Shown here: one piece after another, positions 1 through 64,000 of the stretch
How positions within the stretch are numbered: the first letter of the stretch is position 1
How the letters are laid out: each line of letters opens with the position of its first letter
Origin: an uncultured Methanobrevibacter sp.
GTDB lineage: Archaea > Methanobacteriota > Methanobacteria > Methanobacteriales > Methanobacteriaceae
Assembly: GCF_902801725.1 (NCBI RefSeq)
Contig: NZ_CADCJB010000002.1
Span: 1 to 64,000 of the forward strand
Direction of reading: 5' to 3'
Length of the DNA stretch: 64,000 nucleotides
The notes under the pieces: generated by a model
Told to the model about the DNA's origin: nothing
The model's database searches: none
What the model saw: only the letters and a program-made list of their open reading frames with translations
Program-made: the position numbers and the translations under genes

Positions 1-1019
1 ACTGGTATCTCTACCATTGACGGAATGAACACATTAGTAAGAGGACAAAAACTTCCTATTTTCTCAGGATCTGGTTTACCTCACAACGATTTAGCTGTAC
101 AAATTGCAAGACAAGCTAAAGTATTAGGTGCAGACGATGAGTTTGCAGTAATTTTTGCTGCTATGGGTATTACAAACGAAGAAGCAAACTTCTTTATGAG
201 AGATTTCGAACGTACTGGAGCTTTAGAAAAATTAACAGTATTCATGAACTTAGCAGACGACCCTGCTATTGAAAGAATCTTGACTCCAAAAATGGCTTTG
301 ACTACTGCTGAATACTATGCATTTACATTAGGTATGCAAGTATTAGTTATCTTAACTGATATGACCAACTACTGTGAAGCATTAAGGGAAATTTCAGCAG
401 CAAGGGAAGAAGTACCTGGAAGAAGAGGTTATCCTGGATACATGTACACTGACCTTGCAGGTATTTATGAAAGAGCAGGACGTATCGACGGTAAAGAAGG
501 TTCCATTACTCAAATGCCTATCTTAGTTATGCCTCAAGACGATATTACTCACCCAATTCCTGATTTAACCGGTTATATTACCGAAGGACAAATTGTATTA
601 AGTAGGGAAATCTCAAGGAAAGGTATTTATCCTCCTGTAGACGTACTTCCTTCACTTTCTCGTTTGATGAGTGGTGGTATCGGTGGAGACAAAACTAGGG
701 ATGACCACAGTGGTGTATCTGACCAACTTTATTCCACAGTGGTGTATCTGACCAACTTTATTCTGCATATGCAGAAGGTCGTGAATTAAGAGACCTCGTT
801 GCGGTTGTAGGGGAAGAAGCACTTACTGAAAGGGATCAAAAATTCTTAGAATTTGCTCAAGCATTCGAAGACCAATTCATTACCCAAAGTAAAGATGAAG
901 ACAGAACTATCTTTGAAACTTTAGATCTTGGTTGGAGTTTACTTAAAATCTTACCTAAAACTGAACTCAAAAGGGTTAAAGAAGAATTTGTTGAACAATA
1001 CCTTCCAAAAGATGACTAG
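1..1019 (+). pseudogene. atpB: A-type ATP synthase subunit B, 5'-partial and frameshifted
   Basis: Regulatory, non-catalytic B subunit of the membrane A1A0 ATP synthase head. The reading frame is already open at base 1 ([10 protein letters not shown]), so the N-terminus lies outside the window. Frame 1 runs through typical B-subunit sequence ([28 protein letters not shown]) to about base 733, then hits a 29-bp tandem duplication (705-733 repeated at 734-762). That shifts the frame and gives a premature TAA at 787-789. Removing one copy restores the expected [14 protein letters not shown] and continues to a stop at 1017-1019. The family and the intended product are certain. Whether the break is a real mutation or a sequencing or assembly error cannot be told from the sequence; an essential ATP synthase gene makes an error likely. 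Confidence 0.93.
705..762 (+). repeat. 29-bp perfect tandem duplication inside atpB
   Basis: Copy 1 is 705-733 and copy 2 is 734-762; each begins ccacagtggtgtatctgacc. Since 29 is not a multiple of 3, the duplication alone explains the frameshift in the gene. Confidence 0.97.
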
Positions 1020-1047
1020 TCTCATTACAGTATATGTAGGTGATTAA

Positions 1048-1734
1048 ATGGCACAAGATATTATAGATGGAATTAATCCAACTCGTATGGAATTATTGTC
1101 CCTTAAAAATAGGACAAAACTTGCTGTTAAAGGGCATGGTTTGCTTAAAGAGAAAAGGGATGCTTTAATTAAAGAGTTTTTTGATATCTTGGATCGTGTC
1201 AAAGGTATTCGTGAAAATGCAGAAAAAAGTCTAAACGAAGCAAATGATGCTTTACTTGAAGCTCAAATTGCAATGGGTGATTTAGCTGTTAGAAAAGCAG
1301 CTTTATCTGTAAAAGAATCCATTGATGTTGATATTACTTCAAGAAGTGTTATGGGTGTTGCAGTACCTGTTACAAATGTCAAAATGGAAGAAAGGTCTAT
1401 TATTGACAGAGGTTATGGATTCTCTGACACCACTATTCAATTAGACGAAGCTGCTAAAAAATTCGAGGAATCTGTTAAGTACTTAATCGAACTCGGTGAA
1501 GTGGAAAAAACAATTTTCTTACTGGCTGAAGAAATCGAAGCTACTAAACGTAGGGTTAATGCTTTGGAACATATTATGATTCCAAGATTCCAAAATACTG
1601 AAAAGTATATTGATATGAGACTCCAAGAAATGGAAAGGGAAAACTTCGTAAGATTGAAAATGATTAGATCCACTATTGAGAAGAATGAAAAAGCGGCTGC
1701 TGAAGCTGAAGCAGCTAAAAATGTAGAAGCTTAA
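1048..1734 (+). CDS. atpD: A-type ATP synthase subunit D
   Basis: 228 aa, the usual length for the D subunit, which forms the central coiled-coil axle turning inside the A3B3 head and coupling it to the A0 rotor. The N-terminal block [20 protein letters not shown] is the family signature, and long heptad-rich helices sit at both ends. It starts at ATG 1048 after an AGGTGA ribosome site five bases upstream, 28 bases after the end of the B subunit, so it is the downstream gene of the same operon. No anomaly was seen. Confidence 0.97.
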
Positions 1735-1881
1735 ATTTTTCTTAATACTTCTCATTTTCTTCTATTTTTTTATTATTTTTTAATTGAAGCTTTAAAATTA
1801 GTTTATTTTTAAAAAAAGTTTATTTGTTTAATTTATTGTAAAATTTTTTTTTACTAGAAATTTCGAGAAATCGGTGTTAAA

Positions 1882-2031
1882 ATGAAAAGAAATCCAATTG
1901 ACCAATATATGAAAGACCCAGATAATAAAGCTAATGTATTTATTTGGATTACTCGTGCAATGATTATTACTACTTTAATGATAACAATCGGAGCAATTTT
2001 ATTTATTATGCATCTTATTGGTCTTTTTTAG
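1882..2031 (+). CDS. small single-span membrane protein downstream of the ATP synthase
   Basis: 49 aa, running from MKRNPIDQYM to LIGLF. A polar N-terminus (DPDNKANV) is followed by one long hydrophobic segment of about 25 residues that reaches almost to the C-terminus. It lies about 150 bases after the ATP synthase D gene on the same strand, so it may be co-transcribed. No domain is recognised. Its last 17 bases overlap the convergent ATP-grasp gene. The function is unknown; the position suggests, but does not show, a link to the ATP synthase. Confidence 0.7.
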   Translation: MKRNPIDQYMKDPDNKANVFIWITRAMIITTLMITIGAILFIMHLIGLF

Positions 2032-3187
2032 CTATGCTATTTACTTTTTCACTGGTGAATTCTACTTTTTCATATAATTTTTCAAAACTTTCATCTGCAT
2101 CGATGATTGTCAGCAGAGGTTCTGATTTTTCGGTGATTGAGCCTATGTGAGGCAGGTCATAAATGTTGTCCAGGTCAATTTTTTCATATTTCATTCTGGC
2201 TGGTGAATAGATTATTTTTTTGTAGGCATATCGTTTTGCCTTTGGAATTTCAACAATTTCTCCTTGACATGCCCTGATATGTGCATCAAGCATATTGATT
2301 CCCAATGATTTTTCAATGCATTCAAATGTTCCCTGAAGTCTTGGATTTATTTCAATGACATATAGTCCATTCTCATTAAGGATGTAGTCAACACCATTTG
2401 ATCCTGTCAGTTTGAATTTTTGAGCTAGATTTTCGGATGTGGCAATCATGTCTTTATTTATTTTGCCGATGTCTTTGACTTTGCTCATTATTGACTCTTT
2501 TGTTAATGGCAGAATATTCCCAACATATACGAAACTACTGTTTTTTTCAAAGTCGTTTATTGTCAGCAATCTTGAGTTCATTATTGTTTTTGCACTTTTT
2601 TCATTTGCAAGAACCGATGAACTCAAGCTGATGCCGTCTACATATTCTTGAAGGATGAATTCATTGGTGTTAAATTGAATATCTCTATCATTATCCAATA
2701 CATTAATACCATACCCTCCACTTCCTTGCACAGGTTTTAAAATAAATTGGGTGTCCGGGTAATTCCTACATATCTCATCAGCTTCACCTATATCATTTAT
2801 ACTAAAAGTCATAGGAGTTAAAAATTCATCTTTGATTTTTTTGTAAAATTTGTATTTGTCCTCAATATTTCCCACATCATGGTTTCCCAAAATCTTTCTT
2901 TGATCCTTTTTTGAAAACTCTGATGGGGAAATGCCTGAAATGGGTATGATGTAGTCTACCTCATCAATATAATCTCTTGAAATTTCTAAAATGCTTTGGC
3001 TATCGAATCGGTCTTCAAAAATTCCACAGCTTTCTCCATCTTCCTCCTTTAGAATGATTTTCTGATTTTTGATGGTTGGAGTATCTGAAGTTGAAAAATA
3101 ACTTGTGGAATAAATCGTATAATCTAGCTTTAAAGCACTGTTAAGCATACTTCTTGTATCAATTCCAATAAGTAATAGCTTTTCCAT
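2015..3187 (-). CDS. ATP-grasp family protein (COG2232-like predicted carboligase)
   Basis: 390 aa. The N-terminus (LLLIGIDTRSMLNSALKL) has the glycine-bearing Rossmann-like start of archaeal ATP-grasp carboligases. ATP-grasp hallmarks follow: the ATP-binding lysine and glycine loop KPVQGSGGYG near residues 151-160, and the metal-ligand motif EINPRLQG near 279-286. Such enzymes join a carboxylate to an amine or thiol through an acyl-phosphate; the substrate here is not identifiable. The gene follows tRNA-Gln on the minus strand. It does not look like the tyramine-glutamate ligase MfnD, which belongs to another ATP-grasp group. Confidence 0.8.
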   Translation of the reverse strand: MEKLLLIGIDTRSMLNSALKLDYTIYSTSYFSTSDTPTIKNQKIILKEEDGESCGIFEDRFDSQSILEISRDYIDEVDYIIPISGISPSEFSKKDQRKILGNHDVGNIEDKYKFYKKIKDEFLTPMTFSINDIGEADEICRNYPDTQFILKPVQGSGGYGINVLDNDRDIQFNTNEFILQEYVDGISLSSSVLANEKSAKTIMNSRLLTINDFEKNSSFVYVGNILPLTKESIMSKVKDIGKINKDMIATSENLAQKFKLTGSNGVDYILNENGLYVIEINPRLQGTFECIEKSLGINMLDAHIRACQGEIVEIPKAKRYAYKKIIYSPARMKYEKIDLDNIYDLPHIGSITEKSEPLLTIIDADESFEKLYEKVEFTSEKVNSIAKKDQ

Positions 3188-3216
3188 AAAATATCAATAA
3201 AAATAGTTAATTGAAA

Positions 3217-3288
3217 TAGTCCCGAGCGGAGTCGAACCGCCGTCTCCGGGTCCAAAGCCTAGAAGGATTACCACTACCCTACGGGACT
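3217..3288 (-). tRNA. tRNA-Gln (anticodon TTG)
   Basis: On the minus strand the 7-bp acceptor stem AGTCCCG/CGGGACT is perfect. The D arm is GGGT/ATCC, the anticodon loop CTTTGGA gives TTG (Gln), the variable region is four bases, and the T arm is GGCGG-TTCGACT-CCGCT. The discriminator is A, and CCA is not encoded. The anticodon stem CTAGG/CCCGG contains one A-C mismatch in the middle. No intron. Confidence 0.95.
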
Positions 3289-3348
3289 ATATTTGTTGTA
3301 TTACAACATTTAATATATATTTATCATGTAGTATTTAAAAGTATCGGT

Positions 3349-3735
3349 TCATAGATTTTGATAAAACAAACATTCATCATGCCACATGCAGTTATAACAT
3401 ATTTCTCTCACGCTTTCCTTTGAATTAAAAATATTTTCAACCTGGTTAAATAAATCCAAGCTATTATATTCTTTTGTTGTATCTAAATGAGTCAATACTT
3501 CATTATCCATTGAGATAATTCTTTCATTTGCCGATTTGTCTTGACATAAATTATTTTTTAAATTGGGACATGACCTGCAGATGTCATCAGGGGAGTTTGT
3601 AAGCAAAACTGTGGTGCCTTCTGATTTTCTTTCATTGTTAATTTTTGTCATGTTTTTGACAAAATTTTCATCATATCCATATCCTTGAAAGCCCTGGAGG
3701 CATAGTAGATGATGGCCTCTTAAAACTAGTTTCAT
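3349..3735 (-). CDS. DUF1284 domain protein
   Basis: 128 aa. Begins with the family signature RGHHLLCLQGFQG (residues 6-18) and carries two cysteine groups, CRSCPNLKNNLC in the middle and CYNCMWHDEC near the C-terminus. Such spacing suggests metal or Fe-S binding, but this is not established for the family as far as I know. It lies between tRNA-Gln and bioY on the same strand. The biochemical role is unknown. Confidence 0.85.
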   Translation of the reverse strand: MKLVLRGHHLLCLQGFQGYGYDENFVKNMTKINNERKSEGTTVLLTNSPDDICRSCPNLKNNLCQDKSANERIISMDNEVLTHLDTTKEYNSLDLFNQVENIFNSKESVREICYNCMWHDECLFYQNL

Positions 3736-3756
3736 AATATCAAATATAAAATAAAT

Positions 3757-3783
3757 AAAAAAAGAAAAGGTGTATAACCTTTT
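3757..3783 (-). terminator. hairpin plus T-run after bioY
   Basis: Arms 3765-3771 and 3777-3783 (aaaaggt/acctttt) with a five-base loop, touching the bioY stop codon. On the minus strand they are followed by CTTTTTTTATTT. Confidence 0.6.
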
Positions 3784-4391
3784 TAGTCTTTTGGTAAAAA
3801 TATCTTGGATACTGAAGCAGCACCTAATATTTTAACAATATCTCCAGCAATGAATGGAACAAGACCCATCATCAAAAGGTCATAAATACCTAATGGGGTT
3901 CCTGCAAAACTGGACCATAATGCAAGACCTGCAAGTCCTGGAATGTAAATTAATGCGAAGTTTGCAACGCCAATTACAACAACCATTTTTTTGAAACTGC
4001 GTGCATCAGCATATTTGTCCCTAATTGCTCCGATGAAGTAGGATGCAATTATGAATCCAATTAAAAATCCACATGTGGATCCTAAGAATGTTTCAAGACC
4101 TCCGGTCATTCCTCCAAACCATGGAACAAATGCAATACCTAAAACAACATATAATACTTGGCTTAAACATCCATATTTTTTACCTAAAAGTAAACCAGAA
4201 CACAACACTGCGAAAGTTTGTGCAGTTATAGGAACTGGAGTCCATGGGAGTGGAATAATAAGCTGAGCCATTATACCGGTTAAGCATGCCATCATTAATG
4301 ACATAAGTATTTTAGTTGCAGTACTAGCATCGTCAATTCTTTCGAAAATATTTTTTCTAGTACTATAATAATTATCCATATTGATATTCAT
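3783..4391 (-). CDS. bioY: biotin ECF transporter substrate-binding subunit BioY
   Basis: 202 aa with about six membrane segments. It contains the BioY signature around WTPVPITAQTFAVLCSGLLLG and the glycine-rich segment FGGMTGGLETFLGSTCGFLIGF. BioY is the S-component that captures biotin and works with a shared energizing module (EcfA/EcfT); no such genes are adjacent. The start at 4391 follows a GGAGG-type site. The 218-base upstream gap is AT-rich, and I found no convincing BirA operator in it. It probably serves biotin uptake for carboxylases. Confidence 0.92.
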   Translation of the reverse strand: MNINMDNYYSTRKNIFERIDDASTATKILMSLMMACLTGIMAQLIIPLPWTPVPITAQTFAVLCSGLLLGKKYGCLSQVLYVVLGIAFVPWFGGMTGGLETFLGSTCGFLIGFIIASYFIGAIRDKYADARSFKKMVVVIGVANFALIYIPGLAGLALWSSFAGTPLGIYDLLMMGLVPFIAGDIVKILGAASVSKIFLPKD

Positions 4392-4574
4392 TTTTATCCT
4401 CCAATTTCTAAATCCTATAGTATATTTGTTAATTGTATTATATATTATTTTTGAAATTCAAATTATTTTATTGTATTAAAATTAGTGAAGGTAATATAAA
4501 ATTGCTTAATTGCCATGTTTTGAATTTTTAACAATTAATTTAGAAAAAAAAGTTTTTTTAAAATAAGTAAATGT

Positions 4575-4595
4575 GGAAATAGAAAGTCTATTTCC
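4575..4595 (-). terminator. hairpin terminator after dnaG
   Basis: Perfect 8-bp arms ggaaatag (4575-4582) and ctatttcc (4588-4595) with loop aaagt, 15 bases past the dnaG stop. T-rich tracts follow on the minus strand. Confidence 0.55.
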
Positions 4596-4609
4596 TTAAA
4601 TATTAATGA

Positions 4610-5851
4610 TTAGTCTATAGTTATTAATTTCACGTCTTGTGGTTTTTTAACTATATTCATTGATTTGAAAGCAACCAATTTTTTAATTCCTTTTTGGGAA
4701 GCCACATCAACTAATCTTTGGCTGATTACTCCATCGAATATGACACTGTCGGCAGTTCCTTCAATTCCTTTGATTTCTTCGTAGATATTTTCTACTTCTA
4801 CCTCTTTTGTCATGTTCAATGCTTCATCCAATATGGCTCCACTGCCGGTTCCTTCAAATTCTTTTAACATATCTTTCATTAAGCTGACTTCATCATCTTC
4901 GACAGCCGGCTCTTCAACAACTTCTTCACGAGGAGTGAATTTTTGATGTTTTTTGGAATTTTTATTTTGATATTTCTTATGGTTGTCCTTTTTGGAACCG
5001 TGTGAATCGTTCAAAATGTTGTAGGTTGCTAAAAACTGTGCTGTAGGAACTTTATCTCTAAGTGCGACCAGAACTTCATCTTTTTCCAGGTCTTCAACTT
5101 CTTTTCCTTTTGGAGCACGTGTAATGTAGTCAACATCACCAATCTGCAAAAGTTCTTTTAGGATGAGTTCTCCGCCTCTGTCACCGTCTACAAATGCAGT
5201 GGTGGTTCTTTTTTTACTTAATTCTCCAATTGATTTAGGAACGCTAACACCTTCAACAGCTACGGTGTTTTTAATTCCATATTTAAGTAAATTTAAGACA
5301 TCACTACGTCCTTCAACTACGATGATTGCATCGGATGTGTGGATACTAGGACCAGCAGGTAAACGATCATCTCCATATTCAGAGATTTCGTGAACTCTCA
5401 TTGCTTCCCTTACCTCTTCAATCATTTTCATGCTGGCAGGACCAACGCTTTCAACCATGTTTTTGTAAATTTCTTTTGCACGGTTTACGACTTGTTCCCT
5501 TTTAACTGCTCTTACGTCTTCAACCTTTAAGGTTTGGATTTCAGCTTCACAAGGTCCAACACGATTGATTGTTTCAAGAGATGCAGCGAGTATGGCTGTT
5601 TCAACTCTATCCAAACTGGATGGAATAACAATTTCACCTTTTGCTCTTCCGCTATTGGAATGGATGTTAACTTGAATCCTTCCAATTCTTCCAGTTCTTT
5701 GAAGTTCTCTTAAATCTAAATCATTACTTAGTAAACCTTCAGTTTGCCCGAAAACTGCACCAACAACATCAGGTTTTTCAACAATACCGTTGGCGGTAAT
5801 TTGGGCATGAATTAAATATTTTGTTGTAGTTAATTCTTCACCTTTTCCCAT
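4610..5851 (-). CDS. dnaG: archaeal DnaG-type primase
   Basis: 413 aa. The TOPRIM domain shows the catalytic glutamate in VEGRSD (residues 179-184) and the metal-binding DGDRGG (222-227). The N-terminus (GKGEELTTTKYLIHAQITAN) and the region before TOPRIM are those of the archaeal family. A lysine/asparagine-rich, low-complexity linker (around HGSKKDNHKKYQNKNSKKHQ) separates TOPRIM from the C-terminal domain. Archaeal DnaG is also known as an exosome-associated RNA-binding protein, so either role in primer synthesis or RNA degradation is possible. It is a single gene facing away from the RraA-like gene. Confidence 0.95.
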   Translation of the reverse strand: MGKGEELTTTKYLIHAQITANGIVEKPDVVGAVFGQTEGLLSNDLDLRELQRTGRIGRIQVNIHSNSGRAKGEIVIPSSLDRVETAILAASLETINRVGPCEAEIQTLKVEDVRAVKREQVVNRAKEIYKNMVESVGPASMKMIEEVREAMRVHEISEYGDDRLPAGPSIHTSDAIIVVEGRSDVLNLLKYGIKNTVAVEGVSVPKSIGELSKKRTTTAFVDGDRGGELILKELLQIGDVDYITRAPKGKEVEDLEKDEVLVALRDKVPTAQFLATYNILNDSHGSKKDNHKKYQNKNSKKHQKFTPREEVVEEPAVEDDEVSLMKDMLKEFEGTGSGAILDEALNMTKEVEVENIYEEIKGIEGTADSVIFDGVISQRLVDVASQKGIKKLVAFKSMNIVKKPQDVKLITID

Positions 5852-6297
5852 TTTTAAGCCTCCTAAGCTTAATTTAATCGGGATAATTTATGTAATAACT
5901 AAAAATTTTTAATTATTTTTAGGCAATAAACTTGCATAAATTATACGATAAACATATTTTTACCTATTATACACTAAAAAAAGAGCCAATACATTTGGAG
6001 TGTCACACAATTAAGGGTTTATTAATTCATTCCATATGATTTAATTTGAACGTTTATAAAACTCGCCAATCTTTGATTCCTTAATATTTGATTTTCTCCT
6101 TTCTTTGAATTAATTAATAATAATCTGTAATAATGAATAATGTAATAAACTCTATGAGTATATAATAATTTCAAGTATTTTTTCCAATACTTCACTTATT
6201 ATCTATGGTTAAACTAATATATAAAATATGTTATGTTGGAAAAAATATTTTAACGTAGTCAACAATATATTAGTTATACAAAGAAAATGGTGAGCTG
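5852..6297. other. 446-bp AT-rich divergent intergenic region
   Basis: It separates divergent dnaG and the RraA-like gene. A TATA-like box (aatatataaaa, about 6217-6227) sits some 70 bases before the plus-strand start. An imperfectly placed inverted repeat aagtatt-N6-aatactt (6173-6192) lies about 25 bases further upstream. No gene, RNA motif or repeat array was seen. Confidence 0.5.
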
Positions 6298-7041
6298 ATG
6301 TCTGTAACTCCGAAAAATGTGTTAAATAAAAATAAAAATTTAGATAAAAGGGTTAATGTAGAGGATATTAATTTAGATAATGTTACTGTTGATGATTTAA
6401 AATTTAATGGAGACAATTATAAGGAACATATCAATTTGTTGTCTTTGCTTGAAAATATTTCAGCATGTCAAATTTCTGATGCTTATAAAGGAATTTCACA
6501 TCGTTCCGGTACAATCAAATCCATAAAACCAATTAATAATTTGAAGGTGTGGGGAAGCATTTATACGGCTGAAACTACAAGCGATGATTGGGGCACTTCA
6601 GCTTTGGCGATTGATGGTGCCGGTGAAGGTGATGTTTTATTTTTCAAAGTCGATAATGAGGATAAGGCTATCTGGGGTGAATTGGCTTCCACCTCTGCAA
6701 AAAACAATGGCATTAAGGCAACTGTAATTTATGGATCTGTCCGTGATTTGGACGCATTGCTGTATATGGATTACCCTATTTTTGCATCCAATTTTGTTCC
6801 TAATGCAGGTATGGCTCTTGGTTTGGGTACCTTGAATCAACCGATTGAAGTTGAAGGCAATGAAATAAATCCTGGCGATTTCTTCTTTGGAGATGAAAGT
6901 GGGATTATTGTAATTCCTAAGGACTTGTTCAATAAGGTCATGGTTTCAGCGCTTGAAGTGAAATTAACCGAGTCACTCATTGTAGATAAATTGGCAAGTG
7001 GCATGACTTTAGCACAGATTACAGGCCTCAGTAAAAAATAG
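6298..7041 (+). CDS. RraA/HMG-aldolase-like family protein
   Basis: 247 aa. About 45 residues of polar N-terminal extension precede an RraA-like core that begins LLSLLENISACQISDAYKG. The core has the characteristic substrate/metal loop YGSVRDLDAL near residues 145-154 and the C-terminal stretch NPGDFFFGDESGIIVIPKDL. RraA-fold proteins include RNase E inhibitors and class II aldolases/decarboxylases. In an archaeon without RNase E regulation of that kind an enzymatic role is more likely, but the substrate is unknown. ATG 6298 follows GGTGA. It is a single gene ahead of gar1. Confidence 0.82.
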   Translation: MSVTPKNVLNKNKNLDKRVNVEDINLDNVTVDDLKFNGDNYKEHINLLSLLENISACQISDAYKGISHRSGTIKSIKPINNLKVWGSIYTAETTSDDWGTSALAIDGAGEGDVLFFKVDNEDKAIWGELASTSAKNNGIKATVIYGSVRDLDALLYMDYPIFASNFVPNAGMALGLGTLNQPIEVEGNEINPGDFFFGDESGIIVIPKDLFNKVMVSALEVKLTESLIVDKLASGMTLAQITGLSKK

Positions 7042-7152
7042 TAAAACATTTAAATATAAAACTGAATTTATATATAAATATTACCGATAAGTTTATATAT
7101 TACATATTTTATAATATATAAACGATACAGATTTGATTTTAAGTTTGATTAT

Positions 7153-7440
7153 ATGAAATTCTTAGGAAATAGTTTGCATATTGCAAATTCTGGAAAACTA
7201 ATAGCTAGGTCTTCTAAAACACCATCGCCTGGTGGAATTGTTTTTGACAGTAATAAAAATAAGATAGGGAAGGTCAGCTATGTTTTTGGACCAACAAAAC
7301 AACCATACGTTTCTATCCGTTTATTTAAATCAGCAGATAAGAATCGTATTGCGAAAAATTGTGGTGAAAAACTATTTGTATCAAAACCAAAATCCAAAAA
7401 ACCTAAAAAAAGGAGGATGAAAGCACGACACAAGAAATAA
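7153..7440 (+). CDS. gar1: H/ACA ribonucleoprotein subunit Gar1
   Basis: 95 aa. A small beta-barrel ([39 protein letters not shown]) matches archaeal Gar1. The C-terminal tail is lysine/arginine-rich ([18 protein letters not shown]). Gar1 binds Cbf5 in the box H/ACA complex that guides rRNA pseudouridylation. It ends 17 bases before the TFB gene; the gar1-tfb pairing is common in archaea, which supports the call. The upstream TATA element is probably tttatatatt near 7090. Confidence 0.88.
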
Positions 7441-7457
7441 CAGAAACTCCTGATCCA

Positions 7458-8417
7458 ATGAGTAGGAGAGCTAGGAGAGAACCAAGGAGAGAAAGAGTTT
7501 TTGATGATAATAAACAATCAGTATGTCCTGAATGTGGTTCTGAAGAATTAATTGGAGATTATGAAAGAGCAGAGGTAGTTTGTGCTCGTTGTGGTTTGGT
7601 TATTGATGAAAACCTTGTAGACATGGGTCCTGAATGGAGGGCATTCGACCATGAACAAAGGGATAAACGTACAAGGGTAGGTGCTCCAATTACTTACACT
7701 ATTCACGATAAAGGTTTAAGTACCATGATAGACTGGAGGAACAAGGATATCTACGGTCGTGATATTCCTGCCAGAAACCGTGCCCAATGGTATAGGTTAA
7801 GAAAATGGCAAAGGAAAATCCGGATTTCCGGTGCTACCGAAAGAAACTTGGCTTTTGCATTAAGTGAACTTGACCGTGACTCTTCAAGATTAGGTCTTCC
7901 AAGAAGTGTAAGGGAAGCAGCATCAGTTGTTTACAGAAGTGCTGTAGATAACAAATTAATTAGGGGAAGAAGTATTGAAGGCGTAGTTGCAGCTTCTTTG
8001 TATGCTGCATGCAGACGTTGTAACGTACCTCGTACCTTGGATGAAATTGCAGAAGTATCAAGAGTTACCAAAAAAGAAGTAGGTCGTACTTACAGATTTT
8101 TGACTCGTGAGTTAAACATTAAGTTGCCGCCAACTTCTCCGGTAGATTATGTTCCAAGATTTGCATCTGAACTTGGACTTTCTGGTGAAGCACAATCTAA
8201 AGCTATTGAAATCATAGAAAAAGCTATGGAAAAAGGTTTAACTTCTGGAAGAGGTCCTACTGGTGTTGCGGCTGCGGCATTGTACATCGCATCAGTTTTA
8301 CTTGGTGAGAGAAAAACCCAAAGGGATGTTGCAGATATTGCAGGAGTAACTGAAGTTACCATTCGTAACAGATACAAAGAATTAACAGAACAATTAGAAA
8401 TGGGCGTAACCTTATAA
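7458..8417 (+). CDS. tfb: transcription initiation factor TFB
   Basis: 319 aa. The N-terminal zinc ribbon has Cys pairs at residues 23/26 and 42/45 (CPECG, CARCG). The B-finger/linker follows ([10 protein letters not shown]), then two cyclin repeats; the second ends with the BRE-contacting helix ([20 protein letters not shown]). It recruits RNA polymerase to TBP-bound promoters. ATG 7458 has no ribosome site close by. A perfect AGGAGG at 7411-7416 lies inside gar1, and the TFB frame stays open back to there without a standard start codon at the right spacing, so the true start could lie slightly upstream. Confidence 0.96.
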
Positions 8418-8427
8418 TTGCCCAAAT

Positions 8428-8456
8428 GATTAATTAAGATTTTGTCTTGATTAATC
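8428..8456. terminator. bidirectional hairpin between tfb and the glycosyltransferase gene
   Basis: Twelve-base arms (gattaattaaga at 8428-8439 and tcttgattaatc at 8445-8456) with a five-base loop and one G-T pair, between two convergent genes. T-rich DNA follows on the tfb side. Confidence 0.6.
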
Positions 8457-8463
8457 TACATTT

Positions 8464-10362
8464 TTATTTTTTTGAATATTTTTCGATTCTATAAATTAGT
8501 TCCTTAATGATTCCATCATTATTGTAATTTTTAACTTTTTCAAGCCTATTTTGATATTTTGGAAGTCGTTTAAGGAATCTTTTGATTTTTGAAGCATTCA
8601 TTACTTCATGATATTCTCCATAGCCTAGTTTTTGAACATAGAATCCGTTCAATGTTTGCTCAAAGTTTCCTGAGGCTGGAATTGAAAATATCGGTTTTTT
8701 AAGATATATTGCTTCAGAAATGAATGTGAATCCTCCATTGCAGATTACAGCTTTTGATGAAGCCAAATCTTCGTAGAATTCATCTTCATTAAATTCTTTA
8801 AATGTTAGGTTTCTGTCTTTTTTATTTATGTTGAATCCATAGATAATGAATTTTTCATTTTTCAGTGCTTTCAATTTACCGACAAGTCTTCCACTTTCTT
8901 TACTTGTCTGATAAACAATGATATGATCTCCTTTGCTAGGCTTTAATTTTAAGATATCCTCACGTATGACCGGAGGATAAATTACGGCATGTTTTCTGGA
9001 TTTAATCTTTGGAAAGAAGAAACTTGTTAAAATATGTATTTTTGGTTTTACGACATATGTCTTTATAACTCCCTTTGCCTTAATCATTTCCATAAAATGG
9101 TGTTTTGGATAGTCAATTTTTGTTTGTGTCATCATATGGATATTGTCTAAGCTGATTAATGGAATATCCAGGAGTTTTGAAACGGATGTTGCATAAATTT
9201 CAAAGTCAGTTACAATCACGTCTGGATGTAGTTGCCTTGCTTTCTTGTATAATATTTCATATCCTGCCCGGATATTTTTAGGATTTCTTTTTAGAGCATT
9301 AGCCAGTGTTTTCAGATTATTTACCTTATTGTTGATGTATACTGTATTGAAACCACCAATTTTGTAAACATTATCAAACTTCGAACTTAAATAATTGTAG
9401 GCTCTGTCGCTTGAAAAGATATGCACATCATATTTGTCTTTAATTCTGTCAACGATTACGGATGTCCTTATAGCATGACCCATTCCCTCTCCGCAGACAC
9501 AATAGAACACTACCTTTTTGTTTCGTTTCGCAGTAGTTCTAATTAAATGTCTTCTGGTTGTTTGAATTCTTTGAATTGAATTATCGTAATGTCCTTTAAT
9601 CCGGTTTATCTGGTCTGCACGATCTTCCAATTTGGATAGTCTTGATGTTGAATCCCTCTCTTTTCCATGGTCAAAAGTATAGTTAAGTTCTTCGGCATCG
9701 GTTCTTTTTCCTAAAAAATCATTGACGGTGCTTTTACCATATTGTTTTATGAGTGTTTCAAGACCGTCCTCTTCAAGACGTCTTGTTGAAACTCCAATTT
9801 TTGCACTTCTCAATACTTTAAATTTCTCTTTTTTGGATAATCTTTCAATATAATCGGTATCCTCGCCAAATGTTAATGATTCGTCAAAACCACCACATTC
9901 GTCGTGCAGTTCTTTTCTTGAAATGATTCCGTAACATCCGGCACCATGAGGTTTTATTTTTTCAGCGCTGATCATGAAATAATTGGCAAAATCATGAAAC
10001 AGTTTGTCTTCAATCTTTTCTGAAAGAGGCAGCATTTGGGTAATTGCTATTCCAAGCCTTTCCATTCTAAATTCATACAAAACATTTCTCAGGTAATCCT
10101 CCGTAAGCTCCAAATCGGAATCTAAAAACAGCAGATAATCACCTTTCGCCACTTCAGCACCTCTATTCCTGCCTATTCCAGGAAGTCCTCCTTCAACTAC
10201 TACACAACCGTATTCTTCAGCAATTTCCCTTGTTCTGTCAGTAGAATTAGCATCAGCAACTATAATTTCATAATCACTAAAACATTGGCGTTTAATGCTA
10301 TCCAATAGATTTGGAAGATATTCCTCTTCATTATAGGTAGGTATGATAATGCTAAAAATCAT
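8464..10362 (-). CDS. two-domain glycosyltransferase: GT2 fused to a GT-B fold domain
   Basis: 632 aa. Residues 1 to about 230 form a GT-A family 2 transferase (SIIIPTYNEEEYLPNLLDSI at the start, DSD metal motif at 81-83). After a charged linker, residues from about 283 form a second domain beginning VVFYCVCGEGMGHAIRT. This resembles GT28/MJ1255-like GT-B enzymes, with a C-terminal nucleotide-sugar site around NGGFTFISEAIYLKKPIFSIP. Two transfer activities in one chain suggest sequential sugar additions to a lipid or cell-surface glycan. There are no membrane segments, so it is probably cytosolic or peripheral. The neighbours are a transporter and membrane proteins, which give no further pathway hint. 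Confidence 0.85.
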   Translation of the reverse strand: MIFSIIIPTYNEEEYLPNLLDSIKRQCFSDYEIIVADANSTDRTREIAEEYGCVVVEGGLPGIGRNRGAEVAKGDYLLFLDSDLELTEDYLRNVLYEFRMERLGIAITQMLPLSEKIEDKLFHDFANYFMISAEKIKPHGAGCYGIISRKELHDECGGFDESLTFGEDTDYIERLSKKEKFKVLRSAKIGVSTRRLEEDGLETLIKQYGKSTVNDFLGKRTDAEELNYTFDHGKERDSTSRLSKLEDRADQINRIKGHYDNSIQRIQTTRRHLIRTTAKRNKKVVFYCVCGEGMGHAIRTSVIVDRIKDKYDVHIFSSDRAYNYLSSKFDNVYKIGGFNTVYINNKVNNLKTLANALKRNPKNIRAGYEILYKKARQLHPDVIVTDFEIYATSVSKLLDIPLISLDNIHMMTQTKIDYPKHHFMEMIKAKGVIKTYVVKPKIHILTSFFFPKIKSRKHAVIYPPVIREDILKLKPSKGDHIIVYQTSKESGRLVGKLKALKNEKFIIYGFNINKKDRNLTFKEFNEDEFYEDLASSKAVICNGGFTFISEAIYLKKPIFSIPASGNFEQTLNGFYVQKLGYGEYHEVMNASKIKRFLKRLPKYQNRLEKVKNYNNDGIIKELIYRIEKYSKK

Positions 10363-10411
10363 ATGTTAAGATTTATTTTTTAAAGTAATAAGTTTTTTTG
10401 ATTTGCTTATT

Positions 10412-11299
10412 TCAGTTAATTTTTTCATTTTTTGTCAGCATCATCATTGCAATCATCGTCAGGATAAATCCGCAAAGCATAATTGGTGTTGGAATTTCAG
10501 AGTATATTAACAATCCAAATATTAAAGCGGCAACAGGTTCGGCTCCAGAAAGCAATATTGAGGATACTCCTGAATCCATATAATTTAAACTGATGGTTGA
10601 TAGAATATATGGAAGTGCAAATGAGAATGTTGAATGCAATATCAGAAATATGATTGTTGATGTGGGATTGATTGAAACAAAAGCTGTAATCTGATTAAAA
10701 TTTGTAAATGGTATTAAAGCAATTGAAATGAAGATTATTGAATAAAATAGGATTGTGTATGTATGTTTTCCTGATTCGATAGACTTTTTTGAGCTCATCA
10801 AATAAATGGCCCAGAATACTGCAGCACCAATGCCAGAAATTATTCCGAATAATGAAAAGCTTGCTATATTGTCTTCCAAAATTCCTGTCATAAGAAAACA
10901 TCCAAAAATGGCCAGAAACATGCAAACCAACTTTTTTTGAGTAATTTTCTCTTTAAATAATACATACGCAAAAATCAATACAAAAATAGGTGCAGTAGAA
11001 AGCAGCACTGCAGCAAGAGACAGTGGAATGGTATTCATGGAATTGTTATAGCATAGATTAAGTCCTGTAATACATATGGAACATAATAAAATCAATGGGA
11101 TGTCTGTTAAGCTGATTTTGAACAGGTCTCTGTTTGATAGGGCTATTGCAATAACTATTGGAATTATTGCTATTGTAAACCTTAGGAAAAGCAGGGTTGT
11201 TGAATCTATTCCATTTTGGGTTAATGTTCGAACAAACAGTCCGCTTGACCCAAACATGAATCCTGCTAAAATGGGTAAAAGTGTGTATATTCTTCTCAT
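10412..11299 (-). CDS. EamA/DMT-family permease
   Basis: 295 aa with about ten membrane segments in two similar halves, as in the drug/metabolite transporter superfamily (N-terminal GFMFGSSGLFVRTL, second half FSLFGIISGIGAAVFWAIYLM). Members export amino acids, metabolites or drugs; no substrate can be read. Its start overlaps the stop of the upstream 359-aa membrane protein by four bases (ATGA), so the two are translationally coupled. Confidence 0.88.
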   Translation of the reverse strand: MRRIYTLLPILAGFMFGSSGLFVRTLTQNGIDSTTLLFLRFTIAIIPIVIAIALSNRDLFKISLTDIPLILLCSICITGLNLCYNNSMNTIPLSLAAVLLSTAPIFVLIFAYVLFKEKITQKKLVCMFLAIFGCFLMTGILEDNIASFSLFGIISGIGAAVFWAIYLMSSKKSIESGKHTYTILFYSIIFISIALIPFTNFNQITAFVSINPTSTIIFLILHSTFSFALPYILSTISLNYMDSGVSSILLSGAEPVAALIFGLLIYSEIPTPIMLCGFILTMIAMMMLTKNEKIN

Positions 11300-12375
11300 T
11301 GTAATCTTAAGTATGAATAAATGTTCCAGCTAACGGTATAATACTCGCACGAATTGTTCAGGGGTACTTTCAAATCGTTGAGCAGTTCCATTTCATTGTA
11401 TTGTGAAGTTACATGATAGATTGTCCGGTCATTCTTTTGGCCGATTTTTTCCATCGGAATCTCTCCGAAGGTAATGTTGTCATCCATGTCTGCAATTTCG
11501 ACGGTATAATGGTCTGTTTCAGCTCCTGCAAAGGCTACTGTAAATCCCATGATGATTATTGCAGCAACGAAAAATGCCCATAAAAATCTGTTGAAAAGGT
11601 ATCTGCGTTCACTTAGCCCTGCATTTCTGTACGGTGGCTGTATTTCCTCATTTTTATCTAGCATACTTTTATCCTTTAATAGGGTTCCGATAACGTAGGT
11701 TGGGTAATAACCATTTCTATAAATATAGTAAAGTCCGGTTATCCCTACAGTTGCAGGAATTCCAAATATTCCACCGTCAATAGCGCCGATTAATAGACAA
11801 CTTGAGCATAATGCTATCAGAAAGTTTGTGGGCCATGTTCTATTTTGAATTGCCAAAACAAGAGTTACAAATAGGATTGGAATTAGCAAAATTACTAATT
11901 TGGCTACATCAGGAACATAAGTATACAATCCCACGCCAGTATTGATGTCAGATTGGATAAATGGTCCCATAATGTTTACTAAAACTTCACCTAATATTGA
12001 TTTTAACAAATGGGTATGCAGTATGCTTGTTGAACTCATGCCGTGTGTCATTGATGCGAAAATAGTATTCCATCCAATGCCCAATTGCATTCTAAAAATA
12101 AGTTCTAAGATTATTCCTAAAGTTAATAAAATAGATCCGAGGGCTATTGATATTTTCAGGTATTTTGTATTGTCAATTTCTTTATTGATGACTTGAGACA
12201 ATATTAAGAACAATCCCATAAGGCCAAAAAATAGTATGTCCTTTCCTTTTGACGAACCCATTAAAAATAAATGGGTAATAGGTCTTACAATGGGATTAAA
12301 TATGTTCGTTGCAAAAAGTACTCCTGCAAATATTATAAATAGAAATCCGACTAGGATAGTTTTATTAACTTTCAT
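11296..12375 (-). CDS. polytopic membrane protein of unknown function
   Basis: 359 aa. About eight hydrophobic segments occupy residues 5-290 (KTILVGFLFIIFAGVLFATN, LFFGLMGLFLILSQVI, LVILLIPILFVTLVLAI, WAFFVAAIIIMGFTVAFAGA). A polar C-terminal domain of about 75 residues follows (HYTVEIADMDDNITFGEI onward) and probably lies outside the cell. I recognise no domain. Four-base overlap with the downstream EamA gene suggests a shared job. It is divergent from the TauE-like gene. Confidence 0.72.
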   Translation of the reverse strand: MKVNKTILVGFLFIIFAGVLFATNIFNPIVRPITHLFLMGSSKGKDILFFGLMGLFLILSQVINKEIDNTKYLKISIALGSILLTLGIILELIFRMQLGIGWNTIFASMTHGMSSTSILHTHLLKSILGEVLVNIMGPFIQSDINTGVGLYTYVPDVAKLVILLIPILFVTLVLAIQNRTWPTNFLIALCSSCLLIGAIDGGIFGIPATVGITGLYYIYRNGYYPTYVIGTLLKDKSMLDKNEEIQPPYRNAGLSERRYLFNRFLWAFFVAAIIIMGFTVAFAGAETDHYTVEIADMDDNITFGEIPMEKIGQKNDRTIYHVTSQYNEMELLNDLKVPLNNSCEYYTVSWNIYSYLRLQ

Positions 12376-12411
12376 TACAATAATTTAAGTATTAATAGTT
12401 TAAATAAATTG

Positions 12412-13227
12412 ATGTTTATGTTTCCCATAGAATATTTCCTAGGTTTAATGTTAATAGGTATTTGCGCAGGATTTGCATCAGGCCTTTTGGGTGTTGGCGG
12501 CGGATTTTTAATTGTTCCTCTGCAATATTTTCTTTTAAAATACATTGGCGTTGAGCCGGATTTGGCAATTTTGATTTCTTTTGGAACAAGTCTGGCTATT
12601 ATTATTCCAACATCTCTCAGTGGTGCATACAGGCACACAAGAACAATGGACAATATTGTTAAGCCAGGAATCCGATTGGGTATTTTCGGAATAATTGGGG
12701 GTGCTATAGGTGGATTTGTTGCTTCAAGCCTGCCGTCTAGAGTGCTGGAGATAATATTCGGTCTTTTACTTTTGTTTGTAACTGTAAATAATGTCATTAA
12801 CATTAACAAGGAAAGAGAAGAAGCTAGAATACCATTTAATTTAATCACTGCAGGCATAATTGGTCTTTTAGTTGGATTTTCATCAGGTCTTCTGGGTGTT
12901 GGTGGAGGAATATTCCTAATAGCTATCCTAACTGCTTTTCTTGGCTTTTCATTGATTGAGGCTATTGGAACCTCTTCGGTATTTATTTGTCTGACGGCAA
13001 TAGGCGGATTTTTGTCATATATGATTTCAGGTTGGGGAGTAAGTACCTTTCCGTATTCTATTGGTTATGTTAGTATCATTAATTTTGTATTGATTGCAAT
13101 GTTTTCCGTTCCTTTTGCATCTATAGGGGCTAAAATGGCGCATAAAGTTCCTCAAAAGAAATTGAAAATCATTTTTTCAATTTTGGTATTCTATATGGCA
13201 TTGAAGATGTTGGGCATTTTGCCATGA
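12412..13227 (+). CDS. TauE/SafE family anion permease
   Basis: About 271 aa with roughly eight membrane segments in two halves. Each half carries the family repeat: SGLLGVGGGFLIVP near residue 25 and SGLLGVGGGIFLIA near 160. The family exports sulfite, sulfoacetate or similar organosulfur anions; the substrate here is not known. The start is uncertain: ATG 12412 is used, but TTG 12409 and ATG 12418 are equally possible and none has a ribosome site. The transcript may be nearly leaderless. Confidence 0.88.
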   Translation: MFMFPIEYFLGLMLIGICAGFASGLLGVGGGFLIVPLQYFLLKYIGVEPDLAILISFGTSLAIIIPTSLSGAYRHTRTMDNIVKPGIRLGIFGIIGGAIGGFVASSLPSRVLEIIFGLLLLFVTVNNVININKEREEARIPFNLITAGIIGLLVGFSSGLLGVGGGIFLIAILTAFLGFSLIEAIGTSSVFICLTAIGGFLSYMISGWGVSTFPYSIGYVSIINFVLIAMFSVPFASIGAKMAHKVPQKKLKIIFSILVFYMALKMLGILP

Positions 13228-13312
13228 TTTGTTATTTTTTTCAATATTCCATAACTTTTTTTAATAAAAATACTAAAAATTACATTAGGTTTAATATAAT
13301 TAATGTGATATT

Positions 13313-14602
13313 ATGAAAAGAAAAGATGTAGTTTTATTCATGATTGTCGGAACAGGTTTCAATGCGGACTCTGAAGATGCCGGATTTAAATTGCTTGCTC
13401 AAAAGTTATACTCAACAATTAATAAAATATATCCAAATTACGTGGTATTTTTCGCATCTGATAGGTCTAAAAATACAATCAAATACATTGAGGAATTATT
13501 TAAACATGAAAACGATGAATTTGTGGTTGGTGAAGATTATGAGGTTGTCCCTATTAATGCTATTGATGATTTCAACACCTGTTTTGAAGTATTCGAATCA
13601 AAATTATGGGAATTGGATATGGATATCACCAAGGAATATCAAATCATAATGGATTATACTTCAGGAACTAAAACAATGTCTGCGGCCATGGCATGCTGCG
13701 GAATGTTTTACACTAAAGATTTGATTTCAGTTGGTGGAGACCGCTCTACTGGTGAAGTTTCTGCAGGAACTGAAATCATTAATTACCAGAATCTGTATAA
13801 AATTTATGACCGATTGTCATTGATGAGAATCAGGAACTATTTTAACGCAAATCGTTTCATGCCTTGTATTGATATTCTAAATCAGATTGTGGATTTGAGC
13901 ATTCATAAGGAATCACTTTTGAATCTGTGTAAATCTTATTATTATTGGGATAATATGGATTTGGAGAAGGCTTACTCCTATTTGACAAAAGTCGATATCA
14001 ATCAGTGGGAATTCCTTGAACTTAAAGTCAAGTTAGAGAAAAATTTAAATGCATTGGGCATCATTGTCAACTCAAGATCTGAAAATCTGAAAAAATGTTA
14101 TGTCCTTGCAAGTTTGATTAACAATTCTAAAAGAAAAGCAGCAGACTATAAATATGATGATGCCATAGCCCGTTTATATAGGTCCTTTGAATTAATTGCC
14201 CAAATTAAATTGCTTAAATATGGCATTGTAAGTTCAGATATAGATGTTTCAGCACTTTTGGAAAAGAATGTGTCTCAAGATTTCATAGCTTATCTGGAAA
14301 AAATGCGCGAAGATAACAAAATTAGAATAGGTTTGACAGCAGATTTTCTGCTTCTTAATGAATTGGGCGATGATTTGGGAAAATATTACATGGCGAATGA
14401 AAATAAAATCAAAAATTTAACTCAAAAGAGAAATAACTCCATTTTGGCTCATGGTCTGGATTCTCAGTCAAAAGAGGATTTTGATAATTTTTTAGCCATT
14501 GTAGTTGATTTGGCTTTAAAATTAGATAAGGATATGAAAAGATTCTTAAATGAAACTGAATTTGCTAAATTTGATTTGAAACTAAAATTCAATCAATTTT
14601 AA
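13313..14602 (+). CDS. CARF-HEPN protein, TIGR02710/Cas02710-like
   Basis: 429 aa. The N-terminal half looks like a CARF (CRISPR-associated Rossmann fold) ligand domain: an opening strand with VGTGFN, and the signature DYTSGTKTM at residues 114-122 that matches the D-x-T-G/S-GT-K motif of the Cas02710 group. The C-terminal half is helical and contains R373-N-x5-H380 (RNNSILAH), which fits the HEPN ribonuclease R-x4-6-H motif. Proteins of this build are RNases switched on by cyclic oligoadenylate made by type III CRISPR complexes. No Cas10, other cas gene or array is in this window. It is a single gene with a strong terminator. The assignment rests on motif recognition only. Confidence 0.78.
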   Translation: MKRKDVVLFMIVGTGFNADSEDAGFKLLAQKLYSTINKIYPNYVVFFASDRSKNTIKYIEELFKHENDEFVVGEDYEVVPINAIDDFNTCFEVFESKLWELDMDITKEYQIIMDYTSGTKTMSAAMACCGMFYTKDLISVGGDRSTGEVSAGTEIINYQNLYKIYDRLSLMRIRNYFNANRFMPCIDILNQIVDLSIHKESLLNLCKSYYYWDNMDLEKAYSYLTKVDINQWEFLELKVKLEKNLNALGIIVNSRSENLKKCYVLASLINNSKRKAADYKYDDAIARLYRSFELIAQIKLLKYGIVSSDIDVSALLEKNVSQDFIAYLEKMREDNKIRIGLTADFLLLNELGDDLGKYYMANENKIKNLTQKRNNSILAHGLDSQSKEDFDNFLAIVVDLALKLDKDMKRFLNETEFAKFDLKLKFNQF

Positions 14603-14612
14603 GTTGAATATT

Positions 14613-14643
14613 GCCTTATTGATTAATTCAATAAGGCTTTTTT
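14613..14643 (+). terminator. intrinsic-type terminator after the CARF-HEPN gene
   Basis: Perfect 10-bp stem gccttattga (14613-14622) and tcaataaggc (14628-14637), loop ttaat, then six T residues. Confidence 0.75.
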
Positions 14644-14646
14644 CAT

Positions 14647-14853
14647 TTAAATCAGATGCATTAGTCTGATTATCCAGCTGATTACAAATACTGCAATTGA
14701 AAAGAATATCAGGAGCCTGCCATGTTTTTGATATAGTGCTACATCTTTTTTCAAGAAGAATAGTGCTCCTCCATAAATCAAACCAATTAGCGGAGAGATT
14801 ATTGCGATGATATATCCTATTATTGGAATAATAATTGTTCCTTCGTTTTCCAT
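14647..14853 (-). CDS. small two-span membrane protein
   Basis: 68 aa with two hydrophobic segments (IIIPIIGYIIAIISPLIGLI and LLIFFSIAVFVISWIIRLM) joined by a short charged loop. It begins at ATG 14853 after an AGGTGG ribosome site, which favours this frame over an overlapping open frame of 99 codons with no membrane or domain features. It is the last gene of a minus-strand run with the 284-aa membrane protein, YbjQ protein and DUF2116 protein. Function unknown. Confidence 0.75.
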   Translation of the reverse strand: MENEGTIIIPIIGYIIAIISPLIGLIYGGALFFLKKDVALYQKHGRLLIFFSIAVFVISWIIRLMHLI

Positions 14854-14880
14854 TTTTTTCCACCTTTTTTCTATTGGGCA

Positions 14881-15735
14881 TTACTGTTCATAATATTCTA
14901 CATAGATTCCCATTCCTCTTGCGGTAATTTGGATGTTGTCTCCTCCAATACCTATTAAATTATAAGTCATTTCCAAGTCTACAATTCCATTTCCACCGTC
15001 ATTTTTAATATTTTCGGCCAATTGAATTAAACATTCATCCTTTCCTTCCTTAATATTTGTTAAACATTGTTTTTCATTTAATTCCGGTTCGGGATGAATT
15101 ATTTTGAGATCTCTTTCTATAAGGATATATGACTGATAAATTCCTACAATCTTATGTTTTCTAGTTTTCATATCTGTGTTTGTTAAGAAGAAAAAATCTA
15201 AGCTATTTATTCTCTTGTTGCTTAAGTCTTCATCAAAATTTGGAACTGGTTTAGGTTCTATGTCTGGTCCGTTCCATTTAATGAACTGCTGGTGTCTAAT
15301 TCTATGTATAATTTTGTGAAATAAATCTTTTATTTTTTTAATTAAATTTGAAATGGCTCCGCCGATTACAACTAAAAAGATATAATTGATTAATGTGGGA
15401 AACGCTGCCTGGAGAATAACAACTATTGCTCCTGCGGTAATAAAATTAAATCCTAAAGTTGGATTTTTCAATATAAAACTGTAAAATGTAGTATAGATGA
15501 AAAGAATAAAAGCACTTATTGCACCTATATTTCTACCAATGGTCCTGTTAGCAAATATGGTTTCCACATAACCTGCAGCTAATGGTGCAAAAATCAATCC
15601 TAAATTCCATCCTACAATCGCTATGTTGTAATATAGAAAGGTTCCATAAACAATGAGTCCCACACTAGTGCCGATGAAAATGCAGAAAATTGAATCAATT
15701 ATTTTTTTTTTATCTTTACTTTCCATGTTATTCAT
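14881..15735 (-). CDS. membrane protein with a C-terminal YbjQ-like domain
   Basis: 284 aa. Five or so hydrophobic segments fill residues 13-130. A charged linker follows, then a soluble domain from about 180. Its end (IVDLEMTYNLIGIGGDNIQITARGMGIYVE without the tail) resembles the strand-rich end of the YbjQ/UPF0145 fold seen in the neighbouring 107-aa protein. I infer a membrane-tethered relative of YbjQ. The start overlaps the YbjQ gene by eight bases. Function unknown. Confidence 0.7.
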   Translation of the reverse strand: MNNMESKDKKKIIDSIFCIFIGTSVGLIVYGTFLYYNIAIVGWNLGLIFAPLAAGYVETIFANRTIGRNIGAISAFILFIYTTFYSFILKNPTLGFNFITAGAIVVILQAAFPTLINYIFLVVIGGAISNLIKKIKDLFHKIIHRIRHQQFIKWNGPDIEPKPVPNFDEDLSNKRINSLDFFFLTNTDMKTRKHKIVGIYQSYILIERDLKIIHPEPELNEKQCLTNIKEGKDECLIQLAENIKNDGGNGIVDLEMTYNLIGIGGDNIQITARGMGIYVEYYEQ

Positions 15736-16051
15736 ATTTAATGGCAGTACCGTAAGCGGTTACAAGTATTGTGTTTCCCATGGTACCGCCAAGATTATCG
15801 TAAGAAATTTTAAGGCCGATAATTGCATTGGCATCTAAATTTTCGGCTTTTTCAATCATACTGTTCAGGGAGATATCGCGCGCTTTTTTAATTTCTTCTT
15901 CATACCGGGATGTTGTTCCACCAACAACATCGCGAACACCTGAAAATAAGTCTTTATAGATATTTGAACCAATCAATGCTTCTCCAGTAACCAATCCTTT
16001 GTATTCTATTTTTTCTATATTTTCAAGTGTATTTGAAGATGTTAAAATCAT
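15728..16051 (-). CDS. YbjQ/UPF0145 family protein
   Basis: 107 aa, the normal length. It shows the conserved opening of the family (TSSNTLENIEKIEYKGLVTG), the RDVVGG stretch, and the C-terminal ANAIIGLKISYDNLGGT with a final VTAYGTAI strand. The family was named for a putative heavy-metal-binding pentameric fold, but no activity is established. It overlaps the membrane-bound relative downstream and follows a DUF2116 zinc-ribbon protein, so the three probably act together at the membrane. Confidence 0.9.
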   Translation of the reverse strand: MILTSSNTLENIEKIEYKGLVTGEALIGSNIYKDLFSGVRDVVGGTTSRYEEEIKKARDISLNSMIEKAENLDANAIIGLKISYDNLGGTMGNTILVTAYGTAIKYE

Positions 16052-16059
16052 ATATATCC

Positions 16060-16251
16060 CTATTTTACAAAGTTAATTATTGCCCAGACTATTAAAAAGA
16101 TTGCAATAACAATGTATAAAATAATTCTTGTTCTTCTAGTTTGTTTTAATCTCGCATCCCAGACTTTTTGACAGTCAGGGGAGCATACAAGTTCGTTTAA
16201 TGGTATTGGGGTCCCACAGATAGGACAATGTTTATGAGGTTCTACTGCCAT
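16060..16251 (-). CDS. DUF2116-type zinc ribbon membrane protein
   Basis: 63 aa. The N-terminal zinc ribbon has CPICG and CSPDC (residues 9-28). A basic stretch (RLKQTRRTR) is followed by one membrane helix (IILYIVIAIFLIVWAIINFV). This tail-anchored layout with a cytosolic zinc ribbon is that of DUF2116 proteins in methanogens. The ribosome site AGGAGATG precedes ATG 16251. The nine-base gap to the YbjQ gene suggests one operon. Role unknown. Confidence 0.85.
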   Translation of the reverse strand: MAVEPHKHCPICGTPIPLNELVCSPDCQKVWDARLKQTRRTRIILYIVIAIFLIVWAIINFVK

Positions 16252-16265
16252 TTTTTCATCTCCTT

Positions 16266-17054
16266 TTAAATTTTAAAAAATTCTTTAGTATTTTTAGTAA
16301 CTTGAACTGCAAGTTCTTCAGCATCAAGACCCATGCATGTTGCAATTGTTTCGAGGATGTGCGGTAAGTATTTTGGTTCATTTCTATTTTTTTTAGGCTT
16401 TTTATCAAAGTTTTTAGGTATTAAAAATGGTGCATCTGTTTCAATCATCAATTTTTCAGGAGGAATTACGCTCACTGCTTCTTGCAGGCCTCTTCCTCTT
16501 TTCATATCACAGATCCATCCGGTAACACCTATGTAACAACCCAAATCAATGTAGTTTTGTGCTTCTTGTTTTGTTCCAGTAAAACAATGGACAACTGCTT
16601 TTTCACTAATGCCGTCATGTTTTTTTAATATTTTAAATAAATCTTCATGAGCTTCTCTTTCATGTAAAAATAAAGGCATATTTAAAGTTTCAGCTAATTC
16701 AACTTGTGCTTCAAACCATTTTCTTTGTATGTCTTGTGGTGAAAAATTCCTATTATAGTCGAGACCGCATTCTCCAATGGCTACAACACTTTTGTTTTTA
16801 GCAGTTTTTTCTAATTCGTGGATTGTATGGCCATTACAGGTTTTTGCATCATGAGGATGAACACCGGAAGTTGAAAACAATGTTCCGGGGTATTTTGATG
16901 CATATTCAGCAGCTATTTGGCTTGAATGCACATTGGTTCCAGTAATTATAAATTGATTTACTCCAACCTTTTTGGCTTCTTCAATTATTTCCTCCTTGTC
17001 TTTTCTAAAAGAGGAATGCATAAGATTCAAACCAATGTCGATGAGATTTTCCAC
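16266..17054 (-). CDS. TatD family metal-dependent hydrolase
   Basis: 262 aa. An amidohydrolase TIM barrel: metal-ligand HPHD in the segment STSGVHPHDAKTC, the central EIG-like IGECGLDYNR, LFLHEREAHEDL, VVHCFTG, and the terminal IETDAPFLIPK, which are the TatD signature blocks. TatD proteins act as Mg-dependent 3'-5' DNases/RNases in repair; some archaeal members are uncharacterised. It lies eight bases after the UMP kinase gene on the same strand, so the two are likely co-transcribed. The usual first-strand ligand pair H-x-H appears altered here (DIGLNLMHSSF), which is a mild oddity. Confidence 0.92.
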   Translation of the reverse strand: MENLIDIGLNLMHSSFRKDKEEIIEEAKKVGVNQFIITGTNVHSSQIAAEYASKYPGTLFSTSGVHPHDAKTCNGHTIHELEKTAKNKSVVAIGECGLDYNRNFSPQDIQRKWFEAQVELAETLNMPLFLHEREAHEDLFKILKKHDGISEKAVVHCFTGTKQEAQNYIDLGCYIGVTGWICDMKRGRGLQEAVSVIPPEKLMIETDAPFLIPKNFDKKPKKNRNEPKYLPHILETIATCMGLDAEELAVQVTKNTKEFFKI

Positions 17055-17062
17055 AAAATCAC

Positions 17063-17740
17063 CTATTTGTTGATAACTTTTGTACCTACTTCTTCACCAT
17101 TGACTGCTTTGATGAGATTTTCAGGTTCAAAACCGTTGGTTATGACTGTTTCCAGGTTTGACCTTTTAATCATTTGGACTGCAGTTGTGTCAAAAAATTC
17201 ATAGGTTCCAGCTTTCACATCTTTTCCACTTAAAAATTCAAGCAGATCGGTTGCTGTAATTTCAGGAACAAGTTCAGCATCATCAAATTTGTTTGGATCC
17301 TTGGTATACATTCCATCAACTGAAGTTAAGTTAATTAATTTGTCAGCATTGATGTATTCCGCAAGGATTGCTGATACTGCATCGGTACTGTGGGCAGGTT
17401 CTGTTCCGCCCATAACAATGATTTTTCCAGAAGCTGAGAATTCTAAAGCTTCTTGGAAGTTATGTGGAACTCTCTGATATGCTGCATCTCCAAGTGCAGA
17501 CAATAACAATTTTGCATTAATTCTTGTAACTTCTATTCCAATATCATCGCATTGCGCTTCTCCAGCACCCAAGTCACGAACTACTCCAATATATTCTCTA
17601 GCAGGTTTTCCTCCACCTACAACAACAAATAATTCGTGTTCTTTAGATAAATCTTTTAAGATTGCGCTATACTCTTGGAATTTTTTACAATCATATTCTT
17701 TCAATAATATTGATCCTCCAATTGCAACAACAATTTTCAT
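17063..17740 (-). CDS. pyrH: UMP kinase, archaeal type
   Basis: 225 aa, the archaeal length. Amino-acid-kinase fold with the phosphate-binding start [11 protein letters not shown], the glycine loop [12 protein letters not shown], the nucleotide region [19 protein letters not shown] and [11 protein letters not shown]. It phosphorylates UMP to UDP in pyrimidine nucleotide synthesis. First gene of the apparent pyrH-tatD unit; a 127-base AT-rich gap separates it from the aquaporin gene upstream. Confidence 0.95.
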
Positions 17741-17859
17741 AAATTCACCTTATATATAATGTATCAATTCAATATTATTTAAATTTTATAATTCTTGAAA
17801 AATTGATGTGAATTTGTGGTGGTGTTTAAATAAAATATAGAATAAAAAAATAGAAAAGT

Positions 17860-17881
17860 CAGAGGATTTAAGCATCCTCTG
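17860..17881 (-). terminator. hairpin terminator after the aquaporin gene
   Basis: Perfect 8-bp arms cagaggat (17860-17867) and atcctctg (17874-17881) overlap the stop codon; T-rich sequence follows on the minus strand. Confidence 0.6.
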
Positions 17882-18551
17882 AAATTAAGCCTTTGTATAG
17901 TAAACCCGCAATTACAGCACCTACGATAGGAGCCAATATGAATACCCAAACTTGTTGGAGTGCTTGGCCTCCTAAGAATAATGCAGGAGCTAAACTACGT
18001 GCAGGGTTTACGGAAGTTCCTGTTAATGGAATTCCCATAATATGTACAAATGCTAAGGTCAAACCGATCACGATACCGGCAATTGTTGCATTTTCTGTTT
18101 TTTTAGTAACACCGAGAACGGTGAAAACAAATACGAAAGTTAAGATAATTTCCACTATGATTGCACCAACAACATTAAGTCCAACGCTTGATGCTGTTCC
18201 GAATCCGTTTTGACCTAATCCTGTTGCAGCATATCCTCCGAGACTTGGGGCGGAGTTAATGATTGCTACGAGGAGGGCAATACCAATAATTGCACCGATA
18301 CATTGGAAGACAATATACAAGATTAAGTCTTTTGCTTCTAATCTTCCATCAATCCACATACCTATTGATACTGCCGGATTGATGTGACATCCTGAAATGT
18401 CTCCTATTACATAAGCCATAGCCACAATAGATAAACCAAAAGCCATTGCAATACCTAAGTTACCTAAAACTGAACCTGCTATGGCAGCACTTCCACATCC
18501 AAATAAGACAAGAACCATTGTTCCTATTAATTCTGCGATATATCTTTTCAT
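17868..18551 (-). CDS. aqpM: aquaporin/glycerol facilitator family channel (AqpM-like)
   Basis: 227 aa, six membrane helices, and both pore motifs: NPA at residues 58-60 (CHINPAVSIG) and NPAR near residue 181 (TSVNPARSLAPAL). The small residues at the selectivity filter resemble archaeal AqpM, known from Methanothermobacter to pass water and, weakly, glycerol; transport of gases or hydrogen sulfide has also been proposed for such channels. Single gene with its own terminator. Confidence 0.93.
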   Translation of the reverse strand: MKRYIAELIGTMVLVLFGCGSAAIAGSVLGNLGIAMAFGLSIVAMAYVIGDISGCHINPAVSIGMWIDGRLEAKDLILYIVFQCIGAIIGIALLVAIINSAPSLGGYAATGLGQNGFGTASSVGLNVVGAIIVEIILTFVFVFTVLGVTKKTENATIAGIVIGLTLAFVHIMGIPLTGTSVNPARSLAPALFLGGQALQQVWVFILAPIVGAVIAGLLYKGLISEDA

Positions 18552-18613
18552 AAATTTCCCTCTATTTATTGTATTATTGACATTACAATTTTGTTTTTTA
18601 TTATATTTAATAT

Positions 18614-19744
18614 CTACCTTCTTATCCTTTTATAAACTAGATATATGAGGAATAATGCGAATAAGATTAGTATGAATGGGAACGCATCTAGTAAGATTGA
18701 ACCATTTACTTTATCGAATTGATATTCTTTTTCAAAGCCCATGTGTGGGGTGTCCGTATGGTTTTGACATATTTTTGCGAAATTGTATAGTAGGTCATAA
18801 TAACCAATCTTAGCGCCTTCGTAATCAATTGAATCTGGGGCTTGTCCATGTTCATCCATATAATTTCTAACTATTCCTCCCATTTTAAAGTAATCTGAAA
18901 CAGAATATGATCCTTTTGCTAAAAATGAAACTCCCATAGGGTTTTCAGGTTCATTGTAAGTTTTAGGAACATCCAGACCGTTACCATTTAAGTAGGAACT
19001 GGTTTGATATAATAATTGGGGTCCGGTGTATGCTCCAAATTTTCCTTTAAATTCTTTGTCGTCACTGTTTACTAATTCTTTACAAGCGTCTGCCATTCCT
19101 TTTGGTGAAATCTTATTTTTAACAACTAACTCATCGCTGAATACTTTTGTGTCATTATCGTGAGTATTAATGATATCTACAATTTCACGGGCAATTTGCT
19201 TTGCCATTTCATCATCATAACTGTCCAAAATGCCATCACGGTATTTGTCCGGGAATTCTTTTGCAGGCTGGACATAAAATATTCCTGAATTTCTAAGAAG
19301 TTTTCCAGGATCGTGAACACCTGCAAGGTTTTCACTTGTGTAATTGTCATCCCATGCTCTTCTAAGATAATTTGATGAATTGTCTAAGTCATAATCCCCA
19401 ATATTGACGAAAACAATTTGTTTATTGGAATTTGCACTATAATTTGCTAATTGGATATAGTTTCCTGCATCGGAGGCTGCCAAATCTATACTCACATCAC
19501 TTGTTACAGCTATTGACCGATAACCCTCACCTGCAGCTGGGGCTTGATTATCAATTACTACTTGAAGTTCTCCACCGCTAAGTTCCTGTACATAGTTTTT
19601 GATGGCTGTTATTAATCCTACATCAAAATCGTGGTCAACAATATTGTCTGTTGTAATGAAAACAGTTTTTGTTGCGCTCACGTCCTGTATGACTGGTGCA
19701 ATAATTAATAATGCCATTATTAGTATTGCAATTTTTCTTTTCAT
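18614..19744 (-). CDS. membrane-anchored envelope protein with a pseudomurein-binding-like repeat
   Basis: 376 aa. Signal peptide (KIAILIMALLIIAPVIQDVSA, about residues 4-24), a long extracellular region, and a C-terminal membrane helix (ILLDAFPFILILFALFLIYL) followed by KRIRR, so the bulk is outside the cell. Near residues 280-330 the stretch YSVSDYFKMGGIVRNYMDEH with following QAPDSI has the pattern of pseudomurein-binding repeats (PMBR). The central part (IAVTSDVSIDLAAS, QIVFVNIGDYDLDN) looks like a globular alpha/beta domain I cannot name. It may act on or hold the pseudomurein wall. Confidence 0.7.
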   Translation of the reverse strand: MKRKIAILIMALLIIAPVIQDVSATKTVFITTDNIVDHDFDVGLITAIKNYVQELSGGELQVVIDNQAPAAGEGYRSIAVTSDVSIDLAASDAGNYIQLANYSANSNKQIVFVNIGDYDLDNSSNYLRRAWDDNYTSENLAGVHDPGKLLRNSGIFYVQPAKEFPDKYRDGILDSYDDEMAKQIAREIVDIINTHDNDTKVFSDELVVKNKISPKGMADACKELVNSDDKEFKGKFGAYTGPQLLYQTSSYLNGNGLDVPKTYNEPENPMGVSFLAKGSYSVSDYFKMGGIVRNYMDEHGQAPDSIDYEGAKIGYYDLLYNFAKICQNHTDTPHMGFEKEYQFDKVNGSILLDAFPFILILFALFLIYLVYKRIRR

Positions 19745-20206
19745 ATCTCTTACCTTAACTTTTATTATATTTTTATATCTTTCTTATCAGTAAAATATTT
19801 TTTTTCATGAGACCTTTTCATATGTATTTTTGAATCAAATATTTTATTGAAATAATAAATTGTAGTCGTTTTTAAGAAAAAATTTAAATAATTTGGTGTT
19901 TAATAATCATTTTGAGGATTTAAAGGAGGTTATCTTTTATTTTAAGGTAAATTTAGCAAGATTTTAAAAAAGTTTATTTTAAGTTATAAAATTATTTTAA
20001 TTCTAAACTTTGGGCAGATATTTGTTAAAAATGTATTGTGTTAGAAAACTAATGCATAGTTTTTCTAATGATTTTGGAATTATTGTTTAAATTTTATATG
20101 GATATTATATTCTTTTTAGGATTTTAATTAAGGTAAAAAGTTTAATTGCTGGTTAATAGCTTTTGTTAATTAATAGTGTTTATCATCGTCCTCATTAGGT
20201 GATTAA
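19745..20206. other. 462-bp AT-rich divergent intergenic region
   Basis: It lies between the envelope protein gene and the giant adhesin gene. There is a plausible plus-strand TATA element (ttttatatgg, about 20093-20102) and the ribosome site AGGTGA just before 20207. A strong AAAGGAGG at 19921-19928 has no start codon at useful spacing. No RNA or gene is recognised; it may hold regulatory sites for phase-variable surface proteins, but none stands out. Confidence 0.45.
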
Positions 20207-23200
20207 ATGTTGAAAAAAATTCAAAAGATAGCTATTAGCAAAAATTTCTTAATTTCAATGCTGGTTATTTGTTTGATGTGCGGGATATTCATATTGGATA
20301 GCAATGATTTATATGCTGCTGAATTAAATGAAACTAGTGATGAAATGGAAATTGGATTAGATGTTGAAGATAAACTGGAAAATTCTCAAAATGAAATGCT
20401 CAGTGCAGTAAGTAATCAGGAAAATGAAATTTTAACTGCAAAATCATATACGTTAAACGGAGGCAGTTTTACAGATATTCAAACAGTGGTTGATAAGGCA
20501 AGTTCTGGTGATAAGATAATTTTAAAGGGCGATTTTGCATATGCGAATGGTGATGAGGGAGTTGTTATAAATAAGAAACTGACTATAACCTCTTCATCTA
20601 CGGCTACCCTCAACGGAAAAAACTCAGTAGGAATCTTTTCAATTGAAACTGGGGGTGCAGGCTCAGTTATTAGTAATCTGAAATTCATTAATGGTGATCG
20701 ATTTAGAGGTGGAGGAATCTTAATTTACGGTAATAATGTTGTTGTGGATAACTGCATCTTTCAAAAAAATCATGCTTCGATTGGCGGTGCTGGAGTAAGT
20801 AGTTATTATAACTCCTCAAATGGGGTTAATACAATTGTTAAAAATTGTAAATTTATGTCTAACACTGCAAACATGGCAGGTGGTGCTTTAGGACTATTTG
20901 GAAAAAATTCAAAGGTAATAAACTGTTCATTCAATTCCAATTGTGTCATTGATGATGTTGGAAGAGACTGCTATGGCGGTGCAATTCAAATTGGTATGGA
21001 TGAGCCGAATTGCCTAGGATATGTTATAAACTGTAATTTTACCAACAACTATGTGTCTTCCAAAGTGGGACATACCCACGGTGGTGCAGGATGCATCCGT
21101 GATGGTATTGAATATGATGGATGCATTTTCATCGGCAATTCCGCTGATGAGGGAGGCGCATTGACCTATCATGCTTCAGGTAAATTAAACAATTGCATAT
21201 TCATATCAAACGAAGCTTCAGAATTTGGAGGAGCTTTATCCACTGGACTTGGTTTGTTTCCATCAATGATTTTAAAAATCAACAATTGTTCTTTCCGCGA
21301 AAATGAAGCTCCATTGGGCGGTGCAGTTCAATTGCACGGATATAACATTGAAATTGATAACTGTAAATTTGACGATAATTATGCATCCACTTATGGTGGT
21401 GCAATAAATATGGAAGCGGCTACTGTCGTTTTAAAAAATTCAAAGTTAACAGGCAACATTGCTGAGATAGATGGTGGTGCGGTTTTCACTAAAGGTAAAA
21501 ATACTCTAATTACAAATTCATCCTTCAGAAATAACAGTGCAATTCCAGACGTCGACAAGTACATGGAAGGTTTGGGAGGAGCAATTTACGTAAACAGTAC
21601 CAATACTCACATTGAAAATAATGACTTCTATTACAATACTGCAAGGAATGGCAGTGCTGTTTATTTGGATAAAGCCAGTGAAAAATCAATATTGCTAAAA
21701 AATACAATGTTTCAAAATCAGGCATGGGTTTATGCATTGCCTATTTTTGCAAAAAACATTTATTACGGTGATAGCGAAATCATCAAATCCGTTATCCACG
21801 GTGGAAACAATATAGCAAGATATAACAATTTGGCTGTTTCAAATGCTATTTACAATGCAGCCAGCTATTCCAAAATTTCAATCGATAACCAAAACCCTGT
21901 CAATGGCGCAACCAACGATGGAAGATTATATCAGGATGATCGTGAATACCATATGGAAATTGAACTAACTGTCCAGAAGGATGACGGCACTTTGGTTTAT
22001 AACAAGATTTTGAAGTCCAATTATCTTGGGGAAGTTTCCGCTGAACTAAGGAATCTGCAGCCTGGAAAATATTATGTGACTGCAAGACACTATGAGGACA
22101 CATACTATAAGCCAATCCTCAATAGGACAACTTTCACAGTTTCCCCTAAAATAGACAGTAAAATTAGAAAGACTCCTTCCCAGGACAGCTATAATTATGA
22201 AGATGTTGTCATGTGGACTTTAAATATTACCAATGCAGGTCCAAATAAGGCAACCGGTGTTGTGGTAAAAGATGTTCTGCCTGATGGATTAATTTATATT
22301 CGCGATGACAGTGGCGGAAAATATGATGCAAAAACTGGTGTGTTGACTATCGGCGAATTAGGTGTAGGTCAAGTAAAGATTGTTAATATTTTCACTGTAA
22401 TAAACAAGACTGGAAAAATATCAAATAAAGCTAGTGTTACATCCAATGAATTTGATATTAATTTAACCAATAATCATGATGAATCCAGTATTGAGGTACC
22501 TCCAACATCTGATTTGGAAGTTAAAAAGGTGGTTAATAATACATTTCCAAACTATAATGATCTGGTCAAATGGACTGTAACCGTCAGAAATAACGGGCCT
22601 GATGTTGCACACAATGTTGTGGCCAGGGATATTCTTCCTAAATCTCTGATTTGGGTCAGCAATGATGGTAATTACAATCACAATACTGGAATTTGGAATA
22701 TAGGTAATCTCAACGTTAATCAAGAAATCAAGTTAAATATCATCTGCCGTGTAAACTCAACTGGATTAATCAGAAATGATGTGTCAGTTTCAGCAAAGGA
22801 ATATGATTATGATTTGTCAAACAATAATGATTTTGAAGTGATTAAAGTTTCTCCTGCTTCAGATTTGTCAATCATAAAGTCTGTTAATGCTTCCAAAGCC
22901 AATTACAATGATTTGGTAAAATGGAGATTGGTCGTTTCCAATAATGGTCCAGATGTTGCAACAGGAGTTGTAGTGACTGACATATTGCCTGAAGGATTTG
23001 AATATGTAAATTCAATATTGCAAAAAGGCAGTTATGCCAATGGCATAATAAAGATTGATAAACTCTTGGTAGGTGAAAAAGCAACTTTGGATATAATTTG
23101 CAAAGTTAAAACTACTGGAAACTTTGTCAATGTTGCAAACATTACTGGAAAGGAATATGATCCTAACTTGTCCAATAATAAGGATAATGAACCTATATCA

Positions 23201-25183
23201 ATTAATCCTGCATCTGATTTGGTAGTTGAAAAAACTGTCAATGAAAGTAATCCTAAGTATAGGGATTTAGTAACCTGGAGTGTTGTTGTCACAAACAACG
23301 GTCCTGATATTGCACATGATGTTGTGGCTTATGATGCTCTTCCGAAATCTTTAGTTTGGATTAAAGACAACGGCAAAGGTAAATATGATCCTAAAACAGG
23401 CTATTGGACAATAGGCCAATTAAATCCGGATACTTCGGTTCAGTTGGATATTGTCACTTTGGTAAATGGAACTGGCATAGCACAAAATAATGTTTCTGTT
23501 AAAGCCCGTGAATATGATTATAACTTGACAAACAATAATGACTCCGACATTATTGAAGTTAATAAATCTGCAGATGTTTCCATTGTTAAAATTGTTGATG
23601 ATAAGAACCCATATTATGGTTACTTAATCACATGGACTCTAATTGCCAAAAACAATGGTCCGGACAAGGCTACTTCAGTATCCGTTAAAGACATATTGCC
23701 TGATGGATTGATATTGGTTGATGCGGTGGCATCTAAAGGATATTATGACAACGGAGTTTGGTATTTATGCTGTTTGGAAAATGGTGAAGAGCAATCACTG
23801 GATATCATTTGTGATGTCAATAAAACTGGTAAAATCACCAATTTTGCTTCAATCAGTGCTGAGGAGTATGATTATAATCCTTCAAACAATAATGATAAAG
23901 AAACAATAGATGTTCCTTTAACTGTTGATTTGGAAGTTATTAAAAATGTATCCAATAAGAAACCGTACTTTGGAGAAACAATAACATGGTTCATTTCCAT
24001 TAAAAATTATGGTCCGGATAAAGCTACAAATGTGGTATTGTCAGATTTATTGGATAATGAATTGACTTTCATTAATTATTCCTCATCTGCAGGACAATTT
24101 AAGGACAATAGATGGACTATAAATCAATTAAACAGCAAGGAAACAGCATATCTGAATATTACTTGTGTCGTCAATGGTCTTGGTGTGATTTACAATCACG
24201 CATCTGCTAATTGCAGTGAATATGATTTGAATGAATCCAATAACAACGATTCTGAATTTATTGACGCGCTTCCGGTAGCTGATTTGTCTGTTATTAAAAT
24301 TGTCAACATATCTGATCCAAACTATGGAGAACTTGTAAAATGGACAATAATCATTTCTAACAACGGTCCGAATAATGCAAGTGGAGTTCTTGTTAGGGAT
24401 AGCATGCCTAAAGGATTGACATTAATTAGGGCCAGCGAGTTCATATATTCTGATGGAAGCTGGTATGTTGGTGATTTGCTTGTGGGTGAGCAAAAAGAAT
24501 TGGATATTATTTGTAAGGTTTCTCAAACTGGAACCTTCAAAAATATTGTAAGCATTCAGGGCAATGAATTCGATCCTGATGTTGACAACAACAATGATGA
24601 TGAGTCAATTTTTGTTCCTCCTGCCTGTGATTTGATTATAACAAAAACCGCTTCTAAATATAATTATAAAGTTGGTGAAGTTGTAAGATATTCCATTAGA
24701 TTGACAAATAATGGACCTGATAAGGCTGAAAATATTGAAGTCGCTGAAGTTTCAGATGATTTCTTGGAATTGAAATCATTTAAAGCTTCAAAAGGAAGTT
24801 TCAATAAATTATCTCAGACTTGGTCAATCGATGAACTTGCTAAAGGTGAGACTGCTGAATTATTGATTGAAGCAGTAGCAAAAAGTAAAGGAATCCTTAA
24901 AAATACTGTTTCAGCAACTAGTGATACATTCGATTATAATCTGGAAAATAATGTGGATGTTGAAAAAGTTAATGTAACTGAAAAGAATAAGATTCCTAAA
25001 AAGCCTATTGACAAACATCATACACCGAATAATGATGGTAAAATCACTCATAATGGAGAAAAAATTGATGAAAATTTAAATATGCTTAAAAACAACGCAA
25101 CTGGTAATCCATTTACATTTTTAGTAGTTGCTATTCTGTTTTCATTAATATTTGCAGGTAACAATTTCTCAAAGAAAAGATAA
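20207..25183 (+). CDS. giant adhesin-like surface protein: beta-helix plus eight DUF11 repeats
   Basis: 1658 aa. N-terminal signal/anchor (FLISMLVICLMCGIFILD). Residues of about 75-560 form a right-handed beta-helix with repeated GGA and NCxF/NSxF rungs (for example NCKFMSNTANMAGGALG), as in Pmp/adhesin-like proteins. From about 648 to 1600 there are eight copies of a roughly 120-residue DUF11 (TIGR01451-type) domain, each with a W-T/NNGPD core. A proline/lysine-rich spacer and a C-terminal membrane helix (FTFLVVAILFSLIFAG) with FSKKR end the chain. Methanobrevibacter genomes carry many such proteins, thought to mediate attachment to partners or host material. It is monocistronic, with an AGGTGA ribosome site. 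Confidence 0.93.
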   Translation: MLKKIQKIAISKNFLISMLVICLMCGIFILDSNDLYAAELNETSDEMEIGLDVEDKLENSQNEMLSAVSNQENEILTAKSYTLNGGSFTDIQTVVDKASSGDKIILKGDFAYANGDEGVVINKKLTITSSSTATLNGKNSVGIFSIETGGAGSVISNLKFINGDRFRGGGILIYGNNVVVDNCIFQKNHASIGGAGVSSYYNSSNGVNTIVKNCKFMSNTANMAGGALGLFGKNSKVINCSFNSNCVIDDVGRDCYGGAIQIGMDEPNCLGYVINCNFTNNYVSSKVGHTHGGAGCIRDGIEYDGCIFIGNSADEGGALTYHASGKLNNCIFISNEASEFGGALSTGLGLFPSMILKINNCSFRENEAPLGGAVQLHGYNIEIDNCKFDDNYASTYGGAINMEAATVVLKNSKLTGNIAEIDGGAVFTKGKNTLITNSSFRNNSAIPDVDKYMEGLGGAIYVNSTNTHIENNDFYYNTARNGSAVYLDKASEKSILLKNTMFQNQAWVYALPIFAKNIYYGDSEIIKSVIHGGNNIARYNNLAVSNAIYNAASYSKISIDNQNPVNGATNDGRLYQDDREYHMEIELTVQKDDGTLVYNKILKSNYLGEVSAELRNLQPGKYYVTARHYEDTYYKPILNRTTFTVSPKIDSKIRKTPSQDSYNYEDVVMWTLNITNAGPNKATGVVVKDVLPDGLIYIRDDSGGKYDAKTGVLTIGELGVGQVKIVNIFTVINKTGKISNKASVTSNEFDINLTNNHDESSIEVPPTSDLEVKKVVNNTFPNYNDLVKWTVTVRNNGPDVAHNVVARDILPKSLIWVSNDGNYNHNTGIWNIGNLNVNQEIKLNIICRVNSTGLIRNDVSVSAKEYDYDLSNNNDFEVIKVSPASDLSIIKSVNASKANYNDLVKWRLVVSNNGPDVATGVVVTDILPEGFEYVNSILQKGSYANGIIKIDKLLVGEKATLDIICKVKTTGNFVNVANITGKEYDPNLSNNKDNEPISINPASDLVVEKTVNESNPKYRDLVTWSVVVTNNGPDIAHDVVAYDALPKSLVWIKDNGKGKYDPKTGYWTIGQLNPDTSVQLDIVTLVNGTGIAQNNVSVKAREYDYNLTNNNDSDIIEVNKSADVSIVKIVDDKNPYYGYLITWTLIAKNNGPDKATSVSVKDILPDGLILVDAVASKGYYDNGVWYLCCLENGEEQSLDIICDVNKTGKITNFASISAEEYDYNPSNNNDKETIDVPLTVDLEVIKNVSNKKPYFGETITWFISIKNYGPDKATNVVLSDLLDNELTFINYSSSAGQFKDNRWTINQLNSKETAYLNITCVVNGLGVIYNHASANCSEYDLNESNNNDSEFIDALPVADLSVIKIVNISDPNYGELVKWTIIISNNGPNNASGVLVRDSMPKGLTLIRASEFIYSDGSWYVGDLLVGEQKELDIICKVSQTGTFKNIVSIQGNEFDPDVDNNNDDESIFVPPACDLIITKTASKYNYKVGEVVRYSIRLTNNGPDKAENIEVAEVSDDFLELKSFKASKGSFNKLSQTWSIDELAKGETAELLIEAVAKSKGILKNTVSATSDTFDYNLENNVDVEKVNVTEKNKIPKKPIDKHHTPNNDGKITHNGEKIDENLNMLKNNATGNPFTFLVVAILFSLIFAGNNFSKKR

Positions 25184-25188
25184 TTTAA

Positions 25189-25215
25189 AGTAGCTTTTAT
25201 GCTACTACTTTTTAT
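25189..25215 (+). terminator. hairpin plus T-run after the giant adhesin gene
   Basis: Stem agtagc (25189-25194) and gctact (25201-25206) with loop ttttat, followed by acttttt, six bases after the stop codon. Confidence 0.65.
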
Positions 25216-25450
25216 TTTTTTCAAACGATTTTTCAAAATTTTGCAAGTATCAAAATTATTAATTTTTCCTATAATTATTTTATATTTTTGTTGGCTAAAC
25301 CCTCGAATTATGCTCCATTTCTCTAAAATAATCAATACATTTATATAAAACTTCAGACAAATATTTGTTTAGATATTGATGTATTGATAATTTTTTTTGA
25401 AAAATTACATATAGACCAATATTTTTAATTAATCAAAATGAGGTGTAATT

Positions 25451-25891
25451 ATGTCTGAAGAAGAAATGATTGATGAAGTTTCCGAAGAATATGTTGATGA
25501 AGACGAAGAAAAATTACCTTTCGCTAAAGCAGAAGTTGTTCGTTTAATGAAAGAAAATTTAGACGATGACAAAATGATCAGAGAAAGAGTAAAAGTTGAA
25601 ATGAACAAATTCTTAGGTGATGTTTTAAAAAATGTATGTAAACAATTAAACGATTATCCATACACAACAATTGAATATGAAATGCTTAAAGAATCTACAT
25701 ATCCATACACCAACATCGAAAGGATTAATCAAGAAAAAGAAAGAATTTTATTACATTTAGAAGCTATTAAAGCAGATTGTAATGCATTGGCTATGGATGT
25801 TCAAAAAACTTTAAAATTAAAAGACGTAGTTGAAGAAGACTCATTCGCCAGCTTTTCAGCAAATGATGATGAAGAAGTTGAAGAAGAATAA
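25451..25891 (+). CDS. histone-fold protein with acidic tails and a C-terminal helix
   Basis: 146 aa, about twice the length of a normal archaeal histone. Residues 22-83 match the histone fold: [16 protein letters not shown] aligns with the LPxAPIxRIIK start of HMf histones, a long central helix follows, and YTTIEYEML replaces KTIKAEDI. An acidic N-terminal tail ([18 protein letters not shown]) precedes it. After the fold comes a long charged helix ([20 protein letters not shown]) that could form a coiled coil, then an acidic end (NDDEEVEEE). I infer a non-canonical histone or histone-like partner protein. The basic DNA-contacting residues of HMf are only partly kept, so DNA binding is uncertain. 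It has its own promoter (tttatataaa near 25340) and AGGTG site. Confidence 0.65.
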
Positions 25892-25899
25892 TCTTCTTC
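25880..25899. terminator. bidirectional hairpin between the histone-fold and ZPR1 genes
   Basis: gaagaaga (25880-25887) and tcttcttc (25892-25899) pair perfectly around the stop codon; the two genes converge here. Confidence 0.5.
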
Positions 25900-25900
25900 T

Positions 25901-26482
25901 CTATTTATTTTCTATATGGCTAAATCCTGTTTTTAATTCGTGCAATTCCTCTTCTGGAATTTCTAGGATTTCTACTTTTTCACTTACAATATTACTTTGA
26001 CCAAATGGGTCAAGAATGATTAATGTGGCAGTTTCATTTCCTTTTTTTAACTCCTGAATATGTTCTAGTGTTTTTTTAGCATTTATTTGGGATTCCTCGT
26101 CATCAAACAAATTCAATGCTTTTTTGACTGCACTTTCAAAACGTGTGAGAATTCCTTCAATGTTGGTTACATATCCTTCTGATTTTGGTCCTGGTTCTAC
26201 TTTAACACCGACTTCTGGTATTGAAACGGTTGCAGATTGTGATCTTACAATCCTTACGGATAAGTTATTCTTGTTTATTTCAATAACATATTTTGCAGGG
26301 TCATTCTGTTCCAGTGCGATGATGTCGCTGTGTTTGAATCCGCATGATGGGCATTGAATGGTTGTTTCTAAAACTTTGCCGAAATGAGGTATTTCAATTT
26401 CTTTCATTATGGATTTTGCAACCCCTTCTGCGGCACATGCTGGACATTTAATAATCATTTCATTAAGTTCTTCTTCATTCAT
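25901..26482 (-). CDS. ZPR1 zinc finger domain protein
   Basis: 193 aa with one ZPR1 module. The zinc finger has CPACAAEG and, after 28 residues, CPSCGFKHSDI (the C4 finger). The ZPR1 core follows, including GPKSEGYVTNIEGILTRFES. Eukaryotic ZPR1 has two such modules and acts as a chaperone for elongation factor eEF1A; archaeal single-module versions are uncharacterised. The start overlaps the stop of the 2-phosphoglycerate kinase gene by eight bases. Confidence 0.92.
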   Translation of the reverse strand: MNEEELNEMIIKCPACAAEGVAKSIMKEIEIPHFGKVLETTIQCPSCGFKHSDIIALEQNDPAKYVIEINKNNLSVRIVRSQSATVSIPEVGVKVEPGPKSEGYVTNIEGILTRFESAVKKALNLFDDEESQINAKKTLEHIQELKKGNETATLIILDPFGQSNIVSEKVEILEIPEEELHELKTGFSHIENK

Positions 26483-27419
26483 TTAAAACATATCCTTTTG
26501 ATTTTAATTCGTTTATTATTTTTTCAAGTTTTTCCTGGTTTGAAGCACAGATAACTGTAGATCTGTAATCCGACAGGTCATATAATTTATTCAGATAATC
26601 CTTCTTGTCTTCATTTTTGCTGATGTTGTTGATAAATTTGGCGGCAGATTTCATGTCTGAAACATTAATGTTTCTTACTAAAGGTTCCTTGAATCCGCTG
26701 ATGTTGTATGTGATTTTTTCAATGGACCCATTGTTTTCGTTAATGATGATGTTTATAACATCCTCCAATTCATCCACTTCATTGACAAGCTTTACTGTAG
26801 TGCATGACTTGTTTATTACCGATAATATATTGTCTATGGACTTTTCGATTGTTTCTGTACTGATTACAACAACATTATTTTTTTCAGCCTGTGTTAATAG
26901 GTGATCATGGATAATTCTATTTTCCTTAAAGTAATCCAGCTGCTTACCTCCTCTTTGTATTTGAACAGCTCTTTTGACAAACCGTTCTTTATGGGATTCT
27001 TCATCGGAGCTCAATACGAAAAAGTAAATGTTCGCATATTCCTCAAACTGTTCGGTATCGATTAGTCCAGGAACCAGATGAACCCCTTCAATAATGATGT
27101 CGTCATAGTCGGTTATTGCTCTTTGGATGATTTTTTCAAGGGCAGGAATAACGTAAGCCGCATGCTCATCAAAACCTGCAGATACCAAATCGCCATAGCT
27201 TTCAAAACGATTCCTATTTCTCAAATGTTTATAAGCATCATAAGATGAGCTGTGAAGTGCAGGTGCATATTCTTTTCCAATAATTCCACGAACAACCGCT
27301 CTAATAAAATCGCTTTCAATTAAATGTTTGATTTCTAATTGTTTGGCCAATTCAGCAGCTATGGTTGATTTTCCAATCCCAGATGCACTTCCAATTAAAA
27401 TTACATATGGTTTTCTCAT
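26475..27419 (-). CDS. 2-phosphoglycerate kinase
   Basis: 314 aa. P-loop GSASGIGKSTIAAELA near residues 10-25, then ESDFIRAVVRGIIGKEYAPA and SSYDAYKHLRNRNRF, which are typical of the archaeal 2-phosphoglycerate kinase that makes 2,3-bisphosphoglycerate. This feeds cyclic 2,3-diphosphoglycerate, a thermoprotectant and phosphate/energy store in Methanobacteriales. The C-terminal 110 residues form an extra domain. It overlaps the ZPR1 gene by eight bases, so translation is probably coupled. Confidence 0.88.
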   Translation of the reverse strand: MRKPYVILIGSASGIGKSTIAAELAKQLEIKHLIESDFIRAVVRGIIGKEYAPALHSSSYDAYKHLRNRNRFESYGDLVSAGFDEHAAYVIPALEKIIQRAITDYDDIIIEGVHLVPGLIDTEQFEEYANIYFFVLSSDEESHKERFVKRAVQIQRGGKQLDYFKENRIIHDHLLTQAEKNNVVVISTETIEKSIDNILSVINKSCTTVKLVNEVDELEDVINIIINENNGSIEKITYNISGFKEPLVRNINVSDMKSAAKFINNISKNEDKKDYLNKLYDLSDYRSTVICASNQEKLEKIINELKSKGYVLNE

Positions 27420-27604
27420 CTAAAATTCCCCTTTAATTTTTTTAATTAATATTATATTTGGTAATTATTATTCTTAAAACATTTACATTTATTAATATGA
27501 AAAATTATATTTAATAATATAATATTATTTTTATGATTTTTTCAAAAATAGTAGATAATAAATTACTGGGATAAATTACAAATTAAAAATTAGGGGTGAA
27601 ATTG

Positions 27605-28657
27605 TTGTATTCAATAAAATCAGTTAAAGATATTCAAGATTTAAATCCGTTCATTGTAGTAGGTTGTGGAGGCGGAGGTGAGAAATTCTCTAATCTTGAA
27701 GGAGTTGAAGCAGTAGGATTCATTGATGATAATGTTAATAAGCAAGGAAAAGAATTTTGCGGTTATACTGTTGCAGGTAGTCTGGAAGAATGTTTAAAAC
27801 AGGCACCTGATGCAAAGTCTCTTGTCATAATGTTGCCGATTGGTGCTGAAGGTGCTGCTTTAAAATATGCTGTTCAAGCTATCGATGCGGGATTGAATGT
27901 GGTCACTTCATTCAGGTCTTTATCTGTTAGCGAAAACTTGTCTTTAAAGAAATTTGCAACTTCAAAAGGTGTTGTAATTAAAGAGATTGGTCCTAGATTG
28001 GATGTTGTTGAGATGGTGGCTGGTGTGGCTCCTGAAAGGTCATGTGAAGTTTTACCGAAAATTTCCTATACTCCTAAGGCTCCAGTAATTTTTGTTGGAG
28101 GATCTTCCCAGGAATGTGGAAAAAGAACAACCACTAAACAGTTAGGTATTGCCTGTATGGAAAGAGATTTAACTCCTGCAATCATATCCACTGATGAGAT
28201 GGGATTGGAAGAACCGACTGATTTTAATTTTAGAGCAGGCAGTTTATCTGCAATGGATGTTCCTGCCGCTGTTTTATCTTCAATCAAATATGTTGAAGAA
28301 ACCAAAAATCCGGATATTATTTTTGTTGAAGGTCAATCCAGCCTAACAGAAGATGGAAATCCTCACCCAAGAGGTTTGTCTGCAGCGATTTTAATAGGAT
28401 GTGCTCCAGATGCTGTTATTGTTGGACATAGGCCAAATCACCCTTATAGGGAACCAAGAGGTATTGCAGAAGAAATCAAAGCTATTGAAGCTGTTGAACC
28501 TACAAAAGTTGTTGGTTTATCAATCAATCTTAGAAATGCAGACCCGGACATGACTCTTGAATCTTTTGAATCTGAATTTGGATTGCCTGCAGAGGATGTT
28601 TATAATAATGGGGCTGCTAAATTATTGGATGCTATTTTTAAATATTTAGAGGAGTAA
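27605..28657 (+). CDS. DUF1611 family P-loop protein
   Basis: About 350 aa. An N-terminal Rossmann-like domain ([19 protein letters not shown]) precedes a P-loop NTPase-like domain with the Walker-A variant [16 protein letters not shown] and motifs [33 protein letters not shown] and [14 protein letters not shown]. Some DUF1611 members (DgcN) act in D-glutamate metabolism; whether this applies here is unknown. The GGTGA site at 27595-27599 suggests TTG 27605 (or 27602) as start rather than GTG 27596, which sits inside it. The gene ends six bases before sepF, so the two are very likely co-transcribed. Confidence 0.85.
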
Positions 28658-28662
28658 TTATA

Positions 28663-29244
28663 ATGGGTTTTACAGATAATTTAAAAAGAAGTTTGGGATT
28701 CGAAGAAACAGAATCTCCTGACGGAAAAGATAATGATGAGCCTACTTTTTCCAGTATGTTTCATGATCTTACTGAAAATATCAAAAATGGAGTTTCCAAT
28801 CTGCAAAATTCCGCCAGAGATTATTCTCAAAATTCTGGTTCAGCACAAGATTATGAACCTAATGTAAACCATAATCAAGATAATTATCATAATTACAATC
28901 CTACTCAGGAACCTATGCCGACATCTGCTCCGATTTTTAATGATGCTGACGATTATGTGATTGTTCCTGAACAGTCATATTATGAAATTGCTCTCATAAG
29001 ACCAAAATCCATTGATGACGTTAATTATGTTGTTGACCAAGTGATTGAAGAGAAAAATCCGGTTATTTTGGATTTATCATTTTTGGAAAAAGAAAGTCCT
29101 GCTAATTTCAGATTGGCCGGAGACAAGATTAAAAAAATGAGGGAAAGATATGGAGCTCAAGCATTATTGCTTGCCCGTTCCGAAGAAAAGAATTTAATTA
29201 TCGTATCCCCTAACAAAGTCAAATTGGTTAACAAAAATAAGTAG
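28663..29244 (+). CDS. sepF: archaeal cell-division protein SepF
   Basis: 193 aa. The N-terminal peptide MGFTDNLKRSLGF is a likely amphipathic membrane-targeting helix. A long polar linker follows (residues 15-100, rich in N, D, Q and Y). Residues from about 105 hold the SepF core: YYEIALIRPKSIDDVNYVVD, then NPVILDLSFLEKES, ending ERYGAQALLLARSEEKNLII. Archaeal SepF anchors FtsZ to the membrane and has been studied in Methanobrevibacter. FtsZ is not in this window. The tight link to the DUF1611 gene is notable. Confidence 0.93.
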   Translation: MGFTDNLKRSLGFEETESPDGKDNDEPTFSSMFHDLTENIKNGVSNLQNSARDYSQNSGSAQDYEPNVNHNQDNYHNYNPTQEPMPTSAPIFNDADDYVIVPEQSYYEIALIRPKSIDDVNYVVDQVIEEKNPVILDLSFLEKESPANFRLAGDKIKKMRERYGAQALLLARSEEKNLIIVSPNKVKLVNKNK

Positions 29245-29259
29245 ATTAATTTCTACTTA
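29238..29259. terminator. bidirectional hairpin at the end of sepF and the TDT gene
   Basis: taagtaga (29238-29245) and tctactta (29252-29259) pair perfectly and cover both stop codons of the convergent genes. Confidence 0.55.
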
Positions 29260-30142
29260 AAAATTTGATATATTTTATTGTCACATATACTACTATAGCT
29301 GTAGCTATAACTGTTTCTATACTTAAAACATTATTTAAAATAATATTGAATCCTGTTTTTGACATTACTCCCTTTGTTGCAAGTCCACTTATGACAAATG
29401 GGAAAGTAAATGCTGCAAAGCTTGGGTAAAATTCCAAGTTTCTGTATTCTATGAATTTTGCCAATGCAAATATGTAAAACATGCAGGCAAATGTATACAT
29501 TCCAATTAAGAACTCTATTGATATATTATTGTATGAATTCAGATAACCTACAATCAATATGCTCATAACAGCTGTAAAAATACATATCAACGGTTTATTG
29601 GCATTTGGAATGTCTTTATGTTTGATGTATCTGTATATCACGAGAGGCAATGTCAATATCATCCCTATAAATCCAACCAAAAAGAAGATGAATCCTATTT
29701 CATCAAGATTGTGTGCATGTGCAGTAATTGCTCCCATGGTGATTCCTACAAACACTATCCAGTAGCTGGGATAGACTGTCGAAATATCAAAATTATGTAT
29801 TATGAAATGATGGGTAAAGTAAACTATCAGCAAAATATGCAAGGCTACACCCAATATCCAAATACTATATGCAATATCAGGCATAAATGTTATGAGATAT
29901 GTAGATAAAATCATCAAACTCATTGAAAAGGTACCTGAATTACTTGCAATTACTGGATTTTTAAAATCTTGTCTGATTTTTTCAGGGTATATGACTAGCT
30001 TTAAGAGTATTAAAATAAGAAATATCATACCTATTGTCCCGCAGATTGCCTTTAAGAGCGGATGAGTATCATTTAAAAGATTTCCAAGTGAGAAAAATGC
30101 TAGAATTAATCCGCATAGGGGAATAGGTATTTTTTCAATCAT
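29246..30142 (-). CDS. TDT/SLAC1-family (TehA-like) transporter
   Basis: 298 aa with about ten membrane segments. The N-terminus IPIPLCGLILAFFSLGNLL and segments such as YPSYWIVFVGITMGAITAH and FYPSFAAFTFPFVISGLATK match the tellurite-resistance/dicarboxylate transporter family, which includes anion channels. The substrate is unknown. Single gene. Confidence 0.85.
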   Translation of the reverse strand: MIEKIPIPLCGLILAFFSLGNLLNDTHPLLKAICGTIGMIFLILILLKLVIYPEKIRQDFKNPVIASNSGTFSMSLMILSTYLITFMPDIAYSIWILGVALHILLIVYFTHHFIIHNFDISTVYPSYWIVFVGITMGAITAHAHNLDEIGFIFFLVGFIGMILTLPLVIYRYIKHKDIPNANKPLICIFTAVMSILIVGYLNSYNNISIEFLIGMYTFACMFYIFALAKFIEYRNLEFYPSFAAFTFPFVISGLATKGVMSKTGFNIILNNVLSIETVIATAIVVYVTIKYIKFLSRN

Positions 30143-30193
30143 GTTATGATATTAGTTTTCAAAAAATAAAAATGATATTGGTTTTTGAAGGTA

Positions 30194-30949
30194 TCATAAT
30201 TTGAAGAAATCTTCTGCATTTTTATGGGATACCTTTTCAATATCATTTTTAGCATAACCAAGTCTTTCTAGCTCCCTAACTGTCTTTGGAACAGAAAGGG
30301 GATCTGATGGCTTGTTGCTGATGTCACTATTTAATAGGAACTTGTCAAATCCATATTCATCCAAAATTGATATTGCTTCAGTCTTGTCCATTTTCTGAGG
30401 CTGAACAGTTAAGCCAAGCATACAATCGGTATCTATGGCATCTTGCACAACATTTGGATTGACATGATCAATTACTGCCTGTTTTTCATCTAAATGTTGT
30501 GGTAAAATTTTTAAAATCTCTTTCAGAACTTCTTTTTTGTTCTTTCTTGGAGTATGGATAATTACATTGGATTTTGTTTCATCGGCAATGTCCAGTTGTC
30601 TTTTGAATATGTCGATTTCGGTGTCTGTCAAATCTTCAAGACCGATTTCTCCAATGGCTATTATTTGCTTGTTCTCTATCCATTTGTATATATTTTCAAA
30701 GATTTCATCAGGTTTAACGTTTGAATTTGTCGGATGTATTCCCAATGCTGCCTTCATATTGAGGCCGTGCTCTTTTGCCCTTTGAGTGTCCAATTCCAGA
30801 ATCCTATTGAGATGGTTTAGGAGAATCATTTCATGCTCTATTTTGTAGGGATAGTAGCTGCATGTGATGGCAGTGTCGATTCCCGCAAGATACATCTGTT
30901 CAAAATCTTCGCCGCTTCTTGAATCTGCGTGCATGTGTGTGTCAATCAT
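30194..30949 (-). CDS. TatD-like archaeal amidohydrolase
   Basis: 251 aa. First-strand metal ligands are present (MIDTHMHADSRSGEDF, H-x-H), then ALGIHPTNSNV, IIAIGEIGLEDL, VIIHTPRKNK, VIDHVNPNV and the terminal LLNSDISNKPSDPLSVPKT. It is the archaeal branch of TatD-related metal-dependent hydrolases, distinct from the TatD at 16.3-17.1 kb, which has altered first ligands. The substrate is unknown. It stands alone between the TDT transporter and a divergent regulator. Confidence 0.85.
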   Translation of the reverse strand: MIDTHMHADSRSGEDFEQMYLAGIDTAITCSYYPYKIEHEMILLNHLNRILELDTQRAKEHGLNMKAALGIHPTNSNVKPDEIFENIYKWIENKQIIAIGEIGLEDLTDTEIDIFKRQLDIADETKSNVIIHTPRKNKKEVLKEILKILPQHLDEKQAVIDHVNPNVVQDAIDTDCMLGLTVQPQKMDKTEAISILDEYGFDKFLLNSDISNKPSDPLSVPKTVRELERLGYAKNDIEKVSHKNAEDFFKL

Positions 30950-31134
30950 TTTTATCCCATTGTATTATTTTTTCCAATTTTAGTTTGTTGTTTATCTTTA
31001 AAAAAAATATCTAAAAAGTTCTATCTTTTTATACTTTTGGGAAGTGTTACTTCTTGCATTTGTTCACTTCAAGAGATTTTATATTTTTAGTAATAAAAAT
31101 AATAGATTAAGTAATACTAATAGGTGGTCTTACA

Positions 31135-31911
31135 TTGGTAGAAAACAAAAGTTATTTAGAAAGTTATAAATCAATATCTAATGAAGTAAAGCATATAACA
31201 AACTCCATATCTCGGTTAAAAGTGCTTGCTACGTTATATGAACATCCGAAAAACATGAAGGACTTGACTGTAGATACAGGATTGAGCTATAGTTCAGTAT
31301 CAAGTACAATGCATAAGCTGGAATTGGAAGGTTACATTTACCGTGAATCCAGCAAATACTATCTGTCCAATTGCATGAGATTAAAAATAGAGAATATCTT
31401 GGAGCTTAATGATATTATCAATACATTAAATAAATTTTTTAATATATTGGATAAGCATTTGGTTGATGTTATTCCGAATGAGTCCGTTGCTGAATTGTAT
31501 CTCATTGGCCGGGCCAGTCTGATTGAATCCAAAGAAATTGATGCATATAGAACTTATAATTATATTGTAAATGCTTTGAAAGAGGCTAGTGAAGTGAAAT
31601 GCATTTTGCCGTTTTATTATGAAGAGTTTAATAGGGAATTGGAGATTTTGGTTGAAAACGAAAAGGATATAGAAGCTATTGTCAGTGAAAATATTTTAGG
31701 TATTATGGAAAAGAACTCAAAGATTAAAAAATTGTCTTCATATAATGGGGAAAATAACTTCCTATTGATTATTACTGATACTGTGATGGTATTCGGTCTG
31801 TTTAAGGAAGATGGTTATTTTGACCAGAACAGGTTGCTGATTTCTAAACATGATGATTCGATTAAATGGGCACTTGGTCTGTTTGAAAATTTTAAAAAGG
31901 AGAATAAATGA
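31135..31911 (+). CDS. FilR1-like winged-helix transcriptional regulator
   Basis: 258 aa. The N-terminal winged helix-turn-helix (RLKVLATLYEHPKNMKDLTV, YSSVSSTMHKLELEGYIYRE, residues 27-80) precedes an alpha/beta sensor domain resembling the middle domain of the methanogenesis regulator FilR1 (DUF1724). The start is TTG 31135, preceded by AGGTGG seven bases upstream; no nearby ATG fits. The target genes are unknown. It converges on glyS and ends within a shared hairpin. Confidence 0.8.
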   Translation: MVENKSYLESYKSISNEVKHITNSISRLKVLATLYEHPKNMKDLTVDTGLSYSSVSSTMHKLELEGYIYRESSKYYLSNCMRLKIENILELNDIINTLNKFFNILDKHLVDVIPNESVAELYLIGRASLIESKEIDAYRTYNYIVNALKEASEVKCILPFYYEEFNRELEILVENEKDIEAIVSENILGIMEKNSKIKKLSSYNGENNFLLIITDTVMVFGLFKEDGYFDQNRLLISKHDDSIKWALGLFENFKKENK

Positions 31912-31928
31912 GTTTTGAACTCATTTAT
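31904..31928. terminator. bidirectional hairpin between the regulator and glyS
   Basis: Perfect 11-bp arms ataaatgagtt (31904-31914) and aactcatttat (31918-31928) with a three-base loop; both stop codons lie inside the hairpin. Confidence 0.6.
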
Positions 31929-33615
31929 AATATTTTTCCAGATATTCATTCAGTTCATCGATAGCTATTCTTTCCTGAGCTTCGCTGTCTCTGTCTCTCA
32001 CGGTAACTTGATTGTCATCAAGAGTATCAAAATCAATTGTAACTGCAAGAGGAATACCAATTTCATCAGCTCGGGCATATCTTTTTCCTATTGTTCCGGC
32101 GGCATCGTATTCAACTTTAAATCCTGACATTCTTAACTTTTCAGTTAATTGCTGAGCTATTTCACGAGGACCTTCCTTGTTAACAAGAGGGAATACTCCT
32201 ACTTGAACTGGAGCTACTGACTTGTTAAATTTGAAGTAGTCTTTTTCCTCGGTTTCGGTAAATGAATGCAATAATACGGAGTAGAGTATACGGTCGATAC
32301 CGAATGAAGGTTCAATTACGTGGGGGATGATTTTTTCACCGGTAATTTCCTCTTCAATGTCTTCAAAGATGAGCAAATCTTCATCAACTTCATAGACTTT
32401 GTCCAATTCCACACTAAATTTGCCGTCATTTTCAAGGGCGGCTTTTATTTCTTCAGGGTCAGCATCTTCAATGGCCTGTTTTACTTTAGGTGAATCTCCT
32501 TTGAACACGGGTCCGAATTTTGATAAATTAGGTTTTACAATAGTTCTTTGAACTTTTTTAGGTTCATCATATTCAACGAACACATTCAAATCGTCATTAC
32601 TGAATTCTGAGTGGGAAGATAAGTCGTAATTTCCTCTGTCTGCGATTCCAATAATTTCAACCCAACCGTATTTGTCAGTTTTAACTTCAACATCCCAACA
32701 GTCAAGGGCATAGTGTGCCATTTCCCCTTTTAAATGCTGTCTGAATCTTAAAACATCATTAGGTATTCCAATTTCATTCAAAAATTTACGTGCTAAATAT
32801 AATTGATAGATGAGCATTTCATTTGCAACAATTCCTTTGTCAAGAGCTTCACGTGCAGTGATTTTAATTGGCTCCGTATTGTTTTCCTGAACTTCCTGTG
32901 AATTCAAGGTCAATATCTCATTTTCGATTTGTGCGAATTTTGGATGGGTTTTATCTTTTGGATTTAAGAATATTTCAGCTTCAGCTTGTGTGAATTCTCT
33001 GAGCCTGATTACTCCTTGTCTTGGTGATATTTCATTTCTGTATGCTTTTCCAAGTTGAACTACTCCAAATGGAAGTTTTCCCCTGAAAAATCTTTCTAAA
33101 CGTTTGAACAAAATAAATATTCCTTGGGCGGTTTCAGGTCTCATATAACCTACTTTGTCTCCTTTTGCTCCTATTTCGGTTTTGAACATTAGGTTATAGT
33201 TCCAGATATTTGACAATTTTCCGCCACACTCTGGACAGGTAATGTTATTGTCGATGACTATTTGGTCAAGCTCTTCATTTTCTAGGCTTTCTACATCTTC
33301 TCCTATTACTTCCTCAATGATGTGGTCTGCTCTGAATACTTCTCCGCATTCTTCACATTTGCACATTGGATCAGTGAAGTTATCAACGTGTCCTGATGCT
33401 TTTAAAACTTCTTTAGGCATTACTGTAGGACCTTCTATTTCATAAAAGCCTTCTCCTGAAACGTATTGCTTTCTCCACTTTTGCATGATGTTGTTTTTTA
33501 AACTTGCTCCAAGAGGTCCATAATCTGTAAAACCGGATACTCCGGAATAAATCTCAAAAGACGGCCATAAAAATCCTCTTTTGGCACTGATATTACTCAT
33601 TTTATCATGATTCAT
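31921..33615 (-). CDS. glyS: glycyl-tRNA synthetase
   Basis: 564 aa class II synthetase of the archaeal/eukaryotic alpha2 type. Seen are the N-terminal FLWPSFEIYSGVSGFTDYGP, motif 2 (YRNEISPRQGVIRLREFTQA), motif 3 (EPSFGIDRILYSVLLHSF) and the C-terminal anticodon-binding domain (VAPVQVGVFPLVN). A CxxC pair (CKCEECGEVF and CPECGGKL) provides a zinc ribbon insert near residues 82-137. It charges tRNA-Gly. It is followed upstream on the same strand by dcd, 12 bases away. Confidence 0.97.
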   Translation of the reverse strand: MNHDKMSNISAKRGFLWPSFEIYSGVSGFTDYGPLGASLKNNIMQKWRKQYVSGEGFYEIEGPTVMPKEVLKASGHVDNFTDPMCKCEECGEVFRADHIIEEVIGEDVESLENEELDQIVIDNNITCPECGGKLSNIWNYNLMFKTEIGAKGDKVGYMRPETAQGIFILFKRLERFFRGKLPFGVVQLGKAYRNEISPRQGVIRLREFTQAEAEIFLNPKDKTHPKFAQIENEILTLNSQEVQENNTEPIKITAREALDKGIVANEMLIYQLYLARKFLNEIGIPNDVLRFRQHLKGEMAHYALDCWDVEVKTDKYGWVEIIGIADRGNYDLSSHSEFSNDDLNVFVEYDEPKKVQRTIVKPNLSKFGPVFKGDSPKVKQAIEDADPEEIKAALENDGKFSVELDKVYEVDEDLLIFEDIEEEITGEKIIPHVIEPSFGIDRILYSVLLHSFTETEEKDYFKFNKSVAPVQVGVFPLVNKEGPREIAQQLTEKLRMSGFKVEYDAAGTIGKRYARADEIGIPLAVTIDFDTLDDNQVTVRDRDSEAQERIAIDELNEYLEKYYK

Positions 33616-33627
33616 AAATATTAACTC

Positions 33628-34215
33628 CTAATCTTTTTTTAATTCATAATCTAATTTTACCCTACTGCTTTCGGGACGGGTTTGGCCCATATATTTACTA
33701 TTTCTTTCAGGGTGTCCGTAAGGAATTTCTGAAGGGGTTGTCATTGTTTCAAACACTATTTGGCATACCCTTTGGCCTGGATAAAGCGCTACAGGCATAG
33801 CTCCGATGTTGGATATTTCCAATGTGATTTTCCCTTCAAATCCAGGATCAATAAATCCTGCGGTAACGTGCATTGTAACACCTAACCTGCCCATACTTGA
33901 ACGGCCTTCCACTCTTGCCACTAAGTCTTCAGGCACTTTAACATATTCTAGGGTTGTTGCAAGTGCGAATTCATTGGGGTGTATGATGAATGCTTCACCC
34001 TCTTCAACTGTAGTGTATTCCATATAGGAGGCAATGTCCTCTTCATCTTTAGGATCTATGTAAGGTTTTCTGATTACTTTAAATACTTTAAATTCATCTC
34101 CCAGTCTCATGTCGATAGAAGATGGCTGAATTTGTTTTTCATTTAAAAGGGGGTCAATAACTATTTTTCCCTCTTCCAAATATTCTTTTATAGTTTTATC
34201 GCTTAAGATTGCCAT
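33628..34215 (-). CDS. dcd: dCTP deaminase (possibly bifunctional dCTP deaminase/dUTPase)
   Basis: 195 aa from ATG 34215, chosen because it follows a GTGA ribosome site and begins MAILSDKTIKEYLEEGKI, the family start. A longer open frame reaches 34257 but would overlap the upstream Fe-S gene. Motifs: IQPSSIDMRLGDEF, VARVEGRSSMGRLG, TAGFIDPGFEGKITLEISN and the C-terminal YMGQTRPESSRV. It makes dUTP (or directly dUMP in bifunctional archaeal versions) for thymidylate synthesis. The sequence alone does not settle bifunctionality. Confidence 0.94.
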   Translation of the reverse strand: MAILSDKTIKEYLEEGKIVIDPLLNEKQIQPSSIDMRLGDEFKVFKVIRKPYIDPKDEEDIASYMEYTTVEEGEAFIIHPNEFALATTLEYVKVPEDLVARVEGRSSMGRLGVTMHVTAGFIDPGFEGKITLEISNIGAMPVALYPGQRVCQIVFETMTTPSEIPYGHPERNSKYMGQTRPESSRVKLDYELKKD

Positions 34216-34228
34216 TTTTTCACAAACA

Positions 34229-35056
34229 TTATAATTCTTTTTCAAATAAATTGTCAATTCTATTGATTACATTATCAATAGTCTTATCATCATAATCAAT
34301 TGTAATTGCATCAAATTTGCAAGTATTAACGCAAAGGCCACAGCCTTTACAGTTGTCATAGTCAATAGTTATTTTATTGTCCTTTAAATCGATTGCCTGG
34401 AACATGCAGATTTCATTCAAACATTTTTTACATAGTCTGCAGCTTTCTTCATTAATCTTGACACTAATTCCGTCAAGCTTTTCCAATTTGCCGCTTATAT
34501 CCTTATCCAGGTTTGGATATACTTTCCACAGACAGCAGCAAGGACAGCAGTGGCATATTGTCAGCAGCCCTTCTCCCGGATGCACGTTCATCCAAACGGT
34601 ATCAATTTTATTTCTTCCGATAATATGACTCAAACCGGCTGCATCAGCTTTATCGACTTGAGCTAAAGCTTCTTCTACAGTTGCCTTTTTACCGATATGT
34701 TCCGGAATCTTTTTGGATGTGGGACCAAGAAAAATGCATCCTATGTCCTGGGGATAGTCCTTACAGCCATTAGATGATCTGCATAAACATGAATTCATAA
34801 TTACAATGTCGTCGGTGCGCCTGATTACTTCTTTTATTATTGCAGTAGGTAAGAATTCGGAGCCTGAAGATTCTATTTTCTTGTTGATATTGATCGTATT
34901 TGGTATAACAACAATTTCATCATCTTCAAAAAGCATTTTGTCAATGATTTTTTTGTAGGTATTTGACTTTTTGGTAATCTCGGCTATCCAAAATCTCCAA
35001 TTAAATATGTATTTGAGGGTGAATATGCTAATATCCACAAATCTAGGCCGTCTCAT
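34229..35056 (-). CDS. 4Fe-4S ferredoxin-type protein
   Basis: 275 aa. Central cysteine clusters (SCLCRSSNGCKDYPQDIGC and CHCCPCCC) are followed by two C-terminal ferredoxin motifs (CRLCKKCLNEIC and CKGCGLCVNTC, residues of about 205-250). The central region is of the type seen in methanogen Fe-S proteins with an extra CxxxC-rich site. It is probably a cytosolic electron carrier or Fe-S enzyme; partners are unknown. Four-base overlap with the TrmJ-like gene upstream. Confidence 0.82.
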   Translation of the reverse strand: MRRPRFVDISIFTLKYIFNWRFWIAEITKKSNTYKKIIDKMLFEDDEIVVIPNTININKKIESSGSEFLPTAIIKEVIRRTDDIVIMNSCLCRSSNGCKDYPQDIGCIFLGPTSKKIPEHIGKKATVEEALAQVDKADAAGLSHIIGRNKIDTVWMNVHPGEGLLTICHCCPCCCLWKVYPNLDKDISGKLEKLDGISVKINEESCRLCKKCLNEICMFQAIDLKDNKITIDYDNCKGCGLCVNTCKFDAITIDYDDKTIDNVINRIDNLFEKEL

Positions 35057-35961
35057 TGTTCACCAAGTTTATTCTTTAGTCGTCTTAATATTCCTTTAAA
35101 TGTATGTGCTTCTCTGCTTGTTATGAATGCCCTTGAAATGATATTGTTAAAGGTTTTTAATCCGTTTTTCTTTTTGTGTTCCGGAATGTCGAGATAATCA
35201 ATTAAATCTTTCATATCTTTTAATAAATAATCCTTTTCAAGTGCTGTACTTTCATTTAAACCTTCAACACCAAATTCGTGCTTATTTTTAAATAATTCAT
35301 AAAAGATTATCGCAGCAGCATGTGAAATGTTCATGATAGGATAAGTTGGATCTGTTGGAATGGACACGCAGATATCGCAATCGCTTATCTCTTTATTTGT
35401 AAGTCCATCTCCCTCTCTTCCGAATAATATTGCTATTTTATTTGATACATTTAGTGATTTACCAAGCTCTTCGGGTTTAATCGGAATTCTTGAGAGATTG
35501 TAGCTTCCTCCAGCCATGCCTGTTGAACCAACCTTAAAGTCAATTCTTTGTGACTGGTAGAATTCATCCAAGGTTTTGTAGATTTTAGCATTCTCTACAA
35601 TGTATCTCCCATGGGTGGCCTGGTAATAGGCTTCGTTAGTCAATTTTGGAGGATTTATTAACACCAGATTTTTCAATCCAAAGTTTGCCATTGTTCTTGC
35701 AAGAAAACCTATATTTCCGGGGGTTTCGCATTCTACAAATACGATGTAAATGTTGTCCTTGAAAAGGTTGATTTCTTTTTCTTCTCTATCTCTTATGAGC
35801 TTTGATCTTGCGGTTCCTCTGGATTGAGGCCTTGGCTTTGATTTCTTGCTGGAAGTTGATTTCTTTTCTGCTTTGCTTTCTTCCTCCTTTTCAGGTGAAC
35901 TCATTGCAGTGGTCTCAACCACTTTCTGTTCACTTACAGCAGTGTCTCCTATATTAATCAA
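35053..35961 (-). CDS. TrmJ/SpoU family tRNA 2'-O-methyltransferase
   Basis: 302 aa. A lysine/serine-rich, probably disordered N-terminus of about 68 residues is followed by a SPOUT fold: VFVECETPGNIGFLARTMAN, then YYQATHGRYIVENA, and the AdoMet knot motifs ILFGREGDGLTNKEI and PIMNISHAAAIIFYEL. It resembles TrmJ, which 2'-O-methylates position 32 of tRNAs. The start is uncertain: TTG 35961 lies next to GAGGAG, while an ATG 19 codons later would give a shorter tail. It lies 13 bases after tfrB. Confidence 0.88.
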   Translation of the reverse strand: MINIGDTAVSEQKVVETTAMSSPEKEEESKAEKKSTSSKKSKPRPQSRGTARSKLIRDREEKEINLFKDNIYIVFVECETPGNIGFLARTMANFGLKNLVLINPPKLTNEAYYQATHGRYIVENAKIYKTLDEFYQSQRIDFKVGSTGMAGGSYNLSRIPIKPEELGKSLNVSNKIAILFGREGDGLTNKEISDCDICVSIPTDPTYPIMNISHAAAIIFYELFKNKHEFGVEGLNESTALEKDYLLKDMKDLIDYLDIPEHKKKNGLKTFNNIISRAFITSREAHTFKGILRRLKNKLGEQ

Positions 35962-35974
35962 CTCCTCATTAAGT

Positions 35975-37453
35975 TCATTCGTAAGCTTTGGTCAGTAATT
36001 CAAGTAAATGTAAAGTTTTTATATCTCCGCATCCGATTGCATCCAAACCGTCCTGGATGTTTAGTTTACAAAACGGACAGATTGATATCACCGCATCGGC
36101 ATCGGTTTCTTTAATCATTTCTGCCTTTGATTTGGATAAGTCCATTGCAATTTCAGGTTTTCCGGATTTTATTCCTCCTCCGGCACCGCAGCATTGACAT
36201 GGATATTTCATTTCATTGAATTTGATTCCTGGAATCATTTCAATAATTTCACGAGGAGCATCTTTAATTCCCTGACTTCTGCCTAAATGACAAGGATCAT
36301 GATAGGTAACGGTCATGTCAACTTCTTTTAATTTGCTTGCATCTATCTTATCCACTAGGAATTCGCTGATGTCCATCACATGCAATTTTGAACCGAATTC
36401 AGGGTGATTGCTTTTTAGGGTAGCTCCACAACCGGAACAAATTGTAATTATTGTATCGTAATCCTTGAAAACTTCCTTATTTTTGTCTACAAGGTCTTGA
36501 ACGATGTCAGTCTGTCCGGTTCTTAAAAGAGGGGATCCGCAGCAAACTTGGCCTTCCGGAACATCTATATCAATTCCATTTTCTTTAAAAACATCCACAA
36601 GCATTTGACCAAGTTCTGGAAATTTGTAATCAACCATACATCCGGTGAAAAATGCGATTTTTGAGTTTTTATAATTTTCAGCCTGTTCGATGAAAGGGGT
36701 ATTGTCGGTTGTTACTGACCTTCCGCTTTTCAGGATATTTTCTTTAAATGCGACATGTTCAGGGAGAGGTCCTGAACCGTTTGCAACTGCAATTGCTCTC
36801 ATTTTTTCAATTGCATCGCCGAATGTGTTGATGTTTTTAGGACAGACTGCTAAACATTTACCGCAGCTGGTACAATTGTACAAACCTTCGTCCAAAGCTT
36901 CTTTTAGTCTGTCAAAGTTCTCCCTTGGATCAGTTTCAAATTTATTTATGTATCTCATCAGGTAAGGGCCACCGAATTCTTCAGTTGCAATGTTGACAAC
37001 AGGACATGTTGAAAGACAGGAGTAGCATTCAATACAGCTTCTTACTTTTTTGGTGTCCTTTGTGTCTTCCTTTGTGATTGAAGTATCAAGCCCATTGCAT
37101 TTGTGGTCACATTGAAGGGATAATTCTAAATCTTTTACTTTTGCTTCGATACTGGATTTATCGACAATCAAGTCTTTAATTACCGGAAAGTTAAGCGGTT
37201 CAATTATTGCACCGTCTTTAATATCCTTTTGACATGCGAGAGCACCATTTCCTTTAAACAATATTCCGCATGATCCGCATTGTCCTGCCCTGCAGGATTT
37301 TCTAAAACTAATGTCTGCATCATATTTTTCATTAATGGCTTGAAGTGCATCCAATACTTTCATTTGGGGTGTTTCTTCAATTTCATAACACTCTAAATGG
37401 GGTTCATCATCCGTTTCAGGGTTGAACCTGGAAACATATACCTTTATCATCAT
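35975..37453 (-). CDS. tfrB: CoM/CoB-dependent fumarate reductase subunit B
   Basis: 492 aa. An N-terminal [2Fe-2S] domain (CRAGQCGSCGILFKGNGALAC, residues of about 54-74) is followed by two [4Fe-4S] motifs (CIECYSCLSTCP and CTSCGKCLAVCP). Two CCG heterodisulfide-reductase-like domains end the chain (FFTGCMVDYKFPEL, CCGSPLLRTGQ and CQCCGAGGGI). Thiol:fumarate reductase reduces fumarate with coenzymes M and B, giving succinate and the heterodisulfide for biosynthesis. Subunit A is not in this window. GGAGGG precedes ATG 37453. Confidence 0.93.
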   Translation of the reverse strand: MMIKVYVSRFNPETDDEPHLECYEIEETPQMKVLDALQAINEKYDADISFRKSCRAGQCGSCGILFKGNGALACQKDIKDGAIIEPLNFPVIKDLIVDKSSIEAKVKDLELSLQCDHKCNGLDTSITKEDTKDTKKVRSCIECYSCLSTCPVVNIATEEFGGPYLMRYINKFETDPRENFDRLKEALDEGLYNCTSCGKCLAVCPKNINTFGDAIEKMRAIAVANGSGPLPEHVAFKENILKSGRSVTTDNTPFIEQAENYKNSKIAFFTGCMVDYKFPELGQMLVDVFKENGIDIDVPEGQVCCGSPLLRTGQTDIVQDLVDKNKEVFKDYDTIITICSGCGATLKSNHPEFGSKLHVMDISEFLVDKIDASKLKEVDMTVTYHDPCHLGRSQGIKDAPREIIEMIPGIKFNEMKYPCQCCGAGGGIKSGKPEIAMDLSKSKAEMIKETDADAVISICPFCKLNIQDGLDAIGCGDIKTLHLLELLTKAYE

Positions 37454-37558
37454 TTTCCCTCCAATATATTATAAGTTTATAAAATATTATAATATAATAT
37501 TTATATATTAAACTATTATATAATTATTGTATTAACAGATTATTTTGAGGAAAATATA

Positions 37559-39454
37559 ATGAATTTAAAAGAATTAGTTACAGGAGTTGGCGGTGAAAAG
37601 CAATTTTTACTTGGTAATGAAGCTGCTGTAAGAGGAGTAATAGAGGCAGGCGTTTCTATTGCAGCTACTTATCCGGGAACTCCTTCATCAGAAATTGGAA
37701 ATGTATTATCGGTATTGGCTAAAGATGCAAATATTTATTTTGAATTTTCCACAAACGAAAAAGTGGCAATGGAGGTTGCAGCTACTGCTGCTGCTTCTGG
37801 ATTACGTTCATTTACATTTATGAAGCATGTAGGAATGAATGTCGCAAGCGATTCATTCATGACAACTGCATATTCTGGAGTTAGAGGAGGAATGGTGATA
37901 TTGTCTGCTGATGACCCTTCACTTTTCTCATCTCAAAATGAACAGGACACACGTTACTATGCTAGATTGGCCAATGTTCCTGTTTTGGAACCGTCCAATT
38001 GTCAAGAAGTTAAAGACATGGTTAAATATGCATTTGATTTATCCGAACAATTTGAAATTCCGGTGATAGTTAGGACAACTACTCGCGTATCTCACATGAG
38101 AGGTGTTGTCGAATTTGGAGATGTTAAAGACAATTCCTCAAACAACGAGGATCACTGGAAAAGAGGTCACTTTAAAAAGGACCCTTCACAGTTTGTTCCG
38201 GTTCCTGCATTTGCAGGGGATATGCATGTCAGGCTATGGGATAAAGTTCATAAAATCGAAAAAATCACAAACCAAAGTGATTTAAATGTAGAAGTTGACT
38301 TTGCAGGTGATAAAAAATATGGTGTAATTTCATCAAGTAGTGCTTATAACTATGCTCATGATGTCGTCAAATTCAATGGTTTGGACATGGATATTTTGAA
38401 ATTAGGATTCTCATATCCGTTTCCACAGGAAAAAGTCGCTGAATTCCTAAGTGGTTTGGATGAAGTATTCATAGTTGAGGAAGTCGATCCGATAATGGAG
38501 AAGGATACTTTGGCAACTATCGCTTCCAAAAAACTGGATGTTGTTGTTCATGGTAAATTGGATGGAACTTTCCCTCTTTTCCATGAATTCAATTCAGATG
38601 TTGTTGCAGAAGGATTTAATAAAATATTGAACTTCAGTGATGATGCTGATGTTGATTATTCATCAAGTTTGGAAAAACTGTCCCAGGATATCCCATCACG
38701 TGCACCGGTATTATGTGCAGGATGTCCTCACAGGGCAATGTATTATGGAATAAACAGAGCCATTGAAGAGTTAGGATTAAAACCGGAAGATGTTGTATTT
38801 GCAACAGATATTGGATGTTATACGTTAGGAATCAATCCACCATATAATGCCGCCGATTACTCTCTGTCAATGGGTTCAAGTGTTGGGGACGGTTGTGGAT
38901 TTTCAGTTTCCACAGACCAGAAAGTTGCAGGTTTCATTGGAGACTCAACATTTTTCCACAGTGGAATTTCTCCATTAATCAATGCAGTTCACAATAAGCA
39001 CAACTTCGTATTGTCTGTTTTGGACAATAGGATTACTGCAATGACTGGTGGTCAGCCAAACCCCGGTATTCCGATTGACGGTATGGGTGATGAGGCACCT
39101 GAAGTTTCTATACGTAAATTGGCTTTGGCCTGTGGCTGTGATTATGTACGTGTAATCAATCCGTTCAATTTGGAACAGGTTGTCAAAACTTACAAGGAAG
39201 CTTTTGAAAGAAAAGATGCTGCAGTAATTGTATCAAAGGCACCATGTACCTTAATTAAAGGTTTGACTAAAAAACCTCCTGTAAAACTGGTTGAAAGTAA
39301 TTGTAATAACTGTGATAAATGTGTAAGTGAACTTGCATGTCCAGCTATTTCAAAAGTAAATGGAAAAATAGTTATTGATGAATCACAATGTGATGGATGT
39401 AATGTCTGTATACAAGTCTGTAGATATGGTGCTCTAGAAGCAGGTAGGATGTGA
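37559..39454 (+). CDS. iorA: indolepyruvate:ferredoxin oxidoreductase alpha subunit
   Basis: 631 aa. The N-terminal pyrimidine-binding domain has AATYPGTPSSEIGNVLSVL and FMKHVGMNVASDSFM. The thiamine-diphosphate domain has FATDIGCYTLG, GFIGDSTFFHSGISPLINAV and the cofactor loop DNRITAMTGGQPNPG. The C-terminus is a ferredoxin domain with CNNCDKCVSELACP and CDGCNVCIQVC. With IorB it interconverts aryl pyruvates and arylacetyl-CoA using ferredoxin and CoA. It lies four bases before iorB. TATA-like tttatatatt lies near 37500. Confidence 0.96.
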   Translation: MNLKELVTGVGGEKQFLLGNEAAVRGVIEAGVSIAATYPGTPSSEIGNVLSVLAKDANIYFEFSTNEKVAMEVAATAAASGLRSFTFMKHVGMNVASDSFMTTAYSGVRGGMVILSADDPSLFSSQNEQDTRYYARLANVPVLEPSNCQEVKDMVKYAFDLSEQFEIPVIVRTTTRVSHMRGVVEFGDVKDNSSNNEDHWKRGHFKKDPSQFVPVPAFAGDMHVRLWDKVHKIEKITNQSDLNVEVDFAGDKKYGVISSSSAYNYAHDVVKFNGLDMDILKLGFSYPFPQEKVAEFLSGLDEVFIVEEVDPIMEKDTLATIASKKLDVVVHGKLDGTFPLFHEFNSDVVAEGFNKILNFSDDADVDYSSSLEKLSQDIPSRAPVLCAGCPHRAMYYGINRAIEELGLKPEDVVFATDIGCYTLGINPPYNAADYSLSMGSSVGDGCGFSVSTDQKVAGFIGDSTFFHSGISPLINAVHNKHNFVLSVLDNRITAMTGGQPNPGIPIDGMGDEAPEVSIRKLALACGCDYVRVINPFNLEQVVKTYKEAFERKDAAVIVSKAPCTLIKGLTKKPPVKLVESNCNNCDKCVSELACPAISKVNGKIVIDESQCDGCNVCIQVCRYGALEAGRM

Positions 39455-39458
39455 AAAA

Positions 39459-40043
39459 ATGGATAATCATTATAGTATATATATTTGTGGTGTAGGTGGC
39501 CAAGGAATTATTAAAACTTCCACAATTATTGGTGAAGCCGCAATGAATCAAGGTCTGGATGTAGTGATGAGTGAAATTCACGGTATGTCTCAAAGGGGAG
39601 GATCTGTTTCTACAGAACTTAAAATTGGGGGATACAATTCTTCAATCATTCCTAATCAGGGTGCAGATATGTTGCTTTCTTTTGAACCAATTGAAACAAT
39701 AAGAGGATTGGATAAGGTCAATTCAGAAACTAAAATTGTCTATAATACTCATCCAATCATTCCATCTTCATCCGATAAACCGTATCCTGATGTGGATAGC
39801 ATAACAAAAACATTAAAAGAAAATTTCAAACATGTTCTTCCTATTGAAGGAACTAGACTGGCTAGGGAGGTGGGAAGCGTTTTGGCATTGAACATGGTTT
39901 TGCTTGGTGCCGTTACTGCTGACGATAATTTCCCATTGTCAAAAGATTCAGTCATTGATGCAATGAAAAATAATTTAAAACCGAAGTTCCATGATATGAA
40001 TTTAAAAGCTATTGAGAGTGGATACAAATCAATTAAAGGTTAA
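39459..40043 (+). CDS. iorB: indolepyruvate:ferredoxin oxidoreductase beta subunit
   Basis: 194 aa, the gamma-type domain of 2-oxoacid oxidoreductases: YICGVGGQGIIKTSTIIGEA at the start and SEIHGMSQRGGSVSTELKI in the middle. It partners IorA; the four-base gap indicates coupled translation. It probably supports synthesis of aromatic amino acids from scavenged aryl acids, together with the PaaK-like ligase downstream. Confidence 0.95.
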   Translation: MDNHYSIYICGVGGQGIIKTSTIIGEAAMNQGLDVVMSEIHGMSQRGGSVSTELKIGGYNSSIIPNQGADMLLSFEPIETIRGLDKVNSETKIVYNTHPIIPSSSDKPYPDVDSITKTLKENFKHVLPIEGTRLAREVGSVLALNMVLLGAVTADDNFPLSKDSVIDAMKNNLKPKFHDMNLKAIESGYKSIKG

Positions 40044-40097
40044 AAATTTAAATACTATTTAAAATAAATCTTTTACTAGATAATGAGTTGTGGTATT

Positions 40098-40376
40098 ATG
40101 GTTTACAAAATTGATAATGCGATTGTAAAAAAAGATGTAACTGGTAAACTTACCTTAATTGATCCAGATAATGTTTTTGCTGATGAAGATGCATTTATTG
40201 CTGTTAAAAGCGATGATTTGATTACCATTCAACTTTTAATCAACGGTATTTTAAAAAATGATTTTAAAAGTTGGAGGGAATTAGGCACAATCCCTGAAAA
40301 TGAATCTCTCAAAAATCTTTTTGTCCGTTTAGGATATTCAAAAGAAGACGTAGCTAACATGATTAAAGAATTCTAG
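40098..40376 (+). CDS. small protein of unknown function after iorAB
   Basis: 92 aa from ATG 40098 (97 from ATG 40083). The later start follows GTGGT at useful spacing. Sequence from MVYKIDNAIVKK; two predicted strands (KLTLIDPDNVFADEDAFIAV) then helices, ending LGYSKEDVANMIKEF. No domain recognised and no membrane segment. It is on the same strand as iorAB but 55 bases away, so membership of that operon is possible, not shown. Confidence 0.7.
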   Translation: MVYKIDNAIVKKDVTGKLTLIDPDNVFADEDAFIAVKSDDLITIQLLINGILKNDFKSWRELGTIPENESLKNLFVRLGYSKEDVANMIKEF

Positions 40377-40609
40377 CTATTCTTTTATTTTTTTCATTTT
40401 TTTTCAATACTTTTTTTTAGTTTTTTTGGATTAATTTCATTTAGTAATATTGCTTTTATTTTTAAAAATTGAGGTTATATTGGATTATTTATATTATTCT
40501 TTAAAATTTATCCTTAAAAACCATTTTATTTAAATTATAATCATTTAAATTAAATATTAAACCTTTTTAATTATTTTTTACTAATTTATCTTTAGGAGGT
40601 GGATTTTTC

Positions 40610-41304
40610 ATGGCAGATTTTCAAGAGGACATGCTTTTTAAAAATGTTTCTGATGAAGATGCCGGTATCCTTTTAGAGATTATTGGTAAAAAATCAAAAA
40701 GGACTAAAGTATGGACAAAAGAATTGCGACACATTGACCCGTCATATTATAAGCCTGATTTGATTTTAGATTTTGGGTGATGAAAATTTAATTATAGAAT
40801 TTCAAAGCACTACTATAAATAATGACTTTTCAAGAAGAGCACATTCATATGTTGCTTTGACAGATCAAAATAAGAAAAATAACAAATGGGTTAATATTGT
40901 CGTTAGTTCCATTAAGTAAAAAAGGGGCCAATATTGTTGAGTATATTTATAAGGTTCTAAAAATTTTATTTAAATTAAAAAATTTAACAATATCCCAAAA
41001 AGATTTGGCGTATAGTATAATGTGGTTAACAACAGACAAGTTTGTTGAAGATTCATTGGAAAGGAATATTATTTGTGATTTGTTGGGTGGTAGAATGAGT
41101 TTAATCCATGAATATGGCGAAAATAAATTTAATGATGGTAAAACAGAAGGTATTGAACAGGGTATTGAACAGGGTATTGAACAGGGTATCGAACAAATTA
41201 TTTTGAATTTGCTAAACTCTGGTGACCTACCTGAAGAAATAGCTAAAAAAACAGAAGTGCCTTTAGATAAAGTAATTGAAATAAAAAATAAAAATAATTT
41301 ATAG
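40610..41304 (+). pseudogene. Rpn-like PD-(D/E)XK nuclease/putative transposase, twice frameshifted
   Basis: The start ATG 40610 follows a perfect GGAGGTGG. The chain reads MADFQEDMLFKNVSDEDAGI to a TGA at 40778-40780. It resumes one base over (DENLIIEFQSTTIN) to a TAA at 40917-40919, and shifts by one base again (PLSKKGANIVEYIYKVL) to the true end at 41304. Joined, it is the Rpn family pattern: PDLILDFG-DENLIIEFQS holds the nuclease core (D...E-x-Q), and the C-terminus has the typical GIEQ repeats. Both shifts are single extra bases. Such genes spread between genomes; this copy sits inside the aromatic-acid gene set. Confidence 0.8.
41149..41196 (+). repeat. 12-bp tandem repeat, four copies, encoding GIEQ
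   Basis: Three exact copies of ggtattgaacag followed by one with two changes. The in-frame coiled linker is typical of Rpn-like proteins. Confidence 0.95.
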
Positions 41305-41325
41305 AAAAGATTTTAATCTTTTCTA
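41302..41325. terminator. bidirectional hairpin after the Rpn pseudogene and ACT gene
   Basis: tagaaaagatt (41302-41312) and aatcttttcta (41315-41325), perfect 11-bp arms with a two-base loop, covering both stop codons of the convergent genes. Confidence 0.6.
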
Positions 41326-41754
41326 AATTTCTTTAATGTCTTCAATGTTTAAAATTTTGACATCACTATCTTCTAAAACTTCAATAGCTTTTTCCATATT
41401 TTCTAATCTCATAACTACAATAGCTTCATCAGTTTTGTTACTTACAAATGCGTATAAATATTCTAAATTGATTCCTTTTTCATCGAAGATTGCTAATGTG
41501 GAATTTAGGCCGTTTGGTTCATCTGGAACTGCTAAGATGATAACATCATTTTCTTTTACAACAAAACCATCTTTTTCAAGGGCATTAATTGCCTTTTCAT
41601 TGTCAGAAACAATCAATCTTAAAATTCCATATTTTGTTGTATCTGCTATTGAAAGCGCACGAATGTTGATATTTTCCTTAGCTAGTGTGTCAATAGCTTT
41701 TTTAATTCTTCCTTCTTTGTTTTCGATAAATATTGAAATTTGTTGAACTACCAT
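41323..41754 (-). CDS. tandem ACT domain protein
   Basis: 143 aa made of two ACT domains (KEGRIKKAIDTLAKENINIR and DEPNGLNSTLAIFDEKGINL at their starts). ACT domains bind amino acids. This two-ACT type is regularly next to arylacetate-CoA ligase genes in methanogens, as here (nine bases after it), and probably senses aromatic amino acids to control the pathway. No catalytic domain. Confidence 0.9.
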   Translation of the reverse strand: MVVQQISIFIENKEGRIKKAIDTLAKENINIRALSIADTTKYGILRLIVSDNEKAINALEKDGFVVKENDVIILAVPDEPNGLNSTLAIFDEKGINLEYLYAFVSNKTDEAIVVMRLENMEKAIEVLEDSDVKILNIEDIKEI

Positions 41755-41762
41755 TATATCAC

Positions 41763-43064
41763 CTATTCAAAATTTCTTTCATCTATTACACGAACAGCTT
41801 TACCTTCACTTCTTGGAAGTGAATCTGGTTCACATAATGTTACATCTACTCTTAAACCAGTTTCTGATCTAATTGATGCTTGGATTTGTTTTTCTACTCT
41901 TTCCATTTCTTTCATTTCATCGGAGAATAACTCTTTGGAAGCTTCTACCTTAACTTCGACCTCATCAAGAATGTCTGGTCTTGTTACATGAATCATGTAA
42001 TTAGGACTGATTCCTTTAATTTTGAGCAATGCTTTTTCAATTTGTGATGGGAATACCATTACACCTTTGATTTTAAGCATGTCATCACTTCTTCCAGTGA
42101 TTCTGGTCATTCTTACAGTTGTTCTTCCACATTCACATTTTTCACCAATCAATGAAGTCAGGTCTTTTGTTCTAAATCTTAAAATAGGCATTCCAGTTTT
42201 AGTTAGGGATGTTAAAACAAGTTCTCCTTTTTCACCGTAATTTAATGTTTCGCCGGTGTCTGAATCGATGATTTCTGGGTAGAAATGATCGTCTTGGATA
42301 TGCATTCCGTTTTGTTCGCCACATTCCTGAGCAACTCCAGGTCCCATTACCTCGGTTAATCCATAAATGTTGTAAGCTTTAATTCCAAGAGATGTTTCAA
42401 TTCTTTTTCTCATCTCGCCAGTCCACATTTCAGCCCCATGTATTCCTGCTTTAAGATTAATGTCTTCTAATGGAATTCCAGCTTTTTCTCTTGATTCACC
42501 AAGGTATGCCGCATATGAAGGGGTACAAGTTAGGATATCACTTTGGAAATCTACCATGGTGTCAAGCTGCCTTTTTGTATTTCCTGCTGAAATTGGTAGG
42601 GTTATGGCACCCATTTTATTTCCTCCGTGGTGAATACCGAAACCTCCTGTAAACAATCCGTATCCATAAGCATTTTGGATAATATATTCTTTTTCAGCAC
42701 CAACCATCTTAAGGCCACGTGCAATACATTCACCCCAAATATCCAAGTCATCTTGTGTGTATGCAGTTACGGTCGGTTTTCCGGTTGTTCCTGAGGATGC
42801 GTGAACTTCAACAATTTCTTCGCGAGGTACTGCAAGTAATCCTAAAGGATAAGCTTCCCTTAAATCGCTTTTTGTTGTAAATGGAATTTTTTCGATATCC
42901 TTTAAAGTTTTGATGTCTTCCGGCTTTAATCCGATTTCATCAAATCTCTTTTTATAAAATTCAATATTTTCATATGCGTGCTTGACAGTTTTCTTAAGTC
43001 TTTCAAGCTGGAGCGCCTCTTTTTCATCTTTATTCATACATTCTGCTTTTTCGTTCCAAAACAT
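41763..43064 (-). CDS. phenylacetate-CoA ligase family enzyme (PaaK-like)
   Basis: 433 aa, the normal PaaK length. The adenylate-forming core motif is [16 protein letters not shown] near residues 87-102; [27 protein letters not shown] and FRTKDLTSL follow, and the C-terminal lysine motif region is [16 protein letters not shown]. It activates aryl acids such as phenylacetate or indoleacetate to CoA esters, which IorAB can reductively carboxylate to aryl pyruvates. The genes are on opposite strands, separated by a pseudogene, but clearly form one functional module. Confidence 0.92.
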
Positions 43065-43174
43065 AGTATCCCTATTTTAATATTTTTTTAATATGTTTAA
43101 TTATTAGGTTGAAGTACTATAAAAATTTATAATGTTGTTTAATAATTGGGGGATTATTATGATAAAAATATGTG

Positions 43175-43192
43175 ATGTACATTATAGTACAT
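43175..43192. promoter_or_regulatory. 18-bp palindrome upstream of the SSF symporter promoter
   Basis: atgtac-attata-gtacat, perfect 6-bp arms. It lies about 25 bases upstream of a TATA box (tttatatatc near 43215) that should drive the symporter gene, and about 110 bases before the start of the divergent PaaK-like gene. It is a possible regulator-binding site for either. Confidence 0.5.
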
Positions 43193-43273
43193 TGATGTAT
43201 CTTTATGCTAATATTTATATATCTTTTATAATATATAACTAATTGTATTATTATTTTTAAGAGGTAATTATTT

Positions 43274-44884
43274 ATGGATGTAATGATTTTGGCAATTGTA
43301 TTTATAATCTACATTTTTGCTTTAGTTCTTGTAGGTTATTATGCATTCAAAAAAACTAATTCCTCTGAAGATTTTATGATAGCTGGTAAAGATACTCATC
43401 CATTTGTCATGGCAATGAGTTATGGTGCTACTTTTATTTCAACGGCGGCTATTGTTGGTTTTGGAGGTGTTGCTGGTCAATATGGTATGAGTGTTTTATG
43501 GCTGGCATTCTTGAATATTATTATTGGTGTGTTCATCGCTTTTGTATTTTTAGGAAAAAGAACTCGACGTATGGGTCATGCTTTGGAATCATTGACTTTT
43601 CCAGAGTTTTTAGGTAAACGTTTTGACAGTAAGTTTATTCAGTCAGTATCTGGATTAATTATTTTTTGTGCAATGCCGATTTATGCTGCTGTCGTATTGA
43701 TTGGTGCTGCTAGATTTTTGGAATCATCTCTGTTGATTGATTTCAGTATTGCACTTTTAATTTTATCAATCATTATTACATTTTATGTTCTATTTGGAGG
43801 AATACGTGGTGTAATGTATACTGATGCACTTCAGGGAACAATTATGGTTTTAGCCATGGTTTTCCTGCTTGTATTTGTATATTGGTTGCTTGGCGGAATC
43901 GATACTGCAAATACTGCACTTACGAATATGAGTAACTTGTATCCTGCCGATGCTCTGGCTACGGGTGGAACCGGTTGGACTTCTTTTCCGGAATTTGGAA
44001 CACCATTCTGGTGGTCTTTAGTTTCATCTACTTTAATTGGTGTGGGTATTGGGGTACTCGCACAGCCTTCATTAATTGTAAGGTTCATGACTGTTAAATC
44101 TGACAAGGAATTGAACAGGTCTGTTTTAATTGGAGGAATATTCATTGCAATCATGCCTACAACCGCTTACATTGTAGGTTCACTTTCAAATGTGTATTTC
44201 ATGGATAAATTGGGTAAAATTGCAGTGGATGTTGTTGGAGGAAATATTGATAAGATTATTCCTACATTCATTACAATGGCACTGCCTGAATGGTTTGTAT
44301 ATATTTTCCTATTGTCATTGATTGCAGCTGCAATGTCAACCATATCCTCACAACTGCATACTCAGGGAACAGCATTTGGTGTAGATATATATCATACTTT
44401 AAGAGACAAATCAAAACAAAAATTGGATCAGGTGTCAATTTCCAGGGTGGGTATTTTAATAGCTATTATTTTGGCATTGATCATGGCATTTTCACTTCCG
44501 GGAAGTGTGGTTGCACTTGGAACAAGTCTGTTCTTTGAAATTTGTGCAGCGGCATTCCTGCCGGTATTTTTAGGTGCACTTTACTGGAAAGGAATTACAA
44601 GACTTGGAGCAATTGCAGGAATATTGTCCGGAACATTTGTAAGTCTGTTTTGGTTAATGTTTGTATTCAAAAAGACTGCAGTTGGTCTTGGAATTTGTAA
44701 CTTCATATTTGGTGTTGATACGCTCTTGCCTGCAGCACCATGGCCGTTTATTGATGTAATGTTAATTGCTGTTCCAATTTCAGCAATATTCGTAATCGTT
44801 GTAAGTCTGCTTACCCAGCCTCCTGCACAAGAGACAATCGATAAAGCATTTTCAAAAATAGACACTAAGGGAAGTGATGCATAA
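43274..44884 (+). CDS. sodium:solute symporter family protein
   Basis: 536 aa with about 13 membrane segments. The SSF fold is recognised by AGKDTHPFVMAMSYGATFIST, FPEFLGKRFDS, YVLFGGIRGVMYTDALQG and LSLIAAAMSTISSQLHTQGT. It takes up an organic solute with Na+. The divergent arylacetate-CoA ligase suggests a carboxylate such as an aryl acid or acetate, but this is inference. Its stop overlaps the ATG of a 37-aa partner by one base. Confidence 0.93.
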   Translation: MDVMILAIVFIIYIFALVLVGYYAFKKTNSSEDFMIAGKDTHPFVMAMSYGATFISTAAIVGFGGVAGQYGMSVLWLAFLNIIIGVFIAFVFLGKRTRRMGHALESLTFPEFLGKRFDSKFIQSVSGLIIFCAMPIYAAVVLIGAARFLESSLLIDFSIALLILSIIITFYVLFGGIRGVMYTDALQGTIMVLAMVFLLVFVYWLLGGIDTANTALTNMSNLYPADALATGGTGWTSFPEFGTPFWWSLVSSTLIGVGIGVLAQPSLIVRFMTVKSDKELNRSVLIGGIFIAIMPTTAYIVGSLSNVYFMDKLGKIAVDVVGGNIDKIIPTFITMALPEWFVYIFLLSLIAAAMSTISSQLHTQGTAFGVDIYHTLRDKSKQKLDQVSISRVGILIAIILALIMAFSLPGSVVALGTSLFFEICAAAFLPVFLGALYWKGITRLGAIAGILSGTFVSLFWLMFVFKKTAVGLGICNFIFGVDTLLPAAPWPFIDVMLIAVPISAIFVIVVSLLTQPPAQETIDKAFSKIDTKGSDA

Positions 44885-44997
44885 TGATGATTTTAGGAAT
44901 TGAAGACCCTTTGATTTGGGGTGTTTATATTGGAATTATCTTATCCACACTTTTATGTATTGTTTATGGTGTTGTGAACTGGAATAAGGGAGATTAG
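44884..44997 (+). CDS. small symporter accessory protein
   Basis: 37 aa: MMILGIEDPLIWGVYIGIIL, then STLLCIVYGVVNWNKGD. One membrane helix with a short N-terminal E-D-P motif and a C-terminal W-N-K-G-D. It overlaps the symporter stop (taATG) and matches the layout of the small accessory proteins found beside SSF symporters in methanogens. Probably a stabilising subunit. Confidence 0.82.
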   Translation: MMILGIEDPLIWGVYIGIILSTLLCIVYGVVNWNKGD

Positions 44998-45042
44998 AAT
45001 ACTTTTCATAATGAAAGATGTAATTTTAATTTCCTTTGTTTG

Positions 45043-45068
45043 TGAGTTATTGCTATAACTCATTTTTT
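45043..45068 (+). terminator. intrinsic-type terminator after the symporter genes
   Basis: tgagttat (45043-45050) and ataactca (45055-45062) with loop tgct, then six T residues. Confidence 0.7.
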
Positions 45069-45150
45069 CTTATTTTTTTTTTAATATTTTCGATTTTAAC
45101 TTTTGTATTATTAAAATTCATGATATGATTCTACTAATGTGTGTTTAAAA

Positions 45151-45182
45151 AAGAAAAAAGTAAGGGTTCAGGATTCCCTTAC
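45151..45182 (-). terminator. hairpin plus T-run after the 584-aa adhesin-like gene
   Basis: Arms gtaaggg (45160-45166) and cccttac (45176-45182) lie at the stop codon; on the minus strand a TTTTTTCTTTTTT run follows. Confidence 0.7.
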
Positions 45183-46924
45183 TATGAAACGGTTATATAA
45201 TGTGTGGTTGTTGCCGGTTTGTAGAGACTGTCTCCCGCATACCTGAAAGTGTATGCTTCGGAATAGCTTAACCTGATTGGGATTGTAGAACCTGATGTTT
45301 CAGTTGTTGTGCCATGGTTTAACGAATGAACTTTAATCGGTTTGAATAATTCTTTTCCGTTAATGTCTCGTAATGTCGCTATGGCACTAGTCACGACCCA
45401 ACCGCTATTTCCAATGATGAAACGAATTCCTTGTGTCACTATTAGGTATGTTGTGATTTTTGAAGCCAGAACATTCATGGAACTTTTTGCACTTCCTGAA
45501 AGATAGTTTGCATTTGCTTTTGTAGAAATCTTTATTGCATGTTTGCCTTTTGAAAATCCTTTGGTTGAGAAAGTGGCAATTCCTTTGCTGTTTGTTTTGG
45601 CAGTAAGTGTTTTATATTTTGTTCCGGTGTAGATTTTAGCTGTTACAGTAATGCCGGCTACACTTTTTTTGGATGCCTTATTTTTAACGGTAACCTTAAA
45701 TGAAGGGCCTTTATTAAACACAGCATACTGTGAAGGTGCAGATATGGCAACTCCTGACTTGGTAATTTTTATTGAACTGGATTTTGATGATCCTACACAG
45801 TTTTTGGTATCTTTAATACTTACTGCAATCTTATGTGTTCCAACACTTAATGAGGATGCTGAGTATTTTGCAACACCTTTGGAATCGGTAGTCACAGTCA
45901 CGGTTTTATATTTGTTCCCGGTATATGCCTTTAGGGATAGTTTGACATTTGCAACAGCTTTTTTGGTGTTTGCATTAATAACATTTATCTTGAAGTATTT
46001 TCCTGATGCATAGGTGGTTGACAGTTTGGCAGCGCTGATGGTTACAGGCGCTTTGGAAATCACAATATTGTCTAATTTTGTTGAATTTGAAATGATTTTC
46101 TTTGAAACTGTTTTTGCTGTGGCTGAATAAGTTCCCACATCAAACGGTATTGTGTATGTCGCCATACCATTGGAATTGGTTATTATATTGACTTTTTTGC
46201 CGTTTGAAAATGTAACTTGGATTGTTTCATTCGGTATTGCTCTATTGTTGTTTGCAATGAGTGAAACTTTTAAAAGCACCTCACTGTAATATGTGCCCTC
46301 TTTTGAAAGTTTTAATGTTGCTTTAGCAATAACGGATGTCATATAGATATCAAAATAGTCGATATAGATGTCTTTTTTTACTCCATTGATGGTGGCTTCA
46401 GTATATGTGGAAACTCCATCATCAATATAAAATCCTGCATGCAGCCTAAAATCTTCTTTGAGCATGTCCGGAATTGTGTATACTGCAATACCATTTGAAT
46501 TTGTTGTTATTTTGGTTAAGTTGTATATGTCGGGCATGAATGTCAGCGGTTTTGAATTCAATTCAGCACCTAATTTGTCATCGTTTGGGGCAGTGGTTTT
46601 CTTTTCGGGAAGATAGCTCATGATGCCTAAATCAATATTCGCTAAAGGTGTATTGTCCGTTTTGTCTGTTAATTTAAAAGTTACTTGATTTTCACCGTAA
46701 TTTTTTGGATAATCGATTATTTCTGCGTTTATCTTGTCTCCATCGCTCAGGACGTCCTCATCGCTTTGGCCTATGGCCAAGGCATCATCTGAGGAGTCCA
46801 TGTTTAATGTTGTCTCTTCGCTGGCAGTTTGCGTATCGTTGACATCACTTGCACAAACGCATGAGGCGCTAAGAATGATGCATAAAATCGCGCAGAATAC
46901 CAGCAGGCTATTTTTGAAATTCAT
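45182..46924 (-). CDS. secreted adhesin-like protein with Ig-like repeats
   Basis: About 580 aa from ATG 46924, chosen because GAGG lies six bases upstream; a GTG 12 bases earlier is inside that ribosome site. Signal peptide (NSLLVFCAILCIILSASCVCA), an acidic stretch, then about four Ig-like/Big-type repeats marked by TNSNGMATYTIP, TDSKGVAKYSA and TNSKGIATFST, each about 95 residues. No C-terminal membrane helix, so it is released or held non-covalently. Paralogous to the proteins at 47.4-48.9 and 56.4-58.4 kb. Likely surface attachment; the ligand is unknown. Confidence 0.88.
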   Translation of the reverse strand: MNFKNSLLVFCAILCIILSASCVCASDVNDTQTASEETTLNMDSSDDALAIGQSDEDVLSDGDKINAEIIDYPKNYGENQVTFKLTDKTDNTPLANIDLGIMSYLPEKKTTAPNDDKLGAELNSKPLTFMPDIYNLTKITTNSNGIAVYTIPDMLKEDFRLHAGFYIDDGVSTYTEATINGVKKDIYIDYFDIYMTSVIAKATLKLSKEGTYYSEVLLKVSLIANNNRAIPNETIQVTFSNGKKVNIITNSNGMATYTIPFDVGTYSATAKTVSKKIISNSTKLDNIVISKAPVTISAAKLSTTYASGKYFKINVINANTKKAVANVKLSLKAYTGNKYKTVTVTTDSKGVAKYSASSLSVGTHKIAVSIKDTKNCVGSSKSSSIKITKSGVAISAPSQYAVFNKGPSFKVTVKNKASKKSVAGITVTAKIYTGTKYKTLTAKTNSKGIATFSTKGFSKGKHAIKISTKANANYLSGSAKSSMNVLASKITTYLIVTQGIRFIIGNSGWVVTSAIATLRDINGKELFKPIKVHSLNHGTTTETSGSTIPIRLSYSEAYTFRYAGDSLYKPATTTHYITVS

Positions 46925-47149
46925 GTTAATCCTCACAATCAGTATATGCTAATAGTTTTATTTAATGTGGTATTTTAATAGGGTAAAGATTAGACTTTAA
47001 TGGCATTGGTGTAAAGTCTTTTAACTATTGAAAAATTGATTTGATTATGTAAAATTGCATTTAAAAAACCATTTATTAAATGCTTTGCGATTTGTTTTAA
47101 AAAATAAGTTTTAAGGGGAAGTTCACATACAATTAATTAATGTGAGCAT

Positions 47150-47332
47150 ATGATAAACGATTCAAATATTGCACAGTACAATTGCAGAAAGCATATCACG
47201 GACCCTGATGCAATCAGGCTATTAAGGGAATTTGAAAACAGCCCATACACTCCAACGGGTAAGGAGATTATGTATAATTTCTACAAAAGCGTGGGAATGG
47301 ATGTTGACTATGACGAAATTTTCTCTGATTAA
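47150..47332 (+). CDS. small soluble protein of unknown function
   Basis: 60 aa beginning MINDSNIAQYNCRKHITDPD and ending SVGMDVDYDEIFSD. No membrane segment or known motif. Its codon pattern is coding-like, and it lies alone on the plus strand between two minus-strand adhesin genes, with a weak GTGAG site before it. It may be a real small protein of the island. Confidence 0.55.
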   Translation: MINDSNIAQYNCRKHITDPDAIRLLREFENSPYTPTGKEIMYNFYKSVGMDVDYDEIFSD

Positions 47333-47391
47333 TGATTATCGTTTCATGATAGTATTGAGCCATCACAATACATTAAATCAAGGTAAAAAAT

Positions 47392-47416
47392 AAAAAAAGC
47401 AAGGTGCAATAGCACC
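47392..47416 (-). terminator. hairpin plus T-run after the 510-aa adhesin-like gene
   Basis: ggtgc (47403-47407) and gcacc (47412-47416) with loop aata; seven T residues follow on the minus strand. Confidence 0.7.
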
Positions 47417-47426
47417 CGTTAAATTT

Positions 47427-48947
47427 TTAGACATGTATCCACGGGGAAACGTACTTGGTCGGTCCGTATACGCTGTTTCCCTTGTACTGGATTATCAGCT
47501 GCACATATTTCAGGTCATCGTCCAGCCTGACGCTTCCGGTAAATGATTTGGCATTGCCGAAATAGCCCTTGAATGTGTTCTTGTATTCGCTGTTTGCTCC
47601 ACTGCTTGTCTCTGCATAACGCAGCACTGCAGTGTATGCGCCGTTAAGGTTCTTTCCGTTAGGCAGTTTGAGGACAGGTGTGAATTTTATAACGGCATAG
47701 GTGTAATACGCGTATTCCGGATATGCCCAGTCTCCCCTATCGGTTTGGGTAACTATCATTCTGACTACTTTTTCTTCGGTTACTGTAGAGACGCTGCGGG
47801 AAGTCAGCTTGACTGCTGTTTTCACCTTCTGACCGGGTGCGAGCTTGGTAATCTTAATTGTGCTTGATGCCTTTCCGGCAATCTTGCCTTTGGCTTTCAG
47901 GACAACCTTATGGGTTCCTGCAGCGAGCTTTGAGGTGCAATACTTGACGATTCCATTTGCATTGGATGAAAGTGAAACTGTATTCTTGCCGTCGATTGTC
48001 AGTGCCACTGGAACTCCGCCTACAAGCCTTTTGGTTTTTGAATTAATTATTTTTGCCTGGAAGTAGTCCTTTGTCTTGTATATTGCGGAAAGCTTGGAAG
48101 GCTTTATGATGACTGACATCTTACCTGCAATGTTGATGTAGGTTGTAATCTTGTTTCCAGTCACTTTATTTCCGTAAACGCTTATCACGACATTATGCTT
48201 GCCCGGAGTCAAATCCGCAACCCTGTTGAATGTTGCAACTCCCTTGGAGTTGGTTCTCAACTTGTATGAAACCCATTTCTTGCCGTTGTGGATTTTGAAG
48301 TTTAAAACCACATTTGCCGCAGCTCTTTTGTCGCTTTCCACAGCCTTTATTGCGAATTGGGTGGTGGATTGGCATTTGACTGACAGGGGCTTTGCGGTGA
48401 TTTTTATGCTGTTTTTATATACTGTTATCGGGGCCTGGCTAGGGTTTATAAGAAGGCCGTGCCAGTAGTCGTCGTGCTCCACTTTCATCACGAAGTTGCC
48501 ATCGCCCTGTGTGGTTTCCTTCCAGTTCAGGACTCCCTCTCCGTAATAGTCGATGTCCACGCCATGTATCCAGTCGCTCTTGGTTTTGGTGTTGATTACA
48601 TGGATAAGAATCTGTTCGTTAATTCCTATCGGTTTGTTGGTTCCAGATTCTACCAACTTGACATATACCTTTGTATCGTCTGCGTATTTTCCGGTTCTTT
48701 TGACAAAAATGACATCCGCCACAGTGATGTCGTCATCGCCCAGAACATCATCACCGCTTTCATCGGCGGTTAAGGTGTCATCGGAAAGCTCATCGCTTGT
48801 CGTTTGCTCAATGTTTGAAATTACATTTTCTATTGTATCTTCGCTGGCTATTGCCGTATCATTGACGTCGCCGGCAGAAACGCCGGAAACTGTAAACAGG
48901 ATGCACATGACAAGACAAATGACCAGCAAGCTCTTTTTGAAATTCAT
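47427..48947 (-). CDS. secreted adhesin-like protein with Ig-like repeats
   Basis: About 506 aa from ATG 48947, the start that follows GAGG and aligns with its 584-aa paralogue. Signal peptide (KSLLVICLVMCILFTVSGVSA), an acidic spacer with ADESGDDVLGDDD, then three Ig-like repeats (TNSKGVATFNRVADLTPGKH, SNANGIVKYCTSKLAAGTHK). The C-terminal domain (from about residue 385) is related to that of the 584-aa protein. No membrane anchor. The codons look richer in G+C than those of housekeeping neighbours, suggesting transfer or different selection. Confidence 0.86.
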   Translation of the reverse strand: MNFKKSLLVICLVMCILFTVSGVSAGDVNDTAIASEDTIENVISNIEQTTSDELSDDTLTADESGDDVLGDDDITVADVIFVKRTGKYADDTKVYVKLVESGTNKPIGINEQILIHVINTKTKSDWIHGVDIDYYGEGVLNWKETTQGDGNFVMKVEHDDYWHGLLINPSQAPITVYKNSIKITAKPLSVKCQSTTQFAIKAVESDKRAAANVVLNFKIHNGKKWVSYKLRTNSKGVATFNRVADLTPGKHNVVISVYGNKVTGNKITTYINIAGKMSVIIKPSKLSAIYKTKDYFQAKIINSKTKRLVGGVPVALTIDGKNTVSLSSNANGIVKYCTSKLAAGTHKVVLKAKGKIAGKASSTIKITKLAPGQKVKTAVKLTSRSVSTVTEEKVVRMIVTQTDRGDWAYPEYAYYTYAVIKFTPVLKLPNGKNLNGAYTAVLRYAETSSGANSEYKNTFKGYFGNAKSFTGSVRLDDDLKYVQLIIQYKGNSVYGPTKYVSPWIHV

Positions 48948-49057
48948 GCTTAACCTCATTATTTAAACTATGTTAATAGTTTTATTTGAGGTATTATTTA
49001 AATGAAGCAAATGTTTTCATTTAATCGGATGTTCTTGGTCGTCCGTTTAGTTGGCGG

Positions 49058-49189
49058 TCAGCCTTTTGCCTTGCAGACAATGGCGAGGTAAGTGACGGTT
49101 TTGGCATGCAGTCCGTTGTCCGATATATTGCTGACATTGCCTTCATTTCCAACATATCCAACCGAAGGGATTATTTGAAGCGAAAGAAA
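49058..49189 (-). pseudogene. C-terminal fragment of an adhesin-like protein
   Basis: Directly after the ATPase stop codon and in the same frame, 43 codons read PSVGYVGNEGNVSNISDNGL then HAKTVTYLAIVCKAKG to a TGA at 49058-49060. Extracellular-type composition (N, S, G, V, T) and a terminal beta-strand pattern suggest the end of a secreted repeat protein; there is no start codon or ribosome site. Only a remnant. Confidence 0.45.
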
Positions 49190-50629
49190 CTACATTAAGG
49201 CAAATGTCAGGACAGGAACATATAGAATATTACGCTTGAATTCAATTTTTGAGGTTCTGTTGGAAACCAATATTCCATACTCTGCACCGTATTTGCTTTT
49301 TGCCCTTGTAAGTTGGCTTTTGGTTTTCTTGCCGATGCCAACTTCAATAGGTATGACCTCGTCCAGGTTCTTGACAATGAAATCAACACCTTTCCTGTTG
49401 GAGTCATAGAAGAGTCCCAATGACTGCAAGGATTCATCCGACAATCTGTTTAATGCGGATGCGACCATATTTTCAACAAGCACAGCATAACACTTCTCGT
49501 GATTCAGGTCATATCGGCCCACACGATAGTTCAATGCGGATTTGATGGAAGGCGCCAAAAAGAAATGCTGTTTCGGTTTGTTGAGTATTTTGCCTGCAGA
49601 TCCGTATGCACTGATGCTGAATATCAGTTGAGATTTTTCCAATGCTTCCAAAATACTGTCGACTGTTCTGACATTCAGATTGAGGCTTTGAGCCAGAGAT
49701 GAGGATGAAGTGGTTCCAGGCTTTTTGGTGGCCAAATATGAAATCAATCTCAAAATGCTTGCATTGGTGCCATTGTTGAATGAAGCAAAATGCTTCAAAT
49801 CATCCAGGACAATCCTCTCCACCATATCATTTGTCAGCCTATGGGCTGAAATTTCTGAAATGTTCAGTGCAAACGGGAAGCTTTGCGAATGAATATATTT
49901 TTTAAATTCCAGTTCAGGGTCATTATCCAATTGAATCATGTCCTTTTTGATGATGTTTTCACATTCCATTGCCTCATCAACAGTATGAGGATTCAACTTT
50001 AAAATCAAATCCCTGAAATTGTTTTTTGTCAGGTTGACGTTGTGTTTTAAAAGGAGGTATTCCTGAAAGCTGCATGGCAACAGCTGTTCTTTTGTGATTC
50101 TTCTTGAGGCATCAACATTAAGTTCCAGTCCGAGGGCTGATGAACCTGTAAAAATCATGAATATATTGAATGTTTTATTAAAGAGCAATCGTGCGTAATC
50201 TGCCCAGTTTTCATCCAATTGCGCTTCATCAACAAAAAAGAAGATTTTTTTGTCCAGACCTGCGGGAATTGTTTGGTGAATGTCCTCTAAATATAGGTCA
50301 AATACTTCTTTGATGCCTGTATCATACACGCTTTTTAAATCATGCACGTCCAGATAGAATATGTTGTCCTCCGGAACGTTTTTCTGTTTTGTCAGATAAT
50401 CGTATAACTGATACAATATTGTTGTTTTGCCTACGCCCCGCAAACCGGACATCATTATGAAACGATTATAGTACTCTAAATTGGTATTTAAGAAATTATC
50501 AGCATGTTCTTTAAGTTTAATGAATTTTAAACGTTTGTTATCGATTTCTTCCAAATGGTTGGCTGACAGGATTCTTGTTTCCCTTTGTTTTGCGTGAATG
50601 TAGTTGATCAATTCCTGTTTTGACGGCAT
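49190..50629 (-). CDS. AAA ATPase with DUF4143-type C-terminal domain
   Basis: 479 aa. Walker A SGLRGVGKTTILYQL near residues 61-75, Walker B IFFFVDEAQLDENW near 128, sensor FTGSSALGLEL, a winged-helix region (SLAQSLNLNVRTVDSILEAL), and a C-terminal PD-(D/E)XK-like segment (GVDFIVKNLDEVIPIEVG then KKTKS). Such ATPases are frequent accessory genes in methanogens, and their function is not settled. GAGGGA precedes ATG 50629. The upstream promoter region carries a triple palindrome array, so expression is probably tightly repressed or cooperatively controlled. Confidence 0.9.
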   Translation of the reverse strand: MPSKQELINYIHAKQRETRILSANHLEEIDNKRLKFIKLKEHADNFLNTNLEYYNRFIMMSGLRGVGKTTILYQLYDYLTKQKNVPEDNIFYLDVHDLKSVYDTGIKEVFDLYLEDIHQTIPAGLDKKIFFFVDEAQLDENWADYARLLFNKTFNIFMIFTGSSALGLELNVDASRRITKEQLLPCSFQEYLLLKHNVNLTKNNFRDLILKLNPHTVDEAMECENIIKKDMIQLDNDPELEFKKYIHSQSFPFALNISEISAHRLTNDMVERIVLDDLKHFASFNNGTNASILRLISYLATKKPGTTSSSSLAQSLNLNVRTVDSILEALEKSQLIFSISAYGSAGKILNKPKQHFFLAPSIKSALNYRVGRYDLNHEKCYAVLVENMVASALNRLSDESLQSLGLFYDSNRKGVDFIVKNLDEVIPIEVGIGKKTKSQLTRAKSKYGAEYGILVSNRTSKIEFKRNILYVPVLTFALM

Positions 50630-50675
50630 GCTTTTTCCCTCACAATTATCTTTTTGATTTTGATTTATATAATGC

Positions 50676-50772
50676 TATGCATCATAATGCATAATTACTA
50701 TATAAATAGTTATGTAGTATAATACATAATCAGTATATAAATAGCTATGTAGTGTAATACATAATATATAAT
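50676..50772 (-). promoter_or_regulatory. triple promoter/operator array of the ATPase gene
   Basis: Three 18-bp palindromes at 50676-50693 (tatgcat-N4-atgcata), 50711-50728 (tatgta-N6-tacata) and 50746-50763 (tatgta-N6-tacata) are spaced exactly 35 bp. On the minus strand TATA boxes (TTTATATA) lie at about 50699-50706 and 50734-50741, with a weaker one near 50764-50772. Each is placed so that transcription would start within the next palindrome. The 35-bp unit is an imperfect direct repeat (50696-50730 and 50731-50765). Confidence 0.75.
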
Positions 50773-50945
50773 TTCTATTTGAAAAATTTGGCTAATGCAA
50801 AAAATGATAATGGAAATTATCCAAACAGTTGTGAAAATACTCTATAGCTTCCAATATTTAAATTAAACGATTTTTAAATCTCAAAATTGATTTGAAAATA
50901 TGAAATTCATTTCGCCGGGTAAAATTCAAAACAGGATTTAATTAA

Positions 50946-50969
50946 AAAAAGTTCTAAATGTTAAAAAAA
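50946..50969 (-). terminator. T-rich terminator of the micro-ORF unit
   Basis: On the minus strand the runs GTTTTTTTAAC (50963-50969) and CTTTTTTTAAT (50944-50950) follow shortly after micro-ORF c, the usual archaeal T-rich stop signal. Confidence 0.5.
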
Positions 50970-50979
50970 CAGTCAATAG

Positions 50980-51051
50980 TTACATGTCTGCCTGCCTGGC
51001 TATCTTTTCATGCCAAACAGGCAGCATTCGCGTGTCACTTTCAATTCGCAT
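50980..51051 (-). CDS. micro-ORF c, 23 aa
   Basis: Reads MRIESDTRMLPVWHEKIARQ then ADM. GGGGGTGA lies five bases before the ATG, as strong as any ribosome site in the window. No known family. The same DNA can form a hairpin (50990-51022), so it may instead be part of a structured RNA. Confidence 0.4.
   Translation of the reverse strand: MRIESDTRMLPVWHEKIARQADM
50990..51022 (-). ncRNA. stable hairpin, possible structured RNA element
   Basis: GCCTGTTTGGC and GCCAGGCAGGC pair over 11 positions (two G-U) around an 11-base loop in the minus-strand transcript. It is GC-rich in an AT-rich setting and is followed by T-runs about 30 bases later. It could be a small RNA, a terminator-like element, or a chance feature of micro-ORF c. 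Confidence 0.35.
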
Positions 51052-51095
51052 AATTTTCACCCCCAATGATAATCGTTTGCGAATGAATATTCTTC

Positions 51096-51146
51096 TTAAT
51101 ATATCCTAATATCAGGAATCATTTCAAGGATGTCGTCAATATCCAT
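51096..51146 (-). CDS. micro-ORF b, 16 aa
   Basis: Reads MDIDDILEMIPDIRIY. A perfect GGAGGTGA lies four bases before the ATG. Acidic, with alternating hydrophobic residues. It is located 44 bases upstream of micro-ORF c in the same direction. No known family. Confidence 0.4.
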   Translation of the reverse strand: MDIDDILEMIPDIRIY

Positions 51147-51189
51147 GTTTTCACCTCCAATCAGTTTACAGTTCAACAGCATTAATTGC

Positions 51190-51225
51190 CTAATGAATTA
51201 AATCTATAGTCCGGTGGTCAATCAT
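51190..51225 (-). CDS. micro-ORF a, 11 aa (28 aa from an upstream GTG)
   Basis: Reads MIDHRTIDLIH from ATG 51225 after AAGGTGA. The frame is open back to GTG 51276, close to the expected transcript start, giving a 28-residue version. First of three micro-ORFs behind one promoter. Confidence 0.35.
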   Translation of the reverse strand: MIDHRTIDLIH

Positions 51226-51294
51226 AATAGTCACCTTGATTACTTTCTGGTTGGTGTTGTTTTTCACTTTCAACACATTAGACCTATTAATTAG

Positions 51295-51345
51295 TTTATA
51301 TAAGGCCATATAAATAGTTTTGCGAATGTAAGTGCTCACTTACAT
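51295..51345. promoter_or_regulatory. divergent TATA boxes and a 20-bp perfect palindrome
   Basis: TTATATAAA on the minus strand (51295-51303) should start the micro-ORF transcript near 51275. catataaata on the plus strand (51307-51316) should start transcription about 51337, inside the palindrome atgtaagtgctcacttacat (51326-51345). The palindrome resembles sites of dimeric repressors such as the TetR family; no such gene is near. Confidence 0.6.
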
Positions 51346-51383
51346 CTTAAAAAAGAAAAATAACCTTAAATCTATTATAAAAA

Positions 51384-51698
51384 GAAGACATAATTACAAA
51401 AATGCAAACCGAACAAAGAATATGCTTAATCCTAGATAATTATAGTGTCCACAAGTCTGCATTTATCAAAAAAATAGCCCTGTACCTCAATATTGAACTA
51501 ATATATCTTCCACCATACTCTCCTCACTTAAATCCAATCGAACAGATATGGAGACAAATAAAAATAGAAATAAAACATTATTATCTTGAATCAAAAGAAT
51601 TTCTGCAAGAACTAACTACAGAAACGTATAACAAATCGATTTCAGGAACCAAAGTTTATGACAAATGGCTCGAAACATTTATACCAAAAGTTTGGTAA
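51384..51698 (+). pseudogene. IS630-type transposase, C-terminal stub
   Basis: About the last 100 residues of a DDE transposase (full length about 340). The second Asp and the Glu of the triad are kept (LILDNYSVHKS, then PPYSPHLNPIEQIWRQIKIE), while the first Asp and the helix-turn-helix are missing. The frame is closed upstream by a stop at 51378-51380. Inactive remnant; no terminal inverted repeats found. Confidence 0.85.
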
Positions 51699-51857
51699 TT
51701 AACTATATCACTTATTTGAGATAACATTCAGTGATGGCTTTTTCATATACTTCCATAAGATTTCAAATCCCCATTGATGAAAAACTCTAACATTACTCAT
51801 TCATGACATTTATCTGTTGAAAAAATAGATATAAACCATTCGGCCTGCGCCAGTTCC

Positions 51858-51968
51858 CTAAGGAGTGGAATCTGCGAGATATTCATTGTTTCTGTCGGCC
51901 ACACCGCCCGAAAAGACCGTCGCAATAGCCACAACCAATAGAAACAGAAGCAATATTTTTCTTGACAA
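51858..51968 (-). pseudogene. signal-peptide fragment of a secreted protein gene
   Basis: From TTG 51968 the frame reads a Methanobrevibacter-type signal peptide (SRKILLLFLLVVAIATVFSG) and 13 more residues, then stops at 51858. An ATG eight bases upstream is in another frame, and a TATA-like ATATAAATA lies just before. It is probably the truncated start of an adhesin-like gene, divergent from the one at 52009. Confidence 0.5.
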
Positions 51969-52008
51969 ACATGACTTATTTATATGACAATTTAACATAA
52001 ACATTAAC

Positions 52009-54198
52009 ATGAATAAAAAAAGATTAACCATATCTTTATTAATATTATTAATTCTAATAATATGCACTGGAATTGTTTCAGCACAAGATAACAGAACACA
52101 GAGCATTGAACTTGATGAGATTAATGAAGATATGAAAATTGACGGAAATGAAGAAATATCATTAAGTTCCAATGAAAGCGAACAGACAATTGATGATAAA
52201 AAAGACCCTGATTTCGATATTGAATTTGAGAGCACATTTATACAACACTGCTGGGAATCATCTGAAGGTGGACCTTCTCTTATTATTAATCCAAAATTCG
52301 AGAATATGACCGGTACATTCTCTGTTTCAATTGATGACAAGCATTATACTACTCAGGACGTAACGTATTTTTCAAATCCAATCTGTGAGATTTGGGGAAT
52401 GGACTACAGTTTAGGTGAACATACCATAAAAGTACACTATTCAGGAGATAACAATTACAAAGAACTTACAAAAACACATATTTTCAGTGTCAAACTCATA
52501 GACATTAAAATGGGAAGCGAAGAATACGTAATTGGAAATAATTGGATTAGTATAGACATGGTTCCAAAAGCTTCAGGAACTGCAACTTTATATATCAATG
52601 GTGAAAAAAAGAAAACAATAAATATAAAACCTTTAGATGATGAAATGGCCGATTTTGGCTTTTCCAATTTTGTTTATATAAAGTTTGACGAGTTTGTTAA
52701 ATTTGGTGAAACCTACAATGTTACCGTGAAATTTGATGGTAAAAACAATGGAAAAACCTTAAAAGCTTCCAAAAGTGGAAAAATTAGTTCAGTGACTTAT
52801 CCTATGGAAATTTGCCTATTTGAGGATTATGAATATGGTGTTGACAATAGGATTACCATTACTACACCAAAAGATCTCATTAAAGAAAAAATTAATGTAT
52901 TTATCGATAATGAAAAGGTTGAGGTTTATCAAAAAAACAATAAGGAATACAATCCATATAAATATAATTACAAACCGGATACTTATGATGACAACCCATA
53001 TACATATTATGTAAAAATTAAGGATTATAAAGTCGGAACACACAGCATTAGAGTAAACTATGCCGGAGATAGCAAATATCCTTCAAAATCAGTGAATACT
53101 ACTTTTAAAGTAACTGCTAAAATTAACATGAACTTCTACACCCTATTATATAATTCATCAAAACCTGTTTCATTGAACCTGCCTAGTGATGCTGCAGGCA
53201 ACTTAACAGTTTATATTGGTAAAGCCAATGAAAACTATGAATTATATGAAAGCTATGAATTATATGAAAGTAAAGCATTGATTAACGGATCTGCAAAAAT
53301 TAATATTAACGGAGCCCATGTTGGATACTACCTTGTTAAAGTGACATATGACGGAAACTATGAAATTGAAAACATTACAGATTACAGAATAGAAGTTAAA
53401 CCAATCATATCATTTCCGAAATCAATGATTTGGGGTGAAAATAAATACATTACAATCCAAGCAGATAGTCAGGATAACGGAACATTATATTTCTACGTAT
53501 CCTGGGGAAAACTCTACAAACAGGTAAAGCTTGTTAATGGAAGTGCAAAAATTTCACTTAAGGACATGCCTATCGGAAATCACTATGAGGGAGAAACCAA
53601 CATTATATACAACAATAGCAACTATGAAATTGTACTTTGGGAGTATTGTTTATTTGTAAAACCGAAAATGATATTATCCGGACCCGATAGCATATACTAT
53701 AGTAATAACGCATATTATGCCATGAAAGTTTATGGAACTAACGGAAAAGTAGTTTCAAATAAATATGTGACAATTAAAATTGGCAGGCAAAGCTTTAAAG
53801 TAAAAACCAATACCCAAGGAGTAGCTAAGATTAAAATACCATATACAAAAGTTACAGTTGGAAAATTCACAGTCAGGTTAATCTATAATGACTTTTCCAT
53901 TTCCAAAATATTAACAGTAAAACAAGTGTTAACACTTAAAAGAGTAAACGTTAAAAAATCTGCTAAAAGACTAGTATTGACTGCAACGCTTAAAAAAGGA
54001 AATACTGCCATTAAATCAAAAGTGATAACCTTCAAATTTAATGGAAAAACCTACAATAAAAGAACCAACTCAAGAGGAATAGCAAAAATAATCATTAACT
54101 CCAACATGCTTAAAAAACTTAAAGTAGGAAAGAACTTTACCTATCAAGCAACATACCTAAAAAATACTGTAAAACAAACCGTTAAGATTAAAAAATAA
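52009..54198 (+). CDS. secreted adhesin-like protein with Ig-like repeats
   Basis: 729 aa. Signal peptide (RLTISLLILLILIICTGIVSA), an acidic spacer, then about six Ig-like domains recognised by G-x-H-x-I/V-x-V-x-Y-x-G-D endings (GEHTIKVHYSGDNNY, GTHSIRVNYAGDSKY). Near the C-terminus is TNTQGVAKIKIP and a lysine-rich end (NTVKQTVKIKK). No membrane anchor. It diverges in repeat type from the minus-strand paralogues, resembling bacterial Ig-like group 3. Likely cell-surface attachment. Confidence 0.87.
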   Translation: MNKKRLTISLLILLILIICTGIVSAQDNRTQSIELDEINEDMKIDGNEEISLSSNESEQTIDDKKDPDFDIEFESTFIQHCWESSEGGPSLIINPKFENMTGTFSVSIDDKHYTTQDVTYFSNPICEIWGMDYSLGEHTIKVHYSGDNNYKELTKTHIFSVKLIDIKMGSEEYVIGNNWISIDMVPKASGTATLYINGEKKKTINIKPLDDEMADFGFSNFVYIKFDEFVKFGETYNVTVKFDGKNNGKTLKASKSGKISSVTYPMEICLFEDYEYGVDNRITITTPKDLIKEKINVFIDNEKVEVYQKNNKEYNPYKYNYKPDTYDDNPYTYYVKIKDYKVGTHSIRVNYAGDSKYPSKSVNTTFKVTAKINMNFYTLLYNSSKPVSLNLPSDAAGNLTVYIGKANENYELYESYELYESKALINGSAKININGAHVGYYLVKVTYDGNYEIENITDYRIEVKPIISFPKSMIWGENKYITIQADSQDNGTLYFYVSWGKLYKQVKLVNGSAKISLKDMPIGNHYEGETNIIYNNSNYEIVLWEYCLFVKPKMILSGPDSIYYSNNAYYAMKVYGTNGKVVSNKYVTIKIGRQSFKVKTNTQGVAKIKIPYTKVTVGKFTVRLIYNDFSISKILTVKQVLTLKRVNVKKSAKRLVLTATLKKGNTAIKSKVITFKFNGKTYNKRTNSRGIAKIIINSNMLKKLKVGKNFTYQATYLKNTVKQTVKIKK
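53236..53271 (+). repeat. 18-bp tandem duplication in the 729-aa adhesin-like gene
   Basis: tatgaattatatgaaag plus one variable base, twice (53236-53253, 53254-53271), giving YELYES twice in frame. Confidence 0.9.
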
Positions 54199-54365
54199 GG
54201 ATTAACAATCTTTATTATTTAATTTTTTAAAACAGATTCCACTTTAAAATAAATCTCAAATCAAAAAGAATGAAAACTGAAATACGTTTTATTAATATGG
54301 AATCGGAAATCTGGAAATTGCCCTGAAGGTAAATACAAAAAAATACACTGATATGCTAAGAATAA

Positions 54366-55625
54366 CAATGGAAAGGCCGTCAGCAAGGTCAGGGATGCAA
54401 GGACAAGTACAGGAAGTATGTGATGGAGGGAAACAAGATCATTCCCGGCGCATCTTCAATCAACTTTGATGAGATTTCCAAAAAGCGTATATATGATTCA
54501 ATTAATAACTCTTCATTTTCAAAGGTCGCATTGTTTAAGGAAAAGTACAATCAATTAAAATATAAGTTGGGAAGAATCCCTTCATTATATGACTTCGCAA
54601 TTAAAGGAGAATTCAATCCTGAAATAATCCTCAATCACAACAAGTTCGACACCTACCACACCTTCCTTGAATATGTCGAGGACGGCTACTCCTCACAGCT
54701 TTCAGAAGCCGAACTTGCACCGCTGAGATTCATAACCAAAAAGCTCATCAAGGGAATAAGGCCCCACGAGCTTGTGATATTGAGTTGCCTTTTATATAAT
54801 AAGTGTTTCACAATCAATCAGGTTGAAAGGTACCTCTATGAAACATATGGCCTTGAAGACCAGTTCGAATCGATTAAAAGCGCAGTCAATGTCCTGAGCA
54901 TGAACTTCTACCGGAAAGAAACAAGCGACGACTATCAGGCAAACACCATACAGTTCATCACTGATGATGACATCGATATCGAAAGGCTCTACTTCAACTT
55001 CGATAAAGACGTTTACGATGACCTGAAAAGCAATGGGGATTACAGGTTTGAAATGTCCGATTCATTCAGGGCAGCAACAGCAAATCCCGTCTGCTTAAAT
55101 CATATCAGGGATGCAATCAGATACGGATTCTACAAGTATGCCAATGTCTACGGTGATGAAAAGCCCTTCAAATGGTATGAGAAATACTCAAGGGAAGACG
55201 TCCTGAGGATTCTCAACTGGGAAAGGTTCATGAACGGACAGAACATTGGGGGATACAAGATAAAATACGACACCTGTCCGATTTTCGTAACCTACAACAA
55301 GGCAGAAGACATTTCACAGACCATCAACTACGAGGATCACTTCATAACAAAGGACACCTTCAACTGGATGAGCAGAAACAACAGGAAAACATCTTCGCCT
55401 GAACTGGAACCGTTAATAAACTACAATGGTGTAAACACACAGCTCTTTATTCAAAAAAGCAACGACGAGGGAATTGAGTTCTACTACATCGGCAAGCTGA
55501 CTCCATTGAAGTATAAACAGGTCTACAGAAACATAAACGGCAAGGACCAGCCTATAGTCAACTTCAAGTTCAGGATTGACCATGAGGTTAAGGATGAGCT
55601 GTACTCTTATTTTGTAAACGATTAA
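54366..55625 (+). pseudogene. C-terminal remnant of a DUF3427 DEAD/DEAH-box helicase
   Basis: About 400 residues from ATG 54423 (MEGNKIIPGASSINFDEISK) to the stop at 55625. The frame stays open upstream to 54366 with sequence that looks like a continuation (CKDKYRKYV). The C-terminal half (YSREDVLRILNWERFMNGQN, ISQTINYEDHFITKD, FYYIGKLTPLKYKQV) matches DUF3427, which normally ends a helicase of about 1000 aa, often with an N-terminal PLD nuclease. Those parts are missing, so this is a truncated gene; it might still be translated. G+C-rich codons (AAG, AAC, GAC) differ from the core genes. Confidence 0.75.
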
Positions 55626-55639
55626 AAAAAGAAATCAAA

Positions 55640-55662
55640 AATGCTTGGTTAAACCAAACATT
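55640..55662. terminator. hairpin between convergent helicase remnant and 210-aa protein
   Basis: aatgcttggtt and aaccaaacatt pair with one c/a mismatch around a single-base loop. Confidence 0.4.
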
Positions 55663-55685
55663 CCATTTTGCGCAACTCGAATGCG

Positions 55686-56318
55686 CTATGCACTAAATCC
55701 CTTGACAAGCCTATATGTCCCGTAACCCAAAGGAATCAGTGAAACCAACGTCAATGCTTCGCTGCTGTTTGTGAATCTCAATACGTAATGTCCGCTGAGT
55801 CCCATAATCAAAAGCAATGAGCCGATTATAATATAATAAACTCCAGCATATTTTGACTGCTTTTTTACGTATCGGTTTTTCTTTTTTCCGTATTCCTTGC
55901 TGTCATAGATGTCAACGGAATCGCTTTTAACGGATTCGTATGATGCAGATCTTGTGTATTCCTTTTCAAGGATGTCTGTGAGTTCATTGAAAAGCTCCTG
56001 CAGAGCCTGATCGGATCGTATCACCTTGACGTACATATAAATTAGGGTTCCGTTATCCTGGTCGGATTCAAGCGTTGAATATCCTTTGAATGTCGGACCT
56101 CCTGTCCAGATTGATTTCTTAGCTCCGAATAGCACAGATTTTGAATCGGGGTCTTTCTCAAAAAGAATTCCGTGGTTAATTCTTTCATGCAGCCTTAGCA
56201 GTGCTCCATACACGTCGTCAATTCTGTATGGAACCAGCAGGCTGTTTTCAGAAACCGTTCCCTTGTGTTCGTCTATTCTTTTCATCCAATCGTCTTTCAA
56301 TTCCTGTGTGATGACCAT
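55686..56318 (-). CDS. membrane-associated protein of unknown function
   Basis: 210 aa from ATG 56318, nine bases inside an open frame that begins with a GTG within the ribosome site AAGGAGTG. The N-terminal 130 residues are soluble and alpha/beta-like (SLLVPYRIDDVYGALLRLHE, LIYMYVKVIRSDQALQELFN); a lysine-rich linker precedes two C-terminal membrane helices. No domain recognised; a soluble sensor or scaffold held at the membrane is a guess. Confidence 0.72.
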   Translation of the reverse strand: MVITQELKDDWMKRIDEHKGTVSENSLLVPYRIDDVYGALLRLHERINHGILFEKDPDSKSVLFGAKKSIWTGGPTFKGYSTLESDQDNGTLIYMYVKVIRSDQALQELFNELTDILEKEYTRSASYESVKSDSVDIYDSKEYGKKKNRYVKKQSKYAGVYYIIIGSLLLIMGLSGHYVLRFTNSSEALTLVSLIPLGYGTYRLVKGFSA

Positions 56319-56381
56319 AATTGACACTCCTTTAATGTGATATATGTCTGTATAGGTTAATAAGTCGATTAAATGAAATCA

Positions 56382-56425
56382 TTTAAAAAAAAGAAATTGA
56401 AATGTCCGGATTTGAACCGAACATT
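56382..56425 (-). terminator. hairpin plus T-run after the 642-aa adhesin-like gene
   Basis: aatgtccgg (56401-56409) and ccgaacatt (56417-56425) pair in the minus transcript (one G-U) with loop TTCAAAT; TTTCTTTTTTTT follows. The stop codon overlaps the stem. The stem-loop also looks like a tRNA T-arm. Confidence 0.65.
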
Positions 56426-58353
56426 TATACTCTGAATTCTGCTGTGCAAGGCTTGTGGGTGCTGTCTCCGGCATATGTCACCACAACCACCATTGATGAG
56501 TAGTCTGAGCTGTGGGATGTTGGGGATATGGTAAATTCCGTATTGGCATCGCCTGTCTCGACACCGCTGCATTTCACTCCGTTGGATAGTTTAAGCTGCA
56601 CTTCGAGTTTTCCGTTCACTTGATTGCCGTTTGAGTCAAGCAGATTGAATGTTGCGCTTAATGATGAGAGCGCCCCTCCAATGACTTTTCTCATGGAATT
56701 TTTGCCGGTGATGTGTGTTTCAACCTGTTTTTGCTCGATTTTTATTGAACTTTTTGCGGTTGCACCGGTGTATTTTGCAGTTTTGCCAACATTGACAACG
56801 ACATTATGGACTCCTTTGGCCAGTGAGGCTGTGGAGATGCTTGCAACTCCGGCAGAGTTTGTCTTGACGTTGTAAGTCTTATAGCCGTTTCCGGTATAGA
56901 CTTTCACGCTCACTTTAACTCCGGCCATTCCCTTTCCGGACTCCTTGTTTTGAACGGTGGCCTTGAATGTTCCTGTATTTGGGCTGTTTGTCACTTCAGG
57001 TGCAACGATTCTTAGGGCTGCCTTTGAAACCTTAACTGAACTTGCCTTTTGAGTGGCTGTAACAAATTTCTTGTCTTTTACGCTTGCGACAATCTTGTGG
57101 GTTCCCAAAGAAAGTGCTGATGCGGAGTATCTTGCAATTCCTTTGGCGTCACTTGTCACTGTAACGGTCTTGCATTTCTTGCCTGTGTAGACCTTCAGTG
57201 TCAGCCTGACGTTAGGCATGACCTTTTTGGTCTTTGCATTTAAAACCTTCACCTGGAATTGCTTTCCTGATGCGTAGGTGGTTGAAAGCTTGTAAGGGGT
57301 TAAAACCGCTGAAGCCTTTGTGATCTTTATGCCAGTCCCCTTGGCGGGTGTTGACTTTGCTGAAACGGCACTGGCGCTTGCCCAGTATGTTCCCGGTGCG
57401 AAAGGCACTGTATAGGTGGCAATTCCCTTGGCGTTGGTGGTAACTGTGGCGGACTTGCCGTTTGAGAACGTGATTTTCACTTTCTGATTTGCCATGGCCT
57501 CATTTTTAGGTGTTGTCATTAAAACCTTGAGGACAACGCCCTGATAATATGTTCCGCTTTTTGTAAGCTTAAGCAATGCTGTGCTCTTGGGCATTGTCAC
57601 CGGTATCTTGTAGATGCTGCAGGACTTCGCATTGGCACCGTCAATTATCCTGACGGTTGTATTCAATGTTGCTGGCCTGTTTTCTCCATTGTATGTGACA
57701 TTTCCATTCATCAAAAGGCCTTCATCCGTTTTGAATCCGATCATCATGTAAAACTGTCCTGTAAACTTTGAGGGAACCTTGTAGACTGCAATGCCCTTTG
57801 AATTTGTGGTTACTGTGGCAAAGTCGTTGATGTCTCCTGTGGTTGCGAGTTTAGAATCGCAATCCTGGGATGCAAGCTTTTCGTCACTTGAAGCCTTCAA
57901 ATCTTCGTTGAATGCATAAGCCATGACGTTCAGCTCGACATTTGCCAGGCCGACATCATCCTCTTCGGTTGCCAATCTGATTTTGACCTCGTCATCGCCA
58001 TAGCTTTTCGGATAGTCGGTAATCTCTATCTTTAATTTGGCATCTATGCGCTCATCATATGTGTAGTCAGAAGGGTCATCTTCATCATAGGGGTAGTCAT
58101 CCTCATAATCTTCTTCATCGTCCCAGTAATCTTCATCATCATCCCAATTGTCATCTGAATCATCATCGATGTCATCGTCGTCCATTGTCAATATTCCGTT
58201 TTGAGCATCATCATTTGCAACAGGTTCTATGCTGTTAAAGGTCTCGTTAACAGTCGAAACCTGATTCTCCATACTGTCTGTTGCACTGACAGCAGAAACA
58301 GCAAGTAAACTTGTAAGGATGATAGCTATCATCATGATTTTTTTGTTAAACAT
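56425..58353 (-). CDS. secreted adhesin-like protein with an acidic Tyr-rich segment
   Basis: 642 aa. Signal peptide (KKIMMIAIILTSLLAVSAVSA), then a striking run of Asp, Glu, Trp and Tyr from about residue 57 to 100 (DDDDIDDDSDDNWDDDEDYW). A domain shared with the 584-aa paralogue follows (IEITDYPKSYGDDEVKIRLA), then Ig-like repeats (TNAKGIATYTVPFAPGTYWA, SDAKGIARYSASALSLGTHK, TNSAGVASISTASLAKGVHN). No C-terminal anchor. The acidic segment may bind cations or basic surfaces. Confidence 0.88.
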   Translation of the reverse strand: MFNKKIMMIAIILTSLLAVSAVSATDSMENQVSTVNETFNSIEPVANDDAQNGILTMDDDDIDDDSDDNWDDDEDYWDDEEDYEDDYPYDEDDPSDYTYDERIDAKLKIEITDYPKSYGDDEVKIRLATEEDDVGLANVELNVMAYAFNEDLKASSDEKLASQDCDSKLATTGDINDFATVTTNSKGIAVYKVPSKFTGQFYMMIGFKTDEGLLMNGNVTYNGENRPATLNTTVRIIDGANAKSCSIYKIPVTMPKSTALLKLTKSGTYYQGVVLKVLMTTPKNEAMANQKVKITFSNGKSATVTTNAKGIATYTVPFAPGTYWASASAVSAKSTPAKGTGIKITKASAVLTPYKLSTTYASGKQFQVKVLNAKTKKVMPNVRLTLKVYTGKKCKTVTVTSDAKGIARYSASALSLGTHKIVASVKDKKFVTATQKASSVKVSKAALRIVAPEVTNSPNTGTFKATVQNKESGKGMAGVKVSVKVYTGNGYKTYNVKTNSAGVASISTASLAKGVHNVVVNVGKTAKYTGATAKSSIKIEQKQVETHITGKNSMRKVIGGALSSLSATFNLLDSNGNQVNGKLEVQLKLSNGVKCSGVETGDANTEFTISPTSHSSDYSSMVVVVTYAGDSTHKPCTAEFRV

Positions 58354-58471
58354 GATATTGTATTTGTAATTCTACATTATTAAGTTAATTAAATAAAATG
58401 TTTTCATTGAAAATATTCATTTTATTTTTGAAGTAGAAAATAATATTTACTTTCTTTTTTAAAGTAATTTT

Positions 58472-59191
58472 ATGAATGATTTATTTGACAATTTTGGAAG
58501 AATCCAAAAAAATGACCCTGAATTTCATGAATTATTTAGGAACTTTGCATTTGGTGAAGTGTTTGAGTATTCAACATTGCCTGAAAAAGAATCTATTTTG
58601 GTGATTTTAGCCAGTTTGATTGCATGCCAGTCTCCAAAAGCATTTAAAAAGATTTTAATTTCAGCTTTAGATAAGGATGTAACTCCTGTGGAAGTTAAGG
58701 AATTGCTATATCAGTCAGTTCCCTACGTTGGCTTTGGCCGAGCTCATAACTTTTTTGGAGTTGTGATTAAGGTATTCGATAAAAAAGGAATAAAAATGCC
58801 TTTGGATGGGAAATCCAATACGGATTCTGGAAATAGGTATGAAAAGGGACGTGAACTTCAAGAAAGATATTTTGGTGTTGAAAACATTCAAATGATGAGA
58901 AATTCCACTCCTGAAGACCAAAAACATTTTAACACTTTTTTAGAAGGTTTTTGCTTCGGTGATTTTTACACCCGTGATGGATTGGATGACCGGCAAAGAG
59001 AACTGATAACATTCGTCTTTATTGCTACTTTGGGTGGATGTGAAAATCAGTTAAGGGGCCATACTCAAGGAAATTTGGCAGTAGGCAATTCAAAAGAGGA
59101 TTTGATTTCAGCAATCACTGTCATAATGCCATATATCGGTTTTCCAAGAACTCTCAATGCATTGTCCATTGTTAATGAAATAGTTGAATAG
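58472..59191 (+). CDS. carboxymuconolactone decarboxylase-like protein, two domains
   Basis: 239 aa with two CMD/AhpD-like helical domains (SILVILASLIACQSPKAFKK then LLYQSVPYVGFGRA; and LITFVFIATLGGCENQLRGH then MPYIGFPRTLNA). The second keeps a Cys and His as in gamma-carboxymuconolactone decarboxylases; the first looks degenerate. Such proteins in methanogens are often redox-related. Substrate unknown. Confidence 0.88.
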   Translation: MNDLFDNFGRIQKNDPEFHELFRNFAFGEVFEYSTLPEKESILVILASLIACQSPKAFKKILISALDKDVTPVEVKELLYQSVPYVGFGRAHNFFGVVIKVFDKKGIKMPLDGKSNTDSGNRYEKGRELQERYFGVENIQMMRNSTPEDQKHFNTFLEGFCFGDFYTRDGLDDRQRELITFVFIATLGGCENQLRGHTQGNLAVGNSKEDLISAITVIMPYIGFPRTLNALSIVNEIVE

Positions 59192-59238
59192 CTAACTATA
59201 TATACTATCAACCCACTATTTAATCAAGAGGTGATTTC

Positions 59239-60624
59239 ATGATATACAAATGCACTGTTTGTGGTCACATACATAATGAGGAAGCGACAGGAATTCTGCT
59301 TAAGAATTTGGAAAAATGTCCTATTTGTTCCCAGGATATTTCTAAATTTGTGAGGGTAGAAAATTCTAGGTCAAGTGAAAATCAGGAAATCAATGATTCC
59401 GATCTTTCCTACGATAAGAAATATGCAAAAAGTGATAAGGATATCAGGCAAATGGATGCAATTCACCAAATGGCCATTACGGGTGAATCAATTGTATCTG
59501 CAATGTATACCAATTTGCCAATGCCTAACTGGGATGATATACTTATTTTGGGAAATCAGCTGAATCCGCAGCCTTTGGAAAGCACTGTAGAAGTTGACGC
59601 CCAGACGGTCATTGGCAAAACCGCAAGAAAACCATTGGTTATTGAAAGTCCAATCTACATTACTCACATGTCTTTCGGTGCACTTTCAAGAGAAACAAAA
59701 ATCGCACTTGCCAAAGGAGGGGCTGCCGTTAAAACCGCCCAATGCAGCGGTGAAGGAGGAATACTTCCTGAAGAAATGGAAAATTCATACAGATATATTT
59801 TCGAATATGTTCCAAACAAATATTCGGCAACTGAGGAAAATTTAAGGAATGCTGATGCAGTCGAAATTAAGATTGGCCAGTCTACAAAACCTGGTCTTGG
59901 AGGTCAATTGCAGGGTGAAAAGGTAACTTCAGAAATTGCAGAAATCAGAGGCAAACCTTTAGGCGAGGACATTCACTCTCCAGCAACAATTCCTGAAGTT
60001 AACTCAAAAGAGGACTTGAAAGAGTTGGTTGATGATTTAAGAAAACGTTCTCGGGGCAGGCCAATCGGACTTAAATTCGCAGCCGGAAAAATTGAAGATG
60101 ACTTGAGTCATGTTCTATATGCCGAACCGGATTTCATTACAATTGATGGTCGTGGCGGATCAACAGGAGCCAGTCCAAAATTAATAAGGGATTCAACATC
60201 AGTTCCAACTATTTTCGCATTATCAAGAGCCCGCAAATATCTGGATGAACATGAAAGTGAAATTGATTTGACTATAACTGGAGGTTTGCGCGTTTCATCT
60301 GATTTTGCAAAGGCATTGGCTATGGGTGCTAATGCAGTAGCCGTTGGAACCGCTGCAATGATTGCGGCAGCATGTCAGCAATATAAGATTTGTGATACTG
60401 GTGACTGTCCTGTTGGAGTTGCAACTCAGGATGATGAGCTAAGAAAAAGGCTTAAGATTGAAACTGCTGCAAAAAGAGTTGAAAATTATCTTAAAGTTTC
60501 AACAGAAGAGTTGAAAACTTTTGCAAGAATTACTGGGCATGATAATGTTCATGAGTTAAATATCAATGATTTGTGTACAATAAATTCGGAGATATCTGAT
60601 TTCACTAACATTAGACATGCTTAA
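59239..60624 (+). CDS. glutamate synthase-like FMN protein with N-terminal rubredoxin-type domain
   Basis: 461 aa. The N-terminal 40 residues hold two CxxC pairs (CTVCG and CPICS) like rubredoxin. Residues from about 100 form the FMN-binding GOGAT large-subunit TIM barrel: ITHMSFGALSRETKIALAKG, QCSGEGGILPEEM, KIGQSTKPGLGGQLQGEKV, GRGGSTGASPKLI and TITGGLRVSSDFAKALAMGA. The Fe-S motif CQQYKICDTGDCPVGVATQ is present. Archaeal proteins of this type are thought to use reduced carriers for glutamate formation or related redox steps. It starts after GAGGTGA. Confidence 0.92.
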   Translation: MIYKCTVCGHIHNEEATGILLKNLEKCPICSQDISKFVRVENSRSSENQEINDSDLSYDKKYAKSDKDIRQMDAIHQMAITGESIVSAMYTNLPMPNWDDILILGNQLNPQPLESTVEVDAQTVIGKTARKPLVIESPIYITHMSFGALSRETKIALAKGGAAVKTAQCSGEGGILPEEMENSYRYIFEYVPNKYSATEENLRNADAVEIKIGQSTKPGLGGQLQGEKVTSEIAEIRGKPLGEDIHSPATIPEVNSKEDLKELVDDLRKRSRGRPIGLKFAAGKIEDDLSHVLYAEPDFITIDGRGGSTGASPKLIRDSTSVPTIFALSRARKYLDEHESEIDLTITGGLRVSSDFAKALAMGANAVAVGTAAMIAAACQQYKICDTGDCPVGVATQDDELRKRLKIETAAKRVENYLKVSTEELKTFARITGHDNVHELNINDLCTINSEISDFTNIRHA

Positions 60625-60634
60625 AAAAAGTTTG

Positions 60635-60659
60635 AGTATTAATGATTATCATTAATACT
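60635..60659. terminator. bidirectional hairpin between the GOGAT-like and PPOX genes
   Basis: Perfect 11-bp arms agtattaatga (60635-60645) and tcattaatact (60649-60659) with a three-base loop; it overlaps the stop of the minus-strand gene. Confidence 0.6.
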
Positions 60660-61059
60660 TAAATTCATATGATTCTTCTACTTCAAACATGTTTCTAATT
60701 TCGGCTGTGGCGTTGTTTAGGAAAAATACACCCATTTCCCAGCCGTTTGCTTTGTATGCTTCAGCAATTTCGGGCATGAGTTCAAAGGCTTTTTCAACAA
60801 CCGCTTCGTTTTTGGTTAAATCTGCAACACCATAATATCTTAAGAAATGTTCTCCGTCCCATGCTGCAATTTCAACATTTGGATTTGCTTGCATTTGTTT
60901 ATAAACTTCTTTGAATGTTCCTACTCCGAAATATATTTTGTCTTCGTACAATAGATGGAAACCTAACGGTCTTACTTTTGGTTTGTCTCCATCAGCGGTT
61001 GCAAGGTAAAATACTTCGGCTTTTGTTATTATTTCATTGATTTTTTCAATATCTGACAT
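60652..61059 (-). CDS. pyridoxamine 5'-phosphate oxidase family protein
   Basis: 135 aa split-barrel flavin-binding protein: KAEVFYLATADGDKPKVRPL and GFHLLYEDKIYFGVGTFKEV at the start, and VEIAAWDGEHFLRYYGVADL in the middle. Family members bind FMN or F420 and reduce varied substrates; this one is too general to name. AGAGGTG lies before ATG 61059. Confidence 0.9.
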   Translation of the reverse strand: MSDIEKINEIITKAEVFYLATADGDKPKVRPLGFHLLYEDKIYFGVGTFKEVYKQMQANPNVEIAAWDGEHFLRYYGVADLTKNEAVVEKAFELMPEIAEAYKANGWEMGVFFLNNATAEIRNMFEVEESYEFKY

Positions 61060-61642
61060 TTTTACACCTCTATTTTATATCTTGTTTGAATGTTATTAAA
61101 TATTTTTAGTGGAAGCTATTTTTTATTATATTTTTTCGATGTGATGGGTTTTGATGATAATATTATTATAATTCGAAATTCTTGATAATTTTAGGTTATA
61201 TTAAAATTAAAGTTATTTAAATTAATTTATTTTTTTCGATATGTTATTTATGGCGTGTTTTCATAACAAAACTTTTATATGTATTTTGTTAGAGGTTATA
61301 CTATCTGTGAAATTATATTTACAACGAAATTTTTGGATTTTGTATACTTATATTTGAAATATCGGTACAAATTTCAAAGAATTATCATCGATATGAAAAT
61401 ATTTATATATCATTTTTAAGTTATATATAATTACTAATCATGATATTAATCGTTTTTGGGATTGGGAAATGGGAAGAATATCATTTTATTGAATAAAATA
61501 TTTATTCGTTATAATGTTATGCCATAATTTATGGTATTGTTATATTTGATTTTTGTAAAAAACCATGTGTTTTCTAATCTTTATTACTGATTTCGTATCT
61601 GATAGTGTATTCTTGTATAATTACTTGAAGAGGAGAAAATCT
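61060..61642. promoter_or_regulatory. modA: 583-bp regulatory region upstream of modABC
   Basis: It contains three candidate plus-strand promoters. One is a TATA element (ttttatat, 61273-61280) flanked by an 8-bp inverted repeat (taacaaaa at 61264-61271, ttttgtta at 61284-61291). A second is atttatatatc near 61401-61411. The third is ttatattt near 61540. A second inverted repeat atgccataa-t-ttatggtat with one G-T pair lies at 61519-61537. No ModE-type palindrome or Moco riboswitch was recognised. No gene seen. Confidence 0.55.
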
Positions 61643-62473
61643 ATGAAATCTATGAAAAAATATTTATTTGTAGCTGTTTTAGTTCTAATAGTTGCTGTTG
61701 GAATAGGTTCATGTGCTGCTGGCTGGTTTGACTTTGGAAGTAGTGGCAGCGGTAATTCAACCAATGATAATGTAAGTGGAGAAATTAATCTAGCTGCTGC
61801 AGCTAGTCTAAAAAATGTATATGATGAAAAATTAATTCCAATGTTTGAAAAACAACATCCTGGCGTAAAAGTTGTCCCTACCTATGCTTCAAGTGGGGAT
61901 TTACAAACTCAAATTGAAAATGGTTTAAAAGCAGATATATTCATGTCCGCTGCTAACAAACAAATGAATAAGTTAGCTGATGAAGGTTTTGTTGACAATA
62001 AAACCAATAAACAGTTCTTGGAAAACAAAGTTGTTCTAATTGTACCTGCTAACTCAACATCTAACATATCTTCATTTGATGATTTGAAAAATGTCAGTGG
62101 TCACATCGCGATTGGTGATCCTGAATCTGTACCTGCAGGTCAATATGCTAAAGAAGTATTAACCAATTTAGGTACTTGGGATTCCGTCCAATCTAAATTA
62201 TCTTTAGGTACTGATGTAACTGCAGTATTAAACCAAGTAGCTCAAGGATCTGCTGACTGTGGTATTGTATATTCTACTGATGCTAAATCAAACAAAGATG
62301 TAAAAGTTGTTTGTGAAGCTCCTGCAGGATCTTTAAACACTTCTGTTATTTATCCTGTAGCTGAACTTAAAAATACAACTAATAAAGAAGGTGCAGATGC
62401 ATTTATGGACTTCTTACAAACCAAAGAAGCTAAAGATGTATTTGTAGAATATGGATTTACTATTCATAAATAG
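61643..62473 (+). CDS. modA: molybdate ABC transporter substrate-binding lipoprotein
   Basis: 276 aa from ATG 61643, which follows GAGGAG; an open frame extends upstream but lacks a signal. N-terminal lipoprotein-type signal (YLFVAVLVLIVAVGIGSCAA). The ModA core is INLAAAASLKNVYDEKLIPM, YASSGDLQTQIENGLKADIF, DPESVPAGQYAKEVL and CGIVYSTDA. It binds molybdate or tungstate outside the cell and delivers it to ModB; molybdenum or tungsten is needed for formylmethanofuran dehydrogenase. Confidence 0.95.
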   Translation: MKSMKKYLFVAVLVLIVAVGIGSCAAGWFDFGSSGSGNSTNDNVSGEINLAAAASLKNVYDEKLIPMFEKQHPGVKVVPTYASSGDLQTQIENGLKADIFMSAANKQMNKLADEGFVDNKTNKQFLENKVVLIVPANSTSNISSFDDLKNVSGHIAIGDPESVPAGQYAKEVLTNLGTWDSVQSKLSLGTDVTAVLNQVAQGSADCGIVYSTDAKSNKDVKVVCEAPAGSLNTSVIYPVAELKNTTNKEGADAFMDFLQTKEAKDVFVEYGFTIHK

Positions 62474-62524
62474 GTTCAGTATTGTATATGGATGAATGAT
62501 TAATTTGTTAAAGGTGATAAAGAC

Positions 62525-63202
62525 ATGGCAGTAGATTGGTCCCCTGTTTTCATTTCAATGAAAACTGCAAGTTTATCTATTTTCATAACCTTCTTTGTAG
62601 GTTTGTTTGTTGCTTGGGGTATCGTTAAGATGAAAAATGATTCAATAAAAATAGTGCTTGATGGTATTTTTACATTGCCTCTTGTGCTACCTCCTACTGT
62701 TGTAGGTTTCTTTTTATTGTGGATTTTTGGTGTTAGAGGGCCAATTGGTAAGTTCTTCATAGACTTTTTCACTGTGAAAATAGCTTTCTCATGGTCTGCA
62801 ACAGTTATTGCGGCAGTTGTCATGTCTTTTCCTTTAATGTATCGTTCTGCTCGAGGCGCATTTGAACAAGTAGATTCTAACTTGCTGGATGCTGGTCGAA
62901 CATTAGGTATGTCTGAATGGAAAATTTTCTGGAAAGTTTTATTTGCAAATGCATTGCCGGGCATTATTAGTGGTGGAATTCTTGCTTATGCTAGAGGTTT
63001 AGGTGAATTCGGTGCTACCGCTATGATTGCAGGTAATATTGCTGGAGAAACCAGAACACTCCCTATGGCAGTTTATTCGGAAGTGGCTGCGGGTAATATG
63101 GGAGAGGCTTTTAATTATGTAATTGTCATTATCATCATAGCATTTATAGCTATTTTCATCATGGATTATCTTTCCATACGGAAGGAAAAACAATGGAAAT
63201 GA
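62525..63202 (+). CDS. modB: molybdate ABC transporter permease
   Basis: 225 aa, about five membrane helices. It carries LPLVLPPTVVGFFLLWIFG and the EAA loop (SNLLDAGRTLGMSEWKIFWK) that docks on the ATPase; RGLGEFGATAMIAGNI is the ModB hallmark. AAGGTGA precedes the ATG. Second gene of modABC, 51 bases after modA. Confidence 0.96.
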   Translation: MAVDWSPVFISMKTASLSIFITFFVGLFVAWGIVKMKNDSIKIVLDGIFTLPLVLPPTVVGFFLLWIFGVRGPIGKFFIDFFTVKIAFSWSATVIAAVVMSFPLMYRSARGAFEQVDSNLLDAGRTLGMSEWKIFWKVLFANALPGIISGGILAYARGLGEFGATAMIAGNIAGETRTLPMAVYSEVAAGNMGEAFNYVIVIIIIAFIAIFIMDYLSIRKEKQWK

Positions 63203-63232
63203 TTTACTATTTTTTTTCAAGGGGAATGTTTT

Positions 63233-64000
63233 ATGGACGGTAAACTGTTAAAGGTAAATATCCAAAAGAAACTTAAGGAATTTGAGCTTGATGTTGACTT
63301 TGAATTGAAAAACAAGCGTCTTGGTATTCTTGGCCCTTCCGGCTGCGGTAAAAGCATGACATTGAAATCCATTGCAGGCATTGTCGATCCGGATAATGGT
63401 ATTGTAAGCTTAACTTCTGATGGAGAAACTGTTTATTTTGATTCCAGCAAAAAAGTTAATTTGAAACCTCAAAAAAGGAATGTCGGTTACTTGTTCCAGA
63501 ATTATGCATTGTTTCCTAATATGACCGTTGAGGAAAATGTTGCCTGCGGTTTGTCTAAAGATGATGATGAAAAAATTGTATCTGAAATGATTAAACGTTT
63601 TCATTTGGAAGGATTGGAAAAAAGATATCCTAGGCAATTGTCAGGAGGTCAGCAGCAAAGGGTTGCTTTGGCCCGTATATTGGCTTATGGTCCGGATGTC
63701 ATATTGCTGGATGAACCCTTCAGCGCTATGGACACTTTCTTAAAAGAGCAATTGCGTATTGAACTTGTTAATTCTCTAAGTGATTTTGATGGATTTTCCA
63801 TTATGGTTACTCATGACCGTGATGAGGCATTTCAGTTTTGCGATGAGCTTATTGTGCTGGATGAAGGTAAGATTATAGCAAAAGGGGATACCTATGAAAT
63901 ATTTGAGAATCCAAGAAAGGTTCAGGTTGCAAGGCTTACTGGCTGTAAAAACATTTCAAAAATTGAAGTTATTGATGATTATCACCTCAAATCATTGGAT
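63233..64000 (+). CDS. modC: molybdate ABC transporter ATP-binding protein, 3'-partial
   Basis: 256 codons, open at the window end. Walker A GPSGCGKSMTLKS near residues 37-49, Q-loop region LFQNYALFPNMTV, signature LSGGQQQRVALARI, Walker B VILLDEPFSAMD, and H-loop MVTHDRDEA. It energises ModB. It starts at ATG 63233 after AAGGGGA, 30 bases behind modB. The C-terminal regulatory TOBE/MOP domain, if present, lies beyond the window. Confidence 0.95.
   Translation, partial: MDGKLLKVNIQKKLKEFELDVDFELKNKRLGILGPSGCGKSMTLKSIAGIVDPDNGIVSLTSDGETVYFDSSKKVNLKPQKRNVGYLFQNYALFPNMTVEENVACGLSKDDDEKIVSEMIKRFHLEGLEKRYPRQLSGGQQQRVALARILAYGPDVILLDEPFSAMDTFLKEQLRIELVNSLSDFDGFSIMVTHDRDEAFQFCDELIVLDEGKIIAKGDTYEIFENPRKVQVARLTGCKNISKIEVIDDYHLKSLD

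What the first reader, a model, noticed from the sequence alone, without database searches (positions are those of the whole stretch)
50676..50772. Three TATA-plus-palindrome units with an exact 35-bp period
Each palindrome (50676, 50711, 50746) has the same phase, and a TATA box placed about 25 bp ahead, so each could be an alternative promoter blocked by the same dimeric regulator. The outer copies are diverged, but the arms stay self-complementary (tatgcat/atgcata against tatgta/tacata), as if selection kept the symmetry. No regulator gene is adjacent; the ATPase, with its winged-helix segment, could itself be the binder.
Basis: seen in the sequence. Interest (0 to 1): 0.7.

Follow-up and report, generated by a model that had tools for sequence, protein, structure and literature searches.

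The report
Defence ATPase's self-read promoter operators
A gene for a candidate virus-defence ATPase in a methane-producing archaeon sits behind a promoter boxed in by evenly spaced palindromes, and its relatives in other archaea and some bacteria carry the same layout with different palindromes, as if each protein reads and controls its own switch.

Summary
The array is real: three 18-bp dyads at exact 35-bp steps (50676, 50711, 50746), directly upstream of a minus-strand AAA_14/DUF4143 ATPase (50629..49190); 0 of 20000 resampled sequences match it. On the gene's strand the dyads bracket TTTATATA boxes: one dyad centred 13.5 bp before the TATA start, the next 21.5 bp after it. The layout is a family trait. 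Best repeat lag is 34 or 35 in 57 of 71 Methanobrevibacter homologs, 32-35 in 32 of 41 from other genera of the family, 33-34 in 12 of 16 from another archaeal phylum, and 32-35 in 12 of 23 plasmid-borne archaeal and bacterial homologs. Dyad sequences differ between ATPase clades and follow protein identity; the best-covarying part of the protein is its helix-turn-helix in 5 of 7 analysis variants. No neighbour gene is conserved. Best explanation: the ATPase represses its own promoter by binding dyads flanking TATA with its winged helix. All 28 aligned relatives match PADLOC's uncharacterised defence candidate PDC-S01. Binding and repression are inferred.

The parts
50746..50763 (.). dyad 1 (outermost from the gene), 7 of 9 pairs
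50734..50741 (-). TATA box TTTATATA between dyads 1 and 2
50711..50728 (.). dyad 2, 8 of 9 pairs; centred 13.5 bp upstream of the inner TATA
50699..50706 (-). TATA box TTTATATA between dyads 2 and 3; most likely main promoter of the ATPase gene (inferred from the distance to the ATG)
50676..50693 (.). dyad 3, 8 of 9 pairs; centred 21.5 bp downstream of the inner TATA, where the transcription start is expected
50664..50671 (-). TATA-like box downstream of dyad 3
50638..50643 (-). GTGAGG, likely ribosome-binding site
   Evidence: read from the sequence
49190..50629 (-). 479-aa ATPase: AAA_14, winged helix, DUF4143; matches PADLOC PDC-S01
49634..49705 (-). codons 309-332: helix-turn-helix (helix 2, turn, recognition helix), the stretch that covaries best with the operator in 5 of 7 variants

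Best explanation
The array is the operator of a self-regulating ATPase gene. Shown: dyads at a fixed pitch bracket the TATA box at fixed distances, the layout travels with this ATPase family, and the dyad sequence changes with the ATPase clade. Inferred: the ATPase binds the dyads as a symmetric dimer (or pair of dimers) through its own MarR-like winged helix; occupied dyads on both sides of TATA keep TBP/TFB and RNA polymerase off, so the protein holds its own expression low. Extra 35-bp units add binding sites. A signal sensed by the AAA domain (nucleotide state, foreign DNA or a partner) would release the protein and give a burst of ATPase. Because each clade reads a different dyad, several paralogs can live in one cell without cross-talk.
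For: Fixed dyad-TATA-dyad geometry over 71 genes (mean dyad score 0.627 at -13.5 against about 0.35 elsewhere, smaller peaks of 0.475 and 0.451 at +20.5 and +21.5). Lag 34/35 best in 57 of 71 and 32-35 in 32 of 41 further genes, 33/34 in 12 of 16, 32-35 in 12 of 23, 11 of these 23 below p 0.05 against resamples; control 0 of 421 windows. Operator similarity rises with protein identity from about 0.55 below 45% to 0.95 above 90%. Helix-turn-helix windows rank first of 470 for covariation with the operator after controlling for identity elsewhere in 5 of 7 overlapping variants. No neighbour family in more than 3 of 33 flanked loci. Operator within 2 mismatches only at its own promoter in the own genome. 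Winged helix resembles MarR/ArsR proteins. A broken copy 98.6% identical to L016 at its N terminus has lost the TATA-bearing units, and a second broken copy has no array.
Against: No binding or expression data. Two of seven covariation variants do not put the helix-turn-helix first (other genera only, n=28: best rank 44; representatives under 75% identity, n=47: best rank 36). 14 of 71, 9 of 41, 4 of 16 and 11 of 23 upstream regions lack the lag as the best one; L095 has no recognisable array. In some clades the repeats are weakly symmetric (for example L094, L070, L079). Another broken copy (G027) keeps its repeats. Weak fold evidence: domain model pLDDT 57.4, best Foldseek E 2e-3.
Confidence: 0.74

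Rival explanations
1. Same operators, but the ATPase activates its own promoter (positive feedback) instead of repressing it.
For: One dyad always lies just upstream of TATA, a place where archaeal activators also bind (recalled); nothing here excludes it.
Against: The second dyad lies 20.5-21.5 bp downstream of the TATA start, where the start site is expected and where a bound protein should block polymerase.
Confidence: 0.12
2. The dyads are read by another, unlinked regulator, or by a global one, and not by the ATPase.
For: Binding by the ATPase was not tested; a co-inherited unlinked partner cannot be excluded by neighbour analysis.
Against: Dyads differ between clades and between paralogs of one genome while following ATPase identity, so one global regulator cannot read them; no neighbour is conserved; the ATPase carries a winged helix that covaries with the dyad.
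Confidence: 0.1
3. The array is a DNA-processing site (plasmid-like iterons, partition site or recombination site) that the ATPase acts on, the promoter being incidental.
For: Direct repeats with dyads next to an AAA ATPase recall iterons and centromere sites; several homologs lie on plasmids.
Against: The dyads keep a fixed distance to TATA; this copy and most homologs lie in chromosomal MAG contigs with no conserved replication or partition neighbour; one or two dyads suffice in many members.
Confidence: 0.04
4. Chance or tandem duplication in AT-rich DNA, without function.
For: Dyads alone at a loose cut-off are common in this composition.
Against: 0 of 20000 resamples, 0 of 421 control windows, and the same pitch recurs in lineages with unrelated dyad sequences.
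Confidence: 0.01

Closest known systems
PDC-S01 (PADLOC phage-defence candidate; single-gene ATPase with a PD-(D/E)XK-superfamily domain; PMC12988326, passages read)
   Same: 28 of 28 aligned ATPases, the window's included, match several PDC-S01 models; same domain plan as the paper describes.
   Different: Self-read operators are not mentioned for PDC-S01 in the passages read (no occurrence of promoter or operator in the main text); antiviral activity of this member is unknown.
RptR, repressor of a restriction-modification defence island (PMC12255303, abstract and outline read)
   Different: RptR is a small separate protein in a bacterial island; here the candidate binder is the ATPase itself, the dyads are 18-22 bp at 32-35 bp pitch, and they differ from clade to clade.
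Thermus thermophilus TT_P0211 (AAA_14/DUF4143 gene; PMC4406477, section 7 read)
   Same: Same domains; its RNA rises 6.6-fold when a plasmid is present in an Argonaute-positive strain, so a family member is inducible. A pTT27 homolog (L235; identity with TT_P0211 not checked by tag) has two strong dyads 35 bp apart upstream.
   Different: Those two dyads differ in sequence and the direct-repeat lag is not 32-35; the passage read does not discuss its promoter.
MarR/ArsR winged-helix repressors (MepR, SlyA, CzrA)
   Same: Winged helix and dyad operators at the promoter; weak sequence and fold matches.
   Different: Here the winged helix sits inside a 479-aa AAA ATPase.

Membership tests
PDC-S01 | match to the PADLOC PDC-S01 profiles | tested here: met
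   window protein E 7.3e-35 over residues 58-477; 28 of 28 members of A1
PDC-S01 | ATPase domain fused to a PD-(D/E)XK-superfamily domain | tested here: inconclusive
   AAA_14 and DUF4143 found; E386, D416, E429 and K435 invariant in 28 sequences, but the lysine two residues after the last acid, expected from the motif as recalled, is not there
PDC-S01 | antiviral activity | not testable with these tools
PDC-S01 | location among defence genes | tested here: not met
   window neighbours are large secreted-looking repeat proteins and a transposase fragment; no neighbour family in more than 3 of 33 flanked loci
Autoregulatory DNA-binding protein (works like) | symmetric operator sites at its own promoter | tested here: met
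Autoregulatory DNA-binding protein (works like) | a DNA-binding domain in the gene product | tested here: inconclusive
   winged helix by weak profile match (E about 0.01) and modest model; covariation in 5 of 7 variants
Autoregulatory DNA-binding protein (works like) | binding to the site and effect on expression | not testable with these tools
   needs gel shift and reporter
MarR/ArsR family | stand-alone small winged-helix regulator | tested here: not met
   479-aa ATPase with AAA_14 and DUF4143

The most novel reading that the evidence does not exclude
A widespread class of single-gene defence ATPases (PDC-S01), in archaea and in part of the bacteria, carries its own sensor-switch: the ATPase sits on a 32-35 bp dyad lattice across its promoter, each lineage with its own private dyad code, and is released or titrated when foreign DNA appears, so that operator occupancy is itself the infection sensor. 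The same pitch around archaeal TATA promoters and bacterial promoters would mean that the protein's assembly, not the transcription machinery, sets the lattice.
Probability: 0.25. Interest if true: 0.88.

Novelty: new variant of a known kind. Interest (0 to 1): 0.72.

Why it matters
PDC-S01 is among the commonest candidate defence genes in prokaryotes (PMC12988326) and its mode of action is open. If the ATPase reads its own operators, its DNA targets can be predicted from sequence, giving a direct gel-shift and reporter test, a way to find the inducing signal, and a natural series of protein-DNA pairs (many clades, each with its own dyad) for working out a recognition code. It would also explain how one genome can carry several paralogs without cross-regulation.

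Tried and rejected
Global regulator: rejected because operators differ between paralogs and follow the ATPase clade.

Three alternative promoters: rejected as the general reading, because homologs with one TATA between two dyads are common.

Viral origin: one scan of viral contigs with the 28-row profile found no relative, and PHROGs gave no match.

Whole-protein fold: too poor to use (pLDDT 47.9 with 4 sequences); only its secondary structure is quoted, as support. The winged-helix piece is of modest confidence (57.4) and its Foldseek matches have no E-value below 0.001.

Residue-base mutual information: the top pair lies in the recognition helix (residue 321), but the counts for the top 100 pairs are only mildly enriched (18 against 12.5 expected for residues 281-340). 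Lead only.

Literature: DUF4143 alone gave 1 paper; DUF4143 with archaea and ATPase, and AAA_14 with DUF4143, gave none; 'STAND, MJ-type, archaea, ATPase' gave none; PF13635/PF13173 gave 1 paper, on Bifidobacterium; two regulation searches listed nothing on this family; PDC-S01 gave 3 papers. In these searches I saw no description of operators at this family; most subscription papers and all preprints are missing from the library. The guilt-by-embedding paper that defined the PDCs was not found and not read.

Dropped before counting: L024 (no usable start codon); of 81 entries, duplicates L042, L023, L056 and L031, short L034 and L099, and distant L035 and L036, leaving 73; L015 and L016b had under 120 bp upstream, so one search used 71. 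Four near-identical pairs remain among the 73 (one of them involves L016b, which one search did not use) and one among the 42. One search used 40 loci fetched plus L110 and L127, not all other-genera matches; 41 of these 42 had enough upstream DNA. One search reduced 30 loci to 16 by similarity. and one search used the 97 of 112 sequences whose joint TATA-dyad score was 19 or more, a score that itself rewards dyads. The 23 are picks from the lists, not all hits, and include two closely similar pairs (one with the lag, one without); one of the 12 with the lag (Desulfosarcina) is weak (p about 0.16).

Full report
What is there. The window is part of a Methanobrevibacter genome (its closest named relatives are Methanobrevibacter MAGs). 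At 50666-50770 three 35-bp units follow each other, each with an 18-bp dyad (50676-50693, 50711-50728, 50746-50763; 8, 8 and 7 of 9 pairs). The gene behind them is on the minus strand: a 479-aa ATPase, 50629..49190, with AAA_14 and DUF4143. It is the only close member in its genome; a family search finds one more DUF4143 stretch there, in a gene split over two frames. Read on the gene's strand the order is dyad, TTTATATA, dyad, TTTATATA, dyad, TATA-like box, ribosome-binding site, ATG.

Chance. In 20000 first-order Markov resamples, three dyads of this quality at lag 35 never occurred, and a 24-mer self-match as good as the real one never occurred at lag 35. With a looser dyad cut-off the dyads alone are not rare, so the case rests on dyad quality, period and conservation together. 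Of 421 AT-rich windows elsewhere in the 64 kb, none has a 19-of-24 self-match at lag 34 or 35.

Conservation with the gene. Of 67 genus genomes searched with the ATPase, 50 have a match. Among 71 upstream regions, the best repeat lag is 34 in 29 and 35 in 28; no other lag is best in more than 4. The nearest orthologs (90%, 81% and 70% identical) keep a related dyad and TATA at the same place, with one to three recognisable units. More distant homologs keep the layout with other dyads, for example GGTCAGTTATCTGACC, TTGTTCAAATATTTGAACAA, TTCAATATATTGAA and CTTGTACTAAATTATGTACAAG. Anchored on TATA, the average dyad score of all 71 peaks 13.5 bp upstream, with smaller peaks 20.5 and 21.5 bp downstream.

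Test sets. Other genera of the same family: 32 of 41 have best lag 32-35. Plasmid-borne homologs with names, archaeal and bacterial: 12 of 23 have 32-35 (Haladaptatus, Haloferax, Methanosphaera, Methanomethylovorans, Emticicia, Runella, Segatella, one Parabacteroides, one Persicobacter, two Arcobacter relatives and, weakly, Desulfosarcina); 11 of 23 do not (among them Microvirga, Azotobacter, Natrinema, Sulfuricurvum, Enterococcus and Thermococcus barophilus). Bacteria have no TATA/TBP promoters (recalled), so the pitch seems to belong to the protein and not to the promoter type.

Who reads it. Operator similarity follows ATPase identity. The only gene common to the loci is the ATPase: of 33 loci with flanks of up to about 1.5 kb, no neighbour family occurs in more than 3. 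In the own genome no site other than the array is within 2 mismatches of the operator, and hits at 3 mismatches are at about control level. For the TGGTCA clade eight genomes were searched; exact sites are listed for four (G008, G009, G066, G074), each in front of that clade's ATPase, though rows were cut from the listing. Hits at up to 3 mismatches exceed the control in seven of the eight, but also in G013, where no ATPase of that clade was seen, so they do not point to a regulon of it. The ATPase has a winged helix (helices about 286-301, 309-315 and 320-332 in a low-confidence model; modest-confidence domain model) resembling MarR/ArsR domains. A ten-residue window starting between 309 and 316 ranks first of 470 for covariation with the operator in 5 of 7 variants and does not in 2; the variants share sequences and are not independent. 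Pairs of sequences are not independent either, so no p-value is claimed.

Broken copies. A pseudogene in G010, 98.6% identical over its N terminus to the intact L016 protein, has one remaining unit where the intact gene has about four, and has lost the TATA-bearing units; a broken copy in G023 shows no array; a third, in G027, keeps its repeats.

Mechanism. Two dyads 34-35 bp apart, one just upstream of TATA and one at the expected start site, are best explained as operators whose occupation blocks the basal factors and polymerase. The step from 'reads' to 'represses' is inference from geometry. The signal that lifts repression is unknown; a lead is Thermus TT_P0211, an AAA_14/DUF4143 gene whose RNA rises 6.6-fold with plasmid DNA in the presence of Argonaute (PMC4406477, section 7), while a pTT27 homolog shows two strong, different dyads 35 bp apart.

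Known kind. All 28 aligned members match PADLOC's PDC-S01, a single-gene defence candidate described as an ATPase with a PD-(D/E)XK-superfamily domain and as the fourth most common defence in prokaryotes (PMC12988326, passages). Regulation is not treated in the passages I read. The comparison with RptR (PMC12255303, abstract and outline) is one of mechanism, not membership.

Noticed in passing
window 51402-51698: Transposase fragment (DDE_3, 98 aa) lies upstream of the array, probably the remnant of an insertion element.
   Followed up: no
window 49882-49896 and 51076-51090: An exact 15-mer TTTGCGAATGAATAT occurs once inside the ATPase gene and once in the intergenic region upstream; may be chance.
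   Followed up: no
G000:C21 around 29901-30305 (L101): A second, more distant DUF4143 ATPase in the same genome appears split over two reading frames.
   Followed up: partly
L016 and L017 (G033 and G010): In G033 two ATPases of different clades stand tail to tail, each with its own operator type; in G010 the partner is a pseudogene with stops.
   Followed up: partly
L215 (Enterococcus gilvus plasmid), upstream of the ATPase: A related segment with a long dyad occurs twice at a 39-bp step instead of 32-35, suggesting another pitch in some bacteria.
   Followed up: no
window 54420-55625: A protein made almost wholly of DUF3427, usually a tail domain of larger helicase-like proteins (recalled), stands alone here.
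   Followed up: no

What the first reader, a model, noticed from the sequence alone, without database searches (positions are those of the whole stretch)
50946..51303. Self-contained mini transcription unit: three micro-ORFs or a structured RNA
Within 360 bp on the minus strand there is a TATA box, three tiny frames (11-28, 16 and 23 aa), each after a near-perfect ribosome site with even 43-44 base gaps, an 11-bp GC-rich hairpin and T-run terminators. Regular strong translation signals before such short frames are unlikely by chance. It may encode signalling or toxin-like peptides controlled with the neighbouring ATPase, or be a small RNA whose hairpin overlaps the last frame. I know of no described system with this layout.
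Basis: partly seen in the sequence, partly recalled or inferred. Interest (0 to 1): 0.75.

Follow-up and report, generated by a model that had tools for sequence, protein, structure and literature searches.

The report
Archaeal tandem micro-peptide operon
A short stretch of DNA in a gut methane-producing archaeon is one worn copy of an undescribed family of switchable mini-operons that encode strings of 5-36-residue peptides, many shaped like membrane-binding helices, and it could be a new kind of archaeal peptide weapon or signal.

Summary
The region lies in a Methanobrevibacter genome. Its promoter has a 20-bp palindromic operator (51326-51345) next to a TATA box. The same operator-promoter occurs in 47 of 67 genomes of the genus (up to 3 mismatches; reversed pattern: none). 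It drives secreted or surface proteins and, at roughly 30 sites, micro-ORF units of the window's type. These have a 5' stem-loop, 1-6 cistrons of mostly 5-36 codons, each with a strong ribosome site, then a GC hairpin and T-run. Peptides differ between species while the frame stays constant. Codon-level selection is frame-specific, and the peptides are more helix-amphipathic than controls. So window ORF1 and ORF2 are peptide genes. ORF3 is not: relatives have CTG instead of ATG, stops in frame, no codon signal, and the conserved hairpin lies there. The window copy is shortened and partly worn, beside a broken IS630 transposase. Best explanation: an operator-controlled operon of leaderless amphipathic peptides acting at the membrane or outside the cell. 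That it encodes peptides is well supported. The function is inferred. No Rfam, Pfam, NCBIfam or literature match was found. M. ruminantium M1 carries a unit, so it can be tested in culture.

The parts
51326..51345 (-). palindromic operator ATGTAAGTGAGCACTTACAT (9-bp arms, 2-bp centre)
   Evidence: the operator-promoter motif is in 47 of 67 genus genomes, with no hit for the reversed pattern
51308..51317 (-). core TATA CTATTTATAT with the upstream AT-rich BRE-like stretch
51249..51284 (-). 5' leader stem-loop (weak in the window copy, strong in relatives)
   Evidence: leaders fold with mean z -2.7 over 14 units; window copy z -0.7
51190..51225 (-). micro-ORF1, MIDHRTIDLIH; relatives MID[HKY]WTRDL[IT]H
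   Evidence: SD AAGGTGA at 51231-51237; five intact relatives, synonymous excess; decayed in two paralogues
51171..51177 (-). short conserved leader element GTTGAAC before the first array cistron
   Evidence: also in arrays with unrelated peptides
51096..51146 (-). micro-ORF2, MDIDDILEMIPDIRIY; relatives MVNIDVSDIMDFIPDFRCF and similar
   Evidence: SD GGAGGTGA at 51151-51158; the last cassette before the 3' module in L004, L006, L101
51044..51084 (-). start of 3' module: ATTCGCA / TGCGAAT stem with an SD (51057-51064) in its loop
   Evidence: same layout in L004, L006, L036, L101; stem only partly conserved in others
50980..51051 (-). 'ORF3': open frame that is not conserved as a gene (CTG instead of ATG in all ten relatives)
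50990..51025 (-). conserved GC hairpin of the 3' module
   Evidence: 7 of 12 consensus pairs with both-sided changes; model R1 finds it in 8 of 67 genomes
50941..50970 (-). two T-runs (probable transcription termination)
   Evidence: sequence; T-run conserved in relatives

Best explanation
It is a copy of an undescribed archaeal operon family. A DNA-binding regulator acts on a 20-bp palindrome beside the TATA box. It switches on a short mRNA that begins with a stem-loop, carries one to several micro-cistrons each with its own strong ribosome site, and ends in a structured hairpin/terminator module. The cistrons make 5-36-residue leaderless peptides, many of them amphipathic helices. The same operator also drives secreted and cell-wall proteins, so the peptides most likely act at the membrane or outside the cell, as membrane-active or signalling peptides. 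Supported by computation: the operator regulon, the layout, peptide-level selection, the covarying hairpin and the amphipathic bias. Inferred: transcription, translation, export, and the membrane or signal role. The window copy encodes two peptides; its third frame is only the 3' RNA module. It has lost the middle cassettes seen in relatives and may be partly decayed.
For: Operator-promoter with up to 3 mismatches in 47/67 genus genomes, reversed-pattern control 0; with up to 2 mismatches it occurs in only 2 of the other 16 genera of the family. Whole-unit relatives L004-L008, L101, L058 and arrays of unrelated peptides (MAPTGCFSKLFKKIASLFN, MTFEEAVEEIWRYNGLI, MSCLEETIKVLKEFESF, MGWTYRDACSNICSVIYIC, MGDIFDFDFVNI) in the same frame. 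Codon test: 61 synonymous / 75 non-synonymous changes against 26 synonymous expected, P = 8e-12; ratio 0.31 in frame, 0.77 and 1.06 in shifted frames. Amphipathicity: combined statistic 96.4 against 33.6 +/- 8.4 for control ORFs, none of 2000 control sets above 67.6. Hairpin covariation; 12 of 13 genus hits of the hairpin model lie behind the promoter, the 13th at a contig end inside an array. About half of 209 sites lead to proteins with hydrophobic N-termini or LPATGNP-type tails. In G053 and G064 the cationic array lies beside a two-gene ABC exporter and a CPBP (Rce1-like) protease.
Against: No RNA, ribosome-profiling or peptide data. The peptide families differ in charge (-4 to +5), and some are not amphipathic (MGFLDWFDIDR, MGDIFDFDFVNI) or are only 5-7 residues, so one common activity is not assured. 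Most arrays have no adjacent exporter, protease or immunity gene. The codon test used families gathered by sequence pattern, which favours conserved residues. Window ORF1 has lost the conserved W and R.
Confidence: 0.6

Rival explanations
1. It is a regulatory RNA. The micro-ORFs are ribosome-loading sites that control folding or stability of the RNA, and the 3' hairpin module with its SD in a loop is the active part.
For: The 5' stem-loop and 3' hairpin are conserved, and the 3' hairpin covaries; the SD before the 3' module is conserved without an ATG; some operator sites lead to no recognisable ORF, including tandem units in L202.
Against: Frame-specific selection on the amino acids and repeated identical cassettes are not needed if translation alone mattered; the hairpin looks like an ordinary terminator.
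Confidence: 0.15
2. Type I toxin-antitoxin-like loci: small hydrophobic or amphipathic membrane peptides held off by an antisense RNA or RNA structure, kept as selfish or stress elements.
For: Peptide size and membrane affinity; duplicated copies; patchy distribution and decay of some copies.
Against: Polycistronic arrays behind one operator-controlled promoter, shared with surface proteins; no antisense gene was identified, though antisense promoters were not searched specifically.
Confidence: 0.1
3. Leader peptides or attenuator controlling a downstream gene such as the ATPase.
For: Short ORFs with strong SDs before a terminator hairpin; DUF4143 ATPases lie near the operator sites more often than expected.
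Against: Downstream genes differ between copies and are often convergent or on the other strand; in the window the ATPase has its own TATA-linked repeats at 50666-50770.
Confidence: 0.06
4. The window copy is a dead remnant, although the family is real. (This can be true together with the best explanation of the family.)
For: Conserved W and R of ORF1 changed, middle cassettes lost, weak 5' stem, one change in the promoter core, truncated IS630 transposase next door.
Against: Operator, TATA, both SDs, both frames and the 3' hairpin are intact; the hairpin model gives it 101 bits, although the window was one of the eleven sequences used to build that model.
Confidence: 0.4

Closest known systems
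Phenol-soluble modulin operons of staphylococci (for example psm-alpha 1-4)
   Same: Tandem cistrons for short leaderless amphipathic peptides, each with its own ribosome site, in a stand-alone regulated operon (comparison from memory).
   Different: No sequence relation found; archaeal host; peptides down to 5 residues and often acidic; control through a palindromic operator beside an archaeal TATA box; dedicated exporter not established.
Multi-peptide leaderless bacteriocins (aureocin A70, enterocin DD14 type)
   Same: Several leaderless peptides encoded in tandem; in two genomes an ABC exporter pair adjoins the array.
   Different: Those are longer (about 30 residues or more) and cationic with export and immunity genes alongside (from memory); most arrays here stand alone and many peptides are acidic.
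Type I toxin families (Ibs/Sib, Ldr, Fst)
   Same: Very short membrane-active peptides, duplicated loci (comparison from memory).
   Different: Single-cistron units with antisense RNAs; here polycistronic, operator-controlled, no antisense gene identified.
Leader-peptide attenuators
   Same: Short ORFs with strong SD followed by a GC hairpin and T-run.
   Different: No constant downstream gene; peptide sequences under selection in tandem copies.

Membership tests
Phenol-soluble modulins | short leaderless amphipathic helical peptides | tested here: met
   as a group, though not for every peptide: 7 of 16 family representatives at P < 0.05, combined statistic 96.4 vs 33.6 +/- 8.4 in controls
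Phenol-soluble modulins | sequence relation to known PSM or bacteriocin families | tested here: not met
   no Pfam or NCBIfam match up to E = 1 for the peptides of 20 residues or more; shorter ones are below the tools' limit
Phenol-soluble modulins | dedicated ABC exporter | tested here: inconclusive
   ABC pair plus CPBP protease beside the array in G053 and G064 only
Phenol-soluble modulins | cytolytic or surfactant activity | not testable with these tools
   needs synthetic peptides
Leaderless bacteriocins | adjacent immunity and export genes | tested here: not met
   neighbourhoods of 20 loci vary, most without such genes
Type I toxin-antitoxin | antisense RNA over the toxin gene | not tested
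   no antisense promoter search or RNA data
Leader-peptide attenuator | constant downstream regulated gene | tested here: not met
   downstream genes differ and are often on the other strand
Known RNA families (Rfam) | match above the gathering score | tested here: not met
   only a tRNA elsewhere in the window; nothing near threshold in the region

The most novel reading that the evidence does not exclude
Rumen and gut Methanobrevibacter use a modular peptide system in which different peptide cassettes sit in a constant operator / 5' stem / 3' hairpin frame. It is switched on together with cell-wall proteins and makes secreted membrane-active or signalling peptides for competition or communication, with no counterpart known in archaea.
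Probability: 0.35. Interest if true: 0.9.

Novelty: categorically new. Interest (0 to 1): 0.75.

Why it matters
If the peptides are made, archaea have operons of tandem micro-cistrons, some of only 5-7 codons, that standard gene callers discard, in a genus that dominates the hydrogen-using methanogens of the rumen. A shared operator linking these peptides to cell-surface proteins points to an unknown regulator and a possible way in which methanogens compete, signal or respond at their envelope. A unit in the culturable strain M. ruminantium M1 makes this directly testable. 'Categorically new' refers to the layout and the family; the activity may prove to be of a known kind.

Tried and rejected
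Remnant of one long gene: rejected, because stops, ribosome sites and frames are conserved in relatives. Three peptides in the window: rejected for ORF3. Known RNA family: none. Phage origin: the exact promoter pattern is absent from 2.9 million viral contigs. Co-transcription with the ATPase: not supported. A covariation count on the 5' leaders was not pursued because the MAFFT alignment misplaced the stem partners; single-sequence folds with shuffles were used instead. The hairpin model found only weak, chance-like hits in two other genera, and it missed the M1 unit, which was found through its promoter. The CPBP protease is not a general partner: its close orthologue is only in two of the three genomes with MAPTG arrays. 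Ten literature searches found no description; only open-licence papers are held, so a description elsewhere is possible.

Full report
What is there. The window lies in a Methanobrevibacter-type genome of 2.16 Mb; 66 further genomes of the genus are held, and records with the same promoter are named Methanobrevibacter, many of them from ruminants. On the minus strand, three short frames with strong ribosome sites lie at 51225-51190, 51146-51096 and 51051-50980, spaced 43 and 44 nt apart, with a GC hairpin at 51025-50990 and two T-runs. The cluster is not a chance product: three such signals within 220 nt on one strand did not occur in 640 kb of simulated sequence.

The promoter is a regulon promoter. 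A degenerate pattern of this operator-promoter with up to 3 mismatches occurs in 47 of 67 genomes of the genus, often several times per genome, while the same pattern read backwards gives none. With up to 2 mismatches only 2 of the other 16 genera of the family have it, and exact matches are absent from viral contigs. Of 209 distinct sites read, 99 lead to proteins with a hydrophobic N-terminus, many ending in LPATGNP...RRK-like wall-sorting tails, and 28 were classed automatically as micro-ORF units; a few more were found by eye. The rest are other proteins or have no recognisable frame. Some of the 12 single-ORF sites may be chance ORFs.

The micro-ORF unit is a conserved frame with changing contents. 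Relatives of the whole window unit (L004-L008, L058, L101) have ORF1 as MID[HKY]WTRDL[IT]H (decayed in L058 and L101), mostly followed by one to three copies of MTFEEAVEEIWRYNGLI or by MGFLDWFDIDR, in some a relative of window ORF2 (MVNIDVSDIMDFIPDFRCF), and then the hairpin module. Units with the same promoter, leader element GTTGAAC and 3' module, or a similar one, carry unrelated peptides: MAPTGCFSKLFKKIASLFN and variants in up to six tandem copies, MSCLEETIKVLKEFESF, MGWTYRDACSNICSVIYIC, MGWLLYWFTCFFIP; MGDIFDFDFVNI is duplicated with its own different hairpin. Cistrons of only 5-7 codons occur (MYFIR, MYLIG, MRIPFIK). M. ruminantium M1, identified by its exact length of 2,937,203 bp (PMC2812497), has a one-peptide unit with the hairpin CCTGTTTAGA/TCTAAACAGG.

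Peptides are under selection. Changes counted on minimum spanning trees in six variable peptide families give 61 synonymous and 75 non-synonymous changes against 26 synonymous expected (P = 8e-12; codon positions 35, 29, 72). The non-synonymous/synonymous ratio is 0.31 in frame and 0.77 and 1.06 in the shifted frames. The families were gathered by sequence pattern, which biases this somewhat; the frame contrast is the safer part. Peptides are more amphipathic as helices than shuffled versions: 7 of 16 representatives at P < 0.05 against 7% of control ORFs, and the combined statistic exceeds every set of controls.

RNA structure. The 3' hairpin keeps pairing through both-sided changes at 7 of 12 pairs. 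A covariance model of it hits 8 of 67 genomes, 12 of 13 hits behind the operator promoter and the last at a contig end inside an array; eleven of these hits are the sequences the model was built from. The 5' leaders fold better than shuffles (mean z -2.7), weakly in the window. A ribosome site precedes the hairpin in all eleven aligned units, but in the ten relatives it is followed by CTG, not ATG. That frame has stops before or within the hairpin in several relatives, and its changes fall evenly on codon positions (9, 6, 8; 3 synonymous of 23). Window ORF3 is therefore part of the RNA module and not a gene.

State of the window copy. It has ORF1 with the conserved W and R replaced, the last cassette, and an intact operator, TATA and hairpin; middle cassettes are missing. 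A truncated IS630 transposase (51402-51698) lies immediately upstream. It may still work, or be decaying.

Neighbours. Flanking genes vary. In G053 and G064 arrays of the cationic MAPTG peptides lie beside a two-gene ABC exporter and a CPBP (Rce1-like) protease; the close orthologue of that protease is found only in these two genomes. DUF4143 ATPases such as the window's lie within 2 kb of 5 of 64 operator sites against 0.75 expected (P = 0.001, chosen after seeing the data). The window ATPase has its own TATA-linked repeats and is separated from the array by the terminator.

Explanation. The best-supported reading is a regulated operon of leaderless micropeptides. Co-regulation with secreted proteins, amphipathic shape, and the exporter beside some arrays favour action at the membrane or outside the cell. 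The closest analogues by layout are phenol-soluble modulin operons and multi-peptide leaderless bacteriocins; membership is not claimed, because sequence relation and adjacent immunity or export genes were tested and not generally found. A regulatory RNA, type I toxin-like loci and an attenuator are less likely rivals. Nothing here shows expression.

Novelty. No match in Rfam, Pfam or NCBIfam and no description in ten literature searches of open-licence papers. The layout and family appear undescribed.

Noticed in passing
window 50666-50770 (-): Three 35-bp direct repeats, each a palindrome (ATGTAKTA..TACAT type) followed by a TATA-like TATTTATATA, upstream of the DUF4143 ATPase gene (50629-49190): probably a different operator array controlling that gene.
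   Followed up: partly
window 51402-51698 (+): C-terminal fragment of an IS630 family transposase (DDE_3), truncated just upstream of the operon promoter.
   Followed up: yes
L202 (G051:C69) 30-700 and beyond: Six operator-promoters on one 7-kb contig, the first three about 280 bp apart, mostly with no ORF but repeated TGATGAACCG/GCCGG-type segments: possible small RNA units in the same regulon.
   Followed up: no
L208, L107, L114, L137, L228 and others: Repeated targets of the operator include a 266-residue protein (MLGLN...GVNDKYTIPGGG, DUF2207_C match) and a 161-residue secreted protein ending ...FNKNNNVKAIAF (L116, L130, L212), both uncharacterised.
   Followed up: partly
L072 and L073: Micro-ORF LNRWWDPV..Y.YY is shared by G004 and G005; in G005 the frame is interrupted after a run of T (true decay or assembly error).
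   Followed up: partly
G013:C38 end and G013:C39 start: The assembly seems to break inside an array of identical micro-ORF repeats, so array length is probably underestimated in draft genomes.
   Followed up: yes
window 47150-47332 (+) and L004 444-626 (+): A 60-residue protein of unknown family lies near the array in both genomes but in different relative orientation, suggesting an inversion.
   Followed up: no
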